Of a stretch of DNA of 64,000 nucleotides, positions 1 to 64,000 are shown piece after piece. Both the position numbers and the translations under genes were made by a program. The stretch is from Methanocellales archaeon (lineage in GTDB: Archaea; Halobacteriota; UBA148; JAUWXC01). The first letter of the stretch is position 1. Every line of letters starts with the position of its first letter. The stretch covers positions 188,246 to 252,245 of the forward strand of contig JAUWQV010000001.1 in NCBI GenBank assembly GCA_030610945.1, written 5' to 3'. Under the pieces are notes generated by a model that was not told the origin of the DNA, made no database searches, and saw only the letters and a list, made by a program, of their open reading frames with translations.

Positions 1-249
1 GCCTGGCTCGATTCTATCATCACCCACTGCACCCAGATAAATTGTCTTATATTTTTCCAGTTCGCGCAATGTATCCTCTGGCATCAACTCGCCAGTTGCC
101 AGGTAATGGTCTGCTCCATGCGGATAGTCAATCCACTCCAGCTCAAAGCCATGTTTTTCTGATGCTGCGTCCAGAACCTTTTTGCCTTCGGCTATTACCT
201 CTGGCCCTATGCCATCTCCGGCTATAACAGGAATCTTATATTGTACCAT
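1..249 (-). CDS. leuB: 3-isopropylmalate dehydrogenase, N-terminal part (cut by window edge)
   Basis: The minus strand reads an open frame from an ATG at 249 to the window edge, 83 codons. It begins [20 protein letters not shown], the nucleotide-binding start of the isocitrate/isopropylmalate dehydrogenase family, and later contains [10 protein letters not shown]. Isopropylmalate dehydrogenase oxidises and decarboxylates 3-isopropylmalate in leucine synthesis. A GAGGAG ribosome site lies about 7 bases before the ATG. leuC and leuD lie upstream on the same strand, which favours LeuB over isocitrate or tartrate dehydrogenase, but the substrate-specific residues are outside the window. Confidence 0.85.
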
Positions 250-290
250 AATATTCTCCTCTTTGAATGACTTCGCTCATAAGCACTAGT

Positions 291-737
291 TCATAATAAC
301 CCTTTTAGTTTTTGTTTCCAGTTTCTCGTTTTTAAATCGACACACTTGTCACCAAAAATTTTGTATTTATTGTCTGTACTTAAAATGGCTGACACATCAC
401 ACTTTTGAGCAGTAGCCATGTAGATCGAGTCAAATGGCGTTGCGCCGACTTCAGTCGAAATAGCGCACCCCTCGTGAACAACGAGATCATCCATTTGAAC
501 AAAATCAATCGGTAGGTCTCGAAGATTTGTGATGGCTTCAAAAATTAAGTCTATGTCTTGGTCCCTATAGAATACGAGGTATATCTCTAATAAGGTAGCG
601 GACGAGGTAACGAGAGTTATGTCTTTGTTTTGCGCCATCGTTAGAATCTGCTTGGCAATCGGCTTCAGCCAGTCGCTCTTCTTCAAATACGCGATCAGGA
701 TGTCTGATTCGATAAAAACTCTTTTACTCAGAGGCAT
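291..737 (-). CDS. PIN-domain toxin (VapC-like ribonuclease)
   Basis: A 148-residue PIN-domain protein. An N-terminal acidic site is visible (VFIESDILIAYL), a second acid lies in the central helix (TLLEIYLV), and a C-terminal block has PFDSIYMATAQ followed by STDNKY. These match the metal-binding acids of PIN ribonucleases. The gene overlaps the end of the upstream AbrB-type antitoxin by 14 bases, the usual antitoxin-toxin order. I take the ATG at 737; a TTG at 746 would add three residues. VapC toxins usually cut tRNA or rRNA, but the target cannot be read from sequence. Confidence 0.85.
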   Translation of the reverse strand: MPLSKRVFIESDILIAYLKKSDWLKPIAKQILTMAQNKDITLVTSSATLLEIYLVFYRDQDIDLIFEAITNLRDLPIDFVQMDDLVVHEGCAISTEVGATPFDSIYMATAQKCDVSAILSTDNKYKIFGDKCVDLKTRNWKQKLKGLL

Positions 738-975
738 ACCTCGCAAAGGTCTTGGCTTTTTTTAGGGCTACCTTCTTCAATTCTTGCACCGATCTTAGCT
801 CATCAAATATGCCTTCTAACGCCCTCATCGGATCCTTGGATTCGGGAGCGGGCACCATTAATGCCTTATCGCCCAGTTGGATGAACAAAACCCTATCGCC
901 CTGGGATATATCCAGCGATTCTCTAATGCTTTTGGGTATCGTAACTTGGCCTTTCCTAGTAATGGTGGATTCCAT
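724..975 (-). CDS. AbrB/SpoVT-type antitoxin
   Basis: An 83-residue protein whose first 45 residues form a swapped-hairpin AbrB domain (STITRKGQVTIPKSIRESL, then GDRVLFIQLGD). The C-terminal part (EGIFDELRSVQELKKVALKKAKTF) is a charged helix of the kind that wraps the partner toxin. It directly precedes and overlaps the PIN toxin gene, so the two form a toxin-antitoxin operon. An inverted repeat just upstream looks like its own operator, which suggests autoregulation. It sits between leuD and leuB on the same strand. Confidence 0.87.
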   Translation of the reverse strand: MESTITRKGQVTIPKSIRESLDISQGDRVLFIQLGDKALMVPAPESKDPMRALEGIFDELRSVQELKKVALKKAKTFARYASE

Positions 976-984
976 TTTTTCACC

Positions 985-1012
985 AGTACTACATTTTATG
1001 TTTAGTAGTACT
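985..1012 (-). promoter_or_regulatory. Inverted-repeat operator around the toxin-antitoxin promoter
   Basis: AGTACTAC (985-992) and GTAGTACT (1005-1012) are perfect 8-base inverted arms separated by 12 AT-rich bases. On the minus strand the spacer reads TAAACATAAAAT, a weak TATA-like box about 25 bases before the antitoxin ATG at 975. An operator straddling the TATA box fits repression by the AbrB-type antitoxin or its complex. The repeat is seen directly; its role is inferred. Confidence 0.6.
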
Positions 1013-1038
1013 TATAGATTGCTCCCATATCGCTCTTA

Positions 1039-1521
1039 TTACAGTCTCGCTTTCGTATACTCGATCAACCCGCCAGATTCCATGATTTTAAGAATGAACT
1101 CTGGCATGGAGACAACTTGGTACTTCTCCTTTTTTGTCTCGTTCTCGATGATGCCCTTCTTGAAATCAACCTTGAGCGCATCTCCCTCGCTGATGCGCTC
1201 CGCTTCCTTGCACTCCAGTACGGGCAATCCGATGTTGATGGCGTTTCTGAAGAATATGCGCGCGAAGGATTTTGCAATGATGCAATAGATGCCGGCGCCC
1301 TTCAACGCCAAGGGCGCATGCTCCCTTGATGAGCCGCACCCAAAGTTCCTGCCAGCAGCGATGATGTCGCCTTTCGCTACGTTCTGCGCAAACTCAGGAC
1401 GGGCGCCTTCAAAGACGTGCTTTGCCAGCTCCTTCGGGTCGTTTATCGTCAGATACCTGCCGGGAATGATGGCATCGGTATCGATGTTGTCTCCAAATTT
1501 CCAGACGTTTCCCTTGTCCAT
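1039..1521 (-). CDS. leuD: 3-isopropylmalate (or related) dehydratase, small subunit
   Basis: A 160-residue aconitase-family small (swivel) subunit. Visible family blocks are [15 protein letters not shown] near the N-terminus, [19 protein letters not shown] in the middle and [11 protein letters not shown]. With LeuC it would isomerise 2-isopropylmalate to 3-isopropylmalate. The frame stays open further upstream inside leuC, but the ATG at 1521 gives the family N-terminus and begins one base after the leuC stop. The substrate loop reads YLTI rather than the YLRT or YLRM I recall for characterised archaeal homologues, so citramalate or homoaconitate specificity cannot be excluded. Its neighbours favour leucine synthesis. 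Confidence 0.9.
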
Positions 1522-1522
1522 A

Positions 1523-2794
1523 TCACACCGCCCTCGGGTCCGTAATTCTTCCCTTAAGCGCAGACGCTGCCGCAGTGGCAGGCGAACACAGATATACGAA
1601 TGCTTTGGCGCTGCCCTGCCTCCCCCTGAAGTTCCTGTTGGAAGTGGCCAATCCAATCTCTCCGTCGCCAAGAAGCCCAAATGAACCGCCCATGCAGGGA
1701 CCGCAGCACGGCGCTTCCACGAGTACTCCTGCTTCTACAAACTGTTCTATGAATCCTGCCTTCAGCACCTTCATATATTCGTCCCGGGATGCCGGTATGA
1801 TGATCACCCTAACGCCTTCTGCGATTTTATTGTCGCCGAGGACTTCCGCAACGACTTTCAAATCCTCAAACCTGCCGTTCGTGCACGAGCCGATGAATAT
1901 CTGGTCGATTTTCGTGCCCTCAACCTCGCTCACGCCTTTAACGTTGTCCACGTTGTGCGGACATGCGACCTGGGGCTCAAGGGCAGATATATCGTATTCA
2001 TGGCGCCGTACATAATCGGCATCCTCATCACTGCGCCAGCGAGAGTCAAACTTGAAGCCTGGGATGCGCACCTTAAGATACGTCTCAGTCTTTTCGTCAG
2101 GCTCAACAATGCCCGCCTTTCCGCCCATCTCAATCGCCATGTTGCACATCGTCATTCTTTCGGAGATGTTCATGTCTTTTACCGTTGGCCCACAATACTC
2201 ACATGCAGCGTATGTCGCCCCGTCCGCGCCCACATCACCAATGATGTGCAGTATCACATCCTTTGCATACACCCTATCAGGCAACTTTCCAGAAATCTCG
2301 AATTTGATGGACTGCGGAACCTTGAACCACAACTTTCCGGTTGCAAACGCAGATGCCATGTCAGTGGAGCCCACACCCGTGGAGAATGCACCAAGTGCGC
2401 CATAGGTACAGGTATGCGAATCCGAGCCGATGATCAGGTCCCCTGGTAGCACATGGCCTTTTTCGGGCATTACTTGGTGGCACACGCCTTCATATATATC
2501 ATAATTCAGGATGCCCTGTTCCTCAGCAAAGCTCCTGAGCATCATGTGATTGCTGGCTGCATCCAGCGAATCGGCAGGAACCTGGTGGTCAAACAGTATC
2601 ACGATTTTGTCAGGGTCCCACACGCGCTTCTCTTTTCGCCCTTCCAGGATTTTATAGAATCCCTTTACTGCAAGTGGCCCTGTGATGTCATGAGTCATGG
2701 CGCAATCTATGTCAGCGAGCACAAACTCTCCTGCCAGTACCGGCTTTCGCGCCGCCCTGGAGAATATTTTTTCCGAGATGGTTTGACCTGACAT
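1523..2794 (-). CDS. leuC: 3-isopropylmalate dehydratase, large subunit
   Basis: A 423-residue aconitase-fold large subunit. The iron-sulfur ligands are seen in [10 protein letters not shown] and in [10 protein letters not shown]; other family blocks are [14 protein letters not shown] and [12 protein letters not shown]. It works with LeuD in the second step of leucine synthesis. The open frame extends much further upstream, but the ATG at 2794 ([11 protein letters not shown]) gives the family N-terminus. A TATA-like box centred near 2825 would place transcription start about 4 bases before this ATG, so the message is probably nearly leaderless. leuD follows after one base. Confidence 0.93.
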
Positions 2795-2818
2795 GATGAC
2801 CGATGATATAATGATAAG

Positions 2819-2831
2819 CAAATATATAAAC
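2819..2831. promoter_or_regulatory. AT-rich TATA-like box between leuC and the membrane-protein pair
   Basis: The stretch CAAATATATAAACG reads as a TATA-like element in both directions. It lies 31 bases before the leuC ATG on the minus strand and about 49 bases before the ATG at 2874 on the plus strand. The plus-strand gene also has an AGAGAGG ribosome site. Placement fits a minus-strand promoter best; bidirectional use is possible. Confidence 0.45.
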
Positions 2832-2873
2832 GTAAAGTAAGCATAATTAATTGTTCGATAAAAAGAGAGGAAT

Positions 2874-3185
2874 ATGCCCCCAAATATGCCGATTGAAATG
2901 GGAGAAATAGCAGCACCCATCTTGATGGTTATAGCATGCGTGCTCATGCTAAAAACGGTAACTTTGCAAAAGGTGCGACCCCGAAGAAATTGGTGGCTCC
3001 AATTGTTTTTTGGGCTTTGTATTATCCTTGTTAGTAGCATATCCACAGTGGCCGAGGGTTTCTACGCACCGATTTTCTTTAACACGTTAGAGCATTTATG
3101 TTATGGATTGGCCGGGGTTATATTTGCATTAGCTTGCTATCAATCATACAAACAAATCCAGGGTATGGTGGGTGAAAAGCGATGA
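2874..3185 (+). CDS. Small membrane protein, three predicted membrane helices
   Basis: A 103-residue hydrophobic protein I do not recognise. Membrane helices appear at about residues 12-28, 41-60 and 72-92, with basic loops ([17 protein letters not shown]). The motif [18 protein letters not shown] in the last helix resembles the end of the next gene's product, so the two look like diverged tandem copies. The ribosome site AGAGAGG precedes the ATG. The stop overlaps the next start by four bases (ATGA), so the two are probably made together. The topology resembles the sensory membrane parts of archaeal signalling proteins, but no kinase domain is attached. Confidence 0.75.
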
Positions 3186-3472
3186 CGAATATGATCGTTA
3201 CGATTGCCGAGGTGGTCGGAACAATTGGATTTTTGGTCGCGCTGGCATTTAGCGTGTCAAACTACAGAAAAACCAAAGAGGCATCTACGTTGTGGTTTTT
3301 CATATCGTTTGCAATGCTGCTCCACGCAATCATATGTATAACCAATGTGTTAGAGTGGAGTGGTATAGCCCCTATTTTCGATCCGCTTGGAGACTCTCTG
3401 CTAGTCGGAACTGCAACGCTCTGGATATGTGCGGCATATGTGTTTTCCAGAGAGATATTAAAGCCAGTGTAA
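3182..3472 (+). CDS. Small membrane protein, paralogue of the preceding gene
   Basis: A 96-residue protein with three predicted membrane helices (about residues 5-25, 37-57 and 71-90). It shares with its neighbour the pattern of a helix with LE, then APIF, then a short linker and a final hydrophobic helix ending AYVFSRE. The start overlaps the previous stop (ATGA). No catalytic motif is visible. Together the two would give a six-helix unit. Function is unknown. Confidence 0.75.
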   Translation: MTNMIVTIAEVVGTIGFLVALAFSVSNYRKTKEASTLWFFISFAMLLHAIICITNVLEWSGIAPIFDPLGDSLLVGTATLWICAAYVFSREILKPV

Positions 3473-3553
3473 GTTGTGTGTTTAATTTAAAGGTTCAGGC
3501 TGTTTTTGACCCTTCCAAAACATTAATCAAAGAACGAGACCTAAGGAATAATC

Positions 3554-4702
3554 ATGAGCGATCTTCTGCAGATATACGAGCGATTGGAGGGCATCACCTT
3601 AGAGGAGTTCAAGGAAAAGGTGCAAGAGAAGATTAAATCGATGGGAGAGCTGTGTGACGAGAAGACGGCTGCCATGCTCGTTGCACACGACCTTGGGATG
3701 GATGTAGCCCCAAAGGCCCCTGCCGTGAAGATTGGCGAGATATCACTGGACGCAAAAAATGTGAGTTTTGTCGGCAAGGTCGTAGACGCATATGAGCCGC
3801 GCGAGTTCGCCAGAGAGGATGGATCGCTCGGAAGGGTGGCAAACATCCTCGTATCAGATGAAACCGGGTCAATCAGGGTTGCCCTGTGGGATGACCTGGC
3901 TGATCTGGTCAAGGTCGATGAACTCAAAGTAGGACAGGTGGTCAAGATCAACGGATATGTGAAGGAAGGTTACACTGGCATCGAGATCAACATAGGAAGA
4001 GGCGGTAGTCTGGAGTTTGTTGAGGGCGGTGATGTTACCATCAAAACGCATAAAATCAACGAGATTAAGGCGGGCATGAACGGCATCAACGTCGTTGGGA
4101 AGGTGCTTGACGTTGGCGAGATGCGCACGTTCGCGCGAGATGATGGAACGGAAGGATGCGTCTGCAGTCTCACCATCGGAGATGAGACGGGCAAGACCAG
4201 GACCGTGCTATGGGGCGATGATGCAAAGGATGTGAAATTTACCCCTGAGGATGTCATAGAGATAAAAAATGGATATTCCAAGGAGGGCTATGGGAGCGTT
4301 GAAATTCATATTGGAGCCAGAAGTTCCATAAAAAAGAGTGATAAGAAAGTGGAATACTCGGAGAAAATCATGAAGATTGGCGACATAGGGATAAATGAGG
4401 CCTGCGACGTAAAGGGAGTCGTAACCGAGATTGAGGATAAGAGGGAGTTCACCAGGAGTGACGGCAGCCCTGGTAAGGTGGCGAACATAAGAATCGCGGA
4501 TGAGACGGGCGGCATCAGAGTGGTGCTATGGGGAGAGCATGCCGATTTAGTTGATAATATGCGTATCGGGACCAAACTCAAGGTCACGGACGGCTATGCC
4601 AAAGCAGGCTGGGGCGGAGAAGTGGAATTGAATACCAGTCAGCGCAGTACAATCGTCATGGAGGAAAAAAATGATACTAAACCTGGAGATCAACAAGATT
4701 GA
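3554..4702 (+). CDS. Single-stranded DNA-binding protein RPA with three OB folds
   Basis: A 382-residue archaeal replication protein A. After an N-terminal helical segment of about 60 residues, three similar OB-fold repeats follow, beginning near residues 58, 165 and 273. Each has the pattern KIG(D/E)I, then V.GKV, then R.F.R.DGS, then DETG.IR..LW. It would coat single-stranded DNA in replication and recombination. No zinc finger is visible, unlike some euryarchaeal RPA41 proteins. The next gene overlaps its 3' end by 32 bases, and radA follows, giving a replication-recombination cluster. Confidence 0.92.
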   Translation: MSDLLQIYERLEGITLEEFKEKVQEKIKSMGELCDEKTAAMLVAHDLGMDVAPKAPAVKIGEISLDAKNVSFVGKVVDAYEPREFAREDGSLGRVANILVSDETGSIRVALWDDLADLVKVDELKVGQVVKINGYVKEGYTGIEINIGRGGSLEFVEGGDVTIKTHKINEIKAGMNGINVVGKVLDVGEMRTFARDDGTEGCVCSLTIGDETGKTRTVLWGDDAKDVKFTPEDVIEIKNGYSKEGYGSVEIHIGARSSIKKSDKKVEYSEKIMKIGDIGINEACDVKGVVTEIEDKREFTRSDGSPGKVANIRIADETGGIRVVLWGEHADLVDNMRIGTKLKVTDGYAKAGWGGEVELNTSQRSTIVMEEKNDTKPGDQQD

Positions 4703-5126
4703 GTCACACAGACACGTTCCGGTAGAAGATATCAGGGGCTGCAAAAACGTCAACAATGACATCAACATCAAGAATACTTCCCTGGTAAAAAGGAGAACGC
4801 CTTTTGGAGAGAGAACCGTGCTCAGAGCCGAGTGCTCGTATGCCATAAACTATCTCAGCCCAAACGTAGGTTACATCAGATTTGAAGGCACGGCAGATTA
4901 CTACGATGAGGAGAAAAACCTGAAGCAGATTAAGAAAGACTGGGATAAAGGGAACGTACCCATTGAGGTGTTAAATGAGGTTGCCAACACCATGGTTGTA
5001 AGCATGGCGCCACTGGCGATGAGCATATCGAAGAGCCTCGACCTGCCGCCAGCTGTACCCGTCCCGAAGATAACATTCCAGAAGCAGCAGAAAAAAGGAG
5101 AGGAGCCGACCTTTTATCACGGTTAA
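4671..5126 (+). CDS. Conserved-looking protein overlapping the RPA gene
   Basis: A 151-residue protein of unknown function. It looks rich in beta strands (HRHVPVEDIRG, ERTVLRAECSYAINYL, VGYIRFEGTADYYD) and then has a helical segment (EVANTMVVSMAPLAMSISKSL) and a charged tail. The N-terminal half is reminiscent of a barrel that could pair with an OB-fold protein, but this is only an impression. A GGAGG ribosome site at 4660-4664 precedes the ATG, which lies inside rpa in another frame, so translation is probably coupled. The position argues for a role with RPA. Confidence 0.8.
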   Translation: MILNLEINKIESHRHVPVEDIRGCKNVNNDINIKNTSLVKRRTPFGERTVLRAECSYAINYLSPNVGYIRFEGTADYYDEEKNLKQIKKDWDKGNVPIEVLNEVANTMVVSMAPLAMSISKSLDLPPAVPVPKITFQKQQKKGEEPTFYHG

Positions 5127-5199
5127 CATTACTTTCACACTGCATGCATCAAGGATTTATGTATTGCAACACATTGAGTGAAAAATGGAGAGCGATAAT

Positions 5200-6159
5200 A
5201 TGGACAAAAATATCTCCCTGGAAGATTTACCCGGCGTAGGGTCTACAACGGCTGAAAAACTTACAGAAGCTGGTTTTAGTTCGATAGAGGCGATAGCTGT
5301 AGCATCGCCGGCTGACTTGGCAAGCGCTGCAGAGATAGGAGAGTCGACTGCCACAAAAATAATAAGCGCTGCGAGGCAGGCTGCTGAGGTAGGTGACTTC
5401 GAAACGGGCGATGTCGTACTCGAACGAAGAAAGCAGGTGGGAAAACTCACGACCGGGAGCGCTACGTTGAATGAATTATTAGGCGGCGGTGTTGAGACGC
5501 AAGCGATTACGGAGTTCTACGGTGCATTTGGCTCAGGGAAAACGCAAGCCGCACATCAATTGGCCGTGAACGTGCAATTGCCAAAAAAGAATGGTGGATT
5601 AGAAGGATCGACGATCATGGTCGATACTGAAAACACCTTCAGACCCGAGAGAATAAAACAGATGGCAGAAGCGCTTAAACTAAATCATGAAGAAATTCTC
5701 AAAAACATATACGTTGCCAGGGCATACAACTCGAATCATCAAATGCTGTTGGTCGATAGGGCATTCGAGCTTGCTGAGAAATTAAAAAACTCTGACAAGC
5801 CAGTACGACTGATTGTCATAGATTCGCTGACCGCACACTTTAGGGCAGAATACGTGGGCAGAGGAACGCTCGCAGATAGACAGCAAAAGCTCAACAGGTA
5901 TTTGCATGACATCATGCGCTTCGGAGATTTATACAACGCCGCGGTGATGGTGACCAATCAGGTCATGTCAAAGCCTGATGCGTTCTTCGGAGACCCTACC
6001 AGGCCGATAGGCGGCCACATTCTCGGGCATACCGCTACATTTAGAATATACCTGCGCAAATCTAAAGGCGAGAAGAGAATTGCAAGGCTTGTTGATTCGC
6101 CTTCTCTACCAGAGGGAGAGGCAATATTCTCAGTAACTGTAGAGGGAGTCAGGGATTGA
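5200..6159 (+). CDS. radA: DNA repair and recombination protein RadA
   Basis: A RecA/Rad51-family recombinase of about 319 residues. It has an N-terminal helix-hairpin-helix domain ([17 protein letters not shown]), Walker A GAFGSGKT, a Walker B strand ending [12 protein letters not shown], and the VMVTNQV motif. It forms filaments on single-stranded DNA and carries out strand exchange. The open frame also has an ATG at 5185. A TATA-like TTTATGTA at 5156-5163 would start transcription near 5186, and GGAGAG lies 7 bases before the ATG at 5200, so I prefer 5200. The stop overlaps the next gene's TTG start. Confidence 0.95.
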
Positions 6160-6827
6160 AGGCGCTTGCTATAGACATCGATGGGACAATCACTGATGAT
6201 AAGCGCAGGATAAATTGTAGAGCAATAGAGGCTATCCGCGGTTTGAAAATACCGGTCATCCTTGCGACGGGCAATACGGTTTGTTTTGCATTAACTACGG
6301 CGAAGCTCATAGGCACTGACGGTATAGTAATCGCTGAAAATGGCGGAGTTGTGAAGGCGGGTTACGATGCCAAGGAGTGCGTGCTATGTGATGGCACAGA
6401 ATGCGAGAAGGCATTTGAGCTTTTAAGCAAACATTTCGACCTTGAAAAACTCGATGCAGAATATAGGAAGACCGATGTTGCACTACGCAGAAATTTCGAT
6501 TTGTCCAGGGCAAGGGAGATGTTGAGCAAGAGTGGCTTAAATGTGGATTTGGTGGACAGCGGGTTTGCCGTCCATATCAAGAACAAACACATTAACAAAG
6601 GCATCGGACTGAAAAAGGTCGCAGAGTTGTTAGGCTTGTCCACCCAGGATGCCGTGGCAATAGGCGACTCTGAGAACGACATAGAAATGTTCAACGTGGC
6701 AGGATTTAAGGTCGCTGTCGGCAACGCGGATCCAAGACTTAAACAGATGGCGAGCCTCGTAACTAAAGGCAAATACGGCGCTGGCGTGGCAGAAGCTATA
6801 GAAACAATAGAGGGTTCATTCCTTTAG
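6156..6827 (+). CDS. Phosphoglycolate phosphatase, archaeal HAD type
   Basis: A 223-residue HAD-superfamily hydrolase of the Cof-type (C2 cap) class. The nucleophile motif is DIDGT at residues 7-11, motif II is ILATGNT, and the late metal site is [12 protein letters not shown]. Length and pattern fit archaeal phosphoglycolate phosphatase, which removes phosphate from 2-phosphoglycolate; sucrose-phosphatase-like activity is a less likely alternative. Translation starts at TTG (6156), inside the radA stop (TTGA), after a GAGGGAG ribosome site, so it is likely coupled to radA. Confidence 0.85.
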
Positions 6828-6989
6828 CTCGAGCAGACCTATTGCCAGAGCGATGACGCCCACAAACAGTACGACGATGCCGATGACGCCTTTTATAAAG
6901 ATTTCCACCTCAGGCAGATACATATAAATTCCATACAGGCCCAATCCAACCAAAACGAGTCCCAGCAGAAGCTCCAGATACTTGTTCAC
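6816..6989 (-). CDS. Small two-helix membrane protein (57 residues)
   Basis: The minus strand reads GTG at 6989 to TGA at 6816. The product begins MNKYLELLLGLVLVGLGLYG, then has a short loop (MYLPEVEIF) and a second helix rich in Gly and Val, ending LLELKE. A GAGGG ribosome site lies before the GTG. Two membrane helices are clear; function is unknown. It follows cdc48 and a PRC-barrel gene on the same strand, so it may be the last gene of that operon. Its 3' end overlaps the end of the phosphatase gene on the other strand by 12 bases. Confidence 0.72.
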   Translation of the reverse strand: MNKYLELLLGLVLVGLGLYGIYMYLPEVEIFIKGVIGIVVLFVGVIALAIGLLELKE

Positions 6990-7005
6990 TCTTAATCCCT
7001 CTCTG

Positions 7006-7254
7006 TTAAAGCATCGACATTTTCTCGACTACAATATAATCTTTAACCGCACGCACTGACTCAAAGGGAATCAACACAAAGTTGTCTTCTATCCTAAAAT
7101 TCGTTGTGTCCAGCGCTATGTTAGGTTTGATTACAAGGTCAATCAAATCCCCGGTCCTAATGTCAACTACTATGTTATACAGAGTTCCAATTTCCGTTCC
7201 GTCTGCGCCCATGACGTGTTTATCAAATATATCCCTGGTAAATATTCTAGCCAT
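7006..7254 (-). CDS. PRC-barrel domain protein
   Basis: An 82-residue single-domain PRC-barrel protein. The pattern DKHVMGADGTEIGTLYNIV, then DIRTGDLIDLVIKP, then NFVLIPFESVRAVKDYIVV is typical of small archaeal PRC-barrel proteins related to the RimM and photosynthetic reaction-centre H-subunit barrel. These often act in RNA metabolism or as adaptors, but no specific role is known for this group. It lies 19 bases downstream of cdc48 with an AT-free GGCGGGA ribosome site, so it is probably cotranscribed with it. Confidence 0.88.
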   Translation of the reverse strand: MARIFTRDIFDKHVMGADGTEIGTLYNIVVDIRTGDLIDLVIKPNIALDTTNFRIEDNFVLIPFESVRAVKDYIVVEKMSML

Positions 7255-7273
7255 TCAAATCCCGCCTTAATTT

Positions 7274-9496
7274 TTACCTATATCCTATATAAGACCTCGC
7301 TTCCAAAGGCGTGCCACCTTTGAACTTCTCCCTGACACGCTCATAGTAATCCGTGATAGTTTCATCAATGGTTGGCTTGACCTTCTTCAATACCCCCCTG
7401 AAGTGGTGCATCTCCACCTGCTCAGAATCCCCCTTCTCCCGCAGGGCAAGCATGGCCGCCTCCCTGCAGAGCGCTGCAATATCCGAACCGACATAGCCTT
7501 CTGTTATGTCTGCAAGCTCGTCGATGTTGACATCCTCTGCCAGAGGCATACTTTTCATATGAATTTCAAATATCTTTGCTCTACTGGACCTATCTGGTGC
7601 GCCCACGAACACAAGCCTGTCAAATCTGCCTGGCCTAAGCAGCGCAGGGTCGATTAGATCTGGCCTGTTGGTCGCAGCCATAATGACAACGTCCTCTAAT
7701 TTCTCCAACCCATCCAACTCTGTGAGCAGTTGATTAACCACGCGTTCGGATACCTTGGATACATCTTCAGCACTTCTCGCCGGGGCAAGGGCATCCAGTT
7801 CATCGAAGAATATTATCGCCGGTGCACATTGCCGCGCTTTTTTGAATACCTGCCTAACTGCTTTCTCGGACTCGCCAACCCATTTGGACAATAACTGCGG
7901 CCCCCTAATGCTGATGAAGTTCGCATTCGATTCGTACGCGACCGCTTTCGCAAGCATCGTTTTTCCAGTTCCGGGTGGACCGTACAATAAGATGCCCCTC
8001 GGTGGTGATATGCCCATTCTTGCGAACCGTTCTGGACACTTAAGCGGCCATTCCACTGCCTCAATGATTTCCTGCTTGATGTCTTCCAATCCGCCAACCT
8101 CATCCCAGGAGACTTTTGAGATTTCAAGGAAGGCTTCCCTCAATGCAGATGGTTCGATTTCCCTTAAGGCACAGGTGATATCCTCGTTAGTAACGTGCAT
8201 CTTCTCCAAGACCTCAGGGGGTATCCTCTCTTCGTTAAGATCGATCCCTGGCAGATGCCGACGCAGTGCCCTCATCGCAGCTTCTTTTGCGAGCGCGGAT
8301 ATGTCGGCGCCAACAAATCCATGCGTATGCTCTGCCAGATAATTCATGTCCACGTCATCTGATAGCGGCATCCCTCTCGTGTGAATCTGCAAAACTTCGA
8401 TTCTGTCACTTTTGTCAGGCACGCCAATCTCAATCTCCCTGTCAAATCTGCCTGGACGGCGAAGTGCAGGGTCAATGGAATCTACCCTGTTCGTAGCACC
8501 GATGACTACAACCTGCCCCCTTTCCTGTAGCCCGTCCATCAAAGATAGCAACTGCGCAACCACCCTGCGCTCGACTTCTCCGGTAACCTCCTCTCTCTTG
8601 GGTGCAATCGAGTCAAGTTCATCGATGAAGATGATGGCTGGAGCGTTTTGGTTTGCTTCTTCGAATTTTTCTCGCAATTGTTGTTCACTTTCACCATAGT
8701 ATTTGGACATTATTTCAGGTCCGGCTATGGCTATGAAATATGCACCGGATTCGTTGGCAACGGCCTTTGCGATAAGGGTTTTACCAGTTCCAGGTGGACC
8801 ATGTAGTAAAACGCCCTTTGGTGGCTCTACACCAAGCCTCTGAAATACCTCTGGGTGCTTCATCGGCAGTTCGATCATTTCTCTGACGCGTTGAACTTCG
8901 TCCCTTAATCCGCCGATGTCCTCGTACATTATGCCAGTTGCCCTGACAGATTCATAACCGGCAGCGGGTTTTTCTCTCAATTCGAGCAATGTGGTCTCGG
9001 TGATGAGCACGATGCCAGAAGGGGTTGTGCTGATAGCAATCAAGGGTATTGGCTGACTGGTGATGTTCCTACTCATAAGAGGAGAGCCCATTGAACTCAT
9101 AACTGGCACGATGTCCCCCTGCACGACGGGGTGCTTTTGTACCTGCCGCTTGACCATCTCTTCGGCATCACTGCCGAACTGCATCGCCATCCCCTCCAGC
9201 GGCGCTAAAACAACCTTTTCCGCTTCCTTGACGTCTGCCTTTCTGATTATGACCTTTTCTCCAATCCCAACGTCAGCATTCTGCCGGACAAATCCATCAA
9301 TTCTAACAATGCCCTGCCCCCAATCCTGCTTATCTGCACGCCAGACTTTGGCAACGGTAGTTGACTTGCCCTTTATCTCGATAATATCGCCCGGTGATAG
9401 TTTCAATTCCAATAGTGTATCAGGGTCAAGACGTGCTATACCCCTGCCAGAGTCGCTGGGATATGCCTTTGCAACCCTTAGATGAAGTTCCTCCAC
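7274..9496 (-). CDS. CDC48/VCP-type AAA+ ATPase
   Basis: A 740-residue protein with an N-terminal double-psi barrel and Cdc48 domain 2 region (residues 1-185) and two AAA+ modules. Walker A is GPPGTGKT in both D1 (near residue 225) and D2 (near 500). Walker B appears as [12 protein letters not shown] and [12 protein letters not shown]. It would unfold or extract proteins using ATP, probably feeding the proteasome. The C-terminus ends IGYR; the penultimate Tyr recalls the HbYX proteasome-docking motif, although the preceding residue is Gly. The start is GTG after GGGGGGAA. A PRC-barrel gene follows. Confidence 0.95.
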
Positions 9497-9589
9497 AAAT
9501 TCCCCCCAGATATTTTAATAGTAAGCCATGGATATTATTTCTAGATATGTTTAATGGGCGAGAGGCATAAAAAATTAATGGGTGCGGTA

Positions 9590-10786
9590 ATGAAGGCGGT
9601 CGTATTCAATCCTTTTTCTGGCGCTTCTGGCGATATGGTCGTTGCAAGTTTGCTAGACTTAGGCGCAAGTCATGATGTGGTGATGGATGCAATGACCTCT
9701 GTAGTAGGGGATGTTGAGATTGATATCACCAGAACGAACAAGTGTGGACTTAGCGCCACCAAGGTAGACGTAATAACTGCCGATGCAAGCGAGAGAAAGT
9801 ACACCGAGATTGTAGATATAATAAAGGCTTGCAGATTGTCAAATGCAGTAATAAGCGATGCCCTGGAGATATTTGGCATATTGGCGGATGCGGAGGCAAA
9901 AGTACACAACGTGCCAAAAGACCAGTTGCATTTTCATGAAGTGGGTGCGATAGATGTTATCGCAGATGTCCTTGGTGCATGTGCCGCATTCCATGACCTC
10001 GGTTTTGGTGATTGCAAAATTTACAGCATGCCTATCTCGGTGGGAGGAGGGTTTGTTGACACCGCGCATGGAAAACTGCCAGTACCTGCGCCTGCAACAT
10101 TGGAGATATTACGCAGTTCGGGACTGATACATAGGGGCGGACCTGTTCAGGAGGAGTTGTTAACTCCAACAGGGGCTGCGATACTCGCGCACTTCGTCCA
10201 GAAGTGCGATGAAATTTTTCCACAAATGTGCGCTGAAAAAGTTGGATATGGCGCCGGATCAAAAGACCTTGCCATGCCAAATGTTTTGCAAGTTGTCGTA
10301 GGCGAGGTCGAGAATGCACTGGTTTTTGACCAGATAGAGATGCTTGAGACAAACGTGGATGATGTAAGCGGCGAGGTCTTGGGCAGTCTGGTCGATGAGT
10401 TGATGGAGTTGGGCGCAAGAGATGTCGCGATTATTCCTGCCATGATGAAAAAGGGGCGCCCTGGACACATAATACGGGTGATTGCAAAAGCAGAAGACGT
10501 TGGAGCGTTGGCGAGGAAAATCGTTCAAGAGACGGGCTCGCTCGGCATACGCATAATGCCGATAAAGCACAGGTTGATTGCTGAGAGGACCATGGATTCG
10601 GTCACGATCGGCATCGCTGGAAAGGACAGAAAGGTAGGAGTCAAGATTGCAACAGATACCCATGGAAACATCCTGAATATCTCGGCTGAATTTGAGGATT
10701 GTAAAAAAGTGGCGAGGGAGTTTTGCGTCCCAGTAAGAGAAATAATTAGAAGGGCAGAAGAAATCGCCTGGAATCAATTTTCATGA
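9590..10786 (+). CDS. larC: Nickel-pincer cofactor metal-insertion protein LarC
   Basis: A protein of about 398 residues of the LarC (DUF111) family. It starts MKAVVFNPFSGASGDMVVAS and contains the conserved FHEVGAIDVIADVLG and the later blocks ETNVDDVSGEVLGSL and MMKKGRPGHIIRV. In bacteria LarC inserts nickel into the pincer cofactor of lactate racemase and related enzymes using CTP. No larA, larB or larE lies in the window, so the client here is unknown. Two upstream in-frame ATGs exist (9554, 9578); I chose 9590 because it gives the family N-terminus. The next gene overlaps by four bases. Confidence 0.9.
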   Translation: MKAVVFNPFSGASGDMVVASLLDLGASHDVVMDAMTSVVGDVEIDITRTNKCGLSATKVDVITADASERKYTEIVDIIKACRLSNAVISDALEIFGILADAEAKVHNVPKDQLHFHEVGAIDVIADVLGACAAFHDLGFGDCKIYSMPISVGGGFVDTAHGKLPVPAPATLEILRSSGLIHRGGPVQEELLTPTGAAILAHFVQKCDEIFPQMCAEKVGYGAGSKDLAMPNVLQVVVGEVENALVFDQIEMLETNVDDVSGEVLGSLVDELMELGARDVAIIPAMMKKGRPGHIIRVIAKAEDVGALARKIVQETGSLGIRIMPIKHRLIAERTMDSVTIGIAGKDRKVGVKIATDTHGNILNISAEFEDCKKVAREFCVPVREIIRRAEEIAWNQFS

Positions 10787-11667
10787 GTTCCACGAGAAGG
10801 AAGATAGGAATTGTCATAGCGATCATCGCAATCACGCTTGCAGCCTCGCACCTCATGTTACCAAAGGCAGTTGTTGATACAGTAAGTGCTCCCACGAGCA
10901 TATCCCAAGGTCAGACGTTCAGCGTGGACGTGACCGTGAGCAACACTGGCGGAGTGAGCATGACTGTAGCTCCTTCAGCTGCTGATCTTACTTTCTTCAT
11001 AGGACCTACCGATGTTGGTGCAGAATACACGGTCACAGCACCTGCCGGGGTCACCATAGCAGGCGGTGCATCAGCAACCCTGACCCACTCTATTATTGTT
11101 TCAGGTACTGCAACAACCGGAAGCCTTGTTATAGATACAGCAGCCAATGAGCCAACTGCCACAGATGACAACTTTGGCAGCGATGTATCAGATGCAGATG
11201 GTGCTACCACGACAGCATCTGTAACTGTCCAGACACCTGCTCAACGCGCTGCAGATATTGCTCCGGACGAATTGCTCGGAATGGAGGGAGTCGTGGTCTT
11301 AGAGGGCCAAGATGCCATTGAGGATGTGAGACAGAAGCACATTGGGGCAGTCGAAAACGTGGAGGATGTTGCAATAGTCCAGTATGGTCCAGCATATCAC
11401 CAAATCGTATTGTGGGTAACGCCGTATTCCAACGACGCCGTCGCTGCCAGCGAGAACGAGAAAATGGCGGATGCGATGGTTAGATTCGGTGGGAATTGGA
11501 AAGAGAACCTGGAAGAAGTGTCCATCGGCGGCAAAAATGTGTACAGAGCTACGCCGAATGGCGATTTTCACTATTTCTGGGTGGAAAGGGAATATGTCTT
11601 TTATGTTACAATACCGCACACATTCCAAGGTAGAGCACACGAGATAATCACTGCAATAAAAGCCTAA
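10783..11667 (+). CDS. Membrane-anchored extracellular protein with a CARDB-like domain
   Basis: A 294-residue protein with an N-terminal membrane anchor or signal (KIGIVIAIIAITLAASHLML). An adhesion-type beta domain follows (SAPTSISQGQTFSVDVTVSN, then GGASATLTHSIIV), like CARDB/NEW3 domains of archaeal surface proteins. From about residue 150 a different alpha/beta domain begins (PDELLGMEGVVVLEGQDAIEDV, ending FVYVTIPHTF-like YVFYVTIPHTF). I do not recognise that C-terminal domain. The gene is fused to larC by an ATGA overlap, which suggests a functional link, and converges on the next gene with a four-base overlap. Confidence 0.78.
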   Translation: MSSTRRKIGIVIAIIAITLAASHLMLPKAVVDTVSAPTSISQGQTFSVDVTVSNTGGVSMTVAPSAADLTFFIGPTDVGAEYTVTAPAGVTIAGGASATLTHSIIVSGTATTGSLVIDTAANEPTATDDNFGSDVSDADGATTTASVTVQTPAQRAADIAPDELLGMEGVVVLEGQDAIEDVRQKHIGAVENVEDVAIVQYGPAYHQIVLWVTPYSNDAVAASENEKMADAMVRFGGNWKENLEEVSIGGKNVYRATPNGDFHYFWVEREYVFYVTIPHTFQGRAHEIITAIKA

Positions 11668-12422
11668 GATTTAGCGCCGGAAGCACCATTATAACACAGA
11701 ATTGCATCATCCAGAGTGAGCTCGCCCTGTGCGACCTGTTGTGCCAGTTTTCTTGTAATTGTGTACCTGCCATTTGACTTTTCCCGGCTCTGCTCTTGTA
11801 TCACTCTGACTTCACCTTTTGTCGGCATAATTTGCTGTTTTCTGACCGGGATACCTTCAAGGCTGGCGATGTTGATGGCAGCTACTATGTCGGATATCGT
11901 CTGGCCCCTTACTCCCTTTCCAAGATGTGGTGTAGTAAAACTCTCATCCACTAACTCAACCCTAACATCCAACTCAAGCAACGTGTTTACAATCCTCGCT
12001 CTGACTAGTCTGGCACCGTGCCCGACCCTAACTACGATGTGCCTGGCAGGATGGTTCTCTAAAACATCTCGCACAATTTTAACGACGGCACTAATCGAGA
12101 CTTGGTGCACGGAGATTACCATGCCGTCCCCAATGACTGCAATTCCGGGATAGTTGCCAGGGTCGATGCCGATGATGACTTTGTCATACTTGCGAACGCC
12201 ATTTAGCAACCGCTGCGCCCGATCAACTGCTGCCGAGGGTTTTCTGGCGACTATAATTCTATTTGCATCAAAATCAATTTTATCACATTCGGATTCCGTC
12301 GTGATTATTGCACCCACGTTGATGGGTACCGTCTCCTCTGGTGAGAGTGTTATAAAATTCAAACGCCTAGCTCTCATCTCTGCTACAACTTGTTGATAGA
12401 CGAAAAAATCGTCAGTAATCAA
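11664..12422 (-). CDS. RuvC/RNase H-fold protein of unknown function, divergent from radB
   Basis: A protein of about 252 residues. The central part has an RNase H-type first strand (KVIIGIDPGNYPGIAVIGDG, Asp87). A later strand is VRVELVDES (Asp159/Glu160) and a helix is TISDIVAAINIA (Asp178). This order of acids matches RuvC/YqgF-like nucleases. The first 70 residues are a separate small domain. The called start is TTG, but the frame stays open upstream and RRKKIA before the TTG looks like the natural beginning of the first strand, so the true start may lie further up with no standard codon. Position next to radB suggests a recombination or repair role. Confidence 0.8.
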   Translation of the reverse strand: MITDDFFVYQQVVAEMRARRLNFITLSPEETVPINVGAIITTESECDKIDFDANRIIVARKPSAAVDRAQRLLNGVRKYDKVIIGIDPGNYPGIAVIGDGMVISVHQVSISAVVKIVRDVLENHPARHIVVRVGHGARLVRARIVNTLLELDVRVELVDESFTTPHLGKGVRGQTISDIVAAINIASLEGIPVRKQQIMPTKGEVRVIQEQSREKSNGRYTITRKLAQQVAQGELTLDDAILCYNGASGAKS

Positions 12423-12537
12423 TGCGATCTTTTTGCGCCTCGAAACCCCCTCCCTAACGTAAATTAGATTTAGACATACTTAAATGTTGACTCTGCCCAA
12501 ATTTTATCTTAAGCAGAGACATAATCTACTTAATCAA

Positions 12538-13209
12538 ATGAAAATTGAAAAGTACACCAGTGGATGCAAAAAACTCGATGAGCTATTAGGTGGCGGGTTT
12601 GAAGTAGGAACGATAACGCAGCTATTTGGAGAGGCAGGTAGCGGCAAAACCAACATATGCCTCCAACTTACCATAGAGACTGTCAAGAATGGGAGAAAGG
12701 TCATATATATCGACAGCGAGGGTTTCTCCCCAGAAAGATTCGAACAGATAGCTGGAAACGGTGTGGGAAAGATAGCCAAAGAAATAATCGTATACGAGCC
12801 GATGAACTTCGAACAGCAATACGTCGCCATCAAGGATGTCGAGAAGGTGATTGACAAAGTAGGGGTTATCATCCTTGATTCAGCTGCAACGTTCTATAGA
12901 TTTGAGCTTGATGATGAACGAGATATCACCCTAATAAGAGAGTTGGCAAATCAAATAGCACATCTACTCGGGCTGGCGAGAAAATATGGTGTTGCAGTTG
13001 TGTTTACAAATCAGGTCTATACGGATATAGAAAAGAACCAATACCGACCTCTGGGCGGAAACCTGATCGAGCACCTGTCAAAGACCATCATTCAGCTGGA
13101 AAAGATTGGCATGGGAAGGAGAAAAGCCACCCTGCGAAAGCATCGCTCCAGGCCAGAGGGAATAGCATGTGAGTTTATGCTCACTCAAGAGGGTGTGCGA
13201 GATGCGTGA
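12538..13209 (+). CDS. radB: DNA repair and recombination protein RadB
   Basis: A 223-residue RecA-fold ATPase. It starts MKIEKYTSGCKKLDELLGGG, carries Walker A GEAGSGKT and a Walker B strand VGVIILDSAATF, and keeps the late blocks VVFTNQVY and RKHRSRPEG. It lacks the N-terminal helix-hairpin-helix domain of RadA, which is typical of euryarchaeal RadB, a recombination mediator. The open frame continues upstream to an ATG at 12484, but 12538 gives the family start. An inverted repeat (CTCTGC 12491-12496, GCAGAG 12513-12518) lies in the promoter region shared with the divergent RuvC-fold gene. Confidence 0.93.
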   Translation: MKIEKYTSGCKKLDELLGGGFEVGTITQLFGEAGSGKTNICLQLTIETVKNGRKVIYIDSEGFSPERFEQIAGNGVGKIAKEIIVYEPMNFEQQYVAIKDVEKVIDKVGVIILDSAATFYRFELDDERDITLIRELANQIAHLLGLARKYGVAVVFTNQVYTDIEKNQYRPLGGNLIEHLSKTIIQLEKIGMGRRKATLRKHRSRPEGIACEFMLTQEGVRDA

Positions 13210-13215
13210 AAAATG

Positions 13216-14007
13216 TCAAAACGATCTGATTATCCCTTCATAGACGGCCTCTGCCGTGCCTTCTAAGAATACATGGTCATTCTTCAGTGATGCGTGTAGC
13301 ATCCCGCCCTTGGTTTTGACGTTCACGATGTCACCTACCTTTCCGAGTTTGTTTGCAACAGCAGCGGATGCAGCCGCTCCGGTTCCACAGCTCAGCGTCT
13401 CTGCCTCCACACCCCTTTCATATGTCCGTATCTCAAGTGCGTTTTTTCCCACCTTCACGAAATTCACATTTGCACCTTCTGGAAATATTGAGTGGTGCCT
13501 TATCTTTGGCGCGACCTGTGCTATTGGAGCACCTAAATCGTCGACGAAGATGACCGCGTGCGGCACGCCGGTGTTGACCGCAGATACCTTGCGCCCCTCT
13601 AACTTCTTCTCAAAGAACTCAAATCTTGGCGCGCCCATGTCCGCCTTGATCCATACGCGATTTGATGTATCCTTTCTGGCCTCTATCCCTATGTCGCCGG
13701 CGATTGTCTCAACAATGACTTTGCCCAACCTCACGTAGCCGGCATCAATCGCATATTTCACAACGCACCGAATGCCATTCCCACACATCTCCGGCTCTGA
13801 GCCATCGGGATTAAAAATTCTCATCCTGAGATTTGCATGTTTTGACCTGGAGAGAAAAAGAACGCCGTCCGCGCCTACGCCAAAACGTCTGGCACAGAAA
13901 CGCTCGGTAAAAGTACTCTTCCTGCTCTCTGGTATGATTTCCTGGTCATACTCATCTACCAGGATGAAGTCGTTGGCATTTCCATGCAGTTTGGTGAAGA
14001 TTATCAT
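13216..14007 (-). CDS. dapF: Diaminopimelate epimerase
   Basis: A 263-residue protein with both catalytic cysteines in place: MCGNGIRC in the N-terminal half and LSCGTGAAA in the C-terminal half. It converts LL- to meso-diaminopimelate, the substrate of LysA. It is the last of three same-strand genes (dapL, lysA, dapF), each separated by one base, so they form an operon. It converges on radB. Confidence 0.95.
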   Translation of the reverse strand: MIIFTKLHGNANDFILVDEYDQEIIPESRKSTFTERFCARRFGVGADGVLFLSRSKHANLRMRIFNPDGSEPEMCGNGIRCVVKYAIDAGYVRLGKVIVETIAGDIGIEARKDTSNRVWIKADMGAPRFEFFEKKLEGRKVSAVNTGVPHAVIFVDDLGAPIAQVAPKIRHHSIFPEGANVNFVKVGKNALEIRTYERGVEAETLSCGTGAAASAAVANKLGKVGDIVNVKTKGGMLHASLKNDHVFLEGTAEAVYEGIIRSF

Positions 14008-14008
14008 G

Positions 14009-15292
14009 CTATATCCTGAGCCTTGATGGGATAACCTGGCATCTCAGCAAATCATCATACGACTCGCGCTCCCTGATGGCTTCGGCGCTTCTATCACATA
14101 CGAGCACTTCTGCACATCTTGGCCTGCCATTGTACTGCGAACTCATTGAGAAGCCGTATGCTCCGACATCAAGAATTGCTATCAAATCGCCCTTCTCGAC
14201 TTTTGGTAGATTCCTATCACTTGCAAGGATATCGCCAGACTCGCAAATCGGCCCCACAACGGTATAAGTATCGCTTGGACTCTGGTCTGCTTTATTGGCA
14301 ACCACAACCTCGTGATACGCGTCATACATCACCGGCCTAAGAAGCAGATTAAATCCAGCATCTACGCCGACGAAGTTCTTGTGCGCCTTCTTAATCGTGT
14401 TCACCCTTGTTAGAAGAATTGTTGAGTCAGCAACGATGTGCCGCCCTGGCTCGAGTATCAGTTTTGGAGTAATGCCCATGGACTTTGTACGCTCCTCAAA
14501 TATGGGCAAAACCGCATCCGCAAGTTCAGAGGGAGATGGTACCTTTTCTCCTGGTTTATAAGGAATTCCAAGACCTCCGCCGAGGTCGACGAACTTAAGT
14601 TCAACGCCGATTTTGTTCACCTGCTCGACCAACTCCATCATCCTGCGCGCAGCATCCGCAAAAGGCGCGACATCAAGTATCTGTGAACCTATATGACAAT
14701 GAATGCCCACTGGCTTGACGTTCTTCAACGCAAGCGCTTCTTTGTATGCCGATACAACCTCTGCATGTGGAATCCCAAACTTAGAGGTCTTCAGACCTGT
14801 TGCAATCTTGGGGTGTGTCTTCGGCGAGACGTCTGGATTTACCCTAAAAGCGATCTCGGCCTCCTTGCCTTGTGCCTCAGCAATCTTCGATAGCGTCCTC
14901 AATTCATCCAATGAGTCAACAGATAGCCTTACGCCCTCCTGCACCGCCATGTTCAGTTCTGCATCTGTCTTGGAATTCCCATTGAACAGTATCTTGCCAG
15001 GAGAAAATCCCGCCTTGAGAGCGCAAAACAACTCGCCATCCGAAAAGACATCAGCACCAGCGCCTTCCTGCGCCAGTATCCTTAGAATCGAAAGATTGTA
15101 GTTCGCCTTCGCTGCATAATATATGTCTGCATTTGGGAAAGCACGTTGAAAACGCTGGTAATTAGCCCTAATCCTGGATTCGTCCGTCACGTAAAGCGGC
15201 GTGCCGAATTTCTCAGCCAGGGCAACTGTATCAACGCCGCCAATGGTGAGATGCCCGTTTTCAATTCCCAGATGGCTCCTATGTTGAAACAT
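14009..15292 (-). CDS. lysA: Diaminopimelate decarboxylase
   Basis: A 427-residue fold III PLP enzyme. The PLP lysine is in IYYAAKANYN, the barrel has GIHCHIGSQI and FVDLGGGLGIPY, and the active-site cysteine region is GPICESGD. It decarboxylates meso-diaminopimelate to lysine, the last step of the pathway. It lies between dapL and dapF with one-base spacing on each side. Arginine or ornithine decarboxylase is unlikely given this context. Confidence 0.95.
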   Translation of the reverse strand: MFQHRSHLGIENGHLTIGGVDTVALAEKFGTPLYVTDESRIRANYQRFQRAFPNADIYYAAKANYNLSILRILAQEGAGADVFSDGELFCALKAGFSPGKILFNGNSKTDAELNMAVQEGVRLSVDSLDELRTLSKIAEAQGKEAEIAFRVNPDVSPKTHPKIATGLKTSKFGIPHAEVVSAYKEALALKNVKPVGIHCHIGSQILDVAPFADAARRMMELVEQVNKIGVELKFVDLGGGLGIPYKPGEKVPSPSELADAVLPIFEERTKSMGITPKLILEPGRHIVADSTILLTRVNTIKKAHKNFVGVDAGFNLLLRPVMYDAYHEVVVANKADQSPSDTYTVVGPICESGDILASDRNLPKVEKGDLIAILDVGAYGFSMSSQYNGRPRCAEVLVCDRSAEAIRERESYDDLLRCQVIPSRLRI

Positions 15293-15293
15293 G

Positions 15294-16451
15294 TCATATC
15301 TCCAGCTCTCTTATTCTCCCAACAGCCTCCTTGATTCGTTCTACCGGTTCTGTCAACGCAAAGCGCAAATATCCCTCGCCGTAATCGCCAAATCCGATGC
15401 CCGGAGTTGCTACCACACCTGCTTTGTCCAGCAACAACCTAGAAAAGTCAAGCGAATCGTATCCACGCGGTACGGGTGCCCAGACATAGAACGTTGCCTT
15501 TGGCACCTCCACTGACATGCCAAGCGTATTCAACCCTCTAACCAAAACATCTCTCCGTTCCCTGTAAATCGCCCTCATCTTATTCACGCAGCCTTGCGGA
15601 CCTTTTAGTGCGGCAATGCCAGCCATCTGCACTGCATTGAACACGCCCGAATCTACGTTGGTCTTCACCTTGCCCAGCCCGGCAAGAACTTCGGCGTTAC
15701 CAACTGCAAAGCCGAGCCGCCACCCTGTCATGTTATAGGTCTTCGAAAGCGAGTGAAATTCGATGCCAATGTCCATTGCCCCTTTTATCTGCAGAAGAGA
15801 TGGCGCCTTATATCCATCATATGCCACCTCTGAGTATGCGTTGTCATGACATACGATGATGTCGTTGTCTGATGCAAAATCAACAACTTCCTTGAAAAAG
15901 TTCTCATCAGCGATGGCTGCAGTAGGGTTGTTCGGATAGTTGAGAAACATGAGTTTTGCCTTCTTCGCTATTTTCGCGTCGATTGAATTCAAATCTGGCT
16001 TAAAGCCATTCTTTGCCAATAGCGGCATGGTGTGTGGAGTTCCGTCTGCAAGCATCGTCCCTATCCTGTATACTGGATATGCTGGGTCTGGCACCAGCGC
16101 GATGTCGCCTGGATTTATGAACGCCAAAGGCAGATGTACAATTCCCTCCTTGGAGCCGATGAGGGTTAGCACCTCATCCTCTGAGTATAACTTAACGCCA
16201 AATCGCTTCTTATACCACTTGGCTACTGCTTCTCGAAAAGAGGGCATGCCTTTATAAGACGGATATTGATGTGTAGATGGGTCTAGCACAGCATCATGCA
16301 TCGCTTCAACGATATGTTCTGGCGTCGGCTGGTCAGGGTCGCCTATGCTGAAGTCGATGATGTTGATGTTTTGCTCGCGCTTCGCAGCCTTGAGCTCATC
16401 AATGGTGGCAAACAAGTACGGCGGCAGCGCGTTTATCCTATCAGCGTACAT
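15294..16451 (-). CDS. dapL: LL-diaminopimelate aminotransferase
   Basis: A 385-residue class I/II PLP aminotransferase. Blocks seen are [28 protein letters not shown] and the PLP-lysine segment [16 protein letters not shown]. It converts tetrahydrodipicolinate directly to LL-diaminopimelate, bypassing the succinyl or acetyl steps. Adjacent lysA and dapF make this assignment much more likely than a generic aspartate or alanine aminotransferase. It is the first gene of the operon and diverges from hel308. Confidence 0.9.
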
Positions 16452-16516
16452 TTTCCCTTTAACATCATACGGAGGAGAGAAATACTTTTCTCACTTGCTA
16501 CTATTGATTAAAGGCA

Positions 16517-18613
16517 ATGAAAATCAGCGAGCTATCTGGCAAATTGCCTGAGAAAGTAATCCAGTTTTATGTAGATGCCGGATTTGATGAACTATATCCC
16601 CCACAGGCAGATGCAATTAAGCGCGGCATACTTGATGGAAAAAATGTTGTGGCTGCGATTCCAACCGCATCCGGCAAAACGCTGCTCGCAGAACTTGTCA
16701 TGCTAAAATCCGTGCTAAGCGGTGGCAAGGCGATTTACATCGTACCGCTGAGGGCACTCGCCTCTGAGAAATATGACAGATTTTCTCAGTTTTCACAACT
16801 TGGCGTCAAGGTGGGAATCTCCACCGGTGATTTTGACTCGAAGGATGAGTGGCTGGGCAGATGCGATATCATCATCACAACGTCTGAAAAGGCGGATTCG
16901 CTGCTCAGGAATGAGGCGAGCTGGATGAATGACCTCACCGTCATCGTTGCAGATGAGATTCATCTCATCAATTCTCCCAATAGGGGACCAACGCTGGAGA
17001 TGACACTGGCAAAGTTGACAATGCTAAATCCAAGAGCGCAGATCCTTGCATTGAGCGCGACTATAGGAAATGCTGGCGAGCTGGCAAAATGGCTTAATGC
17101 GGAATTGATTCGAAGCGACTGGCGCCCTGTGGAGCTGCGAGAAGGCATCCTGTTTGGAAAAACTATCGACTTCATCAATACGAAAAAAGAGGTTGCAGTT
17201 GATAATAAGGACGATGCGATTGCCCTCTCGCTTGATACCATACAAGATGGAGGGCAGTGTCTCATTTTCACCAACACGCGCAAGAGAGCAGAGGAGACGG
17301 CCAAGAGAGTTGGCAGGGCGATTAAGGATATAGTTGGTGCAGATGAACACCGGACAAAGATAGCAAAGGAGATTAAAGAGATCGGGGAAACCGACCTGTG
17401 CGAGAAACTTGCGTTTTGTGTGGAGTGCGGAGTGGCATTTCATCATGCCGGCTTGAGGAGCGAGCACAGGCGCATTATAGAGAATGGATTCAGGTCCAAT
17501 GTGATAAAGGTGATAGCATGTACGCCCACGCTGGCGGCTGGTTTAAATCTGCCAGCAAGACGTGTCATCATCCAGAGTTATAGACGGTATGATGTCAGTT
17601 TTGGGTTGACCCCAATACCAATTTTAGAATACAAACAGATGTGCGGAAGGGCAGGCCGCCCAGGCTTGGACCCATATGGCGAGTCGGTCCTCATCGCAAA
17701 AAATTTTGATGAGAGGAACGCACTACTGGAGAATTACGTGCTCGCAGACCCAGAAGACATATGGTCAAAATTGGGAACGGAGAACGCGCTACGCACCCAC
17801 ATACTATCGACAGTCGCAACCGGCTTTGCTTCCTCGCGAGCGCAACTGTTGGATTTCATGGACAATACGTTCTACGCATTCCAACAGGAAAAATGGAGGC
17901 TGGAGCATATAATAGATAACGTGCTGGAGTTCTTGGAAGGTGAAAACATGATAGACCAGCATGATGATAGATTGTACGCCACGCCGCTTGGTAGGTTGGT
18001 CTCGAGATTGTATATAGACCCTTTGTCAGCCTCGACCATCGTCAAAGGGTTGCAAACTACAGGAAATACTGCCCAGCTCGCCCTCATTCACCTGATATGC
18101 TGCACGCCCGATATGAGAAAACTCTATCTGCGAAGCGGGGATTACGCCTGGGTTGAGGCTTTTGCCACGGAGCATCACAGAGAGTTAATGCCACCCCCAA
18201 CAAATAACTATGAATGGTATCTCGGCGAGGTTAAGACGGCAATGATGCTCCTTGATTGGATTGACGAGCGGCATGAAAACGAGATAACAAAGAAATTCGG
18301 CATTGGTCCGGGGGATGTCCGCGCGTTAGCAGAGATATCAGAATGGCTCATGCACAGCACCGCAGAGTTATCTGCCTTCTTGAGAGTTTCGCATACAAGA
18401 GAGGTTAGGCGCTTAGTGCAGAGGATTAAGTATGGCATCAAACCCGAGTTATTGGAATTAATCACGCTGCATGGGATTGGAAGAGCAAGGGCGCGCAGAT
18501 TATATGACGCTGGATATATTGATTTAAGCAAACTCAAAAAGGCAGAGCCAAAAAAGATTGCAAAATTAGTAGGAGCCGGGGTTGGTGCCAAGGTGATGGA
18601 GCAGTTAGGGTGA
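16517..18613 (+). CDS. hel308: ATP-dependent DNA helicase Hel308
   Basis: A 698-residue superfamily 2 Ski2-like helicase. Motif I is PTASGKTLLAE, motif II is DEIHLI, motif III ALSATIGN, and motif VI QMCGRAGRPG. The winged-helix and ratchet domains follow, and a C-terminal helix-hairpin-helix (LHGIGRARARRLYDAGY) matches Hel308. It unwinds forked DNA with a 3' overhang, at stalled replication forks. cgi121 follows after 7 bases, a linkage I recall from other euryarchaea. Confidence 0.95.
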   Translation: MKISELSGKLPEKVIQFYVDAGFDELYPPQADAIKRGILDGKNVVAAIPTASGKTLLAELVMLKSVLSGGKAIYIVPLRALASEKYDRFSQFSQLGVKVGISTGDFDSKDEWLGRCDIIITTSEKADSLLRNEASWMNDLTVIVADEIHLINSPNRGPTLEMTLAKLTMLNPRAQILALSATIGNAGELAKWLNAELIRSDWRPVELREGILFGKTIDFINTKKEVAVDNKDDAIALSLDTIQDGGQCLIFTNTRKRAEETAKRVGRAIKDIVGADEHRTKIAKEIKEIGETDLCEKLAFCVECGVAFHHAGLRSEHRRIIENGFRSNVIKVIACTPTLAAGLNLPARRVIIQSYRRYDVSFGLTPIPILEYKQMCGRAGRPGLDPYGESVLIAKNFDERNALLENYVLADPEDIWSKLGTENALRTHILSTVATGFASSRAQLLDFMDNTFYAFQQEKWRLEHIIDNVLEFLEGENMIDQHDDRLYATPLGRLVSRLYIDPLSASTIVKGLQTTGNTAQLALIHLICCTPDMRKLYLRSGDYAWVEAFATEHHRELMPPPTNNYEWYLGEVKTAMMLLDWIDERHENEITKKFGIGPGDVRALAEISEWLMHSTAELSAFLRVSHTREVRRLVQRIKYGIKPELLELITLHGIGRARARRLYDAGYIDLSKLKKAEPKKIAKLVGAGVGAKVMEQLG

Positions 18614-18620
18614 ATGAGGT

Positions 18621-19124
18621 ATGAACATTAAAATCATTGGAGGGGTAGCCGACATCAAAGACACGGCAGAATTTATCAAAACGCTGGGCGATGTCGCAAG
18701 GAAATACAATGTAACCGTTCAGGCACTGGATGCAAACAAGATTGCTGGCGTAGAGCATCTTCGCTTTGCAGTCGAGAAGGCGATGAGGTCGATGTCCTCG
18801 CAAACGAATATCTCCAAGGACTTGGGCATGGAAATTCTCCTGTATGCCTCCGGAAGGCGCCAGATTAGCAAAGCCCTTCAGTTAGGGGTTTCGCCCGGCA
18901 AAAGCAACGTCGCGATTGTCATAGTTGGTAGCAACGCAGAGCGTGCAGCGAAGGAGATAAAAAACCTAATTCAAGAGGCTCCCGTATTGGATTATAATGA
19001 ATCAAAGAAAGATGCCATCCTGAAAACCTTCGGCATCACAGATGCTGAAATAGAGGCTGTCGGCGAGGACAAAACCCCCAAACTTGTGCTGGAAAGGGTG
19101 GCACTGGTAGATATTCTGAAATAG
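18621..19124 (+). CDS. cgi121: KEOPS complex subunit Cgi121
   Basis: A 167-residue protein matching the Cgi121/TPRKB family. It starts NIKIIGGVADIKDTAEFIKTL and contains the family segments HLRFAVEKAMRSM, ILLYASGRRQISKALQLGV and NVAIVIVG. Cgi121 binds Bud32 and recruits tRNA to the KEOPS complex, which makes threonylcarbamoyl-adenosine at tRNA position 37. Other KEOPS genes are not in the window. It is cotranscribed with hel308 and ends at a convergent terminator region. Confidence 0.9.
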   Translation: MNIKIIGGVADIKDTAEFIKTLGDVARKYNVTVQALDANKIAGVEHLRFAVEKAMRSMSSQTNISKDLGMEILLYASGRRQISKALQLGVSPGKSNVAIVIVGSNAERAAKEIKNLIQEAPVLDYNESKKDAILKTFGITDAEIEAVGEDKTPKLVLERVALVDILK

Positions 19125-19130
19125 CATCAT

Positions 19131-19170
19131 GTAAAAAATCTTTGATAAATCAACCATAAGTTTATCAAAG
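19131..19170 (-). terminator. Hairpin plus T-run terminator downstream of ilvD
   Basis: CTTTGATAAA (19140-19149) and TTTATCAAAG (19161-19170) are perfect 10-base inverted arms with an 11-base loop. Read on the minus strand the stem is followed by ATTTTTTAC, a bacterial-style intrinsic terminator layout. It lies between the convergent cgi121 and ilvD genes and may serve both. Confidence 0.65.
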
Positions 19171-19221
19171 CCGCCCTGGATTTGCCGCATTCCCTGTAAC
19201 GTATTTCATTCACTTAAGAAT

Positions 19222-19244
19222 GTCGCAGATTAAAAGTCTGCGAC
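19222..19244 (-). other. Perfect hairpin spanning the ilvD stop codon
   Basis: GTCGCAGA (19222-19229) and TCTGCGAC (19237-19244) are perfect 8-base arms around a 7-base loop. On the minus strand the loop reads CTTTTAA, so the TAA stop of ilvD lies in the loop and the last coding bases form one arm. The second terminator-like stem follows about 52 bases further down. It could be an RNA 3'-end stabiliser or a first terminator. Confidence 0.5.
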
Positions 19245-20930
19245 TCTTGTAATTCCCATGGAATTCAAGATTCCGCCCTTGTCTGCCGAACTCGCCAGTT
19301 TCACGTACCTGGCTAAGTATCCCTTTAATTCGCGCCTTGGTGGTTTCCACTCCTTTCTGCGGGCCTCAATCTCTTCTTCGCTCAGTTCGACGTTCAGCGC
19401 TCTCTCAGGAATGTTGATCGAAATCATATCGCCATCCCTCAACAACGCGATAAGACCGCCCTCAAACGCCTCCGGCGAGACGTGACCAATGCAGAGCCCG
19501 CGTGTGCCACCAGAAAAGCGCCCATCGGTGATCAGTGCAACTGAATTAGACAGACCCATGCCGGCAATTGCCGACGTTGGACCCAGCATCTCCCTCATGC
19601 CAGGCCCGCCCTTCGGACCTTCATATCTGATAACGATAACGTCGCCTTCCTTAATTTCTCCACCAAGAATTGCCTTGACCGCATGCTCCTCGCCATCGAA
19701 GACACGTGCTGGCCCTTTGTGAATCAGCATATTCTCATCCACAGCAGTTTGTTTAATGACTGAACCATCTGGCGCAAGATTGCCCCTGAGAACTGCCACT
19801 CCTCCCTCTGGATGATTGGGATTGTCAAGCAGTCTGATGACCTCCTCGTTTACCACCATCGCGCCCCTCAGATTCTCACCCAATGTTTTGCCCGAAACCG
19901 TCAACACATCCATGTGCAGTTTCTCTTCCAAGCGCTTCATGAGTGCGGGGATGCCTCCTGCCTTATCAAGGTCTTCAAGCATATGTGGCCCACCAGGGCG
20001 CATGTTGCACAGATGCGGGGTTTTTCTACTTAATTCATCGAAGATGTCGAGGTCTAGGGCAATACCAGCTTCATGCGCGATTGCGAGGAGGTGCAATACC
20101 GTATTGGTCGAGCCTCCCAGCGCCATGTCAACTATAATCGCGTTTTTAAATGCGGCTTCCGTCATGATGTCGAGTGCGGAGATATTCTGCTTGATGAGCG
20201 AAACAATCTGTTTGCCCGTTTCAAAGGCAAGTTCTCTCTTTTTCTCGTCAAGTGCATGCGCTGTCGCACATCCAGAAAGCGACATGCCAAGCGCTTCCGT
20301 AACGCATGCCATGGTATTGGCGGTGAACATCCCAGCACAGCTACCAGCACCTGGACAGGCAACATGCTCAAGTGATGTTAACTCCTCCTCACTCACAGAG
20401 CCCGTTTTGATGCCTCCAACTGCTTCAAAAACCGTAATCAGGTCAACATTCTTTCCCTTGTACTTGCCAGGCTTCATAGGTCCGCCGGTTACCGCAATAG
20501 TGGGCAAATTCATCCGCGCCGCCGCCATTAAATGACCAGGCACGATTTTGTCGCAGGTGGGGATAAGCACCATGCCATCGAATTGATGCGCCATAGCCCA
20601 TAACTCAATGGAATCAGCGATGACTTCCCTGCTGGGTAATGAATAACACATCCCCTCATGACCCATCGCTAGCCCATCGCAAATCGCAATCGTGTCCATT
20701 TCAAATGGAACTCCGCCCCCTGCCCTAACGCCCCTCTTAACGTCCTCCGCGAGTTTTCTGAGATGGATGTGACCGGGAACGATTTCATTATAGCTATTGA
20801 TGACGGCGACAAATGGTTTGTCAAAATCCTCATCTTCTATGCCACACGCATGAAGAAGTGCCCTATGTGGCGCCCTTTCAAGACCTTTTTTTATTGCATC
20901 ACTTCTCAAGATAACGCCTCTACCATACAA
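19230..20930 (-). CDS. ilvD: Dihydroxy-acid dehydratase
   Basis: A 566-residue IlvD/Edd-family iron-sulfur dehydratase. Conserved blocks are [54 protein letters not shown] and [16 protein letters not shown]. It dehydrates 2,3-dihydroxy acids in valine, isoleucine and, indirectly, leucine synthesis, which complements the leu genes at the left end. It diverges from the thermosome gene across a 146-base promoter region. Confidence 0.95.
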
Positions 20931-20942
20931 TACGTTCCTCTT

Positions 20943-21029
20943 TTAAAATAGTGACGGAAAAATAGAGATAAACATTACCTTAAAATAGTGATAAACGCTC
21001 TCATAATTTGGAGCGTTATATTTATATAG
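20943..21029 (+). promoter_or_regulatory. Thermosome promoter with inverted repeat and direct repeats
   Basis: A TATA box TTATATTTATATAG covers 21016-21029. Just before it are perfect inverted arms AACGCTC (20994-21000) and GAGCGTT (21011-21017) with a 10-base spacer, covering the BRE position. Further up, TTAAAATAGTGA occurs twice as a direct repeat (20943-20954 and 20980-20991), 37 bases apart. A heat-shock repressor or activator binding here would fit the chaperonin gene. The GAGGTGAT ribosome site is at 21063-21070. Confidence 0.6.
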
Positions 21030-21076
21030 AAGCACTAGTCTATTTTTGCCCGCAAAAGATTTTGAGGTGATTTAGA

Positions 21077-22711
21077 ATGGTAGGACAACAAGCAGGACAA
21101 TTGGGTGGACAGCCCATATTAATTCTAAGAGAGGGCAGTCAGAGAACAAGGGGCAGAGAAGCCCAGAGCATGAACATCATGGCGGCAAAAGCCGTTGCAG
21201 AGGCAGTTAGGACGACATTGGGGCCAAAGGGCATGGACAAGATGCTCGTGGACTCCATGGGCGACGTCGTGATTACAAATGATGGAGCGACGATTCTGAA
21301 GGAGATGGACATCGAACATCCTGCAGCGAAGATGATGGTTGAGATTGCGAAGACCCAGGATGACGAGGTTGGCGATGGCACTACAACTGCGGTGGTCCTA
21401 GCCGGAGAGTTGCTTAAAAAGGCAGAGGGGCTATTGGACCAAGACATCCATCCAACAGTCATTGCATCTGGGTACAGGCACGCCTCGACCAAGGCAAGGG
21501 AAATCCTGAGTGAAATGGTAGGCAAGGTTGCCCCGGAAGATGAGGAATTGTTGAAGAAGATGGCAATGACAGCCATGATTGGAAAGGGCGCAGAGGCAGT
21601 AGGAGACAAACTGGCTGAACTCTGTGTAAAAGCAGTCAAGGCAGTTGTGCAAGAGGACGGTTCGGTTGATGTTGACGATATAAAAGTCGAGAAGAAGGTT
21701 GGCGGCAACATCGGCGACTCGGAGCTGATTCAAGGCATGATAATTGACAAAGAAAGGGTGCGCTCTGATATGCCGAAGAAGGTGGAGAATGCGAAGATCA
21801 CTCTGATCGATTCTGCACTCGAGATCGAAAAGACCGAAGTGGATGCGAAAATAGAGATTACGTCTCCTGAACAGATGCAGGCATTCCTTGCTGAAGAGGA
21901 GCGCATGCTGAAGAGCATGGTGGATGCCATCAAGGGCAGCGGCGCAAACGTCGTCTTCTGCCAGAAGGGCATTGATGACCTGGCGCAGCATTATCTCGCC
22001 AAGGCAGGCATTTTTGCCACGAGAAGGGTCAAGGAATCTGACATGAAGAAACTCGCCAAGGCGACAGGTGCAAAAATAGTCTCCAACGTCCAGGAGATCG
22101 GCAAGGATGACTTGGGATATGCGGGACTTGTCGAGGAACGAACGATTGGCGATGATGAAATGACCTTTGTAGAAAAGTGCAAAAATCCCAAGGCAGTTTC
22201 CATCATACTCAGAGGCGGGACAGAGCATGTCGTCGACGAGGTTGAGAGAGCCATACACGATGCGTTATGCGTCGTGGGCGTAGCCGTAGAGGATGGAACT
22301 TTCGTAGTTGGCGGTGGCGCTGCCGAGATGGAGCTGGCGTCAAAACTGAGAAAGTATGCCGCGACGGTGGGTGGTAGAGAGCAACTTGCCATAGAGGCAT
22401 TTACAGATGCACTGGAAGTCATTTCCAAGACGCTAGCAGAGAGTGCTGGTCTCGACCAGATAGATACACTGGTAGAGCTGCGCGCAGAGCACGAAAAGGG
22501 AAACAAATACGCAGGGCTAAACGTGCATACGGGCAAAGTGGCCGATATGCAGAAAATAGGCGTCATAGAACCTGCACGAATAAAAACACAGGCCATTGGC
22601 TCTGCAGCTGAGGCAGCAATAATGATCCTGCGAATAGACGATGTGATCGCTGGTGGCAAGCTAAAAGAAGGAATGGGTGCTGGCGGTCCTCCAGGAGGAA
22701 TGGGGTACTAG
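21077..22711 (+). CDS. Thermosome (group II chaperonin) subunit
   Basis: A 544-residue group II chaperonin. Seen are [21 protein letters not shown], the ATPase motif [33 protein letters not shown] and the Gly-Met-rich tail ending GGPPGGMGY. It forms double-ring folding chambers in the cytoplasm. Whether this is an alpha or beta subunit cannot be decided, and no second copy lies in the window. It has a strong TATA box with adjacent repeats, and its stop codon lies in the loop of a terminator hairpin. Confidence 0.96.
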
Positions 22712-22738
22712 CTGTACCCCTTATTTTTTTTCTTTTTA
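22702..22738 (+). terminator. Hairpin over the thermosome stop codon followed by a T-run
   Basis: GGGGTAC (22702-22708) and GTACCCC (22714-22720) form a perfect 7-base stem with loop TAGCT, which contains the TAG stop. TTATTTTTTTTCTTTTT follows directly. This is a textbook hairpin plus T-tract, although archaeal termination mainly needs the T-tract. Confidence 0.72.
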
Positions 22739-22798
22739 TCGGTTTCTCTATTTTTATCCCGATACCGATACTATTTTATACCTCGCGGTCATATCGGT
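22737..22798 (+). promoter_or_regulatory. Fic promoter flanked by three copies of TATCGGT
   Basis: TATCGGT occurs at 22737-22743 and 22792-22798 and in reverse (ACCGATA) at 22764-22770, spaced 27 and 28 bases start to start. The last two form inverted arms around CTATTTTATAC (22771-22781), a TATA-like box that would start transcription near 22803, before the GTG at 22821. This looks like an operator array for a dedicated regulator. Confidence 0.55.
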
Positions 22799-22820
22799 TA
22801 TGTGAGAATTTAGCCGATGT

Positions 22821-23732
22821 GTGGTTACCGTGATAAAAAAGGAGCTCCTACAAAGGATTTTGGAAAAGAAAAGGCGTTTAGCCCAGATGCGACCTCTACC
22901 GAAGGATGTGGTGAAAAGGTTGAGGGAAGAGCTGCGACTACTTCACACATATCACTCCAATGCAATAGAGGGGAATACGCTGACGCTACAGGAAACTAAA
23001 TTGATCTTAGAGCAGGGCATAACCATTGGTGGAAAAAGCCTACACGAGCATTTGGAAGCAACGAATACTGCCGAAGCCTACGAGTTCATCGAAGATCTCG
23101 TGAAAGGTAAGAGGCACGTCGCCCATGAGACTATCCAAGAGATACATGCAATAGTAACTAGGAGCATTCTCACCGAACCGGGGAAGTATCGCGTTACCAA
23201 CGTCAGGATCGTCGGTGCGATCAAAACGCCACCAGATTACACCAAAGTAGTGAATTTGATGGATGAACTTTTTGAAACGTTGAAAAAATCGAAATATGGT
23301 CCCATCAGCACGGCTGCATCACTGCATTACGGCGTCGTAGCCATTCATCCGTTCATCGATGGCAACGGTCGCGTGGCAAGGCTCATCACAAACTTATATC
23401 TGATGCAGCACGGTTATCCGCCCATAGTGCTGAGAAAGGAGAATAGGAAGAAGTATTATGGAGCGCTGAAAAAAGCTGATCAGAATGATCCCGATCCGTT
23501 CATCAACTTCATTGCGAAGGCGGTGGATGAATCGCTGACCTTCTACCTCTCAGCAGTGGGTGGCGATGATGAGCTGCTACCGCTCGGAGTGCTCGCAAAA
23601 GAATCGCCATATTCCCAGGAATATCTAAGTCTGCTAGCACGACAGGACAAGTTAGACGCAATCAAGATCAATGGCATCTGGCATGCATCGCGTAGAGCGC
23701 TGAAGCAGTACATAGATAGTGTAGGAGCTTAG
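22821..23732 (+). CDS. Fic-domain protein with C-terminal helix-turn-helix-like region
   Basis: A 303-residue Fic protein. The catalytic motif is HPFIDGNGRVAR near residue 175. An inhibitory helix motif lies N-terminal to it (HTYHSNAIEGNTLTLQET, residues about 43-60, with the S..IEGN pattern), making it a class II, self-inhibited type. Fic enzymes usually transfer AMP to target proteins. The last 55 residues (SQEYLSLLARQDKLDAIKI, then WHASRRALKQYI) look like an excisionase- or winged-helix-type DNA-binding part. The start is GTG; a second in-frame GTG lies at 22830. The gene stands alone between the thermosome and the heme operon. Confidence 0.9.
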   Translation: MVTVIKKELLQRILEKKRRLAQMRPLPKDVVKRLREELRLLHTYHSNAIEGNTLTLQETKLILEQGITIGGKSLHEHLEATNTAEAYEFIEDLVKGKRHVAHETIQEIHAIVTRSILTEPGKYRVTNVRIVGAIKTPPDYTKVVNLMDELFETLKKSKYGPISTAASLHYGVVAIHPFIDGNGRVARLITNLYLMQHGYPPIVLRKENRKKYYGALKKADQNDPDPFINFIAKAVDESLTFYLSAVGGDDELLPLGVLAKESPYSQEYLSLLARQDKLDAIKINGIWHASRRALKQYIDSVGA

Positions 23733-23758
23733 TTATTTCAATCCGCCATGGTCGGATG

Positions 23759-24943
23759 TTACACCTCAATCCTCTTCGTAACTGGATTGTAGATGCACGT
23801 GGGGTCTTCCTCAAAGAAGTCGCCTTTAAAGAACCATGCCTTCTGTCTGCATCCGCCACATACGTCCTTGTAATCACAGATGCCACACTTGCCCTTCAGC
23901 AGTTCTTCCTTTCTGCGCAACTCGCACAGCAAGTTGCACGGATTTTCATTCCATATTTCATTGAACGTCTGCTTCCGAAGGTTTCCAACAGTCTTGTGCG
24001 GAGCGAAATGACACGGGTTGACGTTGCCCAGATAATCGACGTTTGCAACCTTGTTTCCTATAGAGCATCCCCCTGACATCTTCAGCAACTCCCTTACAAC
24101 GCCTGCGCGCTCTGGGTCCTCTTTTTTTAACCTCTCCAGAATGTAAACGCCGTCCATCGGAGAGTCCGTGGTCAGAATTTCAATATCTTTGTCCCTCAGC
24201 TCGATGGCTTTGTCATAGAGGCACTTGAGCACTTCCACCCTCTGCGCCTTCGTGACATCATAGGCTGCGATGTTTTCTCCTCTGCCGGTTGGCACAAGAT
24301 GATACAGGCAGAATCGCGGCACTCCCATCTCCACTGCCAAATCCAGCAACGCGGGCACCTGATTCCAGTTATCCTTGGTGATGGTGATCCTGATGCCCGT
24401 CCTCAGTCCAGCGTCCATTGAATTCTTTATCCCGCCCATTGCCATCTTCCAGGCACCCTTGACGCCCCTAAACCTGTCGTGAATCTCAGGCACTACTGCA
24501 TCTATGCTGACGCCGACATAGCGCATATCCACATCCTTCAACCTCTGAGCGATTTTCGGCGTAATCAGCGTGCCATTCGTCGAAATGACGGTGCGCAGCC
24601 CAACGTCTTTTGCATGCTCAGCAAGTAAGAAGAAATTCTTACTTGCAAGTGGCTCGCCGCCTGTAAAAATAAGCATTGGAATGCCCAATTCAGCAAGCTC
24701 GTCAATAAATCGAGTGCCTTCCTCCAGCGTCAGTTCATCGGGATGTGGTCCTGGCACTGCACGGGCATAGCAGTGCTCGCACCTGAGGTTGCACTCTCGT
24801 GTGATGTTCCACATCACAACCGGTTTCCTCTCTGAGGAGAACCTGATTAAATCGTCCGGCGCTTCCGCCGCAGCCATTTCCTTTGCCCTGAGGGCGGCCC
24901 ACACCGTTGCCTTGTCCGCTAAAATCTTGGAGAATATTATCAC
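23759..24943 (-). CDS. ahbC: AhbC, radical SAM 12,18-didecarboxysiroheme deacetylase
   Basis: A 394-residue radical SAM/SPASM protein. The cluster motif is CNLRCEHC, followed by FTGGEPL, and the C-terminal SPASM motif is CGICDYKDVCGGC. The N-terminus (FSKILADKATVWAALR, then KPVVMWNITRECN) resembles archaeal AhbC, which removes acetate side chains from didecarboxysiroheme to give Fe-coproporphyrin. The context is decisive: it ends a seven-gene tetrapyrrole operon. Its GTG start overlaps the hemD stop (GTGA) after a GGAGGTG ribosome site. A peptide-modifying SPASM role is a less likely alternative. Confidence 0.85.
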   Translation of the reverse strand: MIIFSKILADKATVWAALRAKEMAAAEAPDDLIRFSSERKPVVMWNITRECNLRCEHCYARAVPGPHPDELTLEEGTRFIDELAELGIPMLIFTGGEPLASKNFFLLAEHAKDVGLRTVISTNGTLITPKIAQRLKDVDMRYVGVSIDAVVPEIHDRFRGVKGAWKMAMGGIKNSMDAGLRTGIRITITKDNWNQVPALLDLAVEMGVPRFCLYHLVPTGRGENIAAYDVTKAQRVEVLKCLYDKAIELRDKDIEILTTDSPMDGVYILERLKKEDPERAGVVRELLKMSGGCSIGNKVANVDYLGNVNPCHFAPHKTVGNLRKQTFNEIWNENPCNLLCELRRKEELLKGKCGICDYKDVCGGCRQKAWFFKGDFFEEDPTCIYNPVTKRIEV

Positions 24944-25707
24944 TTCGCCACCTCCAGTGCATCTAGCAAATCCTCGAAGGTGAACCTTTCCGGCAGCACA
25001 TCTACATGAACGCCGTTGCTCGCCAACGCCTCTGCTGTCGGCGTTCCTATCGCGGCAACTGTCTTCCTGGTCATGGCTTCTATCACCTCATTCTTCTTAC
25101 CTAAATCTTCCGCCGTTTTGAGAAAATTGGCAACCGTCATCGCGCTTGTAAATACAAAGATGTCAATTTTATCGTCCAGCGCAGCCTTGATAATCTCTTC
25201 CTGGGCTTTGCCGGTAGGGCGTACAATTTCATACACCTGAACCTCATGCACACGCGCACCATGTTTTTTAAGCCCCTCTATCAACGCAGGACTTCCATGG
25301 GAACTCCGCACCACTTCAACCTTTTTTTCGCTGACGGACGGTGCCAGCGCGCCCACAATTCCATCCGAGGAATACGTTGCTGGCATCATGTCAACATGTA
25401 TGCTGTGTTTTTCCATTTCCCTCTGCGTGTTGGGACCGATTGCGACTATGTTGCACGTGTTCAGCGCGTCCATAAATTTATCATCACCAACTTTTTTCAA
25501 GGCAAACATGACACCGTTTGCGCTGGTGAAAATCACATAATCAACTTCATGATTCAAAACACGCTGGACAAAAACGTCAAACTCCGGGTCGTCTTTTTCC
25601 CTCAACTCAATCATGGGCGCAGCGATGACATTATACCCATAGGATTCTGCCAGTTTAATCGAATCCGGCAAATATCGCTGGGGGCGCATTATCGCAATCG
25701 TTTTCAT
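24940..25707 (-). CDS. hemD: Uroporphyrinogen-III synthase
   Basis: A protein of about 255 residues with the two-domain HemD pattern: ESYGYNVIAAPMIELR, DYVIFTSANGVMFAL, IVAIGPNTQREME, then FVFTSAMTVANFL and VAAIGTPTAEAL. It closes and inverts ring D of hydroxymethylbilane. The ATG at 25707 overlaps the cobA stop (ATGA) after GGGAGA; another ATG at 25713 is possible. It lies between cobA and ahbC. Confidence 0.92.
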   Translation of the reverse strand: MKTIAIMRPQRYLPDSIKLAESYGYNVIAAPMIELREKDDPEFDVFVQRVLNHEVDYVIFTSANGVMFALKKVGDDKFMDALNTCNIVAIGPNTQREMEKHSIHVDMMPATYSSDGIVGALAPSVSEKKVEVVRSSHGSPALIEGLKKHGARVHEVQVYEIVRPTGKAQEEIIKAALDDKIDIFVFTSAMTVANFLKTAEDLGKKNEVIEAMTRKTVAAIGTPTAEALASNGVHVDVLPERFTFEDLLDALEVAK

Positions 25708-26465
25708 TCGCATCTCCCAAGCGTTTTGTGCAACCTGACCACATCGCCAACAACCACGATTGCGGGCGGTTTTACGTTGGCCTTTTTTGCAACGTCAAGT
25801 ATGTTACGCAGCGTTCCGATTGTAACCCTTTGCTCCTTTGTGGTGCCTCTCTCGATAATTGCAACCGGCGTCTCAGGGTCTTTGCCATGCATCATCAGTG
25901 CATTTATGTTATGCTCAAGCTGTTTAACGCCCATCAAAATGACCAGTGTTCCCTCCATCTTCGCAAGCAAACTCCAGTCGAGCGCGGGCATATCCTTCGC
26001 CGCCTCATGCCCTGTGACAAACGTAACCATCGATGCGTAATCCCTGTGTGTCACTGGAATACCAGCGTACGCTGGCGCAGCTATCGCAGATGTGACGCCA
26101 GGAGTCACATCAATTTTTATCCCGGATGCTGCCAGTGCTTCAGCTTCTTCGCCCCCCCTGCCAAACAAATAGGGGTCGCCTCCTTTGACCCTTACAACCA
26201 CCTTGCCCTCTTTGACGTATTTAATCAGCATTTGATTGATCTTATCCTGCTCGTATTTGTGATGGCCGGCATGTTTGCCCACATCTATCAGTGTTGCATT
26301 AGCCGGAAATGACTTGATAATCTCATCTCCCACCAGTTGATCGTATAGAATAACATCCGCCCCTTTGATGATGCGCTCCGCTTTCTTTGTGAGCAATTCT
26401 GAGTCCCCTGGACCTGCGCCAACCAGGTACACCTTAGCCTTTGATATTCTTGATTGCTTCTTCAA
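25704..26465 (-). CDS. cobA: Uroporphyrinogen-III C-methyltransferase
   Basis: A protein of up to 253 residues of the SUMT family. It has VYLVGAGPGDSELLTKKAER, VVVRVKGGDPYLFGRGGEE, TPGVTSAIAAPAYAGIPVTHR and the TLVILMGV block. It adds two methyl groups from SAM to make precorrin-2, the branch point to siroheme, heme by the Ahb route, cobalamin and possibly F430. The called start is TTG inside hemC; a GTG at 26432, just after the hemC stop, is a plausible shorter start. Confidence 0.92.
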   Translation of the reverse strand: MKKQSRISKAKVYLVGAGPGDSELLTKKAERIIKGADVILYDQLVGDEIIKSFPANATLIDVGKHAGHHKYEQDKINQMLIKYVKEGKVVVRVKGGDPYLFGRGGEEAEALAASGIKIDVTPGVTSAIAAPAYAGIPVTHRDYASMVTFVTGHEAAKDMPALDWSLLAKMEGTLVILMGVKQLEHNINALMMHGKDPETPVAIIERGTTKEQRVTIGTLRNILDVAKKANVKPPAIVVVGDVVRLHKTLGRCE

Positions 26466-27321
26466 CCAGTTCAGCCCCGCCTTTGTTCTTCAGCTCGGTT
26501 CCCATCTCATCGGCAGCAAATTTATAATTACTGATAGTAAAGGAGCGTTCCATCGATATACATCTCCGTCCGTCTAGCGAGAGAATCTCTGCCTTGGCCG
26601 TGATAGTGCCGTCATGCAGGCGTGCAAGCGCACCTATTGGAACGATGCATCCCCCTCCCAGAACGCCCAGTATAGTCCTCTCTACCTCTGTCTCAATCCT
26701 GGATGGTTCATGATTTAACTGCCTGATTCTGTCGTCTACACCCTTCCTCGTGACAACTGCAATAGCGCCCTGGCCAGCAGATGGAATAGTTGGCAGGCGC
26801 TCTGTGCCTACATCAATCTGCATCCGTTTTAATCCTGCCTCCGCCAACACGATTCCGTCATAATCTCCCTTGCGCAACTTACGAAGCCTTGTATCCACAT
26901 TGCCACGTATGCCTTTTATCTCTAAATCCGGCCTGAGTCTCAGCAATTGCGCTCTTCGTCTCATGCTTGAAGTACCTATAACTGCTCCTTCTGGCAAGTC
27001 CCCAAATTTGTAGTCGCTGACCAGAACATCATAGGGCGAGTTCCTACGCAACACAGCACTGAGGATGATTTCGGGGGGGCGCTCTGTTGGCACATCCTTC
27101 ATGCTATGCACCGCTATATCGATTTCACCTCTTAGCATCAATTCGTCTATTTCCCTGACGAAGACGCCGGCACCAATTTCATACAAGGGGCGGTCTGTGA
27201 ATGCGTCACCACTGGTCTTGACGATCTTAAGTGTAGTTTGTATGCCCTTTTCCTGCAGCAACGACCTGGCGTGTTCCGTCTGCGCCAACGCAAGTGCGCT
27301 GCCCCTTGAGCCTATGATCAT
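26434..27321 (-). CDS. hemC: Hydroxymethylbilane synthase
   Basis: A 295-residue porphobilinogen deaminase. It starts [17 protein letters not shown]. Also seen are the Lys/Arg-rich active-site block [24 protein letters not shown] and the dipyrromethane-binding cysteine in [11 protein letters not shown]. It polymerises four porphobilinogens to hydroxymethylbilane. The start overlaps the hemL stop by four bases, and its 3' end overlaps the cobA frame. Confidence 0.95.
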
Positions 27322-28574
27322 GATAGGTTTACCTCGTACGCATCTATCGTCCTTTTGATGTCCTCTTGTGTATGGGCATAAGACAAAAAGTTGGTCTCAA
27401 ACTGAGATGGTGGGAGAAATATGCCGTCTTTGTGCATCCTATGGAAGAATTGCCCATATTTTTCTTTATCGCACCTGAGCGCACCCTGATAATTATGCAC
27501 CTCGCCGCCGAAAAACACCTTGAACATAGACCCAATGCCAGCAACCGTATAATCGAGACTTTTACCGGTTATGATATCTTCCAGCTGAGTCCTAAGTGAG
27601 TTGCCCACGCCATTGAGCTTTTCATGAACTTTCTCGCTGCGCAGCACTTCTATCGTCGCCAAGCCAGCGGTTAAGGACACGGGATTGCCGTTGAACGTTC
27701 CTGCCTGATAGACCTTGCCTGCCGGCGAAACATACTCCATTATCTCTCGCCTGCCCCCAACAGCGCCTATTGAAAAACCGCCTCCAAGAATCTTGCCGAG
27801 CGTTGTGATGTCAGATGTCACATTATAATATTCCTGGGCCCCGCCCATTGCCAGTCGAAAACCGGTGATGACCTCGTCGAAGATTAGCAGTATATCGTGC
27901 TCCTTCGTCAAAGCGCGCACCTCTTGAAGATACTTCCCCTCTGGTAAAATAGGTCCAACATTGCCCATTACGGGCTCCATTATGATGGCTGCTGTGTCTT
28001 CCTTGAACTCATCGATAACCTGAGACATTGCCCCTATATCGTTAAATGGCACCTGCAGCGTGTGTTTCGTGAATTCGGGGGGAATGCCCAATGAACTCGG
28101 CATGCCCATCGTGGCAACACCTGAACCTGCCTTCACAAGCACAGCTTCGTGTGCACCATGAAAACCGCCTTCTATCTTTATTATTTTATTTCTCCCAGTA
28201 AAGCCCCGCGCAATTCGTATCGCGCTCATCGTCGCATCCGTGCCAGATGTTAGGAAGCGCACCATCTCAATGCCTTTGTAATAACGGGTTATCTCTTTCG
28301 CCAGCGCTACCTCCTGCTCGATTGGCGTTCCATAAAGCCAGCCCTTGTCCAATTGATTTATAACCGCCATCTTGATGGCGGGGTGCGCATGCCCCAGTAT
28401 GAGAGGGCCGTATCCCATACAGTAATCGATGTATTCGTTTCCGTCGACGTCCTTAATTTTAGAGCCTTGCGCGGATTTGACATAGAAAGGATAGGGCTTA
28501 ATCGCCCTGACTGGTGAGCTAACGCCTCCGGGCAAAAGTCTTTGCGCCTCGCTGAACAGCCGCTCCGAGCTCAT
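27318..28574 (-). CDS. hemL: Glutamate-1-semialdehyde 2,1-aminomutase
   Basis: A protein of 418 residues of PLP fold type I. It has [39 protein letters not shown], the acid in [12 protein letters not shown] and the PLP lysine in [15 protein letters not shown]. It makes 5-aminolevulinate from glutamate semialdehyde, completing the C5 route with HemA. The ATG at 28574 overlaps the hemB stop (ATGA); a GTG at 28583 is the longer alternative. Confidence 0.95.
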
Positions 28575-29539
28575 TTGAGCCACTCCGCAGCGTCTTTGGC
28601 AAAATAGGTGAGAATCATGTCTGCGCCTGCTCTTTTGATTGCCAGCAATGATTCCATGACTGCTGCTTTCTCATCCAGCCAGCCCTTTTGCGACGCTGCC
28701 TTGAGCATGGCATACTCGCCACTGACGCTGTATGCGGCTGTCGGCACTCCGAATTCAGATTTGACCCTGTAAAGTATATCCAGATACGGCAATGCCGGTT
28801 TTACCATCACGATATCTGCACCTTCTGCTATGTCAAGTTCTACTTCTCGCAGCGCCTCATCGGAATTGGCAGGGTCCATCTGGTACGTACTTCTATCCCC
28901 AAAAGCGTAGCCGGATTCTGCTGCCTCCCTGAAAGGACCATAGAAGGAGGAGGCATACTTCACCGCATAGGACATTATGAGCGTATCCTGAAATCCCCCG
29001 TCCTCCAGAGCCGTGCGTATCGCATCCACCATACCATCCATCATTCCTGAAGGGGCAACAATATCTGCGCCAGCCTGGGCATGACTGACTGCAGTTTTGG
29101 CAAGAAGCTCCAGCGTTGGGTCATTCAAGATTTTTTTATTCTCAACGATGCCGCAATGACCGTGCGTCATGTACTCACACAGACAGACGTCCGTGATTAC
29201 AAGCAGCTCATCGCCTAACTCGTCCTTGATTGCCATAATCGCTTTCTGGATGACTCCATTTGAATCATAGGCAGAACTCCCGACCTCGTCCTTGCGGGAT
29301 GGAATGCCGAACAAAATAATGGCAGGAATTCCCAGTTCTGCTACTGCCTTTGCCTCATCCGCTATCATGCTCAAGGGATACCTGAACTGCCCTGGCATGA
29401 ACTTGATTTCAATAGGCTTTGCATCGCCCTCGCCGACAAACATGGGATAGATTAAATCGTTATGCGTAAGCTCAGTTTCCCGAACTAAATCCCGTATCTT
29501 GGGTTGCCTTAGTCTTCGCATTCTTGATGTAGGGAACAT
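28571..29539 (-). CDS. hemB: Porphobilinogen synthase
   Basis: A protein of 322 residues. It starts [17 protein letters not shown] and has metal-site-region [12 protein letters not shown], the Schiff-base lysines in [14 protein letters not shown] and [10 protein letters not shown], and SVSGEYAM. It condenses two 5-aminolevulinates to porphobilinogen. The CxCxxxxHGHC pattern fits the zinc-type enzyme. I take the ATG at 29539, 8 bases after GGTGATT; a TTG at 29548 overlaps the hemA stop. Confidence 0.95.
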
Positions 29540-29544
29540 GGTAT

Positions 29545-30792
29545 TCAATCACCGCCTATCTTAAACAATTTCATGATCGAGTGCAAGAAGTCATCGTCTT
29601 CCTCCTCACTACCTTCACGAAGGGATTTTGTTGGCTGGGCAAGCATCTTGTTGACGAGCGAGTTGGTCAGGTCATCAATGATTTTGGCTTGCTGTTCATT
29701 CAATCCCCCGGCAGCTTTCAGCCTGTTGAGTGCCTTTTGCCGTTCTTGGACTCGAATACTCTCGATATGAGAGTATAAGGATGAAATTACCTTGTCTGCT
29801 CTTTTCTGTTTATATTGTTTTTTGAATAACTTAAGCTCTTCTTCGATTATCTTTTTTGCCTTTAAAGCTTCAGTTTTCCGCTTCTCCAGGTTCGCATCTC
29901 TGATGCTTTTTAGAGAATCGATGTTGTGCAACTCAACATTTGGAGTTTTTGCCACTGAGTCCTCCACATCCCTTGGGCTGGCTATGTCTATGATAACTAT
30001 TTTTTTATCCAACTTGTCCGCAACTTTCTCCATCATCTCTTTCGTAATAACGAAGTGTGGCGCCGAGGTAGCGCTGATAATAACGTCTGACACAGGGATG
30101 TAATCAACAAAGTTCTCAAAGTGTATCGCCTTGCCACTCAATTCCCTTGCCAATTCGAGTGCATGCTCATGCGTCCTGCTCGACACAACAATCGCACTGA
30201 TATCTCTCTCCGAGAGAGCCTTTGCCACCAGTGTTGCCATTTCGCCTGCGCCGATAATCAAGACGTTCTTATCCTTTAGTGTACCAAGTATCTGCTCCGC
30301 CAGATCCACGGCCGCAGAACCTATCGATACCGAGCCTTTGTTGACACCGGTCTCAGTTCTGACCCTCTTACCGACATTGATTGCTTTCCTAAAAGTCATG
30401 CCAAGGATTTTGCCAGTGGTACCAAGTGACTTTGCACTATTGAACGCCTCCTTAACCTGTCCAAGGATCTGATCTTCGCCGATAATCATGGATTCAAGAC
30501 CAGATGCAAGCCTGAAAAGATGCTGAAGTGATTCCTCATGGCCGAGATATTTCACAATATGGAGGGGGATATTTTTGTAATCGACGTAACCCCTCAACAT
30601 CTGCTCACCGTCGCCAGAGGAGGTAATATATGCCTCTACCCTGTTGCATGTCTGGAGTACAACACACTCATCTACGCCACCAAAGGAATACAGCTCTTTG
30701 AGTGCAGCCTCCACATCGTCGTATCTCACTTTTTCAAGGTCGTCTATGGTCGCCCATTCGTGAGTAATTTGCATGCTTGCTATTTCAGCCAT
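29545..30792 (-). CDS. hemA: Glutamyl-tRNA reductase
   Basis: A protein of 415 residues. The catalytic cysteine is in [32 protein letters not shown] follows, then the NADPH site [17 protein letters not shown] and a C-terminal coiled dimerisation region. It reduces glutamyl-tRNA to glutamate semialdehyde, the first step of tetrapyrrole synthesis. The ATG at 30792 is preceded by AAGGAG at good spacing; a TTG at 30810 is the longer reading. It is the first gene of the seven-gene heme operon. Confidence 0.95.
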
Positions 30793-30966
30793 ATGTTTGT
30801 GCTCCTTCAAAGTTCCAACTTAAATCGCTTTTGGTAGCAGGTTTGTATAGTATAATGGTAAAGCATAATAAATAAGATATAGAGCATATACCTTGTCCGT
30901 GCTTTTACGTAATTCATATAAGAAACAAATATATACTCATGGCAGAAAGGATAAAGTGGTGGGATA

Positions 30967-31293
30967 ATGGAACTTGTGACCATACACAACAACCTGACTG
31001 GGTTTATTCTTGCCGTTGTAATTGGAATAGTTTTGTGTGCATTGGGCAGGAATTATGAGCGCAAGTATATAGCAACATCTGCTCTTGCAGTATTAGGTAT
31101 GGCTGCAATCTATGCTGCGATGCTTCTCGAAGCCGACAAAATGGGGCATATGGTTGCAGGCCTGTTTGCATTGGCCATGAATATAGTAAACACCGCGGCA
31201 TTAAAGGAAAAAGAAAAAGATATTTTCTACGTGTCGATGTTCGTTGTGATATTGATAGCGATAAATGCAATGTTGGGTTTTGCATTATCGTAA
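30967..31293 (+). CDS. Small membrane protein between the two heme operons
   Basis: A 108-residue hydrophobic protein with about four predicted membrane helices (residues 10-28, 35-53, 59-77 and 86-106) and a short charged loop (LKEKEKD). I do not recognise the family. It is divergent from hemA and converges on sirC, with 9 bases of overlap with the sirC 3' end. A GTGGTGGG ribosome-type site precedes the ATG and a TATA-like ATATATACTC lies near 30930. Its place within a heme locus suggests, but does not show, a role in heme handling. Confidence 0.7.
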   Translation: MELVTIHNNLTGFILAVVIGIVLCALGRNYERKYIATSALAVLGMAAIYAAMLLEADKMGHMVAGLFALAMNIVNTAALKEKEKDIFYVSMFVVILIAINAMLGFALS

Positions 31294-31914
31294 GGGGGGC
31301 ACGTGAGCCATTGATAACTCATATGCTTTATCATAGGAAGTATCCAAGCACCCCCAGATGGATTCGTCATTCAGTATTTCCCACAGTATCTTTTCTCTGG
31401 TTTTTTGGTCAGAAATGCGTGTCTTCAGGACTTCCCTGATTTCGTCTTGAAGCTTGACCATATCCGCATATTTCTTGGATACCACCTGCTCCAGTTTCTT
31501 GCGCAGGAATTTAGACATTGCAGGGCTCTTCCCCAAGGTGGAGATGCCAATCACGATGTCCCCCTGCTTAATCACAGAAGGGATGACGATGTCTCCAGTG
31601 CCGTCTACGGGATTTGTTAGGACATTGTGCTTCTTCGCTATTTCAACGATTTTAGCATTTAGCTTTGGGTCATCGGTGGCAGGTATGACCAAGAATGCAC
31701 CATCGATGAGGAGTTCGATGTCTGTCTTGTTTAAATCGCATGTGAGCAATTTAACGGAGCCTTCGTCAGCCAACCTGCGCAGCCCTGAAGTAAACTCCTT
31801 GCTTGCAACCAGCACATCCGCATCCTTGAACAGTGTCGCCTTCCGCTCTCCCACTTCACCGCCCCCAAAAATGACAATTTTTTTATTCTCGACGTCAACA
31901 ATAAGTGGCAACAT
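31285..31914 (-). CDS. sirC: Precorrin-2 dehydrogenase
   Basis: A protein of about 209 residues of the SirC/Met8 family. It starts MLPLIVDVENKKIVIFGGGEV, has an NAD-binding GGGEVGERKA, the family aspartate region FLVIPATDD, NPVDGTGDIVIPSVI and STLGKSPAMSKFLR. It oxidises precorrin-2 to sirohydrochlorin, the step after CobA; iron insertion may be spontaneous, by this protein, or by an enzyme outside the window. The open frame extends upstream into ahbB, but the ATG at 31914 lies one base after the ahbB stop and gives the family start. Confidence 0.9.
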   Translation of the reverse strand: MLPLIVDVENKKIVIFGGGEVGERKATLFKDADVLVASKEFTSGLRRLADEGSVKLLTCDLNKTDIELLIDGAFLVIPATDDPKLNAKIVEIAKKHNVLTNPVDGTGDIVIPSVIKQGDIVIGISTLGKSPAMSKFLRKKLEQVVSKKYADMVKLQDEIREVLKTRISDQKTREKILWEILNDESIWGCLDTSYDKAYELSMAHVPPLR

Positions 31915-31915
31915 C

Positions 31916-32377
31916 TTACTCAATTCTAACACCTGTCTTTTTAAATTCTCGGTCGCTGAAGAGGATTTTACGGTCATGTATGCCGATCGCTTTGGTAATC
32001 CTATCTGCTACCTCCTCGCACTCCTGCTTTGTCCTACCGTGCACCATCGCGAACATATTATGCTTCCAGTCCTTTGTTCGTAGACGTGCGTAACAATGCG
32101 TCACATCATCAAAGCCTGCGATAGTGTTTCCAACCTCATCCACCCTTTCATCTGGCACATTCCAGACGCACATCGCATTGGCAGTAATGCCAATTTTCCT
32201 GTGTGCAACGGATGCACCAAAGCGCCTGATCACTCCTTCATCTAACAACCCACGAGTTCTTCGCAGTACTTCATCCTCAGATATGCCGAGTGAATTCGCT
32301 ACCTCTGCAAATGGCTTTTTAACCAATGGAATGCCATCCTGCGTCGCCTTCAGCAATTTCCTGTCAGTCTCATCCAT
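31916..32377 (-). CDS. ahbB: Siroheme decarboxylase subunit AhbB
   Basis: A protein of 153 residues of the Lrp/AsnC-like siroheme decarboxylase family. An N-terminal winged helix is seen (DRKLLKATQDGIPLVKKPF, EDEVLRRTRGLLDEGVIRRF), followed by a ligand-binding ferredoxin-like fold (VTHCYARLRTKDWKHNMFAMVHG). With AhbA it decarboxylates siroheme to 12,18-didecarboxysiroheme. The histidines around HCYAR and DWKHN are in the usual substrate area. A GAGGTG ribosome site precedes the ATG at 32377. Adjacent ahbA, ahbD and sirC make a plain transcription regulator unlikely. Confidence 0.88.
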   Translation of the reverse strand: MDETDRKLLKATQDGIPLVKKPFAEVANSLGISEDEVLRRTRGLLDEGVIRRFGASVAHRKIGITANAMCVWNVPDERVDEVGNTIAGFDDVTHCYARLRTKDWKHNMFAMVHGRTKQECEEVADRITKAIGIHDRKILFSDREFKKTGVRIE

Positions 32378-32379
32378 CA

Positions 32380-32823
32380 CTACACCTCAAATTTCACGCC
32401 GAGTTTAAAGGTTTTGACCGTTGGTAGATTGAGGCACGGGCAGCCCGTTTTTTCCCCTACCTCCTCGAGTATCTGGTCCAGGCGCGATTTGCTGGGCGCT
32501 GATACCGTAAACCAGATGTTATATTTATCCTGGCGCAAATAATTATGTGATACTTCAGGATATGCGTTGATAATATCTGCCACCTCGTCTACCTTATCTA
32601 GTGGCACGCTCATCGCTACCAAGGTACTGGCGCCGCCGAGCTTTTTCACATTGATAATAGGGGCTATGCGCCTGATGATGCCTTCGTCTTTCAGTATTTG
32701 TAGCCTGGATGTCACCTCATCCTCGTCAAGCCCCAGTTTCGCACCCAGTTCGGCAAATGGCCTGGACGCGAGTGGGAATTCGCCCTGTATTGAATTCAGA
32801 ATCGCCCTGTCAATCCGATCCAT
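32380..32823 (-). CDS. ahbA: Siroheme decarboxylase subunit AhbA
   Basis: A 147-residue AsnC-like protein paralogous to AhbB: DRIDRAILNSIQGEFPLASR, EDEVTSRLQILKDEGIIRRI, then VSHNYLRQDKYNIWFTVSAPS. It is the partner subunit in siroheme decarboxylation. Its ATG lies inside the ahbD 3' end with a 14-base overlap, and its stop is shared with the ahbB start region, so expression of the three is tightly coupled. Which of the two paralogues is A or B is by resemblance only. Confidence 0.87.
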   Translation of the reverse strand: MDRIDRAILNSIQGEFPLASRPFAELGAKLGLDEDEVTSRLQILKDEGIIRRIAPIINVKKLGGASTLVAMSVPLDKVDEVADIINAYPEVSHNYLRQDKYNIWFTVSAPSKSRLDQILEEVGEKTGCPCLNLPTVKTFKLGVKFEV

Positions 32824-33871
32824 GTTTGGCGCCCCCTGGCTGGTAGATGCAGTATGGTTCTTCAGCTAAATAATCGCCAGTAGCGGCATACGCCCTGGCT
32901 CTACACCCCCCACAAACACGTTTGAACTCACACCTGCCGCATTTTCCCTCCAGCCTGCTACTATCTCGCAGCTTGATAAATACATTTGAGTTGCGCCATA
33001 TCTCCCAGAAGGGTTGTTTGCGAATGTCACCAGCCAAGACAGGGAGATACCCGCACGGGTATACCTCGCCTGTCCTCGAGATGAAGCAGAATCCTGTGCC
33101 AGCAAGGCATCCCTTCGTCATGGCACTGAATCCCTCTTTTCTCAATTCAACAGGGGCACCCTCCTGTTTGGCTCTTTGATACACTATACGAAAATAATGC
33201 GGTGCACATGTCGCCTTGAGCTGTATCTTAACCTTTTTCTGGGCATCGTAAAGCCAGTTCAGCACCCCTTCATATTCCTCTGGCGAAACTTCCTCGCCTG
33301 CAAGCACCTCGCCCCTGCCGGTAGGAACAAGCATGAATATGTGCAGCGCGTCGGCACCTAATTCCAGCGCCAAATTCAGGATTTCTGGCACTTCCTTTAG
33401 ATTGCGTTTCGTGATGGTCGTATTGACCTGAAGGCTTAGCTCCGCCTCTTTGAGAACGTTTATGCCTCTTAGCGCGCCGTCAAATGCACCCGGCATGCCC
33501 CTGAACCCATCGTGCGTTTTCGCACTGGCGCCATCGATGCTGATGCTGATGCGCTTAATGCCAGCATCTTTCAATTTCTTCGCCACTTCGCGGGTAATCA
33601 ATGTGCCATTGGTCCCCAGAACCATCCTGAGTCCCTTGTCTGTGCCATATCGCGCAATCTCGTATACGTCGTCTCTCATAAGCGGCTCGCCGCCGCTGAG
33701 GATTATGATAGGCTTTGCAAAACCTGCGATGTCATCGATAAAACGTTTCGCCTCGTCTGTGGATAATTCGTTTGAACTCGGCGCCTTTGTAGCTGCGGCA
33801 CGACAATGCACACAGTTAAGGTTGCATGCACCGGTAAGTTCCCATGCGATTAATCTTGGTACCAATTCCAT
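32810..33871 (-). CDS. ahbD: AhbD, radical SAM heme b synthase
   Basis: A 353-residue radical SAM/SPASM protein. It starts LVPRLIAWELTGACNLNCVHC, has LSGGEPLMRDD, the block KGCLAGTGFCFISRTGEVYP and the C-terminal CGRCEFKRVCGGC. This matches AhbD, which oxidatively decarboxylates Fe-coproporphyrin III to heme b. It is first in the ahbD-ahbA-ahbB-sirC operon. With ahbC nearby both radical SAM steps are covered. Confidence 0.88.
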   Translation of the reverse strand: MELVPRLIAWELTGACNLNCVHCRAAATKAPSSNELSTDEAKRFIDDIAGFAKPIIILSGGEPLMRDDVYEIARYGTDKGLRMVLGTNGTLITREVAKKLKDAGIKRISISIDGASAKTHDGFRGMPGAFDGALRGINVLKEAELSLQVNTTITKRNLKEVPEILNLALELGADALHIFMLVPTGRGEVLAGEEVSPEEYEGVLNWLYDAQKKVKIQLKATCAPHYFRIVYQRAKQEGAPVELRKEGFSAMTKGCLAGTGFCFISRTGEVYPCGYLPVLAGDIRKQPFWEIWRNSNVFIKLRDSSRLEGKCGRCEFKRVCGGCRARAYAATGDYLAEEPYCIYQPGGAKHGSD

Positions 33872-34035
33872 GATAATGCCTTCGTTAAATGGATCCTTAA
33901 TCTTTATAGACTTCGTGAGGCTATGTGTATTTTTGGGTTAAGTTTGCATATGGAGAAGATATTTAAGAGGAGATGAGCGCCCAGAGCCCATAAGAGATAA
34001 CAAGATTGATGACGAGACTAATCGAGGGCAATGAC

Positions 34036-34052
34036 TTGCGCCCGGGGCGCAA
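34036..34052. other. GC-rich perfect hairpin in the ahbD / radical-SAM intergenic region
   Basis: TTGCGCC (34036-34042) and GGCGCAA (34046-34052) form perfect 7-base arms around CGG, in an otherwise AT-rich region. It lies 64 bases before the next gene's preferred ATG. It could be an operator or the end of a small RNA from about 33950. No known riboswitch pattern is apparent. Confidence 0.4.
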
Positions 34053-34116
34053 TCTATAATTTACTAATTAACAACATATGAATCTTTTCCTGAAATTACT
34101 TAAGGGAGAAAGTGGG

Positions 34117-35538
34117 ATGCCAAGTAATATGAGAATCCTATTGATTCATCCCCCCTGTGAGAAAGAGATATATCAGCGCTTTCTTGGATTGGTCGCACCA
34201 CCAATTGGATTGGCGTATGTAGCGGCGGCGCTCGAAAATGATGGGAATGAAGTTAAGATTATAGACATGCCCGCAGAGGGAGAAGATATAGGTGATGTAA
34301 AAAAAGAGATTGAAAGATTTCATCCAGATGTGGTGGGCGTCTACTGCGTGACGTATCGCGTAAATCACGCAAATGTGGTTATCAACACCGCTAAAGAGGT
34401 GGATGCCGACATAAAAACGCTGATGGGCGGGCCTCATGCCTCGCTGTTAGCAGAAGACTGCATGGAGAATAAAAACCTTGATGCAGTGGTCTGCGGCGAG
34501 GGGGAGATTACTACTCCTAAATTAGTTCGCACATGGGAGTCTGGCAGCGACCTTGCCAATGTCAAGGGGATTGTTTTTCGAGAGAATGGGCAAATTAATA
34601 GGAGTGCCCCGCGAGAGCTCGCAGACGTTGATTCACTCCCCTACCCAGCACGACACTTGCTGCCAATGGATAAATACAGGCTCTTTGGTGCATTCAAGCT
34701 GGGCACCATGGTTTCCAGCAGAGGGTGCACATTTGGATGCCAGTATTGTAGCGTTGCCGCGATATATGGTAAGAAATGGAGACCCAGAAGCGCGAAGCGC
34801 ATCGTGGATGAAATGGAATATTTACAGAAAAATTACGATATCGACGCGCTCATGTTTATGGATGATAACTTCGACCTGGATAAAAAACGGGTTATGGCAC
34901 TATGTGATGAAATAATGGAAAGGGACCTGGATATTTTATGGGGCTACCAGAGTGCGAGCGTGATTAGAGATGAAGAGATGTTGAAAAAATTGCGAGACGC
35001 AGGATGCCGAATTATAACGTATTCCATCGAGACTTCCTCGCGCAGGTCCATCGACGTGATGAAGAAGAAGGTAGATATGCAACAGGTGAGGGATGTGTTC
35101 CAGATGTCCAAGGAGATGGGCATGATACGAATCGCTAACATCATTCTCGGACTGCCAGGAGAGAACGAGAAGGATGTGGAAGAGAGCATAGAACTGACGA
35201 AGGCGCTGGACCCAGAATATGCGCTATTTTTCCTTCCCGCCCCCTATCCCGGGACGAAGTTCTATGAAACTGCTGAAAAGATGGGCATGATCAGGGAACT
35301 GGACTGGAACAAATATGACACGACAAATCCGATTATAGAAACCGAGCAGCTTTCGCTGGATGTGCTCAGAGAACTGAACAAGAGGGCATACAAGGAGTTC
35401 TATCTTAGGCATGCCGTTCTGAAAAACAATCTTAAGATTTTCCACGATTTCATAAAAGAAGGGGGGATCAAACCAAGGCACATCCCGGGCTTGATGTCCC
35501 ATGTGCTAAGTACGCTTTTGTACCTCGCTAGATTGTGA
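34117..35538 (+). CDS. B12-binding-domain radical SAM protein
   Basis: A protein of about 473 residues. Residues 1-140 form a cobalamin-binding Rossmann domain (PPIGLAYVAAALENDGNEVKI, PDVVGVYCVTYR, LMGGPHASLLAED). The radical SAM cluster motif RGCTFGCQYC is near residue 207. The C-terminus ends in a hydrophobic helix (SHVLSTLLYLARL). The class includes BchE-like cyclases, lipid-modifying enzymes such as GDGT ring synthases, and methyltransferases; the substrate cannot be told. The ATG at 34117 follows AAGGGAG at good spacing; an ATG at 34078 would add 13 residues. It ends two bases from the convergent next gene. Confidence 0.88.
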   Translation: MPSNMRILLIHPPCEKEIYQRFLGLVAPPIGLAYVAAALENDGNEVKIIDMPAEGEDIGDVKKEIERFHPDVVGVYCVTYRVNHANVVINTAKEVDADIKTLMGGPHASLLAEDCMENKNLDAVVCGEGEITTPKLVRTWESGSDLANVKGIVFRENGQINRSAPRELADVDSLPYPARHLLPMDKYRLFGAFKLGTMVSSRGCTFGCQYCSVAAIYGKKWRPRSAKRIVDEMEYLQKNYDIDALMFMDDNFDLDKKRVMALCDEIMERDLDILWGYQSASVIRDEEMLKKLRDAGCRIITYSIETSSRRSIDVMKKKVDMQQVRDVFQMSKEMGMIRIANIILGLPGENEKDVEESIELTKALDPEYALFFLPAPYPGTKFYETAEKMGMIRELDWNKYDTTNPIIETEQLSLDVLRELNKRAYKEFYLRHAVLKNNLKIFHDFIKEGGIKPRHIPGLMSHVLSTLLYLARL

Positions 35539-35540
35539 GG

Positions 35541-36308
35541 CTATCGTCCCCTGAGGCGAATGGACATGTATACCATTCGTGATACGTTCTCTGGGATGTT
35601 CTCCATGCCGCACCCCTCCATTTCCTCTGTCCACCTGTTGTAGGTCATGTTGGTGTCGTGACATGATGGGCAACTCTCCACGGGCATCGGCGCCTCAGGA
35701 TGTCTTGGGCATATTGACATAGGCGGATATGTTGGAGGGGTTAGATTGCCGTATTGCGTTGCCTCTTGCCTCCATTCCCTATACTGGCACATGTACCATC
35801 TTGACTTCTGGCTTTCATTGATGGCATGGTCGATGTGCGCCATTATCATTTCCTTTTTCTCTTCTTGGATGTGTGGGTTAGCAGCGATTCTTTCCTTGAC
35901 CGTTTCCAATTTCGTTATGTGTATCTGATGTACTTCTTCCAGATGCTGCAGAAGCTCTGGGCTGATGTCTATGGATGCATTCACCAGTCTGTTGCACTCC
36001 CTTATCCGATACGCATAATCCTCAGCAACAGTATCGATGCACTCCGTTCTATTGTGTTCATGGCACCATCTTAACTCATTCATCCTGCGCTCAGCATGCA
36101 TGATTCGTGCCCTAACACGCGATTCGTTGCTCGCTGGAATTACGAGAAAATCATGGTCTTCGTCCCATTTCTCCCATCCCAACTTTAGATTATACAGTGC
36201 ATGGCCTGGCGGGATTGTCACGCTCACGTCCTCATCCTGCGCCATCACTGGCATCATAAGTGTAGTGAGCATCATCATGATGACTACCACTCCCACTAAC
36301 TGCTTCAC
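35541..36308 (-). CDS. Secreted DUF5667-like protein with a CxxCH motif
   Basis: A 255-residue protein with a clear signal peptide (LVGVVVIMMMLTTLMMPVMA, then AQDE). The first mature segment PPGHALYNLKLGWEKW and the helical ERRMNEL region resemble DUF5667-type archaeal surface proteins. The C-terminal part is rich in Cys, Met and His. CPRHPE is followed by ESCPSCHD, giving CxxCH at residues 213-217, a heme c attachment motif. A metal-binding knuckle is the alternative reading. The ccm genes 4-7 kb away make heme attachment feasible. The function is unknown. Confidence 0.8.
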   Translation of the reverse strand: MKQLVGVVVIMMMLTTLMMPVMAQDEDVSVTIPPGHALYNLKLGWEKWDEDHDFLVIPASNESRVRARIMHAERRMNELRWCHEHNRTECIDTVAEDYAYRIRECNRLVNASIDISPELLQHLEEVHQIHITKLETVKERIAANPHIQEEKKEMIMAHIDHAINESQKSRWYMCQYREWRQEATQYGNLTPPTYPPMSICPRHPEAPMPVESCPSCHDTNMTYNRWTEEMEGCGMENIPENVSRMVYMSIRLRGR

Positions 36309-36398
36309 TCTATCACCAGTATTTTAATCATCTCGCTTTTATTTAAACCCATCGTCAGCAAAAAGGTTTTAGATTCATGCGCAGAAGAAGTAGACATC

Positions 36399-37925
36399 AT
36401 GAAATTCAAGGTGAAGAACTTCGACATCGAGGTAAAGGAGTACAAGGTCGTGATGAACGTTCTCGATGTTAATGAGATGGGGCTCGTGGCAGGAGACAGG
36501 GCCAAGGTAAAAAACAAGGAGAGTATCACTGCCGTAGTTGATACGACAGATACGATGCTTCCCCAAGGAGTGGTTGGGATTTATGATGAAGTCTGGAAGA
36601 AACTGCGCATAAAAAAAGGCGAAGAAGTTGAAATACTGCCGGCAGCCCAACCCGAATCGATAGCGCTAATCAAGAAGAAGATGGATGGCAACAAACTGAA
36701 CAAAGACGACCTTCACGCCATCATCCAGGACATCGTGGATGGAAATCTGACCGATGCAGAACTGACGGCTTTCGTAACTTCTACATACATCCATGGAATG
36801 GATTTAGATGAGATAGAATGGATGACCAGGGCGATGGTCGATACCGGAGAGAGAATCGAGTTTGACAAGCACCCAGTCGTGGACAAGCACAGCATAGGGG
36901 GTGTGCCGGGCAACAAAGTTTCGCTTCTGGTCGTTCCAATCGTGGCAGCAGCGGGTTTGCTGATACCAAAGACGAGTTCCAGGGCAATTACCGGCGCAGC
37001 CGGAACCGCTGACCTGATGGAGGTGCTCGCGCCCGTGAGTTTGTCTGCAAGCGAAATCAAGGACATCACTGAAAAGGTCGGAGGAGTGATTGCCTGGGGC
37101 GGCGCCACGAATATTGCCCCTGCAGATGATGAGATTATCGAGGTCGAGTATCCGCTTTCAATTGACCCCTATTGCCAGGTTCTCGCCTCGGTGATGGCTA
37201 AAAAGTGCGCTGTTGGCGCGGAAGCGGTAGTGATAGACATACCAACTGGCAGCAGCACGAAGGTGCGCACTGTGGAAGATGGTAGAAAAATGGCAAGGGA
37301 TTTCATCGAGCTGGGCGAGCGCATGGGCATATCAGTTGAATGTGTGATGACGTACGGCGGGGGACCGATTGGGAGAACTATTGGTCCTGCACTTGAGGTG
37401 CAGGAGGCGCTCTGCGTCCTGGAAAGCATGAAGGGTCCGCACAGCCTCATTGAAAAATCTACATCGTTGGCTGGAATATTGCTGGAAATGGGCGGCGTAG
37501 CACAGGGGACTGGCAAGGCTGCGGCAGAAGAAATCCTGCGCTCAGGAAAGGCGCTTCGGAAGATGAAAGAAATCATAGAGGCGCAGGGCGGAAATCCAGA
37601 GATATCCTCAAATACAATTAAAATCGGGGACAAAAAAACCGACTGGCTTTCTCCGAGGGGGGGATATGCCATCGAATTTGACAACAAGCGCCTGATTGAA
37701 ATTGCGAGGGCAGCAGGAGCGCCCGCTGACAAAGGAGCTGGCATAGTAATCCATAAAAAGAGGGGTGAGGCAGTTAAAAAGGGCGAGACGCTGATTACGA
37801 TATATGCAGAAAAGGCGTGGAAACTCGAGAATGCCATCAAGGAAGCACAGCGAAAAGAGCCAGTGATCATTGAGGGAATGGTGCTCGAACGCGTCCCAGA
37901 TGTCACGGAGACGAGAATTAGATGA
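36399..37925 (+). CDS. deoA: AMP phosphorylase
   Basis: A 508-residue protein. An N-terminal extra domain (residues 1-85, MKFKVKNFDIEVKEYKVV) precedes a thymidine-phosphorylase fold with DKHSIGGVPGNKVSLLVVP, TSSRAITGAAGTADLMEVL and MTYGGGPIGRTIGPALEV. This architecture and length are those of archaeal AMP phosphorylase, which releases adenine from AMP to feed the ribose-1,5-bisphosphate / RuBisCO pathway. The partner isomerase and RuBisCO are not in the window. The end overlaps a convergent zinc-ribbon gene by 8 bases. Confidence 0.93.
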   Translation: MKFKVKNFDIEVKEYKVVMNVLDVNEMGLVAGDRAKVKNKESITAVVDTTDTMLPQGVVGIYDEVWKKLRIKKGEEVEILPAAQPESIALIKKKMDGNKLNKDDLHAIIQDIVDGNLTDAELTAFVTSTYIHGMDLDEIEWMTRAMVDTGERIEFDKHPVVDKHSIGGVPGNKVSLLVVPIVAAAGLLIPKTSSRAITGAAGTADLMEVLAPVSLSASEIKDITEKVGGVIAWGGATNIAPADDEIIEVEYPLSIDPYCQVLASVMAKKCAVGAEAVVIDIPTGSSTKVRTVEDGRKMARDFIELGERMGISVECVMTYGGGPIGRTIGPALEVQEALCVLESMKGPHSLIEKSTSLAGILLEMGGVAQGTGKAAAEEILRSGKALRKMKEIIEAQGGNPEISSNTIKIGDKKTDWLSPRGGYAIEFDNKRLIEIARAAGAPADKGAGIVIHKKRGEAVKKGETLITIYAEKAWKLENAIKEAQRKEPVIIEGMVLERVPDVTETRIR

Positions 37926-38124
37926 ACTCATCTGACTCGAAAGATGCCCCGCACATAGTACAGACGTCTCTCACACACCACTCGTGGAATATGGCGCCGC
38001 ATACAGGGCACGTCATCTCGTCGGCCTCATCCACATCAGCACCACATTTATCACATACCCCAATGATGTTCTTTTCCGGGTCTTTCTCTCCTACGTCCAT
38101 ATCCTCCATGTCATCGTTACACAT
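37918..38124 (-). CDS. Small zinc-ribbon protein
   Basis: A 68-residue protein with an acidic N-terminus and four pairs of metal ligands: CDKCGADVDE, CPVCGAIFHEWC and CTMCGASFESDE. This gives at least two zinc-binding knuckles. Small archaeal zinc ribbons often act in transcription or RNA contexts, but no specific family is recognised. It shares a probable bidirectional TATA box with the gene on the other side. Confidence 0.8.
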   Translation of the reverse strand: MCNDDMEDMDVGEKDPEKNIIGVCDKCGADVDEADEMTCPVCGAIFHEWCVRDVCTMCGASFESDEFI

Positions 38125-38150
38125 GGTCTACAATCTTATGCGTGCATGAA

Positions 38151-38164
38151 ACTACATATATAGT
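38151..38164. promoter_or_regulatory. Near-palindromic TATA box serving two divergent genes
   Basis: ACTACATATATAGT reads almost the same on both strands. Its centre is 34 bases from the zinc-ribbon ATG (38124) and 30 bases from the ATG at 38188. Both genes would then have leaders of only about 4-6 bases. Confidence 0.55.
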
Positions 38165-38187
38165 TTTTGAAGGATGATGAAGTGAAA

Positions 38188-38547
38188 ATGCCCTGGTATT
38201 CAGAGTTAGTTAACTCAAATCGGTCCACGACCGAATTTATGAAAGAAAGATTCAAGAACGCTAGATTTGAGATTGTCGAGCAGCACGAGATAGATGACAC
38301 AATAGTTAGAGAGTCGAGGTTCATTTCTGGTGACAACCTGCTAGTCATCTCAAAAGTTTTTATCCCTGTGGAAAATCCCCCTGTATTCTTAGAGCGAATT
38401 CGTGAGGCCAATATGCCGCTGGGCGGCATCATAAAAGAAAATGAGTACAATGTCAAGCGAAGGACACTCTCCTGCAATAAATCATCGAAGCACTACGCTA
38501 TAGAGGGAGATGTGCGAGCAGAGGTTTGGGAGACGTATTTAGGATGA
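38188..38547 (+). CDS. Chorismate lyase-like (UbiC/DUF98 type) protein
   Basis: A protein of about 119 residues. The pattern NSNRSTTEFMKERF, then VRESRFISGDNLLVISKVFIP, then FLERIREANMPLGGIIKENEY matches the chorismate pyruvate-lyase fold. In methanogens a member of this family makes 4-hydroxybenzoate from chorismate for methanopterin. That role fits a C1-metabolising archaeon but is inferred. A TTG at 38167 would lengthen it by seven residues, but that codon would lie before the expected transcription start, so I prefer the ATG. Confidence 0.72.
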   Translation: MPWYSELVNSNRSTTEFMKERFKNARFEIVEQHEIDDTIVRESRFISGDNLLVISKVFIPVENPPVFLERIREANMPLGGIIKENEYNVKRRTLSCNKSSKHYAIEGDVRAEVWETYLG

Positions 38548-39060
38548 TTATTTGCGAGAATAACGCCCCCTGTGCGCAATCTCGTCCAGCGCTTTTCTCG
38601 TCGATGTTGGCCTCTCTACCGGGCATCCTATGGCGAGAACTGCCATCAATTCCAACGATTCTGGCGCATCCAATATTTGATTGACTTTTTCTTTCTCCTT
38701 GAGTATCTCGCCAAGCCATACTGCACCCAACTCCAATGAGTGCGCAGCCAAAAGCATGTTCTGGATGCACGCGCCAATCGCCATGACGTCCTTCGTCCGA
38801 TCGTACATTTCATCTTTATCTAAGAAAACGGCAATCAAGAGATTTGCAGACCTTAGTATGTCGCTGTAAATCGTGCACTGCGCAATTTTGTCTATCGTTT
38901 CTCGGCTTCTCACCACGATGAACTGCCAGGGCTGGTTATTCATGCCTGATGGCGCCCATCTGCCTGCATCAAGTATGATGTTTACCTTCTCGTCCTCGAT
39001 GTTAGCATCCCTGAACTTCCGAATGCTCCTTCTATTCCGAATTGCGTCTATGACGTTCAT
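38548..39060 (-). CDS. Nitroreductase-family flavoprotein
   Basis: A 170-residue FMN-binding nitroreductase-fold protein. It starts MNVIDAIRNRRSIRKF, then has DAGRWAPSGMNNQPWQFIVV, CIQNMLLAAHSLELGAVWLG and VLAIGCPVERP near the end. These enzymes reduce quinones, nitro groups or flavins with NAD(P)H; the substrate is unknown. It abuts the preceding convergent gene with no spacer. Confidence 0.9.
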   Translation of the reverse strand: MNVIDAIRNRRSIRKFRDANIEDEKVNIILDAGRWAPSGMNNQPWQFIVVRSRETIDKIAQCTIYSDILRSANLLIAVFLDKDEMYDRTKDVMAIGACIQNMLLAAHSLELGAVWLGEILKEKEKVNQILDAPESLELMAVLAIGCPVERPTSTRKALDEIAHRGRYSRK

Positions 39061-39101
39061 AGTCTTTACCTTTAGTGCTTTAGTACCTTGCTAAGGCATA
39101 T

Positions 39102-39842
39102 TCATTTTTGTAAGGTCCTCATGAAATATATCTTGCGCGCACTGTTGCCCAAATCGCGCGCTCCGCCGGAATGAGAGATAATATCAAGGATGATGTCTGC
39201 ATCTAGAATCTGAATCCCTGCTACGATGGTGGCACCTCTCTTGAAAAAAGGGTCTGGAAGCATGGATGCAGTAGGCCCAAGTACAATTACTTCGTCTGCG
39301 TTCTTGCTGCATTCAAGATATTTTTCCATCCCGCCGTAGATTAAAGCAGAGCCGGTGATTATCACGATTTCTGCATCGGCCATTACGTCTCTGGCATCTT
39401 TGGATTGATGCACACCAATGCCCCCTCGCTCGATGATCCTGACCTCTTTTGCAAGCGGCGAAAATCTGCTGACCAAGGGCGGGAAATAACCGACCATGGC
39501 TATGACCCGGTCTTCTATATTGATTTGGTCCAACGGGTCGCCTTGATAGGAGCAATAGCACTCTGGAATAACCATCCATGAGAGGGCATTGATAGCAGCG
39601 ATGCCGATAGTTCGCTTTAGAATGTCATTATTCAGCGCCCATCGGGCAATGCGCATCGCATCAGACCCGGATATATCCAAATCGAGCTCAGATGATGCCA
39701 TGACATCAGCAGGCGTATATGCGATTCCTGCCTCTCCATCGAGCTTCACACCAGAATAGCGCCCTCCGACGCAGTAACGCTGGACTGTGGGGGATTCATC
39801 CATGTGCCCTTCTAAAAGCTTGATGCAGTCTTCCAGAATCAT
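39102..39842 (-). CDS. DUF364/DUF4213-type Rossmann-like protein
   Basis: A 246-residue protein. The C-terminal half has a Rossmann-like core: IAMVGYFPPLVSRFSPLAKE, ADAEIVIITGSALIYGGMEKYLE and EVIVLGPTASMLPDPFFKRG. This matches DUF364-type proteins proposed to act on heavy metals or chelates; the role is not established. The TATA-like TTTTATATC on the minus strand is centred about 25 bases before the ATG, so the message is probably leaderless. Between them lies GTAACAAAGTTAC (39843-39855), a perfect inverted repeat that could be an operator. Confidence 0.8.
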   Translation of the reverse strand: MILEDCIKLLEGHMDESPTVQRYCVGGRYSGVKLDGEAGIAYTPADVMASSELDLDISGSDAMRIARWALNNDILKRTIGIAAINALSWMVIPECYCSYQGDPLDQINIEDRVIAMVGYFPPLVSRFSPLAKEVRIIERGGIGVHQSKDARDVMADAEIVIITGSALIYGGMEKYLECSKNADEVIVLGPTASMLPDPFFKRGATIVAGIQILDADIILDIISHSGGARDLGNSARKIYFMRTLQK

Positions 39843-39916
39843 GTAACAAAGTTACTCAAAAGGATATAAAAGGGCATCGGAAAAGTTTAATGGATAGAGC
39901 CGGTTATAGTGAAATC

Positions 39917-40054
39917 ATGGAGTCCATATTAAGCGCATTTGCAATTACATGGGTCGTGCTAATCTGTTACATGCTTCTGCTCCTCAGGAGAAGGATGAAA
40001 TTAGCGAGGAAGCTGGAAAGGCTAAGGGGCGAGGAGATTGAAAAAGAGAAATAA
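39917..40054 (+). CDS. ccmD: CcmD-like small membrane protein
   Basis: A 45-residue protein beginning MESILSAFAITWVVLICYML with a single membrane helix followed by a basic, coiled tail (RRRMKLARKLERLRGEE). Length, helix position and charged tail are those of CcmD, the small subunit that helps release heme-bound CcmE. ccmE follows directly, overlapping the stop. An ATG at 39890 would add nine residues but lies close to or before the expected transcription start. Confidence 0.72.
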   Translation: MESILSAFAITWVVLICYMLLLLRRRMKLARKLERLRGEEIEKEK

Positions 40055-40403
40055 GGTGATTATCGGAGTTATCGCCGTCATCATGATAGGCATCATAGGG
40101 TTGTATGGCGTTAAGACGACAGGATATCTGACCGTATCAGAGGTCGCATCTGACCCACAGTACATAGGCACAGAGGTGCAGGTGAAGGGCATCGTGAAGG
40201 AGGGTACGCTAGATGTAAATCTGACCACATCGTTTGTGCTTACGGACAAGAGCGCAGACATAAATGTCGAATACGTTGGCGAAAAACCCATAAACCTCGC
40301 CAGCGGAAAGGATGTAGTGGTCATCGGAACACTGGTCTCCAACGAAAAAATAGTAGCCAGAAAAATCTTGACAGAGTGTGCGTCAAAATATGTTGGCGGC
40401 TAA
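40038..40403 (+). CDS. ccmE: CcmE heme chaperone, cysteine-type (CxxxY)
   Basis: A 121-residue protein with an N-terminal membrane anchor (KVIIGVIAVIMIGIIGLYGV) and an OB fold (VQVKGIVKEGTL, FVLTDKSADINVEYVG, KDVVVIGTL). The C-terminus reads ECASKYVGG: a CxxxY motif replaces the HxxxY of bacterial CcmE, as known for archaeal and some deltaproteobacterial proteins. It carries heme to the cytochrome c synthase. The start is TTG within ccmD; a GTG at 40056 is an alternative. It converges on ccmF-N with a four-base overlap. Confidence 0.88.
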   Translation: MKKRNKVIIGVIAVIMIGIIGLYGVKTTGYLTVSEVASDPQYIGTEVQVKGIVKEGTLDVNLTTSFVLTDKSADINVEYVGEKPINLASGKDVVVIGTLVSNEKIVARKILTECASKYVGG

Positions 40404-41404
40404 CCTGATGTGTATTTTTTTAAAAGTAGATACGCGCTGGAAATGACGAGAACGCACAAGAAGATGGCGACTGCTTGGCCTTCTAACGCAAACTCCTGCC
40501 AGCTGTGAACAGATGCCCATAATCCGCTGCGCGTCACAAATGTGGCAAATATTACGAGTATGAAGGATGCTACCGCTAATAGAGGCGTCGCAATTTTGTA
40601 TTCTCCTCTCCGGAGTTGGCTCTGGCAATGCAAAAAAGCGGTCGCGGTAACCCATGGCACGAGCGAAGACGTTTCGACGGGGTCCCAGCTCCAGTACCAC
40701 GCGCCCCAGCCCAATACCTCATACGCCCAGAAGCCTCCTATGCCGATGCCGAGTGTCAGGAAAAGCCATGCAAGCCTGCCCCAGAACCTCGATATGTCCG
40801 TCCACTTTGCGTCATCCGTGAGCAGGTATCCCACCGCTGCCGCATACGGAATTGTCAACAACGCATAGCCTGCGAATAATACGGGTGGATGAATCGCCAT
40901 CCAGGGATTTCTGAGCAGTGGATTCATGCCATATCCAAACGCTGCAGGCATATCTATAGAGTGTAGTGGATTTTTGATGACCAGAATCAGCAGGAAGAAA
41001 GTCGCAACAGCCAGCGTGACCGACTGCGAGACATCCATAAGCGGTGTACCTTTCACGTCTTTGGAAACGTTCGTGTACTGTATCAGCACCAAGACGAGCA
41101 GGATCATCCACGTCCATAAGAGGAATGAGCCCTCTTGTCCTGCCCACAGCGCAGCTATCCGATAGTACCATGCCAGTTCAACGCTTGAATGCTGGACGAC
41201 ATATGAATATCTCAAATTAACTGTAAACAAGTAGTATGTCAACAGGAGCATGCTTGCCGTCGTGGTCATGAAACAGCCAGCTCCAATGCGCCCAGATAGA
41301 CTGCGCAAACCCGAGTCGTCTTTTTTGTACGCCAAAATCGAGCACGCCGTTGCGGCCGCCCCTAAGATGAAAGAGAGTTGGATTAGAAGAGTACCAATAT
41401 CCAT
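40400..41404 (-). CDS. ccmF: CcmF, N-terminal half (separate gene)
   Basis: A 334-residue polytopic membrane protein of the heme-handling CcmF/CcsA superfamily. It has the tryptophan-rich WWD motif WGAWYWSWDPVETSSLVPW near residue 235 and the upstream histidine block AIHPPVLFAGYALL. It ends after a final helix, about half the length of bacterial CcmF. The missing C-terminal half is encoded divergently 88 bases away. It would help join heme to apocytochromes c outside the membrane. Confidence 0.9.
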   Translation of the reverse strand: MDIGTLLIQLSFILGAAATACSILAYKKDDSGLRSLSGRIGAGCFMTTTASMLLLTYYLFTVNLRYSYVVQHSSVELAWYYRIAALWAGQEGSFLLWTWMILLVLVLIQYTNVSKDVKGTPLMDVSQSVTLAVATFFLLILVIKNPLHSIDMPAAFGYGMNPLLRNPWMAIHPPVLFAGYALLTIPYAAAVGYLLTDDAKWTDISRFWGRLAWLFLTLGIGIGGFWAYEVLGWGAWYWSWDPVETSSLVPWVTATAFLHCQSQLRRGEYKIATPLLAVASFILVIFATFVTRSGLWASVHSWQEFALEGQAVAIFLCVLVISSAYLLLKKYTSG

Positions 41405-41491
41405 ATATATGCAACACCCTATTCAGAACGTAAAACCATTAGCACATGTTTTATATATGGATTGTGCTGAGCAATGTGGGGCGTCCTGAGT

Positions 41492-42436
41492 ATGAGCATC
41501 GATGACTATCTCAATGACCATAACGTCATGCTGGCTACGATTGTTGTGCTCTCCATAATTGCCATAATACTATTCATAGGCCTCATCACGCCGCTATTTA
41601 TATCGGCAACTGGAGGAGGGGAAGTACGCTTAGATGCTACTTATTTCAATGCGAGAACCGCCATACCAACGCTGCTGCTCCTCATATTGCTGGGACTCTG
41701 CCTCATGCTGAGGTATTTTAAGGGCGAAAGATTGATTGCTGCTATCGCTATCGTTATCGTTGCTACAGTGATTTGTATTATCGCAAATCCGTTCAAGGAT
41801 TTCTACCTAAATGCATCACTTCCAGCCCTAGGTTTCGGTCTTGTTGGCGCTGTGTATAAAATCTACAGAGCAATCAATCCGAAATCAATCAAGACCACCC
41901 TAAGGGGAGTGAGCCCGCATCTCATTCATCTGGGCCTCATCTTGATCCTGCTCGGTGTGGCCATCAGCACGACCTCCAATGTTGATGGGACAAGGGAACT
42001 TCAGGAGGGGGATAGTTGGAATTTTCAGGATTATGCCATCGCGGTAACTGAACTTGATGAAATCCAGAAGAGGACTTCATTTGAGCGCATCATCTACTTT
42101 GATGTCTACAAGGATGGTAAACTGATAGACCAAGGGCAGGCGAAAATGGTCTATGATATGAACTGGGGGCAGTGGCAGTCCATCGTTTATACCAAGAGAG
42201 GCGTCACCGAGGATTTGTACATCGCCTTAAAGGGCGTTTCTCCACCAACGGTCAGCCTTTATGCGAGGGTGGTTCCGATGATTAACTTCATATGGGGCGG
42301 ACTTATTGTAATGGCGTCTGGCATTGCCCTCGTGACCTGTACGGACTATATGATGAAACCCAAGGTCAAGGATGTTAAAAGGAAGTATGAGGAGAAGTTA
42401 CAAGACGAGCTCAGGAGACTGAGAGAGGAGGCATAA
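41492..42436 (+). CDS. CcmF, C-terminal half (separate gene)
   Basis: A protein of about 314 residues. It begins with several membrane helices, then has RGVSPHLIHLGLILILLGVA followed by a large outer loop (GDSWNFQDYAIAVTELDEI to YARVVPMINFIWGG) and a last helix. This is the layout of the second half of CcmF, including the periplasmic beta domain. Adding the N-terminal gene gives about 648 residues, the usual full CcmF length. A TATA-like TTTATATATGG near 41453 would start transcription near 41480, so I prefer the ATG at 41492 over 41474. Confidence 0.85.
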   Translation: MSIDDYLNDHNVMLATIVVLSIIAIILFIGLITPLFISATGGGEVRLDATYFNARTAIPTLLLLILLGLCLMLRYFKGERLIAAIAIVIVATVICIIANPFKDFYLNASLPALGFGLVGAVYKIYRAINPKSIKTTLRGVSPHLIHLGLILILLGVAISTTSNVDGTRELQEGDSWNFQDYAIAVTELDEIQKRTSFERIIYFDVYKDGKLIDQGQAKMVYDMNWGQWQSIVYTKRGVTEDLYIALKGVSPPTVSLYARVVPMINFIWGGLIVMASGIALVTCTDYMMKPKVKDVKRKYEEKLQDELRRLREEA

Positions 42437-43305
42437 TGCCCAAAAAACTCATCCTCTTCTTTGTACTTCTGTTGCTATTGCTAGGGATTGTCGCAGCTCA
42501 ACCTGAAAACATAATCGTCAGTGAGCACAGCATCATGGTGCATCAGATTGGCAAAAGGGCGACTTTTCGTGAAAGCATGATGTTTAGCAATGTCGGTGAT
42601 GATGTATTCGTCGGCGAGTTGGTTGCAGCGTTGCCATCTGGAGCGTACAATATCATAGTTACTATGCCAGCGAATGATGACAATTTGACCGTAATTCCAT
42701 ATTTCCAAAAAGGGAATAATATCTACTGGGATGCGAAGATAGGCCCTCACGAGGCAATTCAAATTAACGTGGAATATCAATCAGACGTGCAACCGTCTGG
42801 CATTTTGCAAAAACAGATTGCCATTGAGAAGGAGTTGAGATACTACACGCAGGTGCTCTCCGTTGTCGTCATCACCACTGCAGAGGCAGATGTAATTGCA
42901 CCACCACTGATTACCATGGGCCCAAGAACCTATAATGAGGAGTTTGACGCCTACATTTCGTCCTTCACGGGATCCAATCTGATGCCGCAAAAGATTGCAC
43001 TCACCCTTACAGAACAGGGGGCAATTGACTTGGAAACTACCCTATTTGTGGGAGTGATCTGCATCGTAGCCGCGCTCATAGCGGTGCCTTTCTTAAAGGG
43101 CAGGGAAATTAAGTTGTTCAAGAAAGAGGATGCCAAGACACTGGAAAAGAAGAAGGTGGCTTTGCTTACTGTGTTAAATGAGTTAGATAAGGATTACAAA
43201 GCTAAGAAAATTAACATGGTAGAGTATCAAGACCTGAAATCCAAATACGAAAAAGAAGCCATCAGGGTAATGAAGAAGTTGGATAAGATAAAAGAGCGGC
43301 ATTAG
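42436..43305 (+). CDS. Secreted membrane-anchored protein of the ccm locus
   Basis: A 289-residue protein. A signal peptide (LILFFVLLLLLLGIVAAQP) is followed by an outer beta-rich domain of about 180 residues (GKRATFRESMMFSNVGDDVF, HEAIQINVEYQS). Then come a membrane helix (LFVGVICIVAALIAVPFL) and a cytoplasmic coiled tail (KKKVALLTVLNELDKDYKAKK, then YQDLKSKYEKEAIRVMKKL). Its start overlaps the CcmF-C stop (TAATG). It may replace CcmH or CcmI functions, but there is no CxxC thiol motif, so the role is unknown. Confidence 0.8.
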   Translation: MPKKLILFFVLLLLLLGIVAAQPENIIVSEHSIMVHQIGKRATFRESMMFSNVGDDVFVGELVAALPSGAYNIIVTMPANDDNLTVIPYFQKGNNIYWDAKIGPHEAIQINVEYQSDVQPSGILQKQIAIEKELRYYTQVLSVVVITTAEADVIAPPLITMGPRTYNEEFDAYISSFTGSNLMPQKIALTLTEQGAIDLETTLFVGVICIVAALIAVPFLKGREIKLFKKEDAKTLEKKKVALLTVLNELDKDYKAKKINMVEYQDLKSKYEKEAIRVMKKLDKIKERH

Positions 43306-43321
43306 CCCTTTATATGAACAA

Positions 43322-45538
43322 TTATTTTCTCTCTAAAAACTCCTCTATCGTCTTTCCCCAAGATTTATCCAATTTTTCCAGGTCGATGTCTACCCATTTT
43401 CCTATGGATAATTTATCGCCGCCTACCTTACCCATCTCCCAAGCAGGTACATTGTTTGCCTGAGCTATCTTTTTTAACTCGTCTTTCTTTCCCGGGTTGC
43501 AACTTACAACAATTCGGGATTGAGATTCGCCAAATAACAGCGCATCAGTCCTTACCGATGGCGGGCTGTCTAAATTAATGACTGCCCCGAACTTGGTGGT
43601 TGGATGGGAAATACAACACTCCGCCAATGCCACTGCAAGACCGCCTTCAGAGCAATCATGGGCAGAATTAATTAAACCCTTCTTTATCATTTGAAGTAGC
43701 GTCTCCTGAAGCTTCTTTTCAACTTTCAGGTCGATGGATGGAGCGTCACCTTTCTTCAAACCATGAATCAACTTTAGATATTCGCTTCCTCCCAATTCTT
43801 CTTTAGTTTCGCCCAAAATGAAGACCGTATCACCCGCATTTTTGAAATGTTGAGTCGTTACCCTTGAGTCATCTTCGATCAGACCCACCATTCCTATCAC
43901 CGGCGTTGGATCGACTGAGCCTTTTGGACTTTCGTTGTTAAAACTCACATTTCCGCTGACGACCGGGGTTTCAAGCACCCTGCACGCCTCGCTGATGCCT
44001 AACACAGATTGTTTAAACTGCCAGAATACCTCAGGATTCCTAGGGTTGCCAAAGTTCAGGCAATCCGTAATGGCTAAAGGTTTTGCACCAGCGCAGACCA
44101 GATTCCTCGCTGCCTCTGCCACAGCAATTGCTCCACCTACATATGGGTTGAGATAAACGTAGCGGGCATTACAATCCACAGTTACTGCAATGTGTTTCTC
44201 AGTCCCGGGAAGACGAATAACGGCTGCATCCGAGCCGGGACCGACTTTAACGTTTTGTGCGACTTTCGGGTCACCCTTCCGGTAGACCCACTCTTTGCTG
44301 GCTATAGTGGGGGAGGAGAGAATCGTTAAAAGCACCTGAGTGTAATCGTCCGGCTCTGGGATGTCGCGGATATCGAGCTCCCTTGTCACCTTTAGGTATT
44401 CTGGTGATTTTTCCTCCAGATGGTACACGGGCGCTTCTACCAGCGCCGCAGCCGGCACCTCAGCCACCACCTTGTCACCCTCTTTTACCCTCACCATTCC
44501 GTCATCTGTAACCCTGCCTATAACGGCAGCCGGCACGCCCCACTTTGAGAATATCTCCTTAACTTTATTCAGTCTATCCTTTTCGATTATCGCCAACATC
44601 CTCTCTTGAGATTCTGAAAGCATGACCTCATATGGAGTCATTTTTTCCTCTTTGCGCGGAACCAAGGACATATCAATCTCTATACCTGTCCCACCATTGT
44701 AGGCGGTTTCACACATCGAACAGGTCAGTCCAGCGGCACCCATATCCTGCATACCTACGACATGGCCTCGCTGAATCAATTCCAGACATGCCGCTCTAAC
44801 TATCTTGCCCATCTTTGGATCGCCAATGGCGACAGCCGAACTTTGCTCACCCTGCTCTTCATCCAACCCCTTGGATGCAAAGGCAGCCCCGGCAACGCCG
44901 TCTCTGCCCGTAGCCCCTCCAACTATCAACACCAAATTGCCTACACCTGTCGCCCTGGCCTTAGCCATATCTTTGTGCCGCATGAATCCTACCGCCATGG
45001 CATTGACCAAGGGATTGCCTTCATAGGACTCGTCAAAATAGACCTCACCACCCACTACCGGAATCTCAGAAATATTGGCATAGGTAGTAAAACCTCTGGC
45101 CACCTCTGCTAACAGATACTGGACCTTTGACTCTGTCAATGTTCCAAATCGGAGGGAGCCGAGGAGTGCCACAGGTCTGGCGCCCATGGTAAAAATATCT
45201 CTAACGCACCCCCCTCCCCCGGTAGCTGAAGCTTCATAAGGCTCTATGGCTGATGGATGATTATGAGATTCAATCTTGAATGCTACTGCCAACCCATCTC
45301 CTATATCAACCACCCCGGCATTTTCTCCAGGGCCCTGGAGAACTTGTTTGCCGGTGGTGGGAAATAATTTTAAAACTGGTTTTGAGCTCTTATAACTACA
45401 ATGCTCTGACCACATGGCCGAGAACATCCCCAATTCCGTATAATTTGGCTCCCTTCCCATAAGGCCTTTAATCTTCCCAAACTCTTCTTCACTCAATCCC
45501 AGTTCAGCTATTGTCTCTTTGGTAATCCTTACTTCCAC
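43322..45538 (-). CDS. purL: Phosphoribosylformylglycinamidine synthase, small-type PurL
   Basis: A 738-residue PurM/PurL-fold protein. It has MWSEHCSYKSSKP, FKIESHNHPSAIEPYEASATG, GARPVALLGSLRFG, DMGAAGLTCSMCE and VVSGNVSFNNES. This is the small archaeal/Gram-positive PurL, which needs separate PurS and PurQ; neither lies in the window. It performs the ATP-dependent amidation of FGAR in purine synthesis. It converges on the ccm operon with a 16-base gap. Confidence 0.95.
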   Translation of the reverse strand: MEVRITKETIAELGLSEEEFGKIKGLMGREPNYTELGMFSAMWSEHCSYKSSKPVLKLFPTTGKQVLQGPGENAGVVDIGDGLAVAFKIESHNHPSAIEPYEASATGGGGCVRDIFTMGARPVALLGSLRFGTLTESKVQYLLAEVARGFTTYANISEIPVVGGEVYFDESYEGNPLVNAMAVGFMRHKDMAKARATGVGNLVLIVGGATGRDGVAGAAFASKGLDEEQGEQSSAVAIGDPKMGKIVRAACLELIQRGHVVGMQDMGAAGLTCSMCETAYNGGTGIEIDMSLVPRKEEKMTPYEVMLSESQERMLAIIEKDRLNKVKEIFSKWGVPAAVIGRVTDDGMVRVKEGDKVVAEVPAAALVEAPVYHLEEKSPEYLKVTRELDIRDIPEPDDYTQVLLTILSSPTIASKEWVYRKGDPKVAQNVKVGPGSDAAVIRLPGTEKHIAVTVDCNARYVYLNPYVGGAIAVAEAARNLVCAGAKPLAITDCLNFGNPRNPEVFWQFKQSVLGISEACRVLETPVVSGNVSFNNESPKGSVDPTPVIGMVGLIEDDSRVTTQHFKNAGDTVFILGETKEELGGSEYLKLIHGLKKGDAPSIDLKVEKKLQETLLQMIKKGLINSAHDCSEGGLAVALAECCISHPTTKFGAVINLDSPPSVRTDALLFGESQSRIVVSCNPGKKDELKKIAQANNVPAWEMGKVGGDKLSIGKWVDIDLEKLDKSWGKTIEEFLERK

Positions 45539-45736
45539 CCCAATTCCTCCTGTATCGTGAGGCCATCATCTTTCCAAATAACATTAAAATCGTTGGTATC
45601 AGTAGTTCGGAAAGTAGATTAATTTAACCAAATAAGAGGTTGTTGCCAAATGATAAATCGTCATCATGAATAAGTTTGGCTTTAGATTTAGTAAGAATTT
45701 TTTTTAGGAGAAGTTCGCATATAAGGAGTTATATGA

Positions 45737-45898
45737 AATATCCATACTCAAAAAGGTGTAAAAAGCAAAAACCTTGTGGAGCTACCTTTTCCAAAAGCTA
45801 CTCTTGAACAACTAGGCAAGAGTTTAGACGAGCTTACGGGACGGACCATTCATGAATCTGAGAGGTTAGCTATCAATGGAGAGGCAAATCAACAATAA
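45737..45898 (+). other. Possible gene remnant in the gap after purL
   Basis: The gap 45539-45911 is AT-rich and holds no clear gene. One plus-strand frame without a good start reads KNLVELPFPKATLEQLGKSL then DELTGRTIHESERLAIN and a TAA. The residue make-up looks protein-like. It could be the end of a decayed gene or a short peptide from a GTG at 45776. No promoter or ribosome site supports it. Confidence 0.25.
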
Positions 45899-45911
45899 CC
45901 TCAGGAACACA

Positions 45912-47057
45912 TCAATAATGTGACATGAGTTCTGCCCAGTTTTCCTGAAACTCAAGGTATTTGTCCGCATTTTGTTTTGCATATTTTCTCGCCTCGCCTA
46001 AGGATAACCTAGCGTTGTCCATATAGGCGAAAAAATCGCTGAGATCTCTCCGGAGAAGAGCATCAAGCCCGAGGAGCGTGCTTGTGATAAACGCTCTGGC
46101 ACATAGATCGGATTTCAAGAAAGCTCCCGGATACGGATCCAGTTCGCTAGGGGGGATGCCATATAGCTTCAGTTTTTCCCTTTGGTACATGAATCGATAT
46201 ATGTCATTTCTCATCTTAGCTACATTCGAAACGGGCTCTGGAGGAAGATGTTTAATTTTCAGTTGATTGTCCAGCAAGAGCTCGTAGCCAAAGTGCTTTG
46301 CGTTCAGCACGAAGTCCATGTCCTCGCCCCTAACAATATAGGGATCGAAAGGGACCTTTTTGAATAATGAGCTGCTTACGACCATGTTTCCGCCAAATGC
46401 AAAAGTCGTATCGTTTAGTCTCTCTCGTGATTCTATGATCCTAAACGCCTCGTTCATTTTTCGTTCTTTGTTCCATAGATGTTTCCACCAAGGCGTTTTT
46501 TCCTCTAGCATATAGGCGTTATTTTCATCGATGTAATAACCTGCGATGCCACCAATGATCTTACCGTTGTGTCTTTTTCCTATGAACTCCGTGGCCTTTT
46601 TGATGTAATCTTTATCTTCGACGATCTCATCATCATCCAAAAATATGATGTTATCAGCGCTCATGATCGCACCTGTTACCAACCCCACGTTTCGAACGCA
46701 TCCATACCCTGTCATCTTAAACTGTTCGATGAAATCCTGGGGAAAGCCCCAGTTCTCAAGATCCTCTCTTATCCTTGTTAGGCTAGAGCTGGAGAACACT
46801 TTGATGTCCAAGTCTCCTTCATAGCCCTTTACGATGTTGTTAACCCTCTTTTCAACTTCTTTGTGGAGGGGTGTAGGAAATATCAAAATTTCAGTGCCAT
46901 CGATGTCGATCTTCGTGAGACTCACTAATAACCTTTCCAGTGTTCCTTCTTCGGTGATGGGCGTCGGATGGTCGTACAGTTCCTGAGTTGGCGTCTCTCT
47001 CGTTGACCAATCGGTGGGTATCTCGATTATATTATGTATTAAGATAACCCCCTTCAA
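45912..47057 (-). CDS. Glycosyltransferase, GT-A fold
   Basis: A 381-residue protein. An acidic nucleotide-sugar/metal site is seen in NIIFLDDDEIVEDKDY near residue 137. A preceding segment GYGCVRNVGLVTGAI and the later FGGNMVVSSSLFKKVPFDP and RGEDMDFVLNAKHFGYEL match GT2-like glycosyltransferases. The start is TTG; no ATG occurs for over 100 residues. The donor and acceptor are unknown. It follows a decayed second glycosyltransferase, so this may be the remaining part of a surface-sugar or solute locus. Confidence 0.78.
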   Translation of the reverse strand: MKGVILIHNIIEIPTDWSTRETPTQELYDHPTPITEEGTLERLLVSLTKIDIDGTEILIFPTPLHKEVEKRVNNIVKGYEGDLDIKVFSSSSLTRIREDLENWGFPQDFIEQFKMTGYGCVRNVGLVTGAIMSADNIIFLDDDEIVEDKDYIKKATEFIGKRHNGKIIGGIAGYYIDENNAYMLEEKTPWWKHLWNKERKMNEAFRIIESRERLNDTTFAFGGNMVVSSSLFKKVPFDPYIVRGEDMDFVLNAKHFGYELLLDNQLKIKHLPPEPVSNVAKMRNDIYRFMYQREKLKLYGIPPSELDPYPGAFLKSDLCARAFITSTLLGLDALLRRDLSDFFAYMDNARLSLGEARKYAKQNADKYLEFQENWAELMSHY

Positions 47058-47272
47058 GCTCGCTGACTATGTGCCCTATAGAAAACCTCTTTTCAACCAG
47101 CCTTTTACCATTTACCCCAAATTCTTTGGTTTTTCTCTCATTAGTGAGCAAATCAAACATTTTATCAGCTATTCCTCGTTCTTAAGATCTCACCGATGTG
47201 CACTGCCCTCGCACCTTTGTATATTTTTGCAATGCCCTCTTTTTGGTAGACGATGAAATCTATTTTACTCAT
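47032..47272 (-). pseudogene. Remnant of a GT4 glycosyltransferase with a large internal deletion
   Basis: On the minus strand an ATG at 47272 with a GGGGAG ribosome site opens MSKIDFIVYQKEGIAKIYKG, which stops early. Shifting frame near 47178 the sequence continues as IADKMFDLLTNERKTKEFGV then NGKRLVEKRFSIGHIVSELE, a typical C-terminal end of GT4 enzymes. The TAA at 47032-47034 ends it inside the next gene. So about 30 N-terminal and 50 C-terminal residues are joined, with the middle lost. Confidence 0.62.
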
Positions 47273-47623
47273 CAGACAACTCCCCAATATAATCGGATTA
47301 CCTAATTATCCTCATTCTTCTTAAGGTATGCGAGTTTCGACCGAGTGCTACAATCTGTGTGGTATTCGAAAAGCTTAGATTCACAAACGTGTTACATATA
47401 TGTGCACAAAATTTGTGGGTTTTACTAAGATCCAGCCAAAACAACCATGTCTGCACCCTTTGACTCAATATTAAATTTAAGCAGGTCTAATAATATAAGT
47501 CTAATAAGTCTATTCAAACGTTCAAATATACAACCTCCTAATACACGATAATGTAGTGACAAAATTGTTAAGGAGTTAAGTTGCGCCAGGGCAGGCTACG
47601 AAGTATCTTAAAAACGTGTGATG
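47273..47623. other. AT-rich intergenic region without a gene
   Basis: About 350 bases with no credible coding frame. GTCTAATAA-type units repeat around 47487-47513 (GTCTAATAATATAAGTCTAATAAGTCTATT). No tRNA shape was found. It may contain the promoter of the decayed glycosyltransferase and the 3' end of cofH. Confidence 0.5.
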
Positions 47624-48688
47624 TTAAATCTGTTCATATAAAGTAGTCCTTCTCCTTGGGATGCGCCCTGCACTGGCGATAATTTCCTCGAATTCTTCCG
47701 GCGACATGTATTCGCCTTCCGTCCCGCCAGCAGACCTGGTTATGTGTTCTTCCATCAGCGTTCCACCGAAATCGTTTACTCCATAGAAGAGCGTTTCTCT
47801 TGCCAGTTTGCGCCCCAGTTTCACCCAAGAGGCTTGAATATTTGTGATGTACGGATACAGCAAGACCCTGGAAAGAGCGTGCATTTTTAGGCTGTCCATT
47901 TTTGTCGGCCCTCTGGCGATTTTGCCAAGCCCATTGTTCTTTGGCATGAATGGAAGCGGTATGAATTCCGTAAAGCCCTTCGTCTTTTTCTGGATGTCCC
48001 TGATGAGCAGGAGGTGATTAACCCAGTGCTCCAACGTCTCGATGTGGCCGTACATTATCGTGGCAGTCGTAGGAATTTCCATCCGATGTGCGGTGGTGAT
48101 TGTGTCGATCCACTGCGCCGCCGAGACTTTGCTCGGGCAGATTTTTTTGCGAATCTCATCGTCGAGGATTTCCGCAGCCGTGCCAGGCATTGAGTCCAAG
48201 CCGCTGCGCTTTAGTGCCTTCAACGCATCTCGTACATCTACGTTAGAATTCTTAGCTGCATGAAAAACCTCCATGGGCGAGAATGCATGCAAATGCACGT
48301 CAAAATGCGATTTTATGCACGCCAGCATCTCGCAGTAGAAGTCAAGCGTCGCCCCCTTCGGCAGACCGCCCTGGATGCAGATTTCAGTCGCGCCCCTAGC
48401 GACAGCTTCTTCCACCTTTTGCAGAATTTGCTCCATGCTGAGGACGTAGCCACGTTCCTTTTTAAATGCGCAGAATGTGCAATCACCTATGCAAGTATTC
48501 GTGAAGTTGATATTGTGATTTATGACATAGGTGACGACGTCGCCGACTGCTTCCGAGCGCAACTCATCGGCAATTTTGAACAATAAGGGCGTGTTACGCA
48601 CCAAGTGCAGCGCGTCCTCTTTTGTGACTTCACCCGTCCTGGCACGTTCAACGATGTCAGCACTTTCTAAATCCATCTTCGTCTGCAT
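47624..48688 (-). CDS. cofH: FO synthase subunit CofH
   Basis: A 354-residue radical SAM protein. The cluster motif is CIGDCTFC in NFTNTCIGDCTFCAFKKERG; other blocks are EICIQGGLPKG, DSMPGTAAEIL and FIPLPFMPKNN. CofH joins tyrosine-derived radical chemistry to the diaminouracil precursor, making the deazaflavin FO with CofG. Its start lies within the 3' end of cofG (32-base overlap). A second ATG at 48676 is possible. Confidence 0.94.
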   Translation of the reverse strand: MQTKMDLESADIVERARTGEVTKEDALHLVRNTPLLFKIADELRSEAVGDVVTYVINHNINFTNTCIGDCTFCAFKKERGYVLSMEQILQKVEEAVARGATEICIQGGLPKGATLDFYCEMLACIKSHFDVHLHAFSPMEVFHAAKNSNVDVRDALKALKRSGLDSMPGTAAEILDDEIRKKICPSKVSAAQWIDTITTAHRMEIPTTATIMYGHIETLEHWVNHLLLIRDIQKKTKGFTEFIPLPFMPKNNGLGKIARGPTKMDSLKMHALSRVLLYPYITNIQASWVKLGRKLARETLFYGVNDFGGTLMEEHITRSAGGTEGEYMSPEEFEEIIASAGRIPRRRTTLYEQI

Positions 48689-49628
48689 ACTTGCTCATCA
48701 ACTCCTCTGTTTCGGCGCCATACCATTCATCCAGAATAAAACGCGGGTAGACTGGCAGGCGTTCCCTCAAGCGCGTGCGTGCCTTAAGCGTCTCCAGCGC
48801 CGGCCATTCGTTGTCAGGATTGATGTAGTCAATTGTCACTGCTGAGATTCCGCCCAAATCAGATGCCCCATATGGAACTGACAGACTCGGTGGCATGAGA
48901 TTCGGGGGCACTTGGATCGCAACCTCGGGCGGGAGGATTCTTCGCGCGAGCACAATCGTCTCCTGTATTTCCTCTGTGCTCGGTGGCTTGTGATTAAACA
49001 TCGATGTGTTCGGCTTTGGCACAAACGGCTGGATGATGACTTCCTGGGTGTGTCCATATCTGAGGTGCAGTTCTCTTATCGCCATCAGCGATTTGATTCT
49101 ATCCTCCCTGTTTTCCCCTATGCCGACCAGAATGCCGGTTGTGAATGGAATCCCCAGACGACCCGCGTCTTCAATTACTTTTAACCTTGCACTTGGCGAT
49201 TTGCTTGGGCTGTCCTCGTGCGCCGCCACGCTGGCAATCGTCTCAAGCATCAACCCCATGCTCGCATTCAGGGGCTTAAGCATCCTCAGTTCGTCACAGC
49301 TCAGCGTTCCCGCGTTCGTGTGAGGCAGCAGCCCATGAGCAATTGCCATCCTGCATAAGTCTGCCACATACTCGACGAAGTTTGAGTAGCTAATCTCGGC
49401 TAACGCGCCACTAATCAATTCACCCGGCTCGCCAGAGGTGAACAATGCCTCGGTGCAACGGCTTGATGCGCCCTTACTCAGCAAGACACTGACCTGATCC
49501 GGCGTCATGAGATGCGCATCCGCGCTATCAGGGTCGCGCCTAAAACCACAATAATGACATTTGTTTTTACAGATGTTGGTGATTGGGATGAAAACGTTTT
49601 TAGAGAAGGTGACGTAATCTGGATTCAT
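48657..49628 (-). CDS. cofG: FO synthase subunit CofG
   Basis: A protein of 323 residues starting MNPDYVTFSKNVFIPITNIC. The radical SAM motif is CKNKCHYC; LFTSGEPGEL, PHTNAGTLSCDEL and FTTGILVGIGENREDR follow. It closes the FO deazaflavin ring. The open frame runs 66 codons further upstream into a hydrophobic stretch, but the ATG at 49628 gives the family start. cofC is divergent 43 bases away. Confidence 0.94.
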   Translation of the reverse strand: MNPDYVTFSKNVFIPITNICKNKCHYCGFRRDPDSADAHLMTPDQVSVLLSKGASSRCTEALFTSGEPGELISGALAEISYSNFVEYVADLCRMAIAHGLLPHTNAGTLSCDELRMLKPLNASMGLMLETIASVAAHEDSPSKSPSARLKVIEDAGRLGIPFTTGILVGIGENREDRIKSLMAIRELHLRYGHTQEVIIQPFVPKPNTSMFNHKPPSTEEIQETIVLARRILPPEVAIQVPPNLMPPSLSVPYGASDLGGISAVTIDYINPDNEWPALETLKARTRLRERLPVYPRFILDEWYGAETEELMSKYADEDGFRKC

Positions 49629-49671
49629 CACCCCCACATATAGCAAAGCAGAGATAAGTATTATTCCAATT

Positions 49672-50250
49672 ATGAAGGCGATAATTCCCTTTAAAAAGAA
49701 GAATGCAAAGTCGCGGCTGTCTCCCCTGCTTAGCCAGTCCGAGCGGGTGATGTTTGCGGAGCGCATGTTAGAGGATGTTATTCGCGCGCTCAAGGATTCA
49801 GTCGTAGACAAATACGAGGTTCTCACCGAGGGGTCGCTTAACGAGGCGATAAATGGCGCGATTCGCAGGATTCAAGAGCCAACGCTTGTCATAATGCCAG
49901 ATTTGCCGCTTATTCAACCAAGGCACATAAACGAGATTGTCAGCGCAGATGCAGATGTAGTCATAGCGCCTGGAAAAGGAGGGGGCACGAATGCACTATT
50001 CCTGCAAGAGCCGCATAGATTCAGGGTTGATTTTCGCCTGGCAAGCTTTTTGAATCACCTTGGAATTGCCCGGGATGCCGGCATGTCCGTTTATATCTAT
50101 GATTCCTTCTTCGTCAGCACTGATATGGATGAGCCTGAAGACCTTGTGGAACTTTTGATTCACGGAAAGGGCACCGCAGCTATGTATTTGCGTGAAATAG
50201 GTGTGACGTTGGAGTTTGACCAAGGCAGGGCACACGTCAAGAAGAAGTAA
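49672..50250 (+). CDS. cofC: 2-phospho-L-lactate guanylyltransferase
   Basis: A 192-residue nucleotidyltransferase. It starts MKAIIPFKKKNAKSRLSPLL, has the acid motif VIMPDLPLIQPRH and APGKGGGTNALFL. CofC activates 2-phospholactate (or phosphoenolpyruvate in some organisms) with GTP, for attachment to FO. It is divergent from cofG-cofH, so three F420 genes sit together; cofD and cofE are not in the window. Confidence 0.93.
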   Translation: MKAIIPFKKKNAKSRLSPLLSQSERVMFAERMLEDVIRALKDSVVDKYEVLTEGSLNEAINGAIRRIQEPTLVIMPDLPLIQPRHINEIVSADADVVIAPGKGGGTNALFLQEPHRFRVDFRLASFLNHLGIARDAGMSVYIYDSFFVSTDMDEPEDLVELLIHGKGTAAMYLREIGVTLEFDQGRAHVKKK

Positions 50251-50339
50251 TGGCATAACGCCCCTTTGTTTCCACTGGAGAATTTGGGATGACTATTTAT
50301 ATAGAAGATTGTATTATCTAAAGGGGGATGGGGGCCGAT

Positions 50340-51566
50340 ATGAGTTTAACGCCTATTTTACAAAAAGAAGTCGACAAAATAAAACCCGTAGACCTCGTCG
50401 TCGGCATTTGCGCAAAGGATGTTGAAACAACCATCATTCACACCATGAACGTCGTCGGCATGGGTATTCAACAGTATTTTTCACAAGTTGAGAGTTTGGT
50501 GGTCGTCTCCGATGGATTTTCAAAAGACAGAACAAAGGAGATGGCAGAAATGTTTACTCTTCCCCCAGCCATTAAAAAAATCGTCACAGAAGATATGAAT
50601 GGAGGAGGGAAAGGGAGCGGCGTCCGCACAATACTTGAGATTGCAAGAGCTGCTGGTGCCACGTGTGTGGCATTGGTCGATGGCGACCTGCTCAGCATTT
50701 CACCAAGATGGGTCGCGAATCTGGCAGAGCCTGTCCTTTTTGGGGCTGATCTCGTTGTCCCGCAATACATCAGGGACAAATACGACGGAGTGATAACGAA
50801 TAACATTGTATATCCACTTATTCGCTCGGTGTTTAAGGCAGATATTCGGCAGCCTATAGGGGGAGAATATGGTATCTCGCGTAAACTGATGGAGAAATTG
50901 CTAGAGGATACGGTAATTCCACCTCATTTCGGGGTAGATATAGCGATAACGACCACCGCTGCAACAGAGTCGATGGATATCAGGGAGACTCCATTGGGCT
51001 TGAAGATTCACTCATCACTCATGAAATACGTCGAACCTTCGGAGCATCTTGCCCCCATGTTTCGGCAAGTGGTTGGCACGCTGTTTGATTTGATAGAACG
51101 CTACGAAGATTGTTGGAGAAACATAGAACATACAGTGAAAGTTCGAAGAAGAGAGAACGGGCAGTATTACGGGCAGAAGCCGCTCCCAGTTAAAGTGGAT
51201 GTGACAAAGCTGATGGGGCACTTCCAAGAGGGGTTTGAAAACCACAAGGATTTATTAAAGTCGATTTTACCCAAAGATATTTTTGAGAAAGTGAGTACAA
51301 TCCGCGCGCAAAAGCGCCAGAAGGCATCTTTCGACCCGGAGACATGGGCGAAGGTAACATACCACATGGCTGCGGCGTACAAGCGAGCAAAGACTGATGA
51401 AAAGAAGGTTAATATTATTGATGCCTTCTGTGGTTTGTGGATGGGGCGGTTTGGGTCTTTTGTATTAGAGACACAGGATATAGACAACGGGGAGGCTGAA
51501 AAGCTCATCATTCGCCAAGCAGAAACGTTCGAGGCACTAAGACCATATTTGGAAAAGGTTTACTAG
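50340..51566 (+). CDS. Glycosyltransferase, probably glucosyl- or mannosylglycerate synthase type
   Basis: A protein of about 408 residues with a GT-A fold. The nucleotide-sugar region has VESLVVVSDGFSKDRTKEMA, the metal motif is LVDGDLLSI, and KADIRQPIGGEYGISRKLME resembles glycerate-type glycosyltransferases (mannosylglycerate synthase, GT78, and glucosylglycerate synthase). These make a compatible solute directly from D-glycerate and a nucleotide sugar. A TATA box TTTATATAG (50296-50304) and GGGGG six bases before the ATG at 50340 support this start; an ATG at 50328 is the alternative. The glycerate kinase gene follows after two bases. Confidence 0.72.
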   Translation: MSLTPILQKEVDKIKPVDLVVGICAKDVETTIIHTMNVVGMGIQQYFSQVESLVVVSDGFSKDRTKEMAEMFTLPPAIKKIVTEDMNGGGKGSGVRTILEIARAAGATCVALVDGDLLSISPRWVANLAEPVLFGADLVVPQYIRDKYDGVITNNIVYPLIRSVFKADIRQPIGGEYGISRKLMEKLLEDTVIPPHFGVDIAITTTAATESMDIRETPLGLKIHSSLMKYVEPSEHLAPMFRQVVGTLFDLIERYEDCWRNIEHTVKVRRRENGQYYGQKPLPVKVDVTKLMGHFQEGFENHKDLLKSILPKDIFEKVSTIRAQKRQKASFDPETWAKVTYHMAAAYKRAKTDEKKVNIIDAFCGLWMGRFGSFVLETQDIDNGEAEKLIIRQAETFEALRPYLEKVY

Positions 51567-51568
51567 AG

Positions 51569-52912
51569 ATGATGATTCAGAATAAAGAAGAACTCATCTC
51601 GAACTCAAGTGGAGACTTCAAAGAGGTGCGGGCTGATGTTCTCGAGATTTTAGAATACGCCTTAGAGAGGGCACAGCCCAAGTTTGCAATCCAACGTACC
51701 GTTAGAGTCAAGGGAGATATCCTGTGGCTGGGTGAATTGCCCATCAATCTAAGTGAAGTGAAGCGGGTTTTTGTCATCGGTTTTGGAAAAGCATCAGGGC
51801 AAATGGCAATCGAACTCGAGAGGGTGTTGAACGACAGGATATCTGATGGGATTGTCATCGTAAAGCGTGGTTCAGCGCAGAAAGCGAGAAAAATCAGAAT
51901 CATAACAGGCCAGCATCCTGTTTCGACAATGGAGAATGTCAAGGCAACTGAACGTCTGCTGGAGATGGTCGATGAAGCTGATGTAGGAGATGTCATCATC
52001 TGTTTGATTTCCGGTGGCGGCTCCGCGTTGCTAACACTTCCAAAACGGGGCATATCCATCGAAGACCTCTCAAAGACTAATGAGGTTCTCATCAAGTCAG
52101 GTGCGGCGATCGATGAGATTAATGCTGTGCGCAAGCATTTGTCCCAGGTCAAAGGAGGGCAGTTGGTCGCTCGGGCACATCCGGCTAGGCTGGTGAGCTT
52201 AATCATATCTGATGTTGTAGGCGACCGATTGGATGTTATTGCCTCTGGGCCTACTGCGCCGGATAAATCCACATACGCAGATGCGGTCAAAGTCTTGCAA
52301 AAATATGGCCTGTGGCGGCGCGTGCCATCCTCTGTCCGCAGGATATTGGAGTCTGGGCAAAGAGGGGGTTTGCCTGAGACGCCGAAGGATGATGATACAA
52401 TCTTCGAGTCGGCGTATAACAGGATAATTCTGAGCAATGATGTCATGCTATCAGCTGCTGCTGAAAGGGCTCTGGAGGGCGGTTATTCGCCACATATTGT
52501 TCAGGATGTCACTGGAGAGTCTCGAGTAGAGGCACCAAAACAACTAGAAGATGCCCTAAGGCTGAAAACTCCTTCGTGTTTGATCAGCGGAGGTGAGACC
52601 ACCGTCAAAGTGACTGGTTCTGGCAAGGGCGGCCCAAATCAAGAGTTCGTGCTGGCATGTGTGGAGGGAATTAATGGAAAACGCATTGTCGTTGCCGCCA
52701 TAGATTCAGATGGAATCGATGGGTTCACGGATGTGGCTGGAGCAATGGCTGATGGTAACTCGCTCCAGCGCGCCATAGAGCTTGGGTTGTCTCCGACGAA
52801 GTTTCTTGAGGATAATGATGCATACCATTTCTTTAAGAAAAATAAGGACTTATTGCTAACTGGGCAAACTGGAACCAATGTCAACGACCTGCGGCTCTTT
52901 CTCTGCTTTTAG
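51569..52912 (+). CDS. Glycerate 2-kinase (MOFRL family)
   Basis: A 447-residue protein with an N-terminal DUF4147 domain (RVFVIGFGKASGQMAIELERV, CLISGGGSALLTLP, NAVRKHLSQVKGGQLV) and a C-terminal MOFRL domain (GKGGPNQEFVLACV, then AIDSDGIDGFTDVAGA). The family phosphorylates D-glycerate to 2-phosphoglycerate. Placed directly after the glycosyltransferase and facing gpgS, it probably links solute turnover to central metabolism. It converges with gpgS over a four-base overlap. Confidence 0.9.
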   Translation: MMIQNKEELISNSSGDFKEVRADVLEILEYALERAQPKFAIQRTVRVKGDILWLGELPINLSEVKRVFVIGFGKASGQMAIELERVLNDRISDGIVIVKRGSAQKARKIRIITGQHPVSTMENVKATERLLEMVDEADVGDVIICLISGGGSALLTLPKRGISIEDLSKTNEVLIKSGAAIDEINAVRKHLSQVKGGQLVARAHPARLVSLIISDVVGDRLDVIASGPTAPDKSTYADAVKVLQKYGLWRRVPSSVRRILESGQRGGLPETPKDDDTIFESAYNRIILSNDVMLSAAAERALEGGYSPHIVQDVTGESRVEAPKQLEDALRLKTPSCLISGGETTVKVTGSGKGGPNQEFVLACVEGINGKRIVVAAIDSDGIDGFTDVAGAMADGNSLQRAIELGLSPTKFLEDNDAYHFFKKNKDLLLTGQTGTNVNDLRLFLCF

Positions 52913-54030
52913 AGCCTGTTGGCAATATCGTGTGTGTGCCTAACCGCATGTTCATGGAGTTTTTTCCTGCGTTTTTCATACCCTGGAAGTTCCTTGAGCG
53001 GGGGGTGATACCGCATCTCGAAATCGTGCAATGTTCTTAGGCCGCGAGTGAGGCTCCTTGTATAGGCATCGATGCGCCTGAAATCGTCTATGGTCTTTAC
53101 TCCATCGATGGCATAGCGCCCATATAACTCGCGGATGGTCTTTCGTCTATCTTCTTCCTCGAAATCAACGCCCAAATGCTCGCGCAGGAGCCAGAACAAT
53201 GTCCGCGTGATCTGCTCCACCATCCCGGCCAGCGCCTTGTCTGATCGATGGTGGTGAAGATGCTCACGTAAGTCGACCTGGGCGAATGCTCTCAAACCGA
53301 TTTTTTCATACAATTCTATCAACATCGCTATCTCGACGCCAAAATGGTGTGGCATCGTCAACGACTCGAAAACTTCCCTGGTAAGTGCCACCTCGCCACT
53401 TAATGGGTAGGTGATGTCCTCCAATCGCTCCAATACATCGTATTCCCTGTCCAGAATCCGTAAGATGGGGCGCATGTACAACCGCGTTACTCTGCCGCCG
53501 AAAATAGTCTTGCCCCTCATCTTGAAGCGGGGGCGATGATAGTACGCTTTGGAGAACTTAATCTCAGCAAAGGTTAATATGGGACCTGCCAACCCCCTGA
53601 CGAAGCGCTCATCGATGTTTATGATGTCAGAATCAAGGAAGATGATGATGTCTCCCATAGCGCATGCTACTCCTTTATAGAGCGCGTCTCCCTTCCCAAT
53701 AGTAACATCTGTTTCCAGAAGCGCACATATCTCAGGCTGGGTTTGATGGATGACCTTGAATGAGTCAAACTTTTCCAATGATTTCAAAGCGGCCTTTGTA
53801 GCAACTTTGATCGTCCTGTAATCGATGTGTCCCTCTATCGTTGAACCATCCACTACCAGGATTTCGTCAACAAGATCTTGATTGGCAAGCCTGGCCGTTT
53901 CTGCAATCACCTTTCCGATTGTCTTCTCCTCTTGAAAAGAGGGGGTGATGACGGAAATCTTGATGCCTTTCTCCTCTTTATATCTGAGCAGGTCATCGAT
54001 GTCGAAGTCGAGGTAGTCGAAATCGTGCAT
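52909..54030 (-). CDS. gpgS: Glucosyl-3-phosphoglycerate synthase-like glycosyltransferase
   Basis: A 373-residue GT81-like protein. Seen are ISVITPSFQEEKTIGKVI, ILVVDGSTIEG, the donor-site block IGKGDALYKGVACAMGDIII, and the metal motif FLDSDIINI. Late blocks are SGEVALTREVFE and MPHHFGVEIAML. GpgS transfers glucose to 3-phosphoglycerate; the HAD phosphatase three bases upstream would remove the phosphate to give glucosylglycerate. The alternative is a mannosyl donor, which cannot be excluded from sequence. Confidence 0.82.
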   Translation of the reverse strand: MHDFDYLDFDIDDLLRYKEEKGIKISVITPSFQEEKTIGKVIAETARLANQDLVDEILVVDGSTIEGHIDYRTIKVATKAALKSLEKFDSFKVIHQTQPEICALLETDVTIGKGDALYKGVACAMGDIIIFLDSDIINIDERFVRGLAGPILTFAEIKFSKAYYHRPRFKMRGKTIFGGRVTRLYMRPILRILDREYDVLERLEDITYPLSGEVALTREVFESLTMPHHFGVEIAMLIELYEKIGLRAFAQVDLREHLHHHRSDKALAGMVEQITRTLFWLLREHLGVDFEEEDRRKTIRELYGRYAIDGVKTIDDFRRIDAYTRSLTRGLRTLHDFEMRYHPPLKELPGYEKRRKKLHEHAVRHTHDIANRL

Positions 54031-54033
54031 GTT

Positions 54034-54687
54034 TTATCCTCCCAAGATGTGCTCCAGTATTTTACTTAAATCTCCCTTCACCACGACGTCGGCGACTTCG
54101 TTTAGTTCTGCCGGCGCTTCAAAGGCAATGCCCATGCCTGCGTCCTCTATCATGCATCTGTCGACGTTACCGTCGCCAACGACCACGCTTTCGGCAAGCG
54201 ATACTCCTAACTCATCGCAAAGGTTGCGCAAAATATCTCGTTTGCAGATGGAGTGAATTTTGCATCCGGGCATGCGTGGCTCCAGTCTTTGGTTGTTCAG
54301 CTTGATCTCGCCGGTAATCTTCCCGTCTTTGATATTCAATTCGTTTGCAAATACCCTGTTGATGCCGAGTCTTTTCGCCAATCGGTCTGCTGCCAGTTGG
54401 TAACAATCGGTGGCTATCGCGGTTGTCATGCCAGCTTTTTTGACAGCAGCAATCGTTTTTTGGGCGCCTGTTTGAAGTGGAATACCATCAAATATTTCCA
54501 GAAAGCGTTCAACTGACAATCCTTTGAGAATCCTGGCAATCTCCCTTGTTTTCTTGTATTTCTGCATATCTGATGTTATAATCTCATGCAATCGCTCTTC
54601 AAAACCCAGCGCTCCTGCCAGCGCGTAGATTGTCCTGCCGGCGAGAAGAGTTCCGTCCATATCAAAGATGATGAGTTTATAATTCAA
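54034..54687 (-). CDS. HAD phosphatase, probable glucosyl-3-phosphoglycerate phosphatase
   Basis: A 217-residue SerB-like HAD hydrolase. The nucleophile motif is FDMDGTLLAG (residues 8-17), motif II is AIATDCYQL, and the metal motif is VVGDGNVDRCM. Phosphoserine phosphatase would also fit by fold. It is the first gene of a two-gene operon with gpgS, so a sugar-phosphate role is more likely. The cap region (residues 20-75) is helical. Confidence 0.75.
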   Translation of the reverse strand: MNYKLIIFDMDGTLLAGRTIYALAGALGFEERLHEIITSDMQKYKKTREIARILKGLSVERFLEIFDGIPLQTGAQKTIAAVKKAGMTTAIATDCYQLAADRLAKRLGINRVFANELNIKDGKITGEIKLNNQRLEPRMPGCKIHSICKRDILRNLCDELGVSLAESVVVGDGNVDRCMIEDAGMGIAFEAPAELNEVADVVVKGDLSKILEHILGG

Positions 54688-54763
54688 GATGTCCTCACGC
54701 CCAGCCTTTTCCTTATGCAGATACTTCTTTAAATAGTAAGCCTATTTTTTAAGAGGGCTAGAT

Positions 54764-56074
54764 ATGAAAAAAGTAGTAATGACCATAGCCGGTTCTGACT
54801 CGGGTGGTGGAGCCGGTATCCAAGCCGATTTGAAGGCGTTTGCAGCGCTGGGCGTGCACGGAACGTGTGCCATCACGTCCATTACAGCGCAGAATACACT
54901 CGGCGTGCAGAGAACGTACGACCTGCCAATAGATGTCATCACTGCCCAGATAGAGGCAGTATTATCGGATTTTGATGTCGCGTATGCAAAGACCGGCATG
55001 CTGTCCTCATCGGAGATTATTCGAGCCGTTGCACAGGAAATCAAAAAGCACAAGATTCCTGTTGTCGTTGACCCTGTGATGGTGGCAGAGGCGGGCGGGT
55101 CCCTGCTCAAAGATGATGCGGTGTCTGTGCTCATGGAGGAATTGATTCCGCTTGCGAAAATCATAACGCCCAACATCTTCGAGGCAGAGGTGCTGTCTGG
55201 CGTGAGAGTAAAAGACAAGGAGAGCGCAAAACTGGCTGCAAGAAAAATACACGACCTGGGTGCGGATGGCGTGCTTATCACGGGCGGACATCTTGATGCT
55301 GTCGATATACTGTATGATGGCGAGTTTACATTCATTCCTAGTGAATTGATAAATAAGGGCACGCATGGCGCCGGATGCACGCATTCTGCCGCGCTCACTG
55401 CATACCTGGCAAAGGGTTTTGCACTGAAGGATGCTGCGATAAAAGCAAAGGAGTTTGTGACTGCTGCTATCGCTGGTGGCGCAGATGTCGGCAGGGGCAC
55501 AAACCCCGTGGATGGTGTGGCTGCTATAAGAGGGGGTGCAGAGCGGTACCGCGTCATGAAGAACTTGCAGGACGCTGTTTTGATGCTGGAAAAATGCGAG
55601 GGTTTTTCTGCGCTAATTCCAGAGGTCGGAACAAACATAGGGATGGCGCTTCCTAATGCGACGGACACAGAGGATGTCGCCGCCGTAGTTGGAAGAATCG
55701 TGCGCATCGACGGTGCAAGAGTTGTCGGAAACATAGACTTTGGTGCAAGCAAGCACGTCGCAAGAGTGATACTCGCCGCAATGAAGTTCGACGAGAATAT
55801 TAGGGGCGCCATAAACATCCGATATTCACCAGAGGTGCTATCCGCCTGTAAAAAATTGGGTTTCACCATCGCATCGTTTGACAGAAAGGATGAGCCAAGG
55901 GGAGTGAGCACGATGGAGTGGGGCACCATGCAGGCAATTGAGAGTTTTGGCGCTGTCCCGGATGCCATCTATGACCTTGGCGGGATTGGCAAGGAGGCCA
56001 TGGTCAGGATGTTCGGGCGAACTGCAACCGAGGTTGCGAAAAAGGCAATCAAGATTTGTAAGAAACTTGAGTGA
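54764..56074 (+). CDS. thiDN: HMP kinase / HMP-P kinase fused to thiamine-phosphate synthase
   Basis: A 436-residue fusion. ThiD covers residues 1-265: TIAGSDSGGGAGIQADLKAF, DPVMVAEAGGSLL, ITPNIFEAEVLSG and THGAGCTHSAALTAYL. ThiN covers about 275-436: LIPEVGTNIGMALPNATDTE, GNIDFGASKHVARVI and WGTMQAIESFG. One protein thus phosphorylates the pyrimidine and couples it to the thiazole phosphate, as in many archaea that lack ThiE. The ribosome site is AGAGGG before the ATG. It diverges from the phosphatase gene. Confidence 0.95.
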   Translation: MKKVVMTIAGSDSGGGAGIQADLKAFAALGVHGTCAITSITAQNTLGVQRTYDLPIDVITAQIEAVLSDFDVAYAKTGMLSSSEIIRAVAQEIKKHKIPVVVDPVMVAEAGGSLLKDDAVSVLMEELIPLAKIITPNIFEAEVLSGVRVKDKESAKLAARKIHDLGADGVLITGGHLDAVDILYDGEFTFIPSELINKGTHGAGCTHSAALTAYLAKGFALKDAAIKAKEFVTAAIAGGADVGRGTNPVDGVAAIRGGAERYRVMKNLQDAVLMLEKCEGFSALIPEVGTNIGMALPNATDTEDVAAVVGRIVRIDGARVVGNIDFGASKHVARVILAAMKFDENIRGAINIRYSPEVLSACKKLGFTIASFDRKDEPRGVSTMEWGTMQAIESFGAVPDAIYDLGGIGKEAMVRMFGRTATEVAKKAIKICKKLE

Positions 56075-56080
56075 TTTTAT

Positions 56081-56554
56081 ATGAAGCATAGAGAGATTAT
56101 AGATAAAGTTTGTGAAGAATTCAAGTATAAATTTCCTAATTGTGAAATTGAAAAGGAAGTTCAATATAAGATAAATCTACCAAGGTCTGGATTAAATAAA
56201 CAATTCTTTCGTGTAGATATTGTTGTTACTGATAAACGCACAAACCAACAAATCGGCATAGAATGTAAAACCATCGAGGATAGCAAGGATTTTAGAAAAC
56301 TAATGGCTGGGATTGGACAAGCTTATGTTCTCCAAAAAGTTTTCGGTAAATCGTACTTAGCAATAGAAGTAGAATCAGACATGCTACCGAGTGAAAATAA
56401 TTTTGAGTTTTGCAAAAGATACACATTATTCGTAAATATACATCCAGAGTTGGGTATTGGTATTTTATTTGTAAAAAATAGTGTCTGTTTTATTGAAGAG
56501 GCCGAATACAGAGAGCCAGTTGCAAAAACACTATTCATTAGGCGTGGTACCTAG
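56081..56554 (+). CDS. PD-(D/E)XK nuclease-like orphan protein
   Basis: A 157-residue protein, visibly more AT-rich than its neighbours. FRVDIVVTD (Asp46) followed by IGIECKTIED (Glu61, Lys63) gives the D...ExK pattern of PD-(D/E)XK nucleases, and GIGQAYVLQKVFG supplies the following Gln/Tyr helix. It could be a stand-alone restriction-type or repair nuclease, or an inactive relative. No methyltransferase is adjacent; the nearest is 5 kb away. It starts six bases after thiDN and converges on the next gene. Confidence 0.7.
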   Translation: MKHREIIDKVCEEFKYKFPNCEIEKEVQYKINLPRSGLNKQFFRVDIVVTDKRTNQQIGIECKTIEDSKDFRKLMAGIGQAYVLQKVFGKSYLAIEVESDMLPSENNFEFCKRYTLFVNIHPELGIGILFVKNSVCFIEEAEYREPVAKTLFIRRGT

Positions 56555-57234
56555 TCGCCAAACTTCCTTTGTCTGATCAAATATGCGACTGATAACAATC
56601 CAACGATGGCAAACGCTATTCCAAACCCATGTGCCTGTGGAGTTGGTGTCAGCGTAGGCGTTGGAGTTATTTCTTTTGATACATAGAAAACAATATCATC
56701 GGATGATAGCCATCCATTTTGTGCTTCGTAATATTGGGTTGTGCCTGCCAAATACTCGTAAACAAGTATGTAGTACCCTTGTTCTCTAGGGACAAAGCTA
56801 TTATGCTCAAATTTCCCAGTATCGTCTGTCATTACACTATCCCAAAAAATTCGTATACCACCCTTGTATATATTGATCTCAACTGGGGCCCCTGAAACAA
56901 AACCAGACAAAACTTTTGTCTCTCCACCAACTTCTTTGGATAAATCTACATCTATGCAACCTTGAAATAATAGATTTTCGTCTACTACTAACTCTACTGG
57001 ATCGAAGCTGTTAATTATTGTTTTCTGTGGCGTAAATATGAAGCTACGTGGATGCGTGTCGGGTATTATGGGTAGAGGATATTCTACAAAAAAATGTGAG
57101 TCCCAACTATCCTCTTCATACATGAGGATTTCTTCTCGTGAATAGACTTTTGGTTCTTCTACAGCACCGACTACCATCGGCATTGCTAGCAACATCAGCA
57201 AGACGAAAGCTATTCCTACCTTTTGAGGGGACAT
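56551..57234 (-). CDS. Surface protein with PGF-CTERM-like C-terminal sorting signal
   Basis: A protein of about 227 residues. An N-terminal signal (VGIAFVLLMLLAMPMVVGAV) is followed by a beta-rich outer domain (NSFDPVELVVDENLLFQGCI, VSGAPVEINIYKGGIRI). Then a Thr/Pro linker (TPTPTLTPTP) leads to HGFGIAFAIVGLLSVAYLI and basic RQRK. This resembles an archaeosortase PGF-CTERM signal, but the usual Pro is His. The protein would be lipid-anchored or membrane-anchored outside the cell. Function is unknown. Confidence 0.78.
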   Translation of the reverse strand: MSPQKVGIAFVLLMLLAMPMVVGAVEEPKVYSREEILMYEEDSWDSHFFVEYPLPIIPDTHPRSFIFTPQKTIINSFDPVELVVDENLLFQGCIDVDLSKEVGGETKVLSGFVSGAPVEINIYKGGIRIFWDSVMTDDTGKFEHNSFVPREQGYYILVYEYLAGTTQYYEAQNGWLSSDDIVFYVSKEITPTPTLTPTPQAHGFGIAFAIVGLLSVAYLIRQRKFGD

Positions 57235-57353
57235 ATCACCATCTATTATCCCCAATCTCCCTAATATACATTGCCAAAACGCCGCAACCCATGAAGGGTA
57301 TCGGAAAGATTAAGTGTAAAAGATGGTATAAGCGATGATGCACAGGTGGCAAA

Positions 57354-57614
57354 ATGGGCATTAAACCGACGTATATCAAAAACCTTGGAACCAAATTGAT
57401 GGAAAAGTATCCGGATGCATTCGGTCCTGATTTTGAAGAAAATAAAAAGTTGGTGGCAGAGTACACGAACGTCGAGAGCAAGGCGATTAGAAATAGAGTT
57501 GCAGGATACATCAGCAGAAAATTGAAAATTAAAGGAAAAATTAAGAGAAGGGGGGTGAAAGAGGGTGTTTCAGGGAGTGGCTCCAGCGCTGGTGACACCG
57601 TTCACCAAGGATAA
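57354..57614 (+). CDS. rps17e: Ribosomal protein S17e with an extended C-terminus
   Basis: An 86-residue protein. Residues 1-60 (starting MGIKPTYIKNLGTKLMEKYP, with FEENKKLVAEYTNVESKAIR) match archaeal S17e, which is usually about 60-65 residues. An extra tail (KIKRRGVKEGVSGSGSSAG) reads on through the dapA start region, overlapping it by 50 bases. The ribosome site is CAGGTGG. The extension may be a recent loss of the original stop. Confidence 0.9.
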   Translation: MGIKPTYIKNLGTKLMEKYPDAFGPDFEENKKLVAEYTNVESKAIRNRVAGYISRKLKIKGKIKRRGVKEGVSGSGSSAGDTVHQG

Positions 57615-58437
57615 TGAAGTAGATGAAGAGGGGCTGAGGGCAAACATAGAATTTGCCATTGAGAATGGCGTTTCTGGTATCGTGCCGGCTGGTTGCACAG
57701 GTGAGGCTGCCACGCTCTCGCTCGAGGAGCAGAAAAGAGTTATCGATATCGCGGTGGATGCGTCTTCTGTCCCGGTGATAGCGGGCACTGGATCAAATAA
57801 TACGAAAGAGGCCATAGTGCTCACTGAGTATGCCGCCGATGCTGGCGCAGATATTGCGATGCTGATCTCGCCATACTACAACAAGCCGACTGATGCTGGA
57901 CTGATTGCACACTATAAAGCCGTTGCCAGTTCGTGTGATATTCCGATACTGCTCTACAACGTTCCTTCAAGGACAGGAAGGAACATGGGCGCACATGTCG
58001 CGGCTGAGCTGGCAGACGTGGACAACATTGTGGGAATCAAGGAGGCCAGCGGGAATTTGAATCAGGTCTCCGAGATTGTACGTCTGACCAAGGATAAAAA
58101 CTTCGTCGTCGTTTCAGGTGACGACTCGCTGACGCTGCCAATTCTGGCTCTTGGGGGCAAGGGCGTCATTTCCGTTGCTGCCAACATCATCCCAAGACAG
58201 ATGAGCGACCTTGTAGGCGCGTTCTTAAAGGGTGACATAGAAAAGGCAAGGGAGATTCACCACACCGTGTATCCACTGTTGCGCGACCTGTTCGTGGAGA
58301 CGAATCCGATTCCCTTGAAGGCTGCGATGAAGTGGATGGGGCGGGCTGCAGGCGAGCCGAGATTGCCTCTGGTTCCATTGGGCCAAGAGAATGCACCCAG
58401 GTTACGACGCACCATGGAATCGATTGGGTTACTATGA
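57565..58437 (+). CDS. dapA: 4-hydroxy-tetrahydrodipicolinate synthase
   Basis: A 290-residue TIM-barrel lyase. Seen are MFQGVAPALVTPFTKDNEVD, GCTGEAATLSLEEQKRVI, ISPYYNKPTDAGLIAHYKAV, the Tyr of LLYNVPSRTG and the Schiff-base lysine in NIVGIKEASGNL. It condenses pyruvate with aspartate semialdehyde. The start is GTG after GGGGGTGA, inside the S17e gene. dapB follows with a four-base overlap. Confidence 0.95.
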   Translation: MFQGVAPALVTPFTKDNEVDEEGLRANIEFAIENGVSGIVPAGCTGEAATLSLEEQKRVIDIAVDASSVPVIAGTGSNNTKEAIVLTEYAADAGADIAMLISPYYNKPTDAGLIAHYKAVASSCDIPILLYNVPSRTGRNMGAHVAAELADVDNIVGIKEASGNLNQVSEIVRLTKDKNFVVVSGDDSLTLPILALGGKGVISVAANIIPRQMSDLVGAFLKGDIEKAREIHHTVYPLLRDLFVETNPIPLKAAMKWMGRAAGEPRLPLVPLGQENAPRLRRTMESIGLL

Positions 58438-59153
58438 TTAAAGTTGCTATATGCGGCGCTGCCGGGCGAATGGGTTCGTTGATAGCGCAGAACGTTTTGT
58501 CAGAGGATGATATGACACTTGTCGCCGCCTTTGATGTAAAGGATGTCGGCAAGAGCATAGGAGATGTACGTATCTCCGATGTCAAGCAAATTCACGATGT
58601 TCTTGCCGAAACCAAGCCCGACGTGCTGGTTGATTTCACCGTCGCATCCGGGGCGGTGGAGAACGCGAAGGCTGCCGCCGAGCGTGGTGTCAATATAGTC
58701 ATCGGCACGACCGGCTTTACGCCAGAGCAGTACGAGGAGATGCGCAGTGTGATAGACAAAAAGGTAACTGCAGTTATCTCTCCGAATTTTGCTGTCGGCG
58801 TAAACGTGTTCTGGAAACTCATAGGCGATGCAGCGAAGTATCTCGGCGATGTCGACGTTGAGATCGTCGAGGCACACCACAAGCACAAAAAGGATGCACC
58901 GAGTGGGACTGCAAAGAGGGCTGCTGAAATTGTGCGCACCTCTCTCGGCAAAGAGGTAAGCGTCCACTCGATCAGAAGTGGAGACATCGTAGGCGACCAT
59001 CTCGTCCTGTTTGCAGGAGACGGCGAGCGCATGGAGATAAAACATCAGGCGCACAGCAGACAGGCATTCGCTTCGGGCGTGATAAAGGCGATACGATGGA
59101 TTGCGAGCGCGGAAAAAGGCATATTTTCGATGAATGATGTGCTGGGATTGTGA
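58434..59153 (+). CDS. dapB: 4-hydroxy-tetrahydrodipicolinate reductase
   Basis: A protein of 239 residues. The NAD(P)-binding start is IKVAICGAAGRMGSLIA, then VIGTTGFTPEQYEEM, and the catalytic-site VEIVEAHHKHKKDAPSGTAK. It reduces the DapA product to tetrahydrodipicolinate, the substrate of DapL. The ATG at 58434 overlaps the dapA stop (ATGA). The upstream open frame inside dapA is not used. Confidence 0.95.
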   Translation: MIKVAICGAAGRMGSLIAQNVLSEDDMTLVAAFDVKDVGKSIGDVRISDVKQIHDVLAETKPDVLVDFTVASGAVENAKAAAERGVNIVIGTTGFTPEQYEEMRSVIDKKVTAVISPNFAVGVNVFWKLIGDAAKYLGDVDVEIVEAHHKHKKDAPSGTAKRAAEIVRTSLGKEVSVHSIRSGDIVGDHLVLFAGDGERMEIKHQAHSRQAFASGVIKAIRWIASAEKGIFSMNDVLGL

Positions 59154-59165
59154 GTTTTGAACGGT

Positions 59166-59564
59166 TTACCACTCATATCTGTACATTTGCACCTCGCCAG
59201 ACCTGAGCTTTTGTTTAAACCATTTTTTCAGCACTTTTTTCACACCAGCCCTGGTCAGCGGGATGAGCAGAAGGAAGCCCAGCAAATCCGTGATTATTCC
59301 GGGCGTGACGAGCAGAACTCCGCCCACCAGCACGAGTGCGCCATCGAACAATGGATCTGCAGGCATGATGCCGTTTGCAATATCAACCTGTATCTTTCTG
59401 AGAACGGACAAACCCTGGGATTTAGCCAGCATGGCGCCCACGACACCCGTAACAACGACGATGAAGATTGTGTTCCACGTCCCAATCATCTTGCCAAGTT
59501 CGATTAACAAAAACAGCTCGATGATGGGCGTCAATACGAAGATGATTATTAGTGTGGGTAGCAT
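59166..59564 (-). CDS. FxsA-family membrane protein
   Basis: A protein of about 132 residues starting MLPTLIIIFVLTPIIELFLL. It has two to three membrane helices with AKSQGLSVLRKIQVDIANGI and GGVLLVTPGIITDLLGFLLL, the typical FxsA pattern. The family's role is poorly known; E. coli FxsA affects phage F exclusion. The frame stays open upstream, but the ATG at 59564 gives the family start. It converges on dapB. Confidence 0.88.
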   Translation of the reverse strand: MLPTLIIIFVLTPIIELFLLIELGKMIGTWNTIFIVVVTGVVGAMLAKSQGLSVLRKIQVDIANGIMPADPLFDGALVLVGGVLLVTPGIITDLLGFLLLIPLTRAGVKKVLKKWFKQKLRSGEVQMYRYEW

Positions 59565-59652
59565 TTTGTGTTCCTGTCCTCTGCCGTACTTTGTTTCTAA
59601 CACGTAAACATTTTGTGTATAATTTTGATTTTATCACTTTAAAGCGATCTGC

Positions 59653-61119
59653 GTGGCGATTTTTAAGAAAAGAGCGCTCTTTCGGATCAAAATGCTTAAA
59701 TACGCCCGCAGAGGATCTGATCGGATTAAAGGGACGTTTAAACGGATTAATTCAGGAAGTATATCATACAAGAGAGTTGGCATGGAACTATTCAAAACTT
59801 TTTTGAAGGATCTGAAAGGATATGCTGAGGGCGAGATCACATTAGAAGATGTTCAGCAATCAATTTCGAGAATTAACAAATTTTTATATCAGAGTTATCC
59901 AGAGTTGGGGGCGACTACGGTCTTTGATGGAGAAGTGCTCCAGTATATTTCTGAGTTTCATAAATTCTGGGAAAATAATTATCAAAGAGTTTTAAACACA
60001 AGGATCAATAAAAAACAGTGTAAAATAGCTGCTGAATGCTTAAAAAGCGCTACCAAAAAGTACGACCCTGACATTTTCTTTTTAACTCATGATACTTTTG
60101 GAATAGATAAGAATGCGATCGCGCAAGTTCGCTTTTTTACTTCAAGTCAAGATTTTAGAGGGCCGTTAAAGAACCAATACCAAAAATACTTAGACGACCC
60201 TAGCAAATTTGATGCTGAATTCGTGCACGGTGATCCAATAGCTTTCTTAAAGTATATCGGTGTTACAGGTTTTTCCCAAACTGATAAGAGATTGGATTAT
60301 GCTAAGAATTCTGCGGAATTATTATTAAATAAGGAGGTTAATGCCCATGATCTTGCTGAGATTTGTAATAACGATGCATTGAAAATTAGAAATTTGCTTA
60401 TAAGCACACCAAACATAGGTTATGGCCGTAAGAAGGCCGATATGTTCATTCGAGATATGTTTGCTCTGGGGGTGTGGCCGCATTTATCAAATTTTGACAA
60501 GATCGATGTTGCAAGTGATGTAAACACAATGAAGGTCGCTTTAAGGATGCGAATAATTGAAACAGATGTCCCGTTGCTTTCTAGCTTCCTTGATATTTTT
60601 TGTTACCAATATGGAGAGGTAGATGAGAAAAGCGCCCTTGCGTGGAGATCTGTTTGGGAAGAGTGGAAGAAGATCGATCCTCAAAATGCTTTAAAATCTC
60701 CCTGTTTAATTGACTTTCTGATTTTTAGGATCGGACGCGAATGTTGTAAAGAAATTTTGAATCTTTATCAATGTGAATCGAATAACGACCATCTTTTCTA
60801 TTGGTTTTCAAGTAACCTAAAAAGTTGTTTAACTTGTAGAGAGCAGGATAAAAAGAGCAATGCCCATCCTACAAAAAAATTATTACCTTGTCAAGTTGAT
60901 AGTTCGGAAATGCCAAGGGGAGAAAGTGGATTAAAAATCAGTGATAAAAAAATATTGCATGTTTTTGATGGCGAGTGTATTTTTAAAAACGTGTGCAGAC
61001 CCGGCACGCCTGAATTCAAGAAAGTATCTCCTCCAAAATCTATATCTATAAAAGGAAGGACGGGGTGGTTAAGTGCAAGGACGACGATTGAAGAGGGGGG
61101 TGGTGGTTTGATGTCATAG
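59653..61119 (+). CDS. HhH-GPD glycosylase-like protein next to a DNA methyltransferase
   Basis: A protein of up to 488 residues, AT-rich. Residues 250-295 read TPNIGYGRKKADMFIRDMF then FDKIDVASDVNTMKV, a helix-hairpin-helix glycosylase core. Lys260 or Lys261 matches the lyase lysine and Asp289 the catalytic Asp of the HhH-GPD fold. The C-terminal third holds many cysteines (364, 365, 374, 392, 395, 413, 442, 448), possibly a metal or iron-sulfur site. The N-terminal half is helical and unrecognised. Starts at 59653 (GTG), 59692 and 59782 (ATG) are possible. The methyltransferase that follows suggests restriction-like or repair action. Confidence 0.72.
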   Translation: MAIFKKRALFRIKMLKYARRGSDRIKGTFKRINSGSISYKRVGMELFKTFLKDLKGYAEGEITLEDVQQSISRINKFLYQSYPELGATTVFDGEVLQYISEFHKFWENNYQRVLNTRINKKQCKIAAECLKSATKKYDPDIFFLTHDTFGIDKNAIAQVRFFTSSQDFRGPLKNQYQKYLDDPSKFDAEFVHGDPIAFLKYIGVTGFSQTDKRLDYAKNSAELLLNKEVNAHDLAEICNNDALKIRNLLISTPNIGYGRKKADMFIRDMFALGVWPHLSNFDKIDVASDVNTMKVALRMRIIETDVPLLSSFLDIFCYQYGEVDEKSALAWRSVWEEWKKIDPQNALKSPCLIDFLIFRIGRECCKEILNLYQCESNNDHLFYWFSSNLKSCLTCREQDKKSNAHPTKKLLPCQVDSSEMPRGESGLKISDKKILHVFDGECIFKNVCRPGTPEFKKVSPPKSISIKGRTGWLSARTTIEEGGGGLMS

Positions 61120-61133
61120 ACTAAGAGTAATGC

Positions 61134-61180
61134 TAAGGGGCGCGATCTCTCTGCCCTTAAACCTTAGAATTCTAATTCTT
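61134..61180 (+). terminator. Weak hairpin and T-rich stretch after the HhH gene
   Basis: TAAGGG (61134-61139) and CCCTTA (61154-61159) can pair around a 14-base loop; the following 20 bases are T-rich (TTCTAATTCTTTCTT). It could end the HhH transcript before the methyltransferase gene. Support is limited to this pattern. Confidence 0.3.
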
Positions 61181-61264
61181 TCTTGTCTGTTTGATTTTTA
61201 TGGATCATTTTTAATACTACTTCCGAGATCGATCCAATCCAAACATAAGTTGAGTTGTTTAGTC

Positions 61265-62188
61265 ATGCGAAAAAAATATACTCCAATGCGCGAAGTTACT
61301 CACGAGGATTACAAATCCTTCCTCACCAACCACGATCACGTCCAAATCGAGAACGTTAAGGTTGCCCTTCCGAAGTCTCACAAAATCAAAAAGCTCGCCC
61401 CCGATAACTTCAAGCGCCAGACCACGACCGCGTGGTCATTCCCTGACCGCGGGGACTGGGCCACGCACCAGGGCAATTACCGGGGCAACTGGTCGCCGTT
61501 TATACCGCGCAATCTCATACTCCGTTACACGGAGCCCGGGGATCTGGTACTGGACCAGATGGCAGGGGGCGGCACGACCCTCGTCGAGTGCAAGCTCCTC
61601 GGCAGGAATGTCATCGGAGTGGACATAAACCCGGACGCCGTTATGGTTGCAAGGAATCGCCTCGACTTCCCATATGCCCCCCTTGACGCAGAGTACATAA
61701 AGCCAAAAATTAAAACTTACGTTGGAGACGCCAGAAATCTGGACAAAATTAAAGAAGAATCTGTGGACCTCATTGCCACCCATCCGCCATATGCGGGCAT
61801 CATCCCGTACTCTAATGAAAGAGTGAAAGGCGACCTCTCCTCTGTTCATGATATAGGTGAATTCGTAGAAGAGATGCGCAAGGTCGCCGAGGAATCTATG
61901 CGAGTCCTAAAGCCCGGCAAGCACTGCGCTATTTTGATGGGGGACACCCGAAAACACGCCCACTTTGTACCTATTACCCCGAGAGTTCTGCAAGCGTTTC
62001 TCGATGTGGGCTTTATCCTCCGTGAGAACATCATCAAACTCCAATGGAAGACGAAATCTACCCGCGAATCGTGGTTCGGCAAGAACTACAACTTCCTCTT
62101 AATTGCGCACGAGCATCTGTATGTCTTCAGGAAGCTGGAGAAAGATGAGAGATTGACGAAGTTCAAAGAATCAGTTAAGTGGTGGTAA
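61265..62188 (+). CDS. Site-specific DNA methyltransferase (N4-cytosine/N6-adenine type)
   Basis: A protein of 307 residues. The SAM motif I is VLDQMAGGGTTLVECKLLG, followed by VIGVDINPDAVMVARNRL, and the catalytic motif IV is IATHPPYAGIIPYS. HPPY in place of the usual SPPY/DPPY fits amino-methyltransferases. The N-terminal segment WATHQGNYRGNWSPFIPRNL is a family block. Its G+C content is higher than that of the HhH gene before it, so the two may have separate origins. The open frame starts at 61130, but the ATG at 61265 gives the natural start. A tRNA/rRNA methyltransferase is less likely. Confidence 0.85.
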   Translation: MRKKYTPMREVTHEDYKSFLTNHDHVQIENVKVALPKSHKIKKLAPDNFKRQTTTAWSFPDRGDWATHQGNYRGNWSPFIPRNLILRYTEPGDLVLDQMAGGGTTLVECKLLGRNVIGVDINPDAVMVARNRLDFPYAPLDAEYIKPKIKTYVGDARNLDKIKEESVDLIATHPPYAGIIPYSNERVKGDLSSVHDIGEFVEEMRKVAEESMRVLKPGKHCAILMGDTRKHAHFVPITPRVLQAFLDVGFILRENIIKLQWKTKSTRESWFGKNYNFLLIAHEHLYVFRKLEKDERLTKFKESVKWW

Positions 62189-62203
62189 TTATGGTAATTA
62201 CTT

Positions 62204-62256
62204 AAGTAACAAATAAACAGGAATTGCGCGTCTATGTTACTTTAATAACGTTTTTT
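62204..62256 (+). terminator. Candidate terminator after the methyltransferase
   Basis: AAGTAAC (62204-62210) and GTTACTT (62236-62242) are perfect 7-base inverted arms with a 25-base loop, followed by a TTTTTT run near 62251. The TATA box of the ferredoxin gene lies about 100 bases further on. Confidence 0.35.
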
Positions 62257-62396
62257 ATGCTAGCCATACCTCCTATATATCTCCAAGAAGCCCGCTCAGG
62301 ATGGATGCATCACAAAATTCAAGGAAATCACGAAAATGGCAATAGGGAGACCAAAAATTTATATTGAAGTCGTTCATCCTCGTATGCGGGAGTATT

Positions 62397-62567
62397 ATGG
62401 CAGCAAAAGTTGATTCGGATAGTTGTGTGGGATGTGGAGCATGTGTGGATGAATGCCCTGTGAGTGCGATCTTGCTGAATGATGAGGTTGCCTCGGTTGA
62501 CGATTCGCTGTGCACTGAATGCGGTGCATGTGTTGATGTCTGTCCCACGGGCGCGATTATACTATGA
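62397..62567 (+). CDS. Ferredoxin with two [4Fe-4S] clusters
   Basis: A 56-residue ferredoxin with two cluster motifs: [12 protein letters not shown] and [12 protein letters not shown]. It carries low-potential electrons. A TATA-like TTTATATT at 62358-62365 would start transcription near 62388, nine bases before the ATG at 62397, so that start is preferred to a TTG at 62364. The stop overlaps the asd start (ATGA), an unusual but clear coupling. Confidence 0.93.
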
Positions 62568-63601
62568 GAATGAAAGTAGGCGTTTTGGGTGCAACCGGCG
62601 CAGTCGGACAAAGATTCATCCAGCTGTTAGCGGAGCATCCGTGGTTTGAGTTGGCAGCGCTGACTGCATCAGAGCGGAGCGCCGGCAAGAAATACGGCGA
62701 GATAGCGAAATGGCGGTTGGATGTGCCGCTGCCTGACAAGGTAAAAGACCTGAAGGTTTTGCCAACCTCGCCGGAAAAAGTAGATGCTGACATCGTGTTC
62801 TCCGCGCTGCCAGCCTCCATCGCGAAAGATGTTGAGCCCGAGTTTGCAAAAGCGGGATTTGTGGTGGCGAGCAATGCCAGTGCATACAGGATGGAAAGTG
62901 ACGTCCCCCTGATGATTCCCGAAGTCAATCCAGACCACCTGGGATTGGTAGAGGTACAAAAGAAAAATCGCCACTGGGACGGCTGCATCATCACCAACCC
63001 GAACTGCTCGGTCATCGCGATGGCGCTCTCATTGAAGCCGCTGATGAAGTTTGGCATAAAGGGCGTGCATGTGGCGACCATGCAGGCAGTATCGGGCGCA
63101 GGCTACGAGGGCGTTTCATCAATGGCAATCCTCGACAACGTGATACCATACATCGCAAAGGAAGAGGAGAAGATGGAGATAGAGGCCCAGAAGATACTGG
63201 GCGAGTTCGATGGCGCCAAGGTGAAAAATGCTGATTTCGCGGTAAGCGCAAGTTGCAACAGGGTTCCTGTTATAGATGGGCATACTGAGGCAATATGGGC
63301 ATCATTATGCGATAATCCAAGTTTGAGTGAAGTGCGCGATGCATTCGCCAAGTTCAAATGCGACGAGGTAAAGGGGCTACCAACCGCCCCAGAAAAGGCA
63401 ATCATCGTGCATGATGCAGAGGACAGGCCACAACCGAGGTTGGACAGAAATGCCGGGAAAGGCATGAGCGTTTCAGTCGGGAGAATCATGGAATACGCGG
63501 ACGGCGTCAAATACATTGCAATGGGGCATAACACGATTAGGGGCGCGGCAGGCGCATCTATACTGAATGCTGAATTATTCTGTAAAACGTACAAACGCTA
63601 A
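62564..63601 (+). CDS. asd: Aspartate-semialdehyde dehydrogenase
   Basis: A 345-residue protein of the archaeal/fungal type. It has [20 protein letters not shown], the catalytic cysteine in [15 protein letters not shown], and late [17 protein letters not shown]. It reduces aspartyl phosphate to aspartate semialdehyde for lysine, threonine and methionine. Its start overlaps the ferredoxin stop; an ATG two codons later (62570) is possible. Confidence 0.95.
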
Positions 63602-63646
63602 GATTGAAACGAAGCGTTTTTCATCTTTCATGTGATTCTTAACTTG

Positions 63647-64000
63647 ATGACGCGCACAATCTGTTTTGACCTTGAGGGGCCGTTATCACCGCAGGATAAT
63701 GCCTACGATGTTATGTCCCTCGTAGAGAACGGCGACAGGATATTTGAGGTTATCAGCAAGTATGATGATATGCTCGCGCTCGAGAACAGGGAGGGATACG
63801 AACCGGGAGATACGCTCGCGCTAATCGTACCGTTTCTGCTTCTCCACAACATCTCAGAAGAGGACATAACAAGGGTTTCAAAACAGGCAAAAATCGTTGA
63901 CGGTGCAAAATACCTGGTTTCCAAACTAAAATCTGATGGCTGGGGAGTATACATCATCTCGACCAGTTATGAGCAGCACGCATACAATATCGGTGCACAG
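63647..64000 (+). CDS. HAD-like protein of the COG4030/EhaR-related group (cut by window edge)
   Basis: An open frame from ATG 63647 to the right edge, 118 codons. It starts [20 protein letters not shown], a degenerate HAD nucleophile motif (DLEGP), and later has [20 protein letters not shown], the motif II strand. This matches an archaeal family annotated as energy-converting hydrogenase A subunit R-like HAD proteins. The actual substrate is unknown. The nucleophile Asp is kept and the second motif position is Glu rather than Asp. Confidence 0.72.

Follow-up and report, generated by a model that had tools for sequence, protein, structure and literature searches.

A candidate base-excision restriction module combining a remote HhH-GPD relative with a DNA methyltransferase in a Methanocellales archaeon

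We describe two co-directed genes of a Methanocellales archaeon that may form a base-excision restriction system, in which a candidate HhH-GPD-type restriction enzyme is accompanied by a protective methyltransferase. The reading is tentative; it is suggested by the finding that the glycosylase-like protein adjoins a DNA methyltransferase of one family in every case where the neighborhood of a homologue can be read. The window, meaning the whole stretch of 64,000 nucleotides that was analyzed, belongs to a genome of 992 kb in 7 contigs (82% complete), from the phylum that also includes the Archaeoglobus and Methanophagales MAGs discussed below. The gene pair occupies the interval between fxsA/dapB and a ferredoxin gene/asd (Table 1).

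Table 1. Features of the gene pair and its flanks in the window
Feature	Position	Strand	Basis
HhH-GPD-like gene, 445 aa	59782..61119	+	ORF, homologue alignment, profile and structure comparison
Helix-hairpin-helix, residues ~206-225, around TPNIGYGRKKADMFIRD	60397..60456	+	Alignment, profile comparison
Lys217 codon; aligns with catalytic Lys of OGG/EndoIII-type enzymes	60430..60432	+	Invariant in 6/6
Asp246 codon; position of conserved catalytic Asp (GPD loop)	60517..60519	+	Invariant in 6/6
Cys-rich C-terminal part, Cys308 to Cys405, including zinc-ribbon-like C331...H337...C349xxC352	60703..60996	+	Alignment
Beta-class amino-methyltransferase (N6_N4_Mtase; motif IV HPPY), 307 aa, "short" type	61265..62188	+	
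Conserved upstream element, probable promoter, TATA-like GCTTAAATA	59622..59734	+	Common to relatives with a different downstream gene
Methyltransferase 3' end; gene-less scars in relatives	62023..62193	+	Comparison with G001, G003, G004
fxsA, left flank of exchange site	59166..59603	-	
dapB, beyond fxsA	58434-59153	+	
Small ferredoxin gene and asd, right flank of exchange site	62364..63601	+	

Gene boundaries and the HhH-GPD relationship

Both open reading frames reported in an earlier note on this DNA were confirmed (59653-61119 and the methyltransferase ending at 62188), as was the 145-base gap between the genes, since the natural methyltransferase start is the ATG at 61265. The proposed GTG start at 59653 is not supported, as most of the 43 additional N-terminal residues fall in a conserved DNA element. 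This element is 94% identical in a relative of the same order (G004) and 87% identical in one of the same genus (G001), where it lies upstream of unrelated genes and carries in-frame stops. Because residues 1-43 of the longer frame overlap it, the HhH gene likely starts at the ATG at 59782 and encodes 445 residues; Lys260/261 and Asp289 of the longer frame become Lys217/218 and Asp246. A scan with sigma-70 promoter and terminator models, an approach ill-suited to archaea, returned nothing above chance. Elsewhere in the window, positions 56081-56554 encode an orphan small protein that matches the HSDR_N_2 nuclease family below threshold (E 2e-4).

Profile comparison suggests that the 445-residue product is a remote HhH-GPD relative, an assignment that goes beyond chance. 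The alignment of six homologues scored 40.6 against 18 archaeal OGG/AlkA-like HhH proteins, compared with a maximum of 25.8 in 150 block-wise column shuffles, and the match spans residues ~147-222, covering the helices that lead into the HhH and the HhH itself. Against EndoIII-like proteins, the score was 25.3 (shuffles ≤23.5), with a local alignment that also takes in Asp246. The GYGxK motif containing Lys217 aligns to GVGxK of the archaeal OGG-like and EndoIII profiles, and in the comparison with EndoIII Asp246 pairs with the Asp of VDTHV, the Gly/Pro loop being replaced by IDVASDIN in a segment of low model confidence. AlphaFold modeled the full protein with a mean pLDDT of 54 (mostly 70-95 over residues 140-230) and residues 70-345 with a mean of 65. 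With regard to the six-helix barrel of the superfamily, Foldseek placed OGG1 and then AGOG as the best PDB matches of both models (probability ≤0.92, E ~0.1, TM-score ~0.35). The relationship is persuasive because profile and structure comparison indicate the same family; the E-values alone would be insufficient. The HhH-GPD core claimed from the sequence is thus supported as a remote relationship, with a structure prediction that agrees in its best matches at low-to-moderate confidence. The description of the N-terminal half as unrecognized fails for residues ~147-222, which match OGG-like helices.

Family models contributed little. PF00730 and the AGOG Pfam model matched none of the six members at E≤1; the window protein had no Pfam match at that threshold, belonged to no PHROG or PADLOC family, and drew only a chance-level model from NCBIfam. 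DUF2400/TIGR02757 gave sub-threshold matches to two homologues over the HhH region (best E 0.003 and 0.014); membership was rejected, as these fall below the curated cut-offs and hhalign to one DUF2400 member found nothing. A PDB sequence match to 4r0j (E 0.02-0.08) was confined to the N-terminal helices and provided no lead.

All six homologues retain Lys217 and Asp246, the catalytic pair of the superfamily, without variation, in agreement with the earlier claim that both are conserved. They correspond to Lys249/Asp268 of OGG1 and Lys140/Asp172 of AGOG, which are required in those enzymes (PMC9638937). Nine Cys are likewise invariant (274, 308, 322, 331, 349, 352, 370, 399, and 405). The Cys-rich C-terminal third already recognized is borne out by eight of these, from Cys308 onward, together with the invariant His337, and it is as conserved as the HhH in the six-homologue alignment. 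C331...H337...C349xxC352 forms a putative zinc ribbon; no solved structure matches residues ~299-445. A MutY-type FeS cluster was considered and rejected, as its C-x6-C-x2-C-x5-C spacing is absent among the invariant Cys.

Homologues and their methyltransferase partners

Five further homologues, 52-54% identical to the window protein, were found in MAGs of Archaeoglobus (G193, L009/L013), Jordarchaeia (L014), the bacterial group WOR-3 (L015), and Methanophagales (G244, L010/L016; G092, L011/L017), along with a short relic in G194. Detection relied on an alignment-based search, a single-sequence search being insufficient: no homologue came from scanning collections of genomes and viral contigs with one sequence, or from tblastn on phages and plasmids. 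Viral contigs, phages, and plasmids gave none with the alignment-based search either. Within the class of the Archaeoglobus MAG, one of 59 genomes carries the gene; in the Methanophagales class the count is 3 of 58, one copy broken and one a relic. In G092, both genes are broken, the methyltransferase having two stops and the HhH gene lacking its N-terminus, while G194 retains only the relic. The distribution is patchy and horizontal, across archaea and a bacterial MAG.

The window methyltransferase matches PF01555 (E 1e-25) and PADLOC MTase_II (E 2.7e-80), and its solved relatives include MboIIA, CcrM, RsrI, and N4-cytosine methyltransferases. The HhH homologue is operonic in the MAGs of Archaeoglobus, Jordarchaeia, WOR-3, and Methanophagales, and lies downstream of a "long" methyltransferase of the same family. 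In L009 and L014, the long methyltransferase (539 and 553 aa) ends 1 base short of the HhH gene, and in L015 the two overlap. The G244 contig with the HhH gene (L010) opens with HQYLLVYEVIE and a stop codon, the C-terminus typical of long methyltransferases, followed by a 215-aa ORF and then the HhH gene; another G244 contig ends within a long-type methyltransferase preceded by an EVE-domain gene. The window has the opposite gene order, HhH first, and a different "short" methyltransferase. Of the parts of a Type II restriction-modification system, the DNA methyltransferase is present; the cognate restriction enzyme may be the HhH protein, whose gene stands in a methyltransferase operon in five genomes, although its product matches no nuclease family.

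A survey of 295 genomes found the methyltransferase family in 19, comprising 4/4 genomes with the HhH gene and 15/291 without it (Fisher p ~1.3e-5, ignoring kinship). The methyltransferase tree unites the long members, most of them HhH-linked, in one clade and groups the short member of the window with members from G191 and G155. On this topology, the HhH gene has joined two branches of one methyltransferase family, in both gene orders. The pairing, earlier drawn from proximity, is therefore real, given the operonic arrangement in four other genomes and the exclusive co-occurrence; homologues consistently without a methyltransferase neighbor were looked for, and the opposite was found. Base composition adds to this history. 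The window HhH gene has a GC content of 37% (GC3 35%), its methyltransferase 51% (GC3 64%), and the neighboring genes 52-53%, whereas in L009, L014, and L015 both genes have similar compositions. In the window, the HhH gene was thus evidently acquired apart from its methyltransferase.

Several methyltransferase loci have features of their own. G248 encodes a methyltransferase close to the HhH-linked ones, with a different small protein where the HhH gene would lie and no HhH gene, an arrangement expected both if a restriction gene was swapped and if the HhH protein is an accessory that can be dispensed with. The long methyltransferases of L009 (96-1715) and L014 (4767-6428) bear an N-terminal segment of zinc-finger-like type (CPxC...H...H), and their C-terminal halves resemble a degenerate second methyltransferase copy. 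G191 holds three copies, one broken, of the same methyltransferase in 7 kb (L053, 4302-11355) near a DpnII/Dam-type system.

A restriction-modification exchange site

The fxsA|asd interval (59604-62272 in the window; L030, L031, and L032 in relatives) is a restriction-modification exchange site, filled in the window by the HhH gene and its methyltransferase. Between fxsA and asd, G003 of the same genus encodes a D12 methyltransferase and a PDDEXK_11 (PD-(D/E)XK) nuclease. G001 carries a DpnI-family enzyme and other genes between dapB and asd. In G004, a D12 methyltransferase and a 183-aa protein of no known family lie on the fxsA side, with asd elsewhere. Gene-less scars of the methyltransferase 3' end, covering the last ~57 codons, occur in all three relatives (L030, 1370-3588, minus strand; L031, 3751-3922, minus strand; L032, 3010-3075), with a partial copy in G003 and three copies in G004. 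Such a methyltransferase was therefore probably resident, the variable part of the site being whatever gene separates it from the upstream element.

Comparable islands occur in Methanophagales. Two contain a restriction-enzyme-like gene (PADLOC REase_II), beside the methyltransferase in G092 and beside the HhH relic in G194 (L063, 490-1251; L012, 7633-8445); both products have a helix-turn-helix-like start, and the PADLOC match is weak (L063, E 3e-6). In two Methanophagales islands, an EVE-domain gene precedes the methyltransferase; EVE domains form a family that reads modified bases. Small proteins beside methyltransferases in L062 (752-1438), L059 (3535-4122), L061 (1788-2096), and L030 (4992-5543) have the pattern PG(K/R)K...DFIV...(R/K)(T/I)P.H(V/I), and this shared motif makes an undescribed restriction-partner family possible. 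Proteins of 183-228 aa beside other methyltransferases (L030, L059, L062) had no Pfam or PADLOC match.

Base excision as restriction, and the alternatives

Patchiness, cross-phylum spread, decay, and a slot common with restriction genes favor restriction or defense over housekeeping repair, and the pairing with two separate methyltransferase clades in both orders supports a restriction reading. Since the glycosylase/lyase signature is conserved, the simplest mechanism is base excision inhibited by methylation. The two genes would then form a restriction-modification-like module, with a short sequence in the host DNA marked by the methyltransferase. Where that sequence is unmethylated, the HhH-GPD protein would excise a base from it through Lys217 and Asp246, probably as a bifunctional glycosylase/AP lyase, and the strand would be broken by the enzyme's own lyase or by host AP endonucleases. 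The Cys-rich C-terminal part may serve as a metal-binding DNA-recognition region. We infer the activity, the normal unmethylated base as substrate, and the protection by methylation.

Known systems offer partial parallels. The restriction glycosylases in the literature that we found are PabI/HALFPIPE enzymes (PMC10273834, PMC7806768, PMC4357717). CcoLI, put forward earlier as an HhH-type precedent, is in fact one of these (PMC7806768, PMC10273834). R.PabI and R.CcoLI follow the proposed logic, with methyl-inhibited base excision, a cognate methyltransferase, and patchy, mobile genes, but their HALFPIPE fold is unrelated in sequence and structure, and activity is demonstrated for the PabI family and only predicted for the window protein. 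No Pfam or PADLOC match relates the window protein to HALFPIPE/PabI enzymes, and its model is helical and OGG-like. The OGG1/AGOG 8-oxoguanine DNA glycosylases, the best profile and structural matches, have the HhH Lys and downstream Asp in the same positions. Identity in the structural matches is nevertheless ~13%, and the window protein differs in its lack of a Pfam assignment, its extra N-terminal helices, its Cys-rich C-terminal part, and its genomic partner, the methyltransferase. A restriction system with an HhH-GPD (OGG/AGOG-like) restricting enzyme would be the first of its kind, and restriction glycosylases would then have arisen a second time, independently of PabI/HALFPIPE, in a form shared by archaea and bacteria; we hold this wider claim with somewhat more reserve than the restriction reading itself.

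The strongest caution comes from the REase_II-like genes, since restriction may be due to a component other than the HhH protein, which leaves room for a repair or accessory role. The partial confidence of both structure models, the Foldseek E-values, and the separate acquisition of the two window genes also count against the restriction reading. Mig.MthI, encoded beside M.MthTI in an archaeon, illustrates such a role. This HhH enzyme is a G/T mismatch glycosylase whose substrate is deaminated 5-methylcytosine (PMC2714593). As an HhH glycosylase with a methyltransferase, it is the nearest functional precedent, and the earlier note named it among its precedents, yet it is a repair enzyme for a lesion that the amino-methyltransferase of the window would not generate, and the window protein departs from it in that its HhH contains a Lys and its Cys lack the MutY-type FeS spacing. 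The main rival to base-excision restriction, which we consider unlikely, is a repair accessory of a restriction-modification island. Like Vsr or Mig.MthI, it would remove a harmful base produced at the methylated site or by off-target methylation, and would not itself restrict. The Lys/Asp signature is that of bifunctional repair glycosylases, repair enzymes are the best structural matches, and two Methanophagales islands contain a restriction-enzyme-like gene. Against it, no endonuclease-like gene adjoins the two genes in the window or in the short contigs L009, L014, and L015, the partner amino-methyltransferase gives rise to no T:G-type lesion, and nine invariant Cys and an added C-terminal region set the protein apart from a plain repair glycosylase.

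The HhH-GPD scaffold might instead carry a non-catalytic or non-glycosylase DNA-binding partner, acting in specificity, in regulation, or through a C-terminal nuclease. Low model confidence in the GPD region and a C-terminal third conserved to the same degree as the HhH would suit this idea, but Lys217 and Asp246 do not vary among the six homologues, one of them from a bacterial MAG and the others from archaea, which renders it quite improbable.

A modification-dependent glycosylase that removes methylated or modified bases in foreign DNA, or erases its partner's mark, is just as doubtful or slightly more so. Brig1 and Brig3, UDG-superfamily glycosylases, set the precedent for defense against modified phage bases (PMC11078745, PMC13160076). 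They resemble the proposed window enzyme as DNA glycosylases in defense, but belong to another fold, address hypermodified phage bases, and have no methyltransferase partner reported in those papers. The EVE-domain genes of the two Methanophagales islands and the DpnI-family enzyme at the site in G001 are consistent with such an activity; given the tight operonic pairing, however, self-methylation would be lethal unless the targets differ. Finally, unrelated neighbors at an exchange hotspot, with the HhH protein an independent repair or RNA-directed enzyme, might account for the differing base compositions and the 145-base gap in the window, but the operonic pairing in four other genomes and the exclusive co-occurrence make this very improbable.

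The HhH-GPD-like family is rare, and among open-licence papers we found none describing it or any HhH-type restriction enzyme. If base-excision restriction by this family is true, then base excision as a form of immunity arose more than once, with foreign DNA attacked by base removal rather than by backbone cutting. A repair-type glycosylase serving as a restriction enzyme would explain how a damage-recognizing fold was re-aimed at normal bases.
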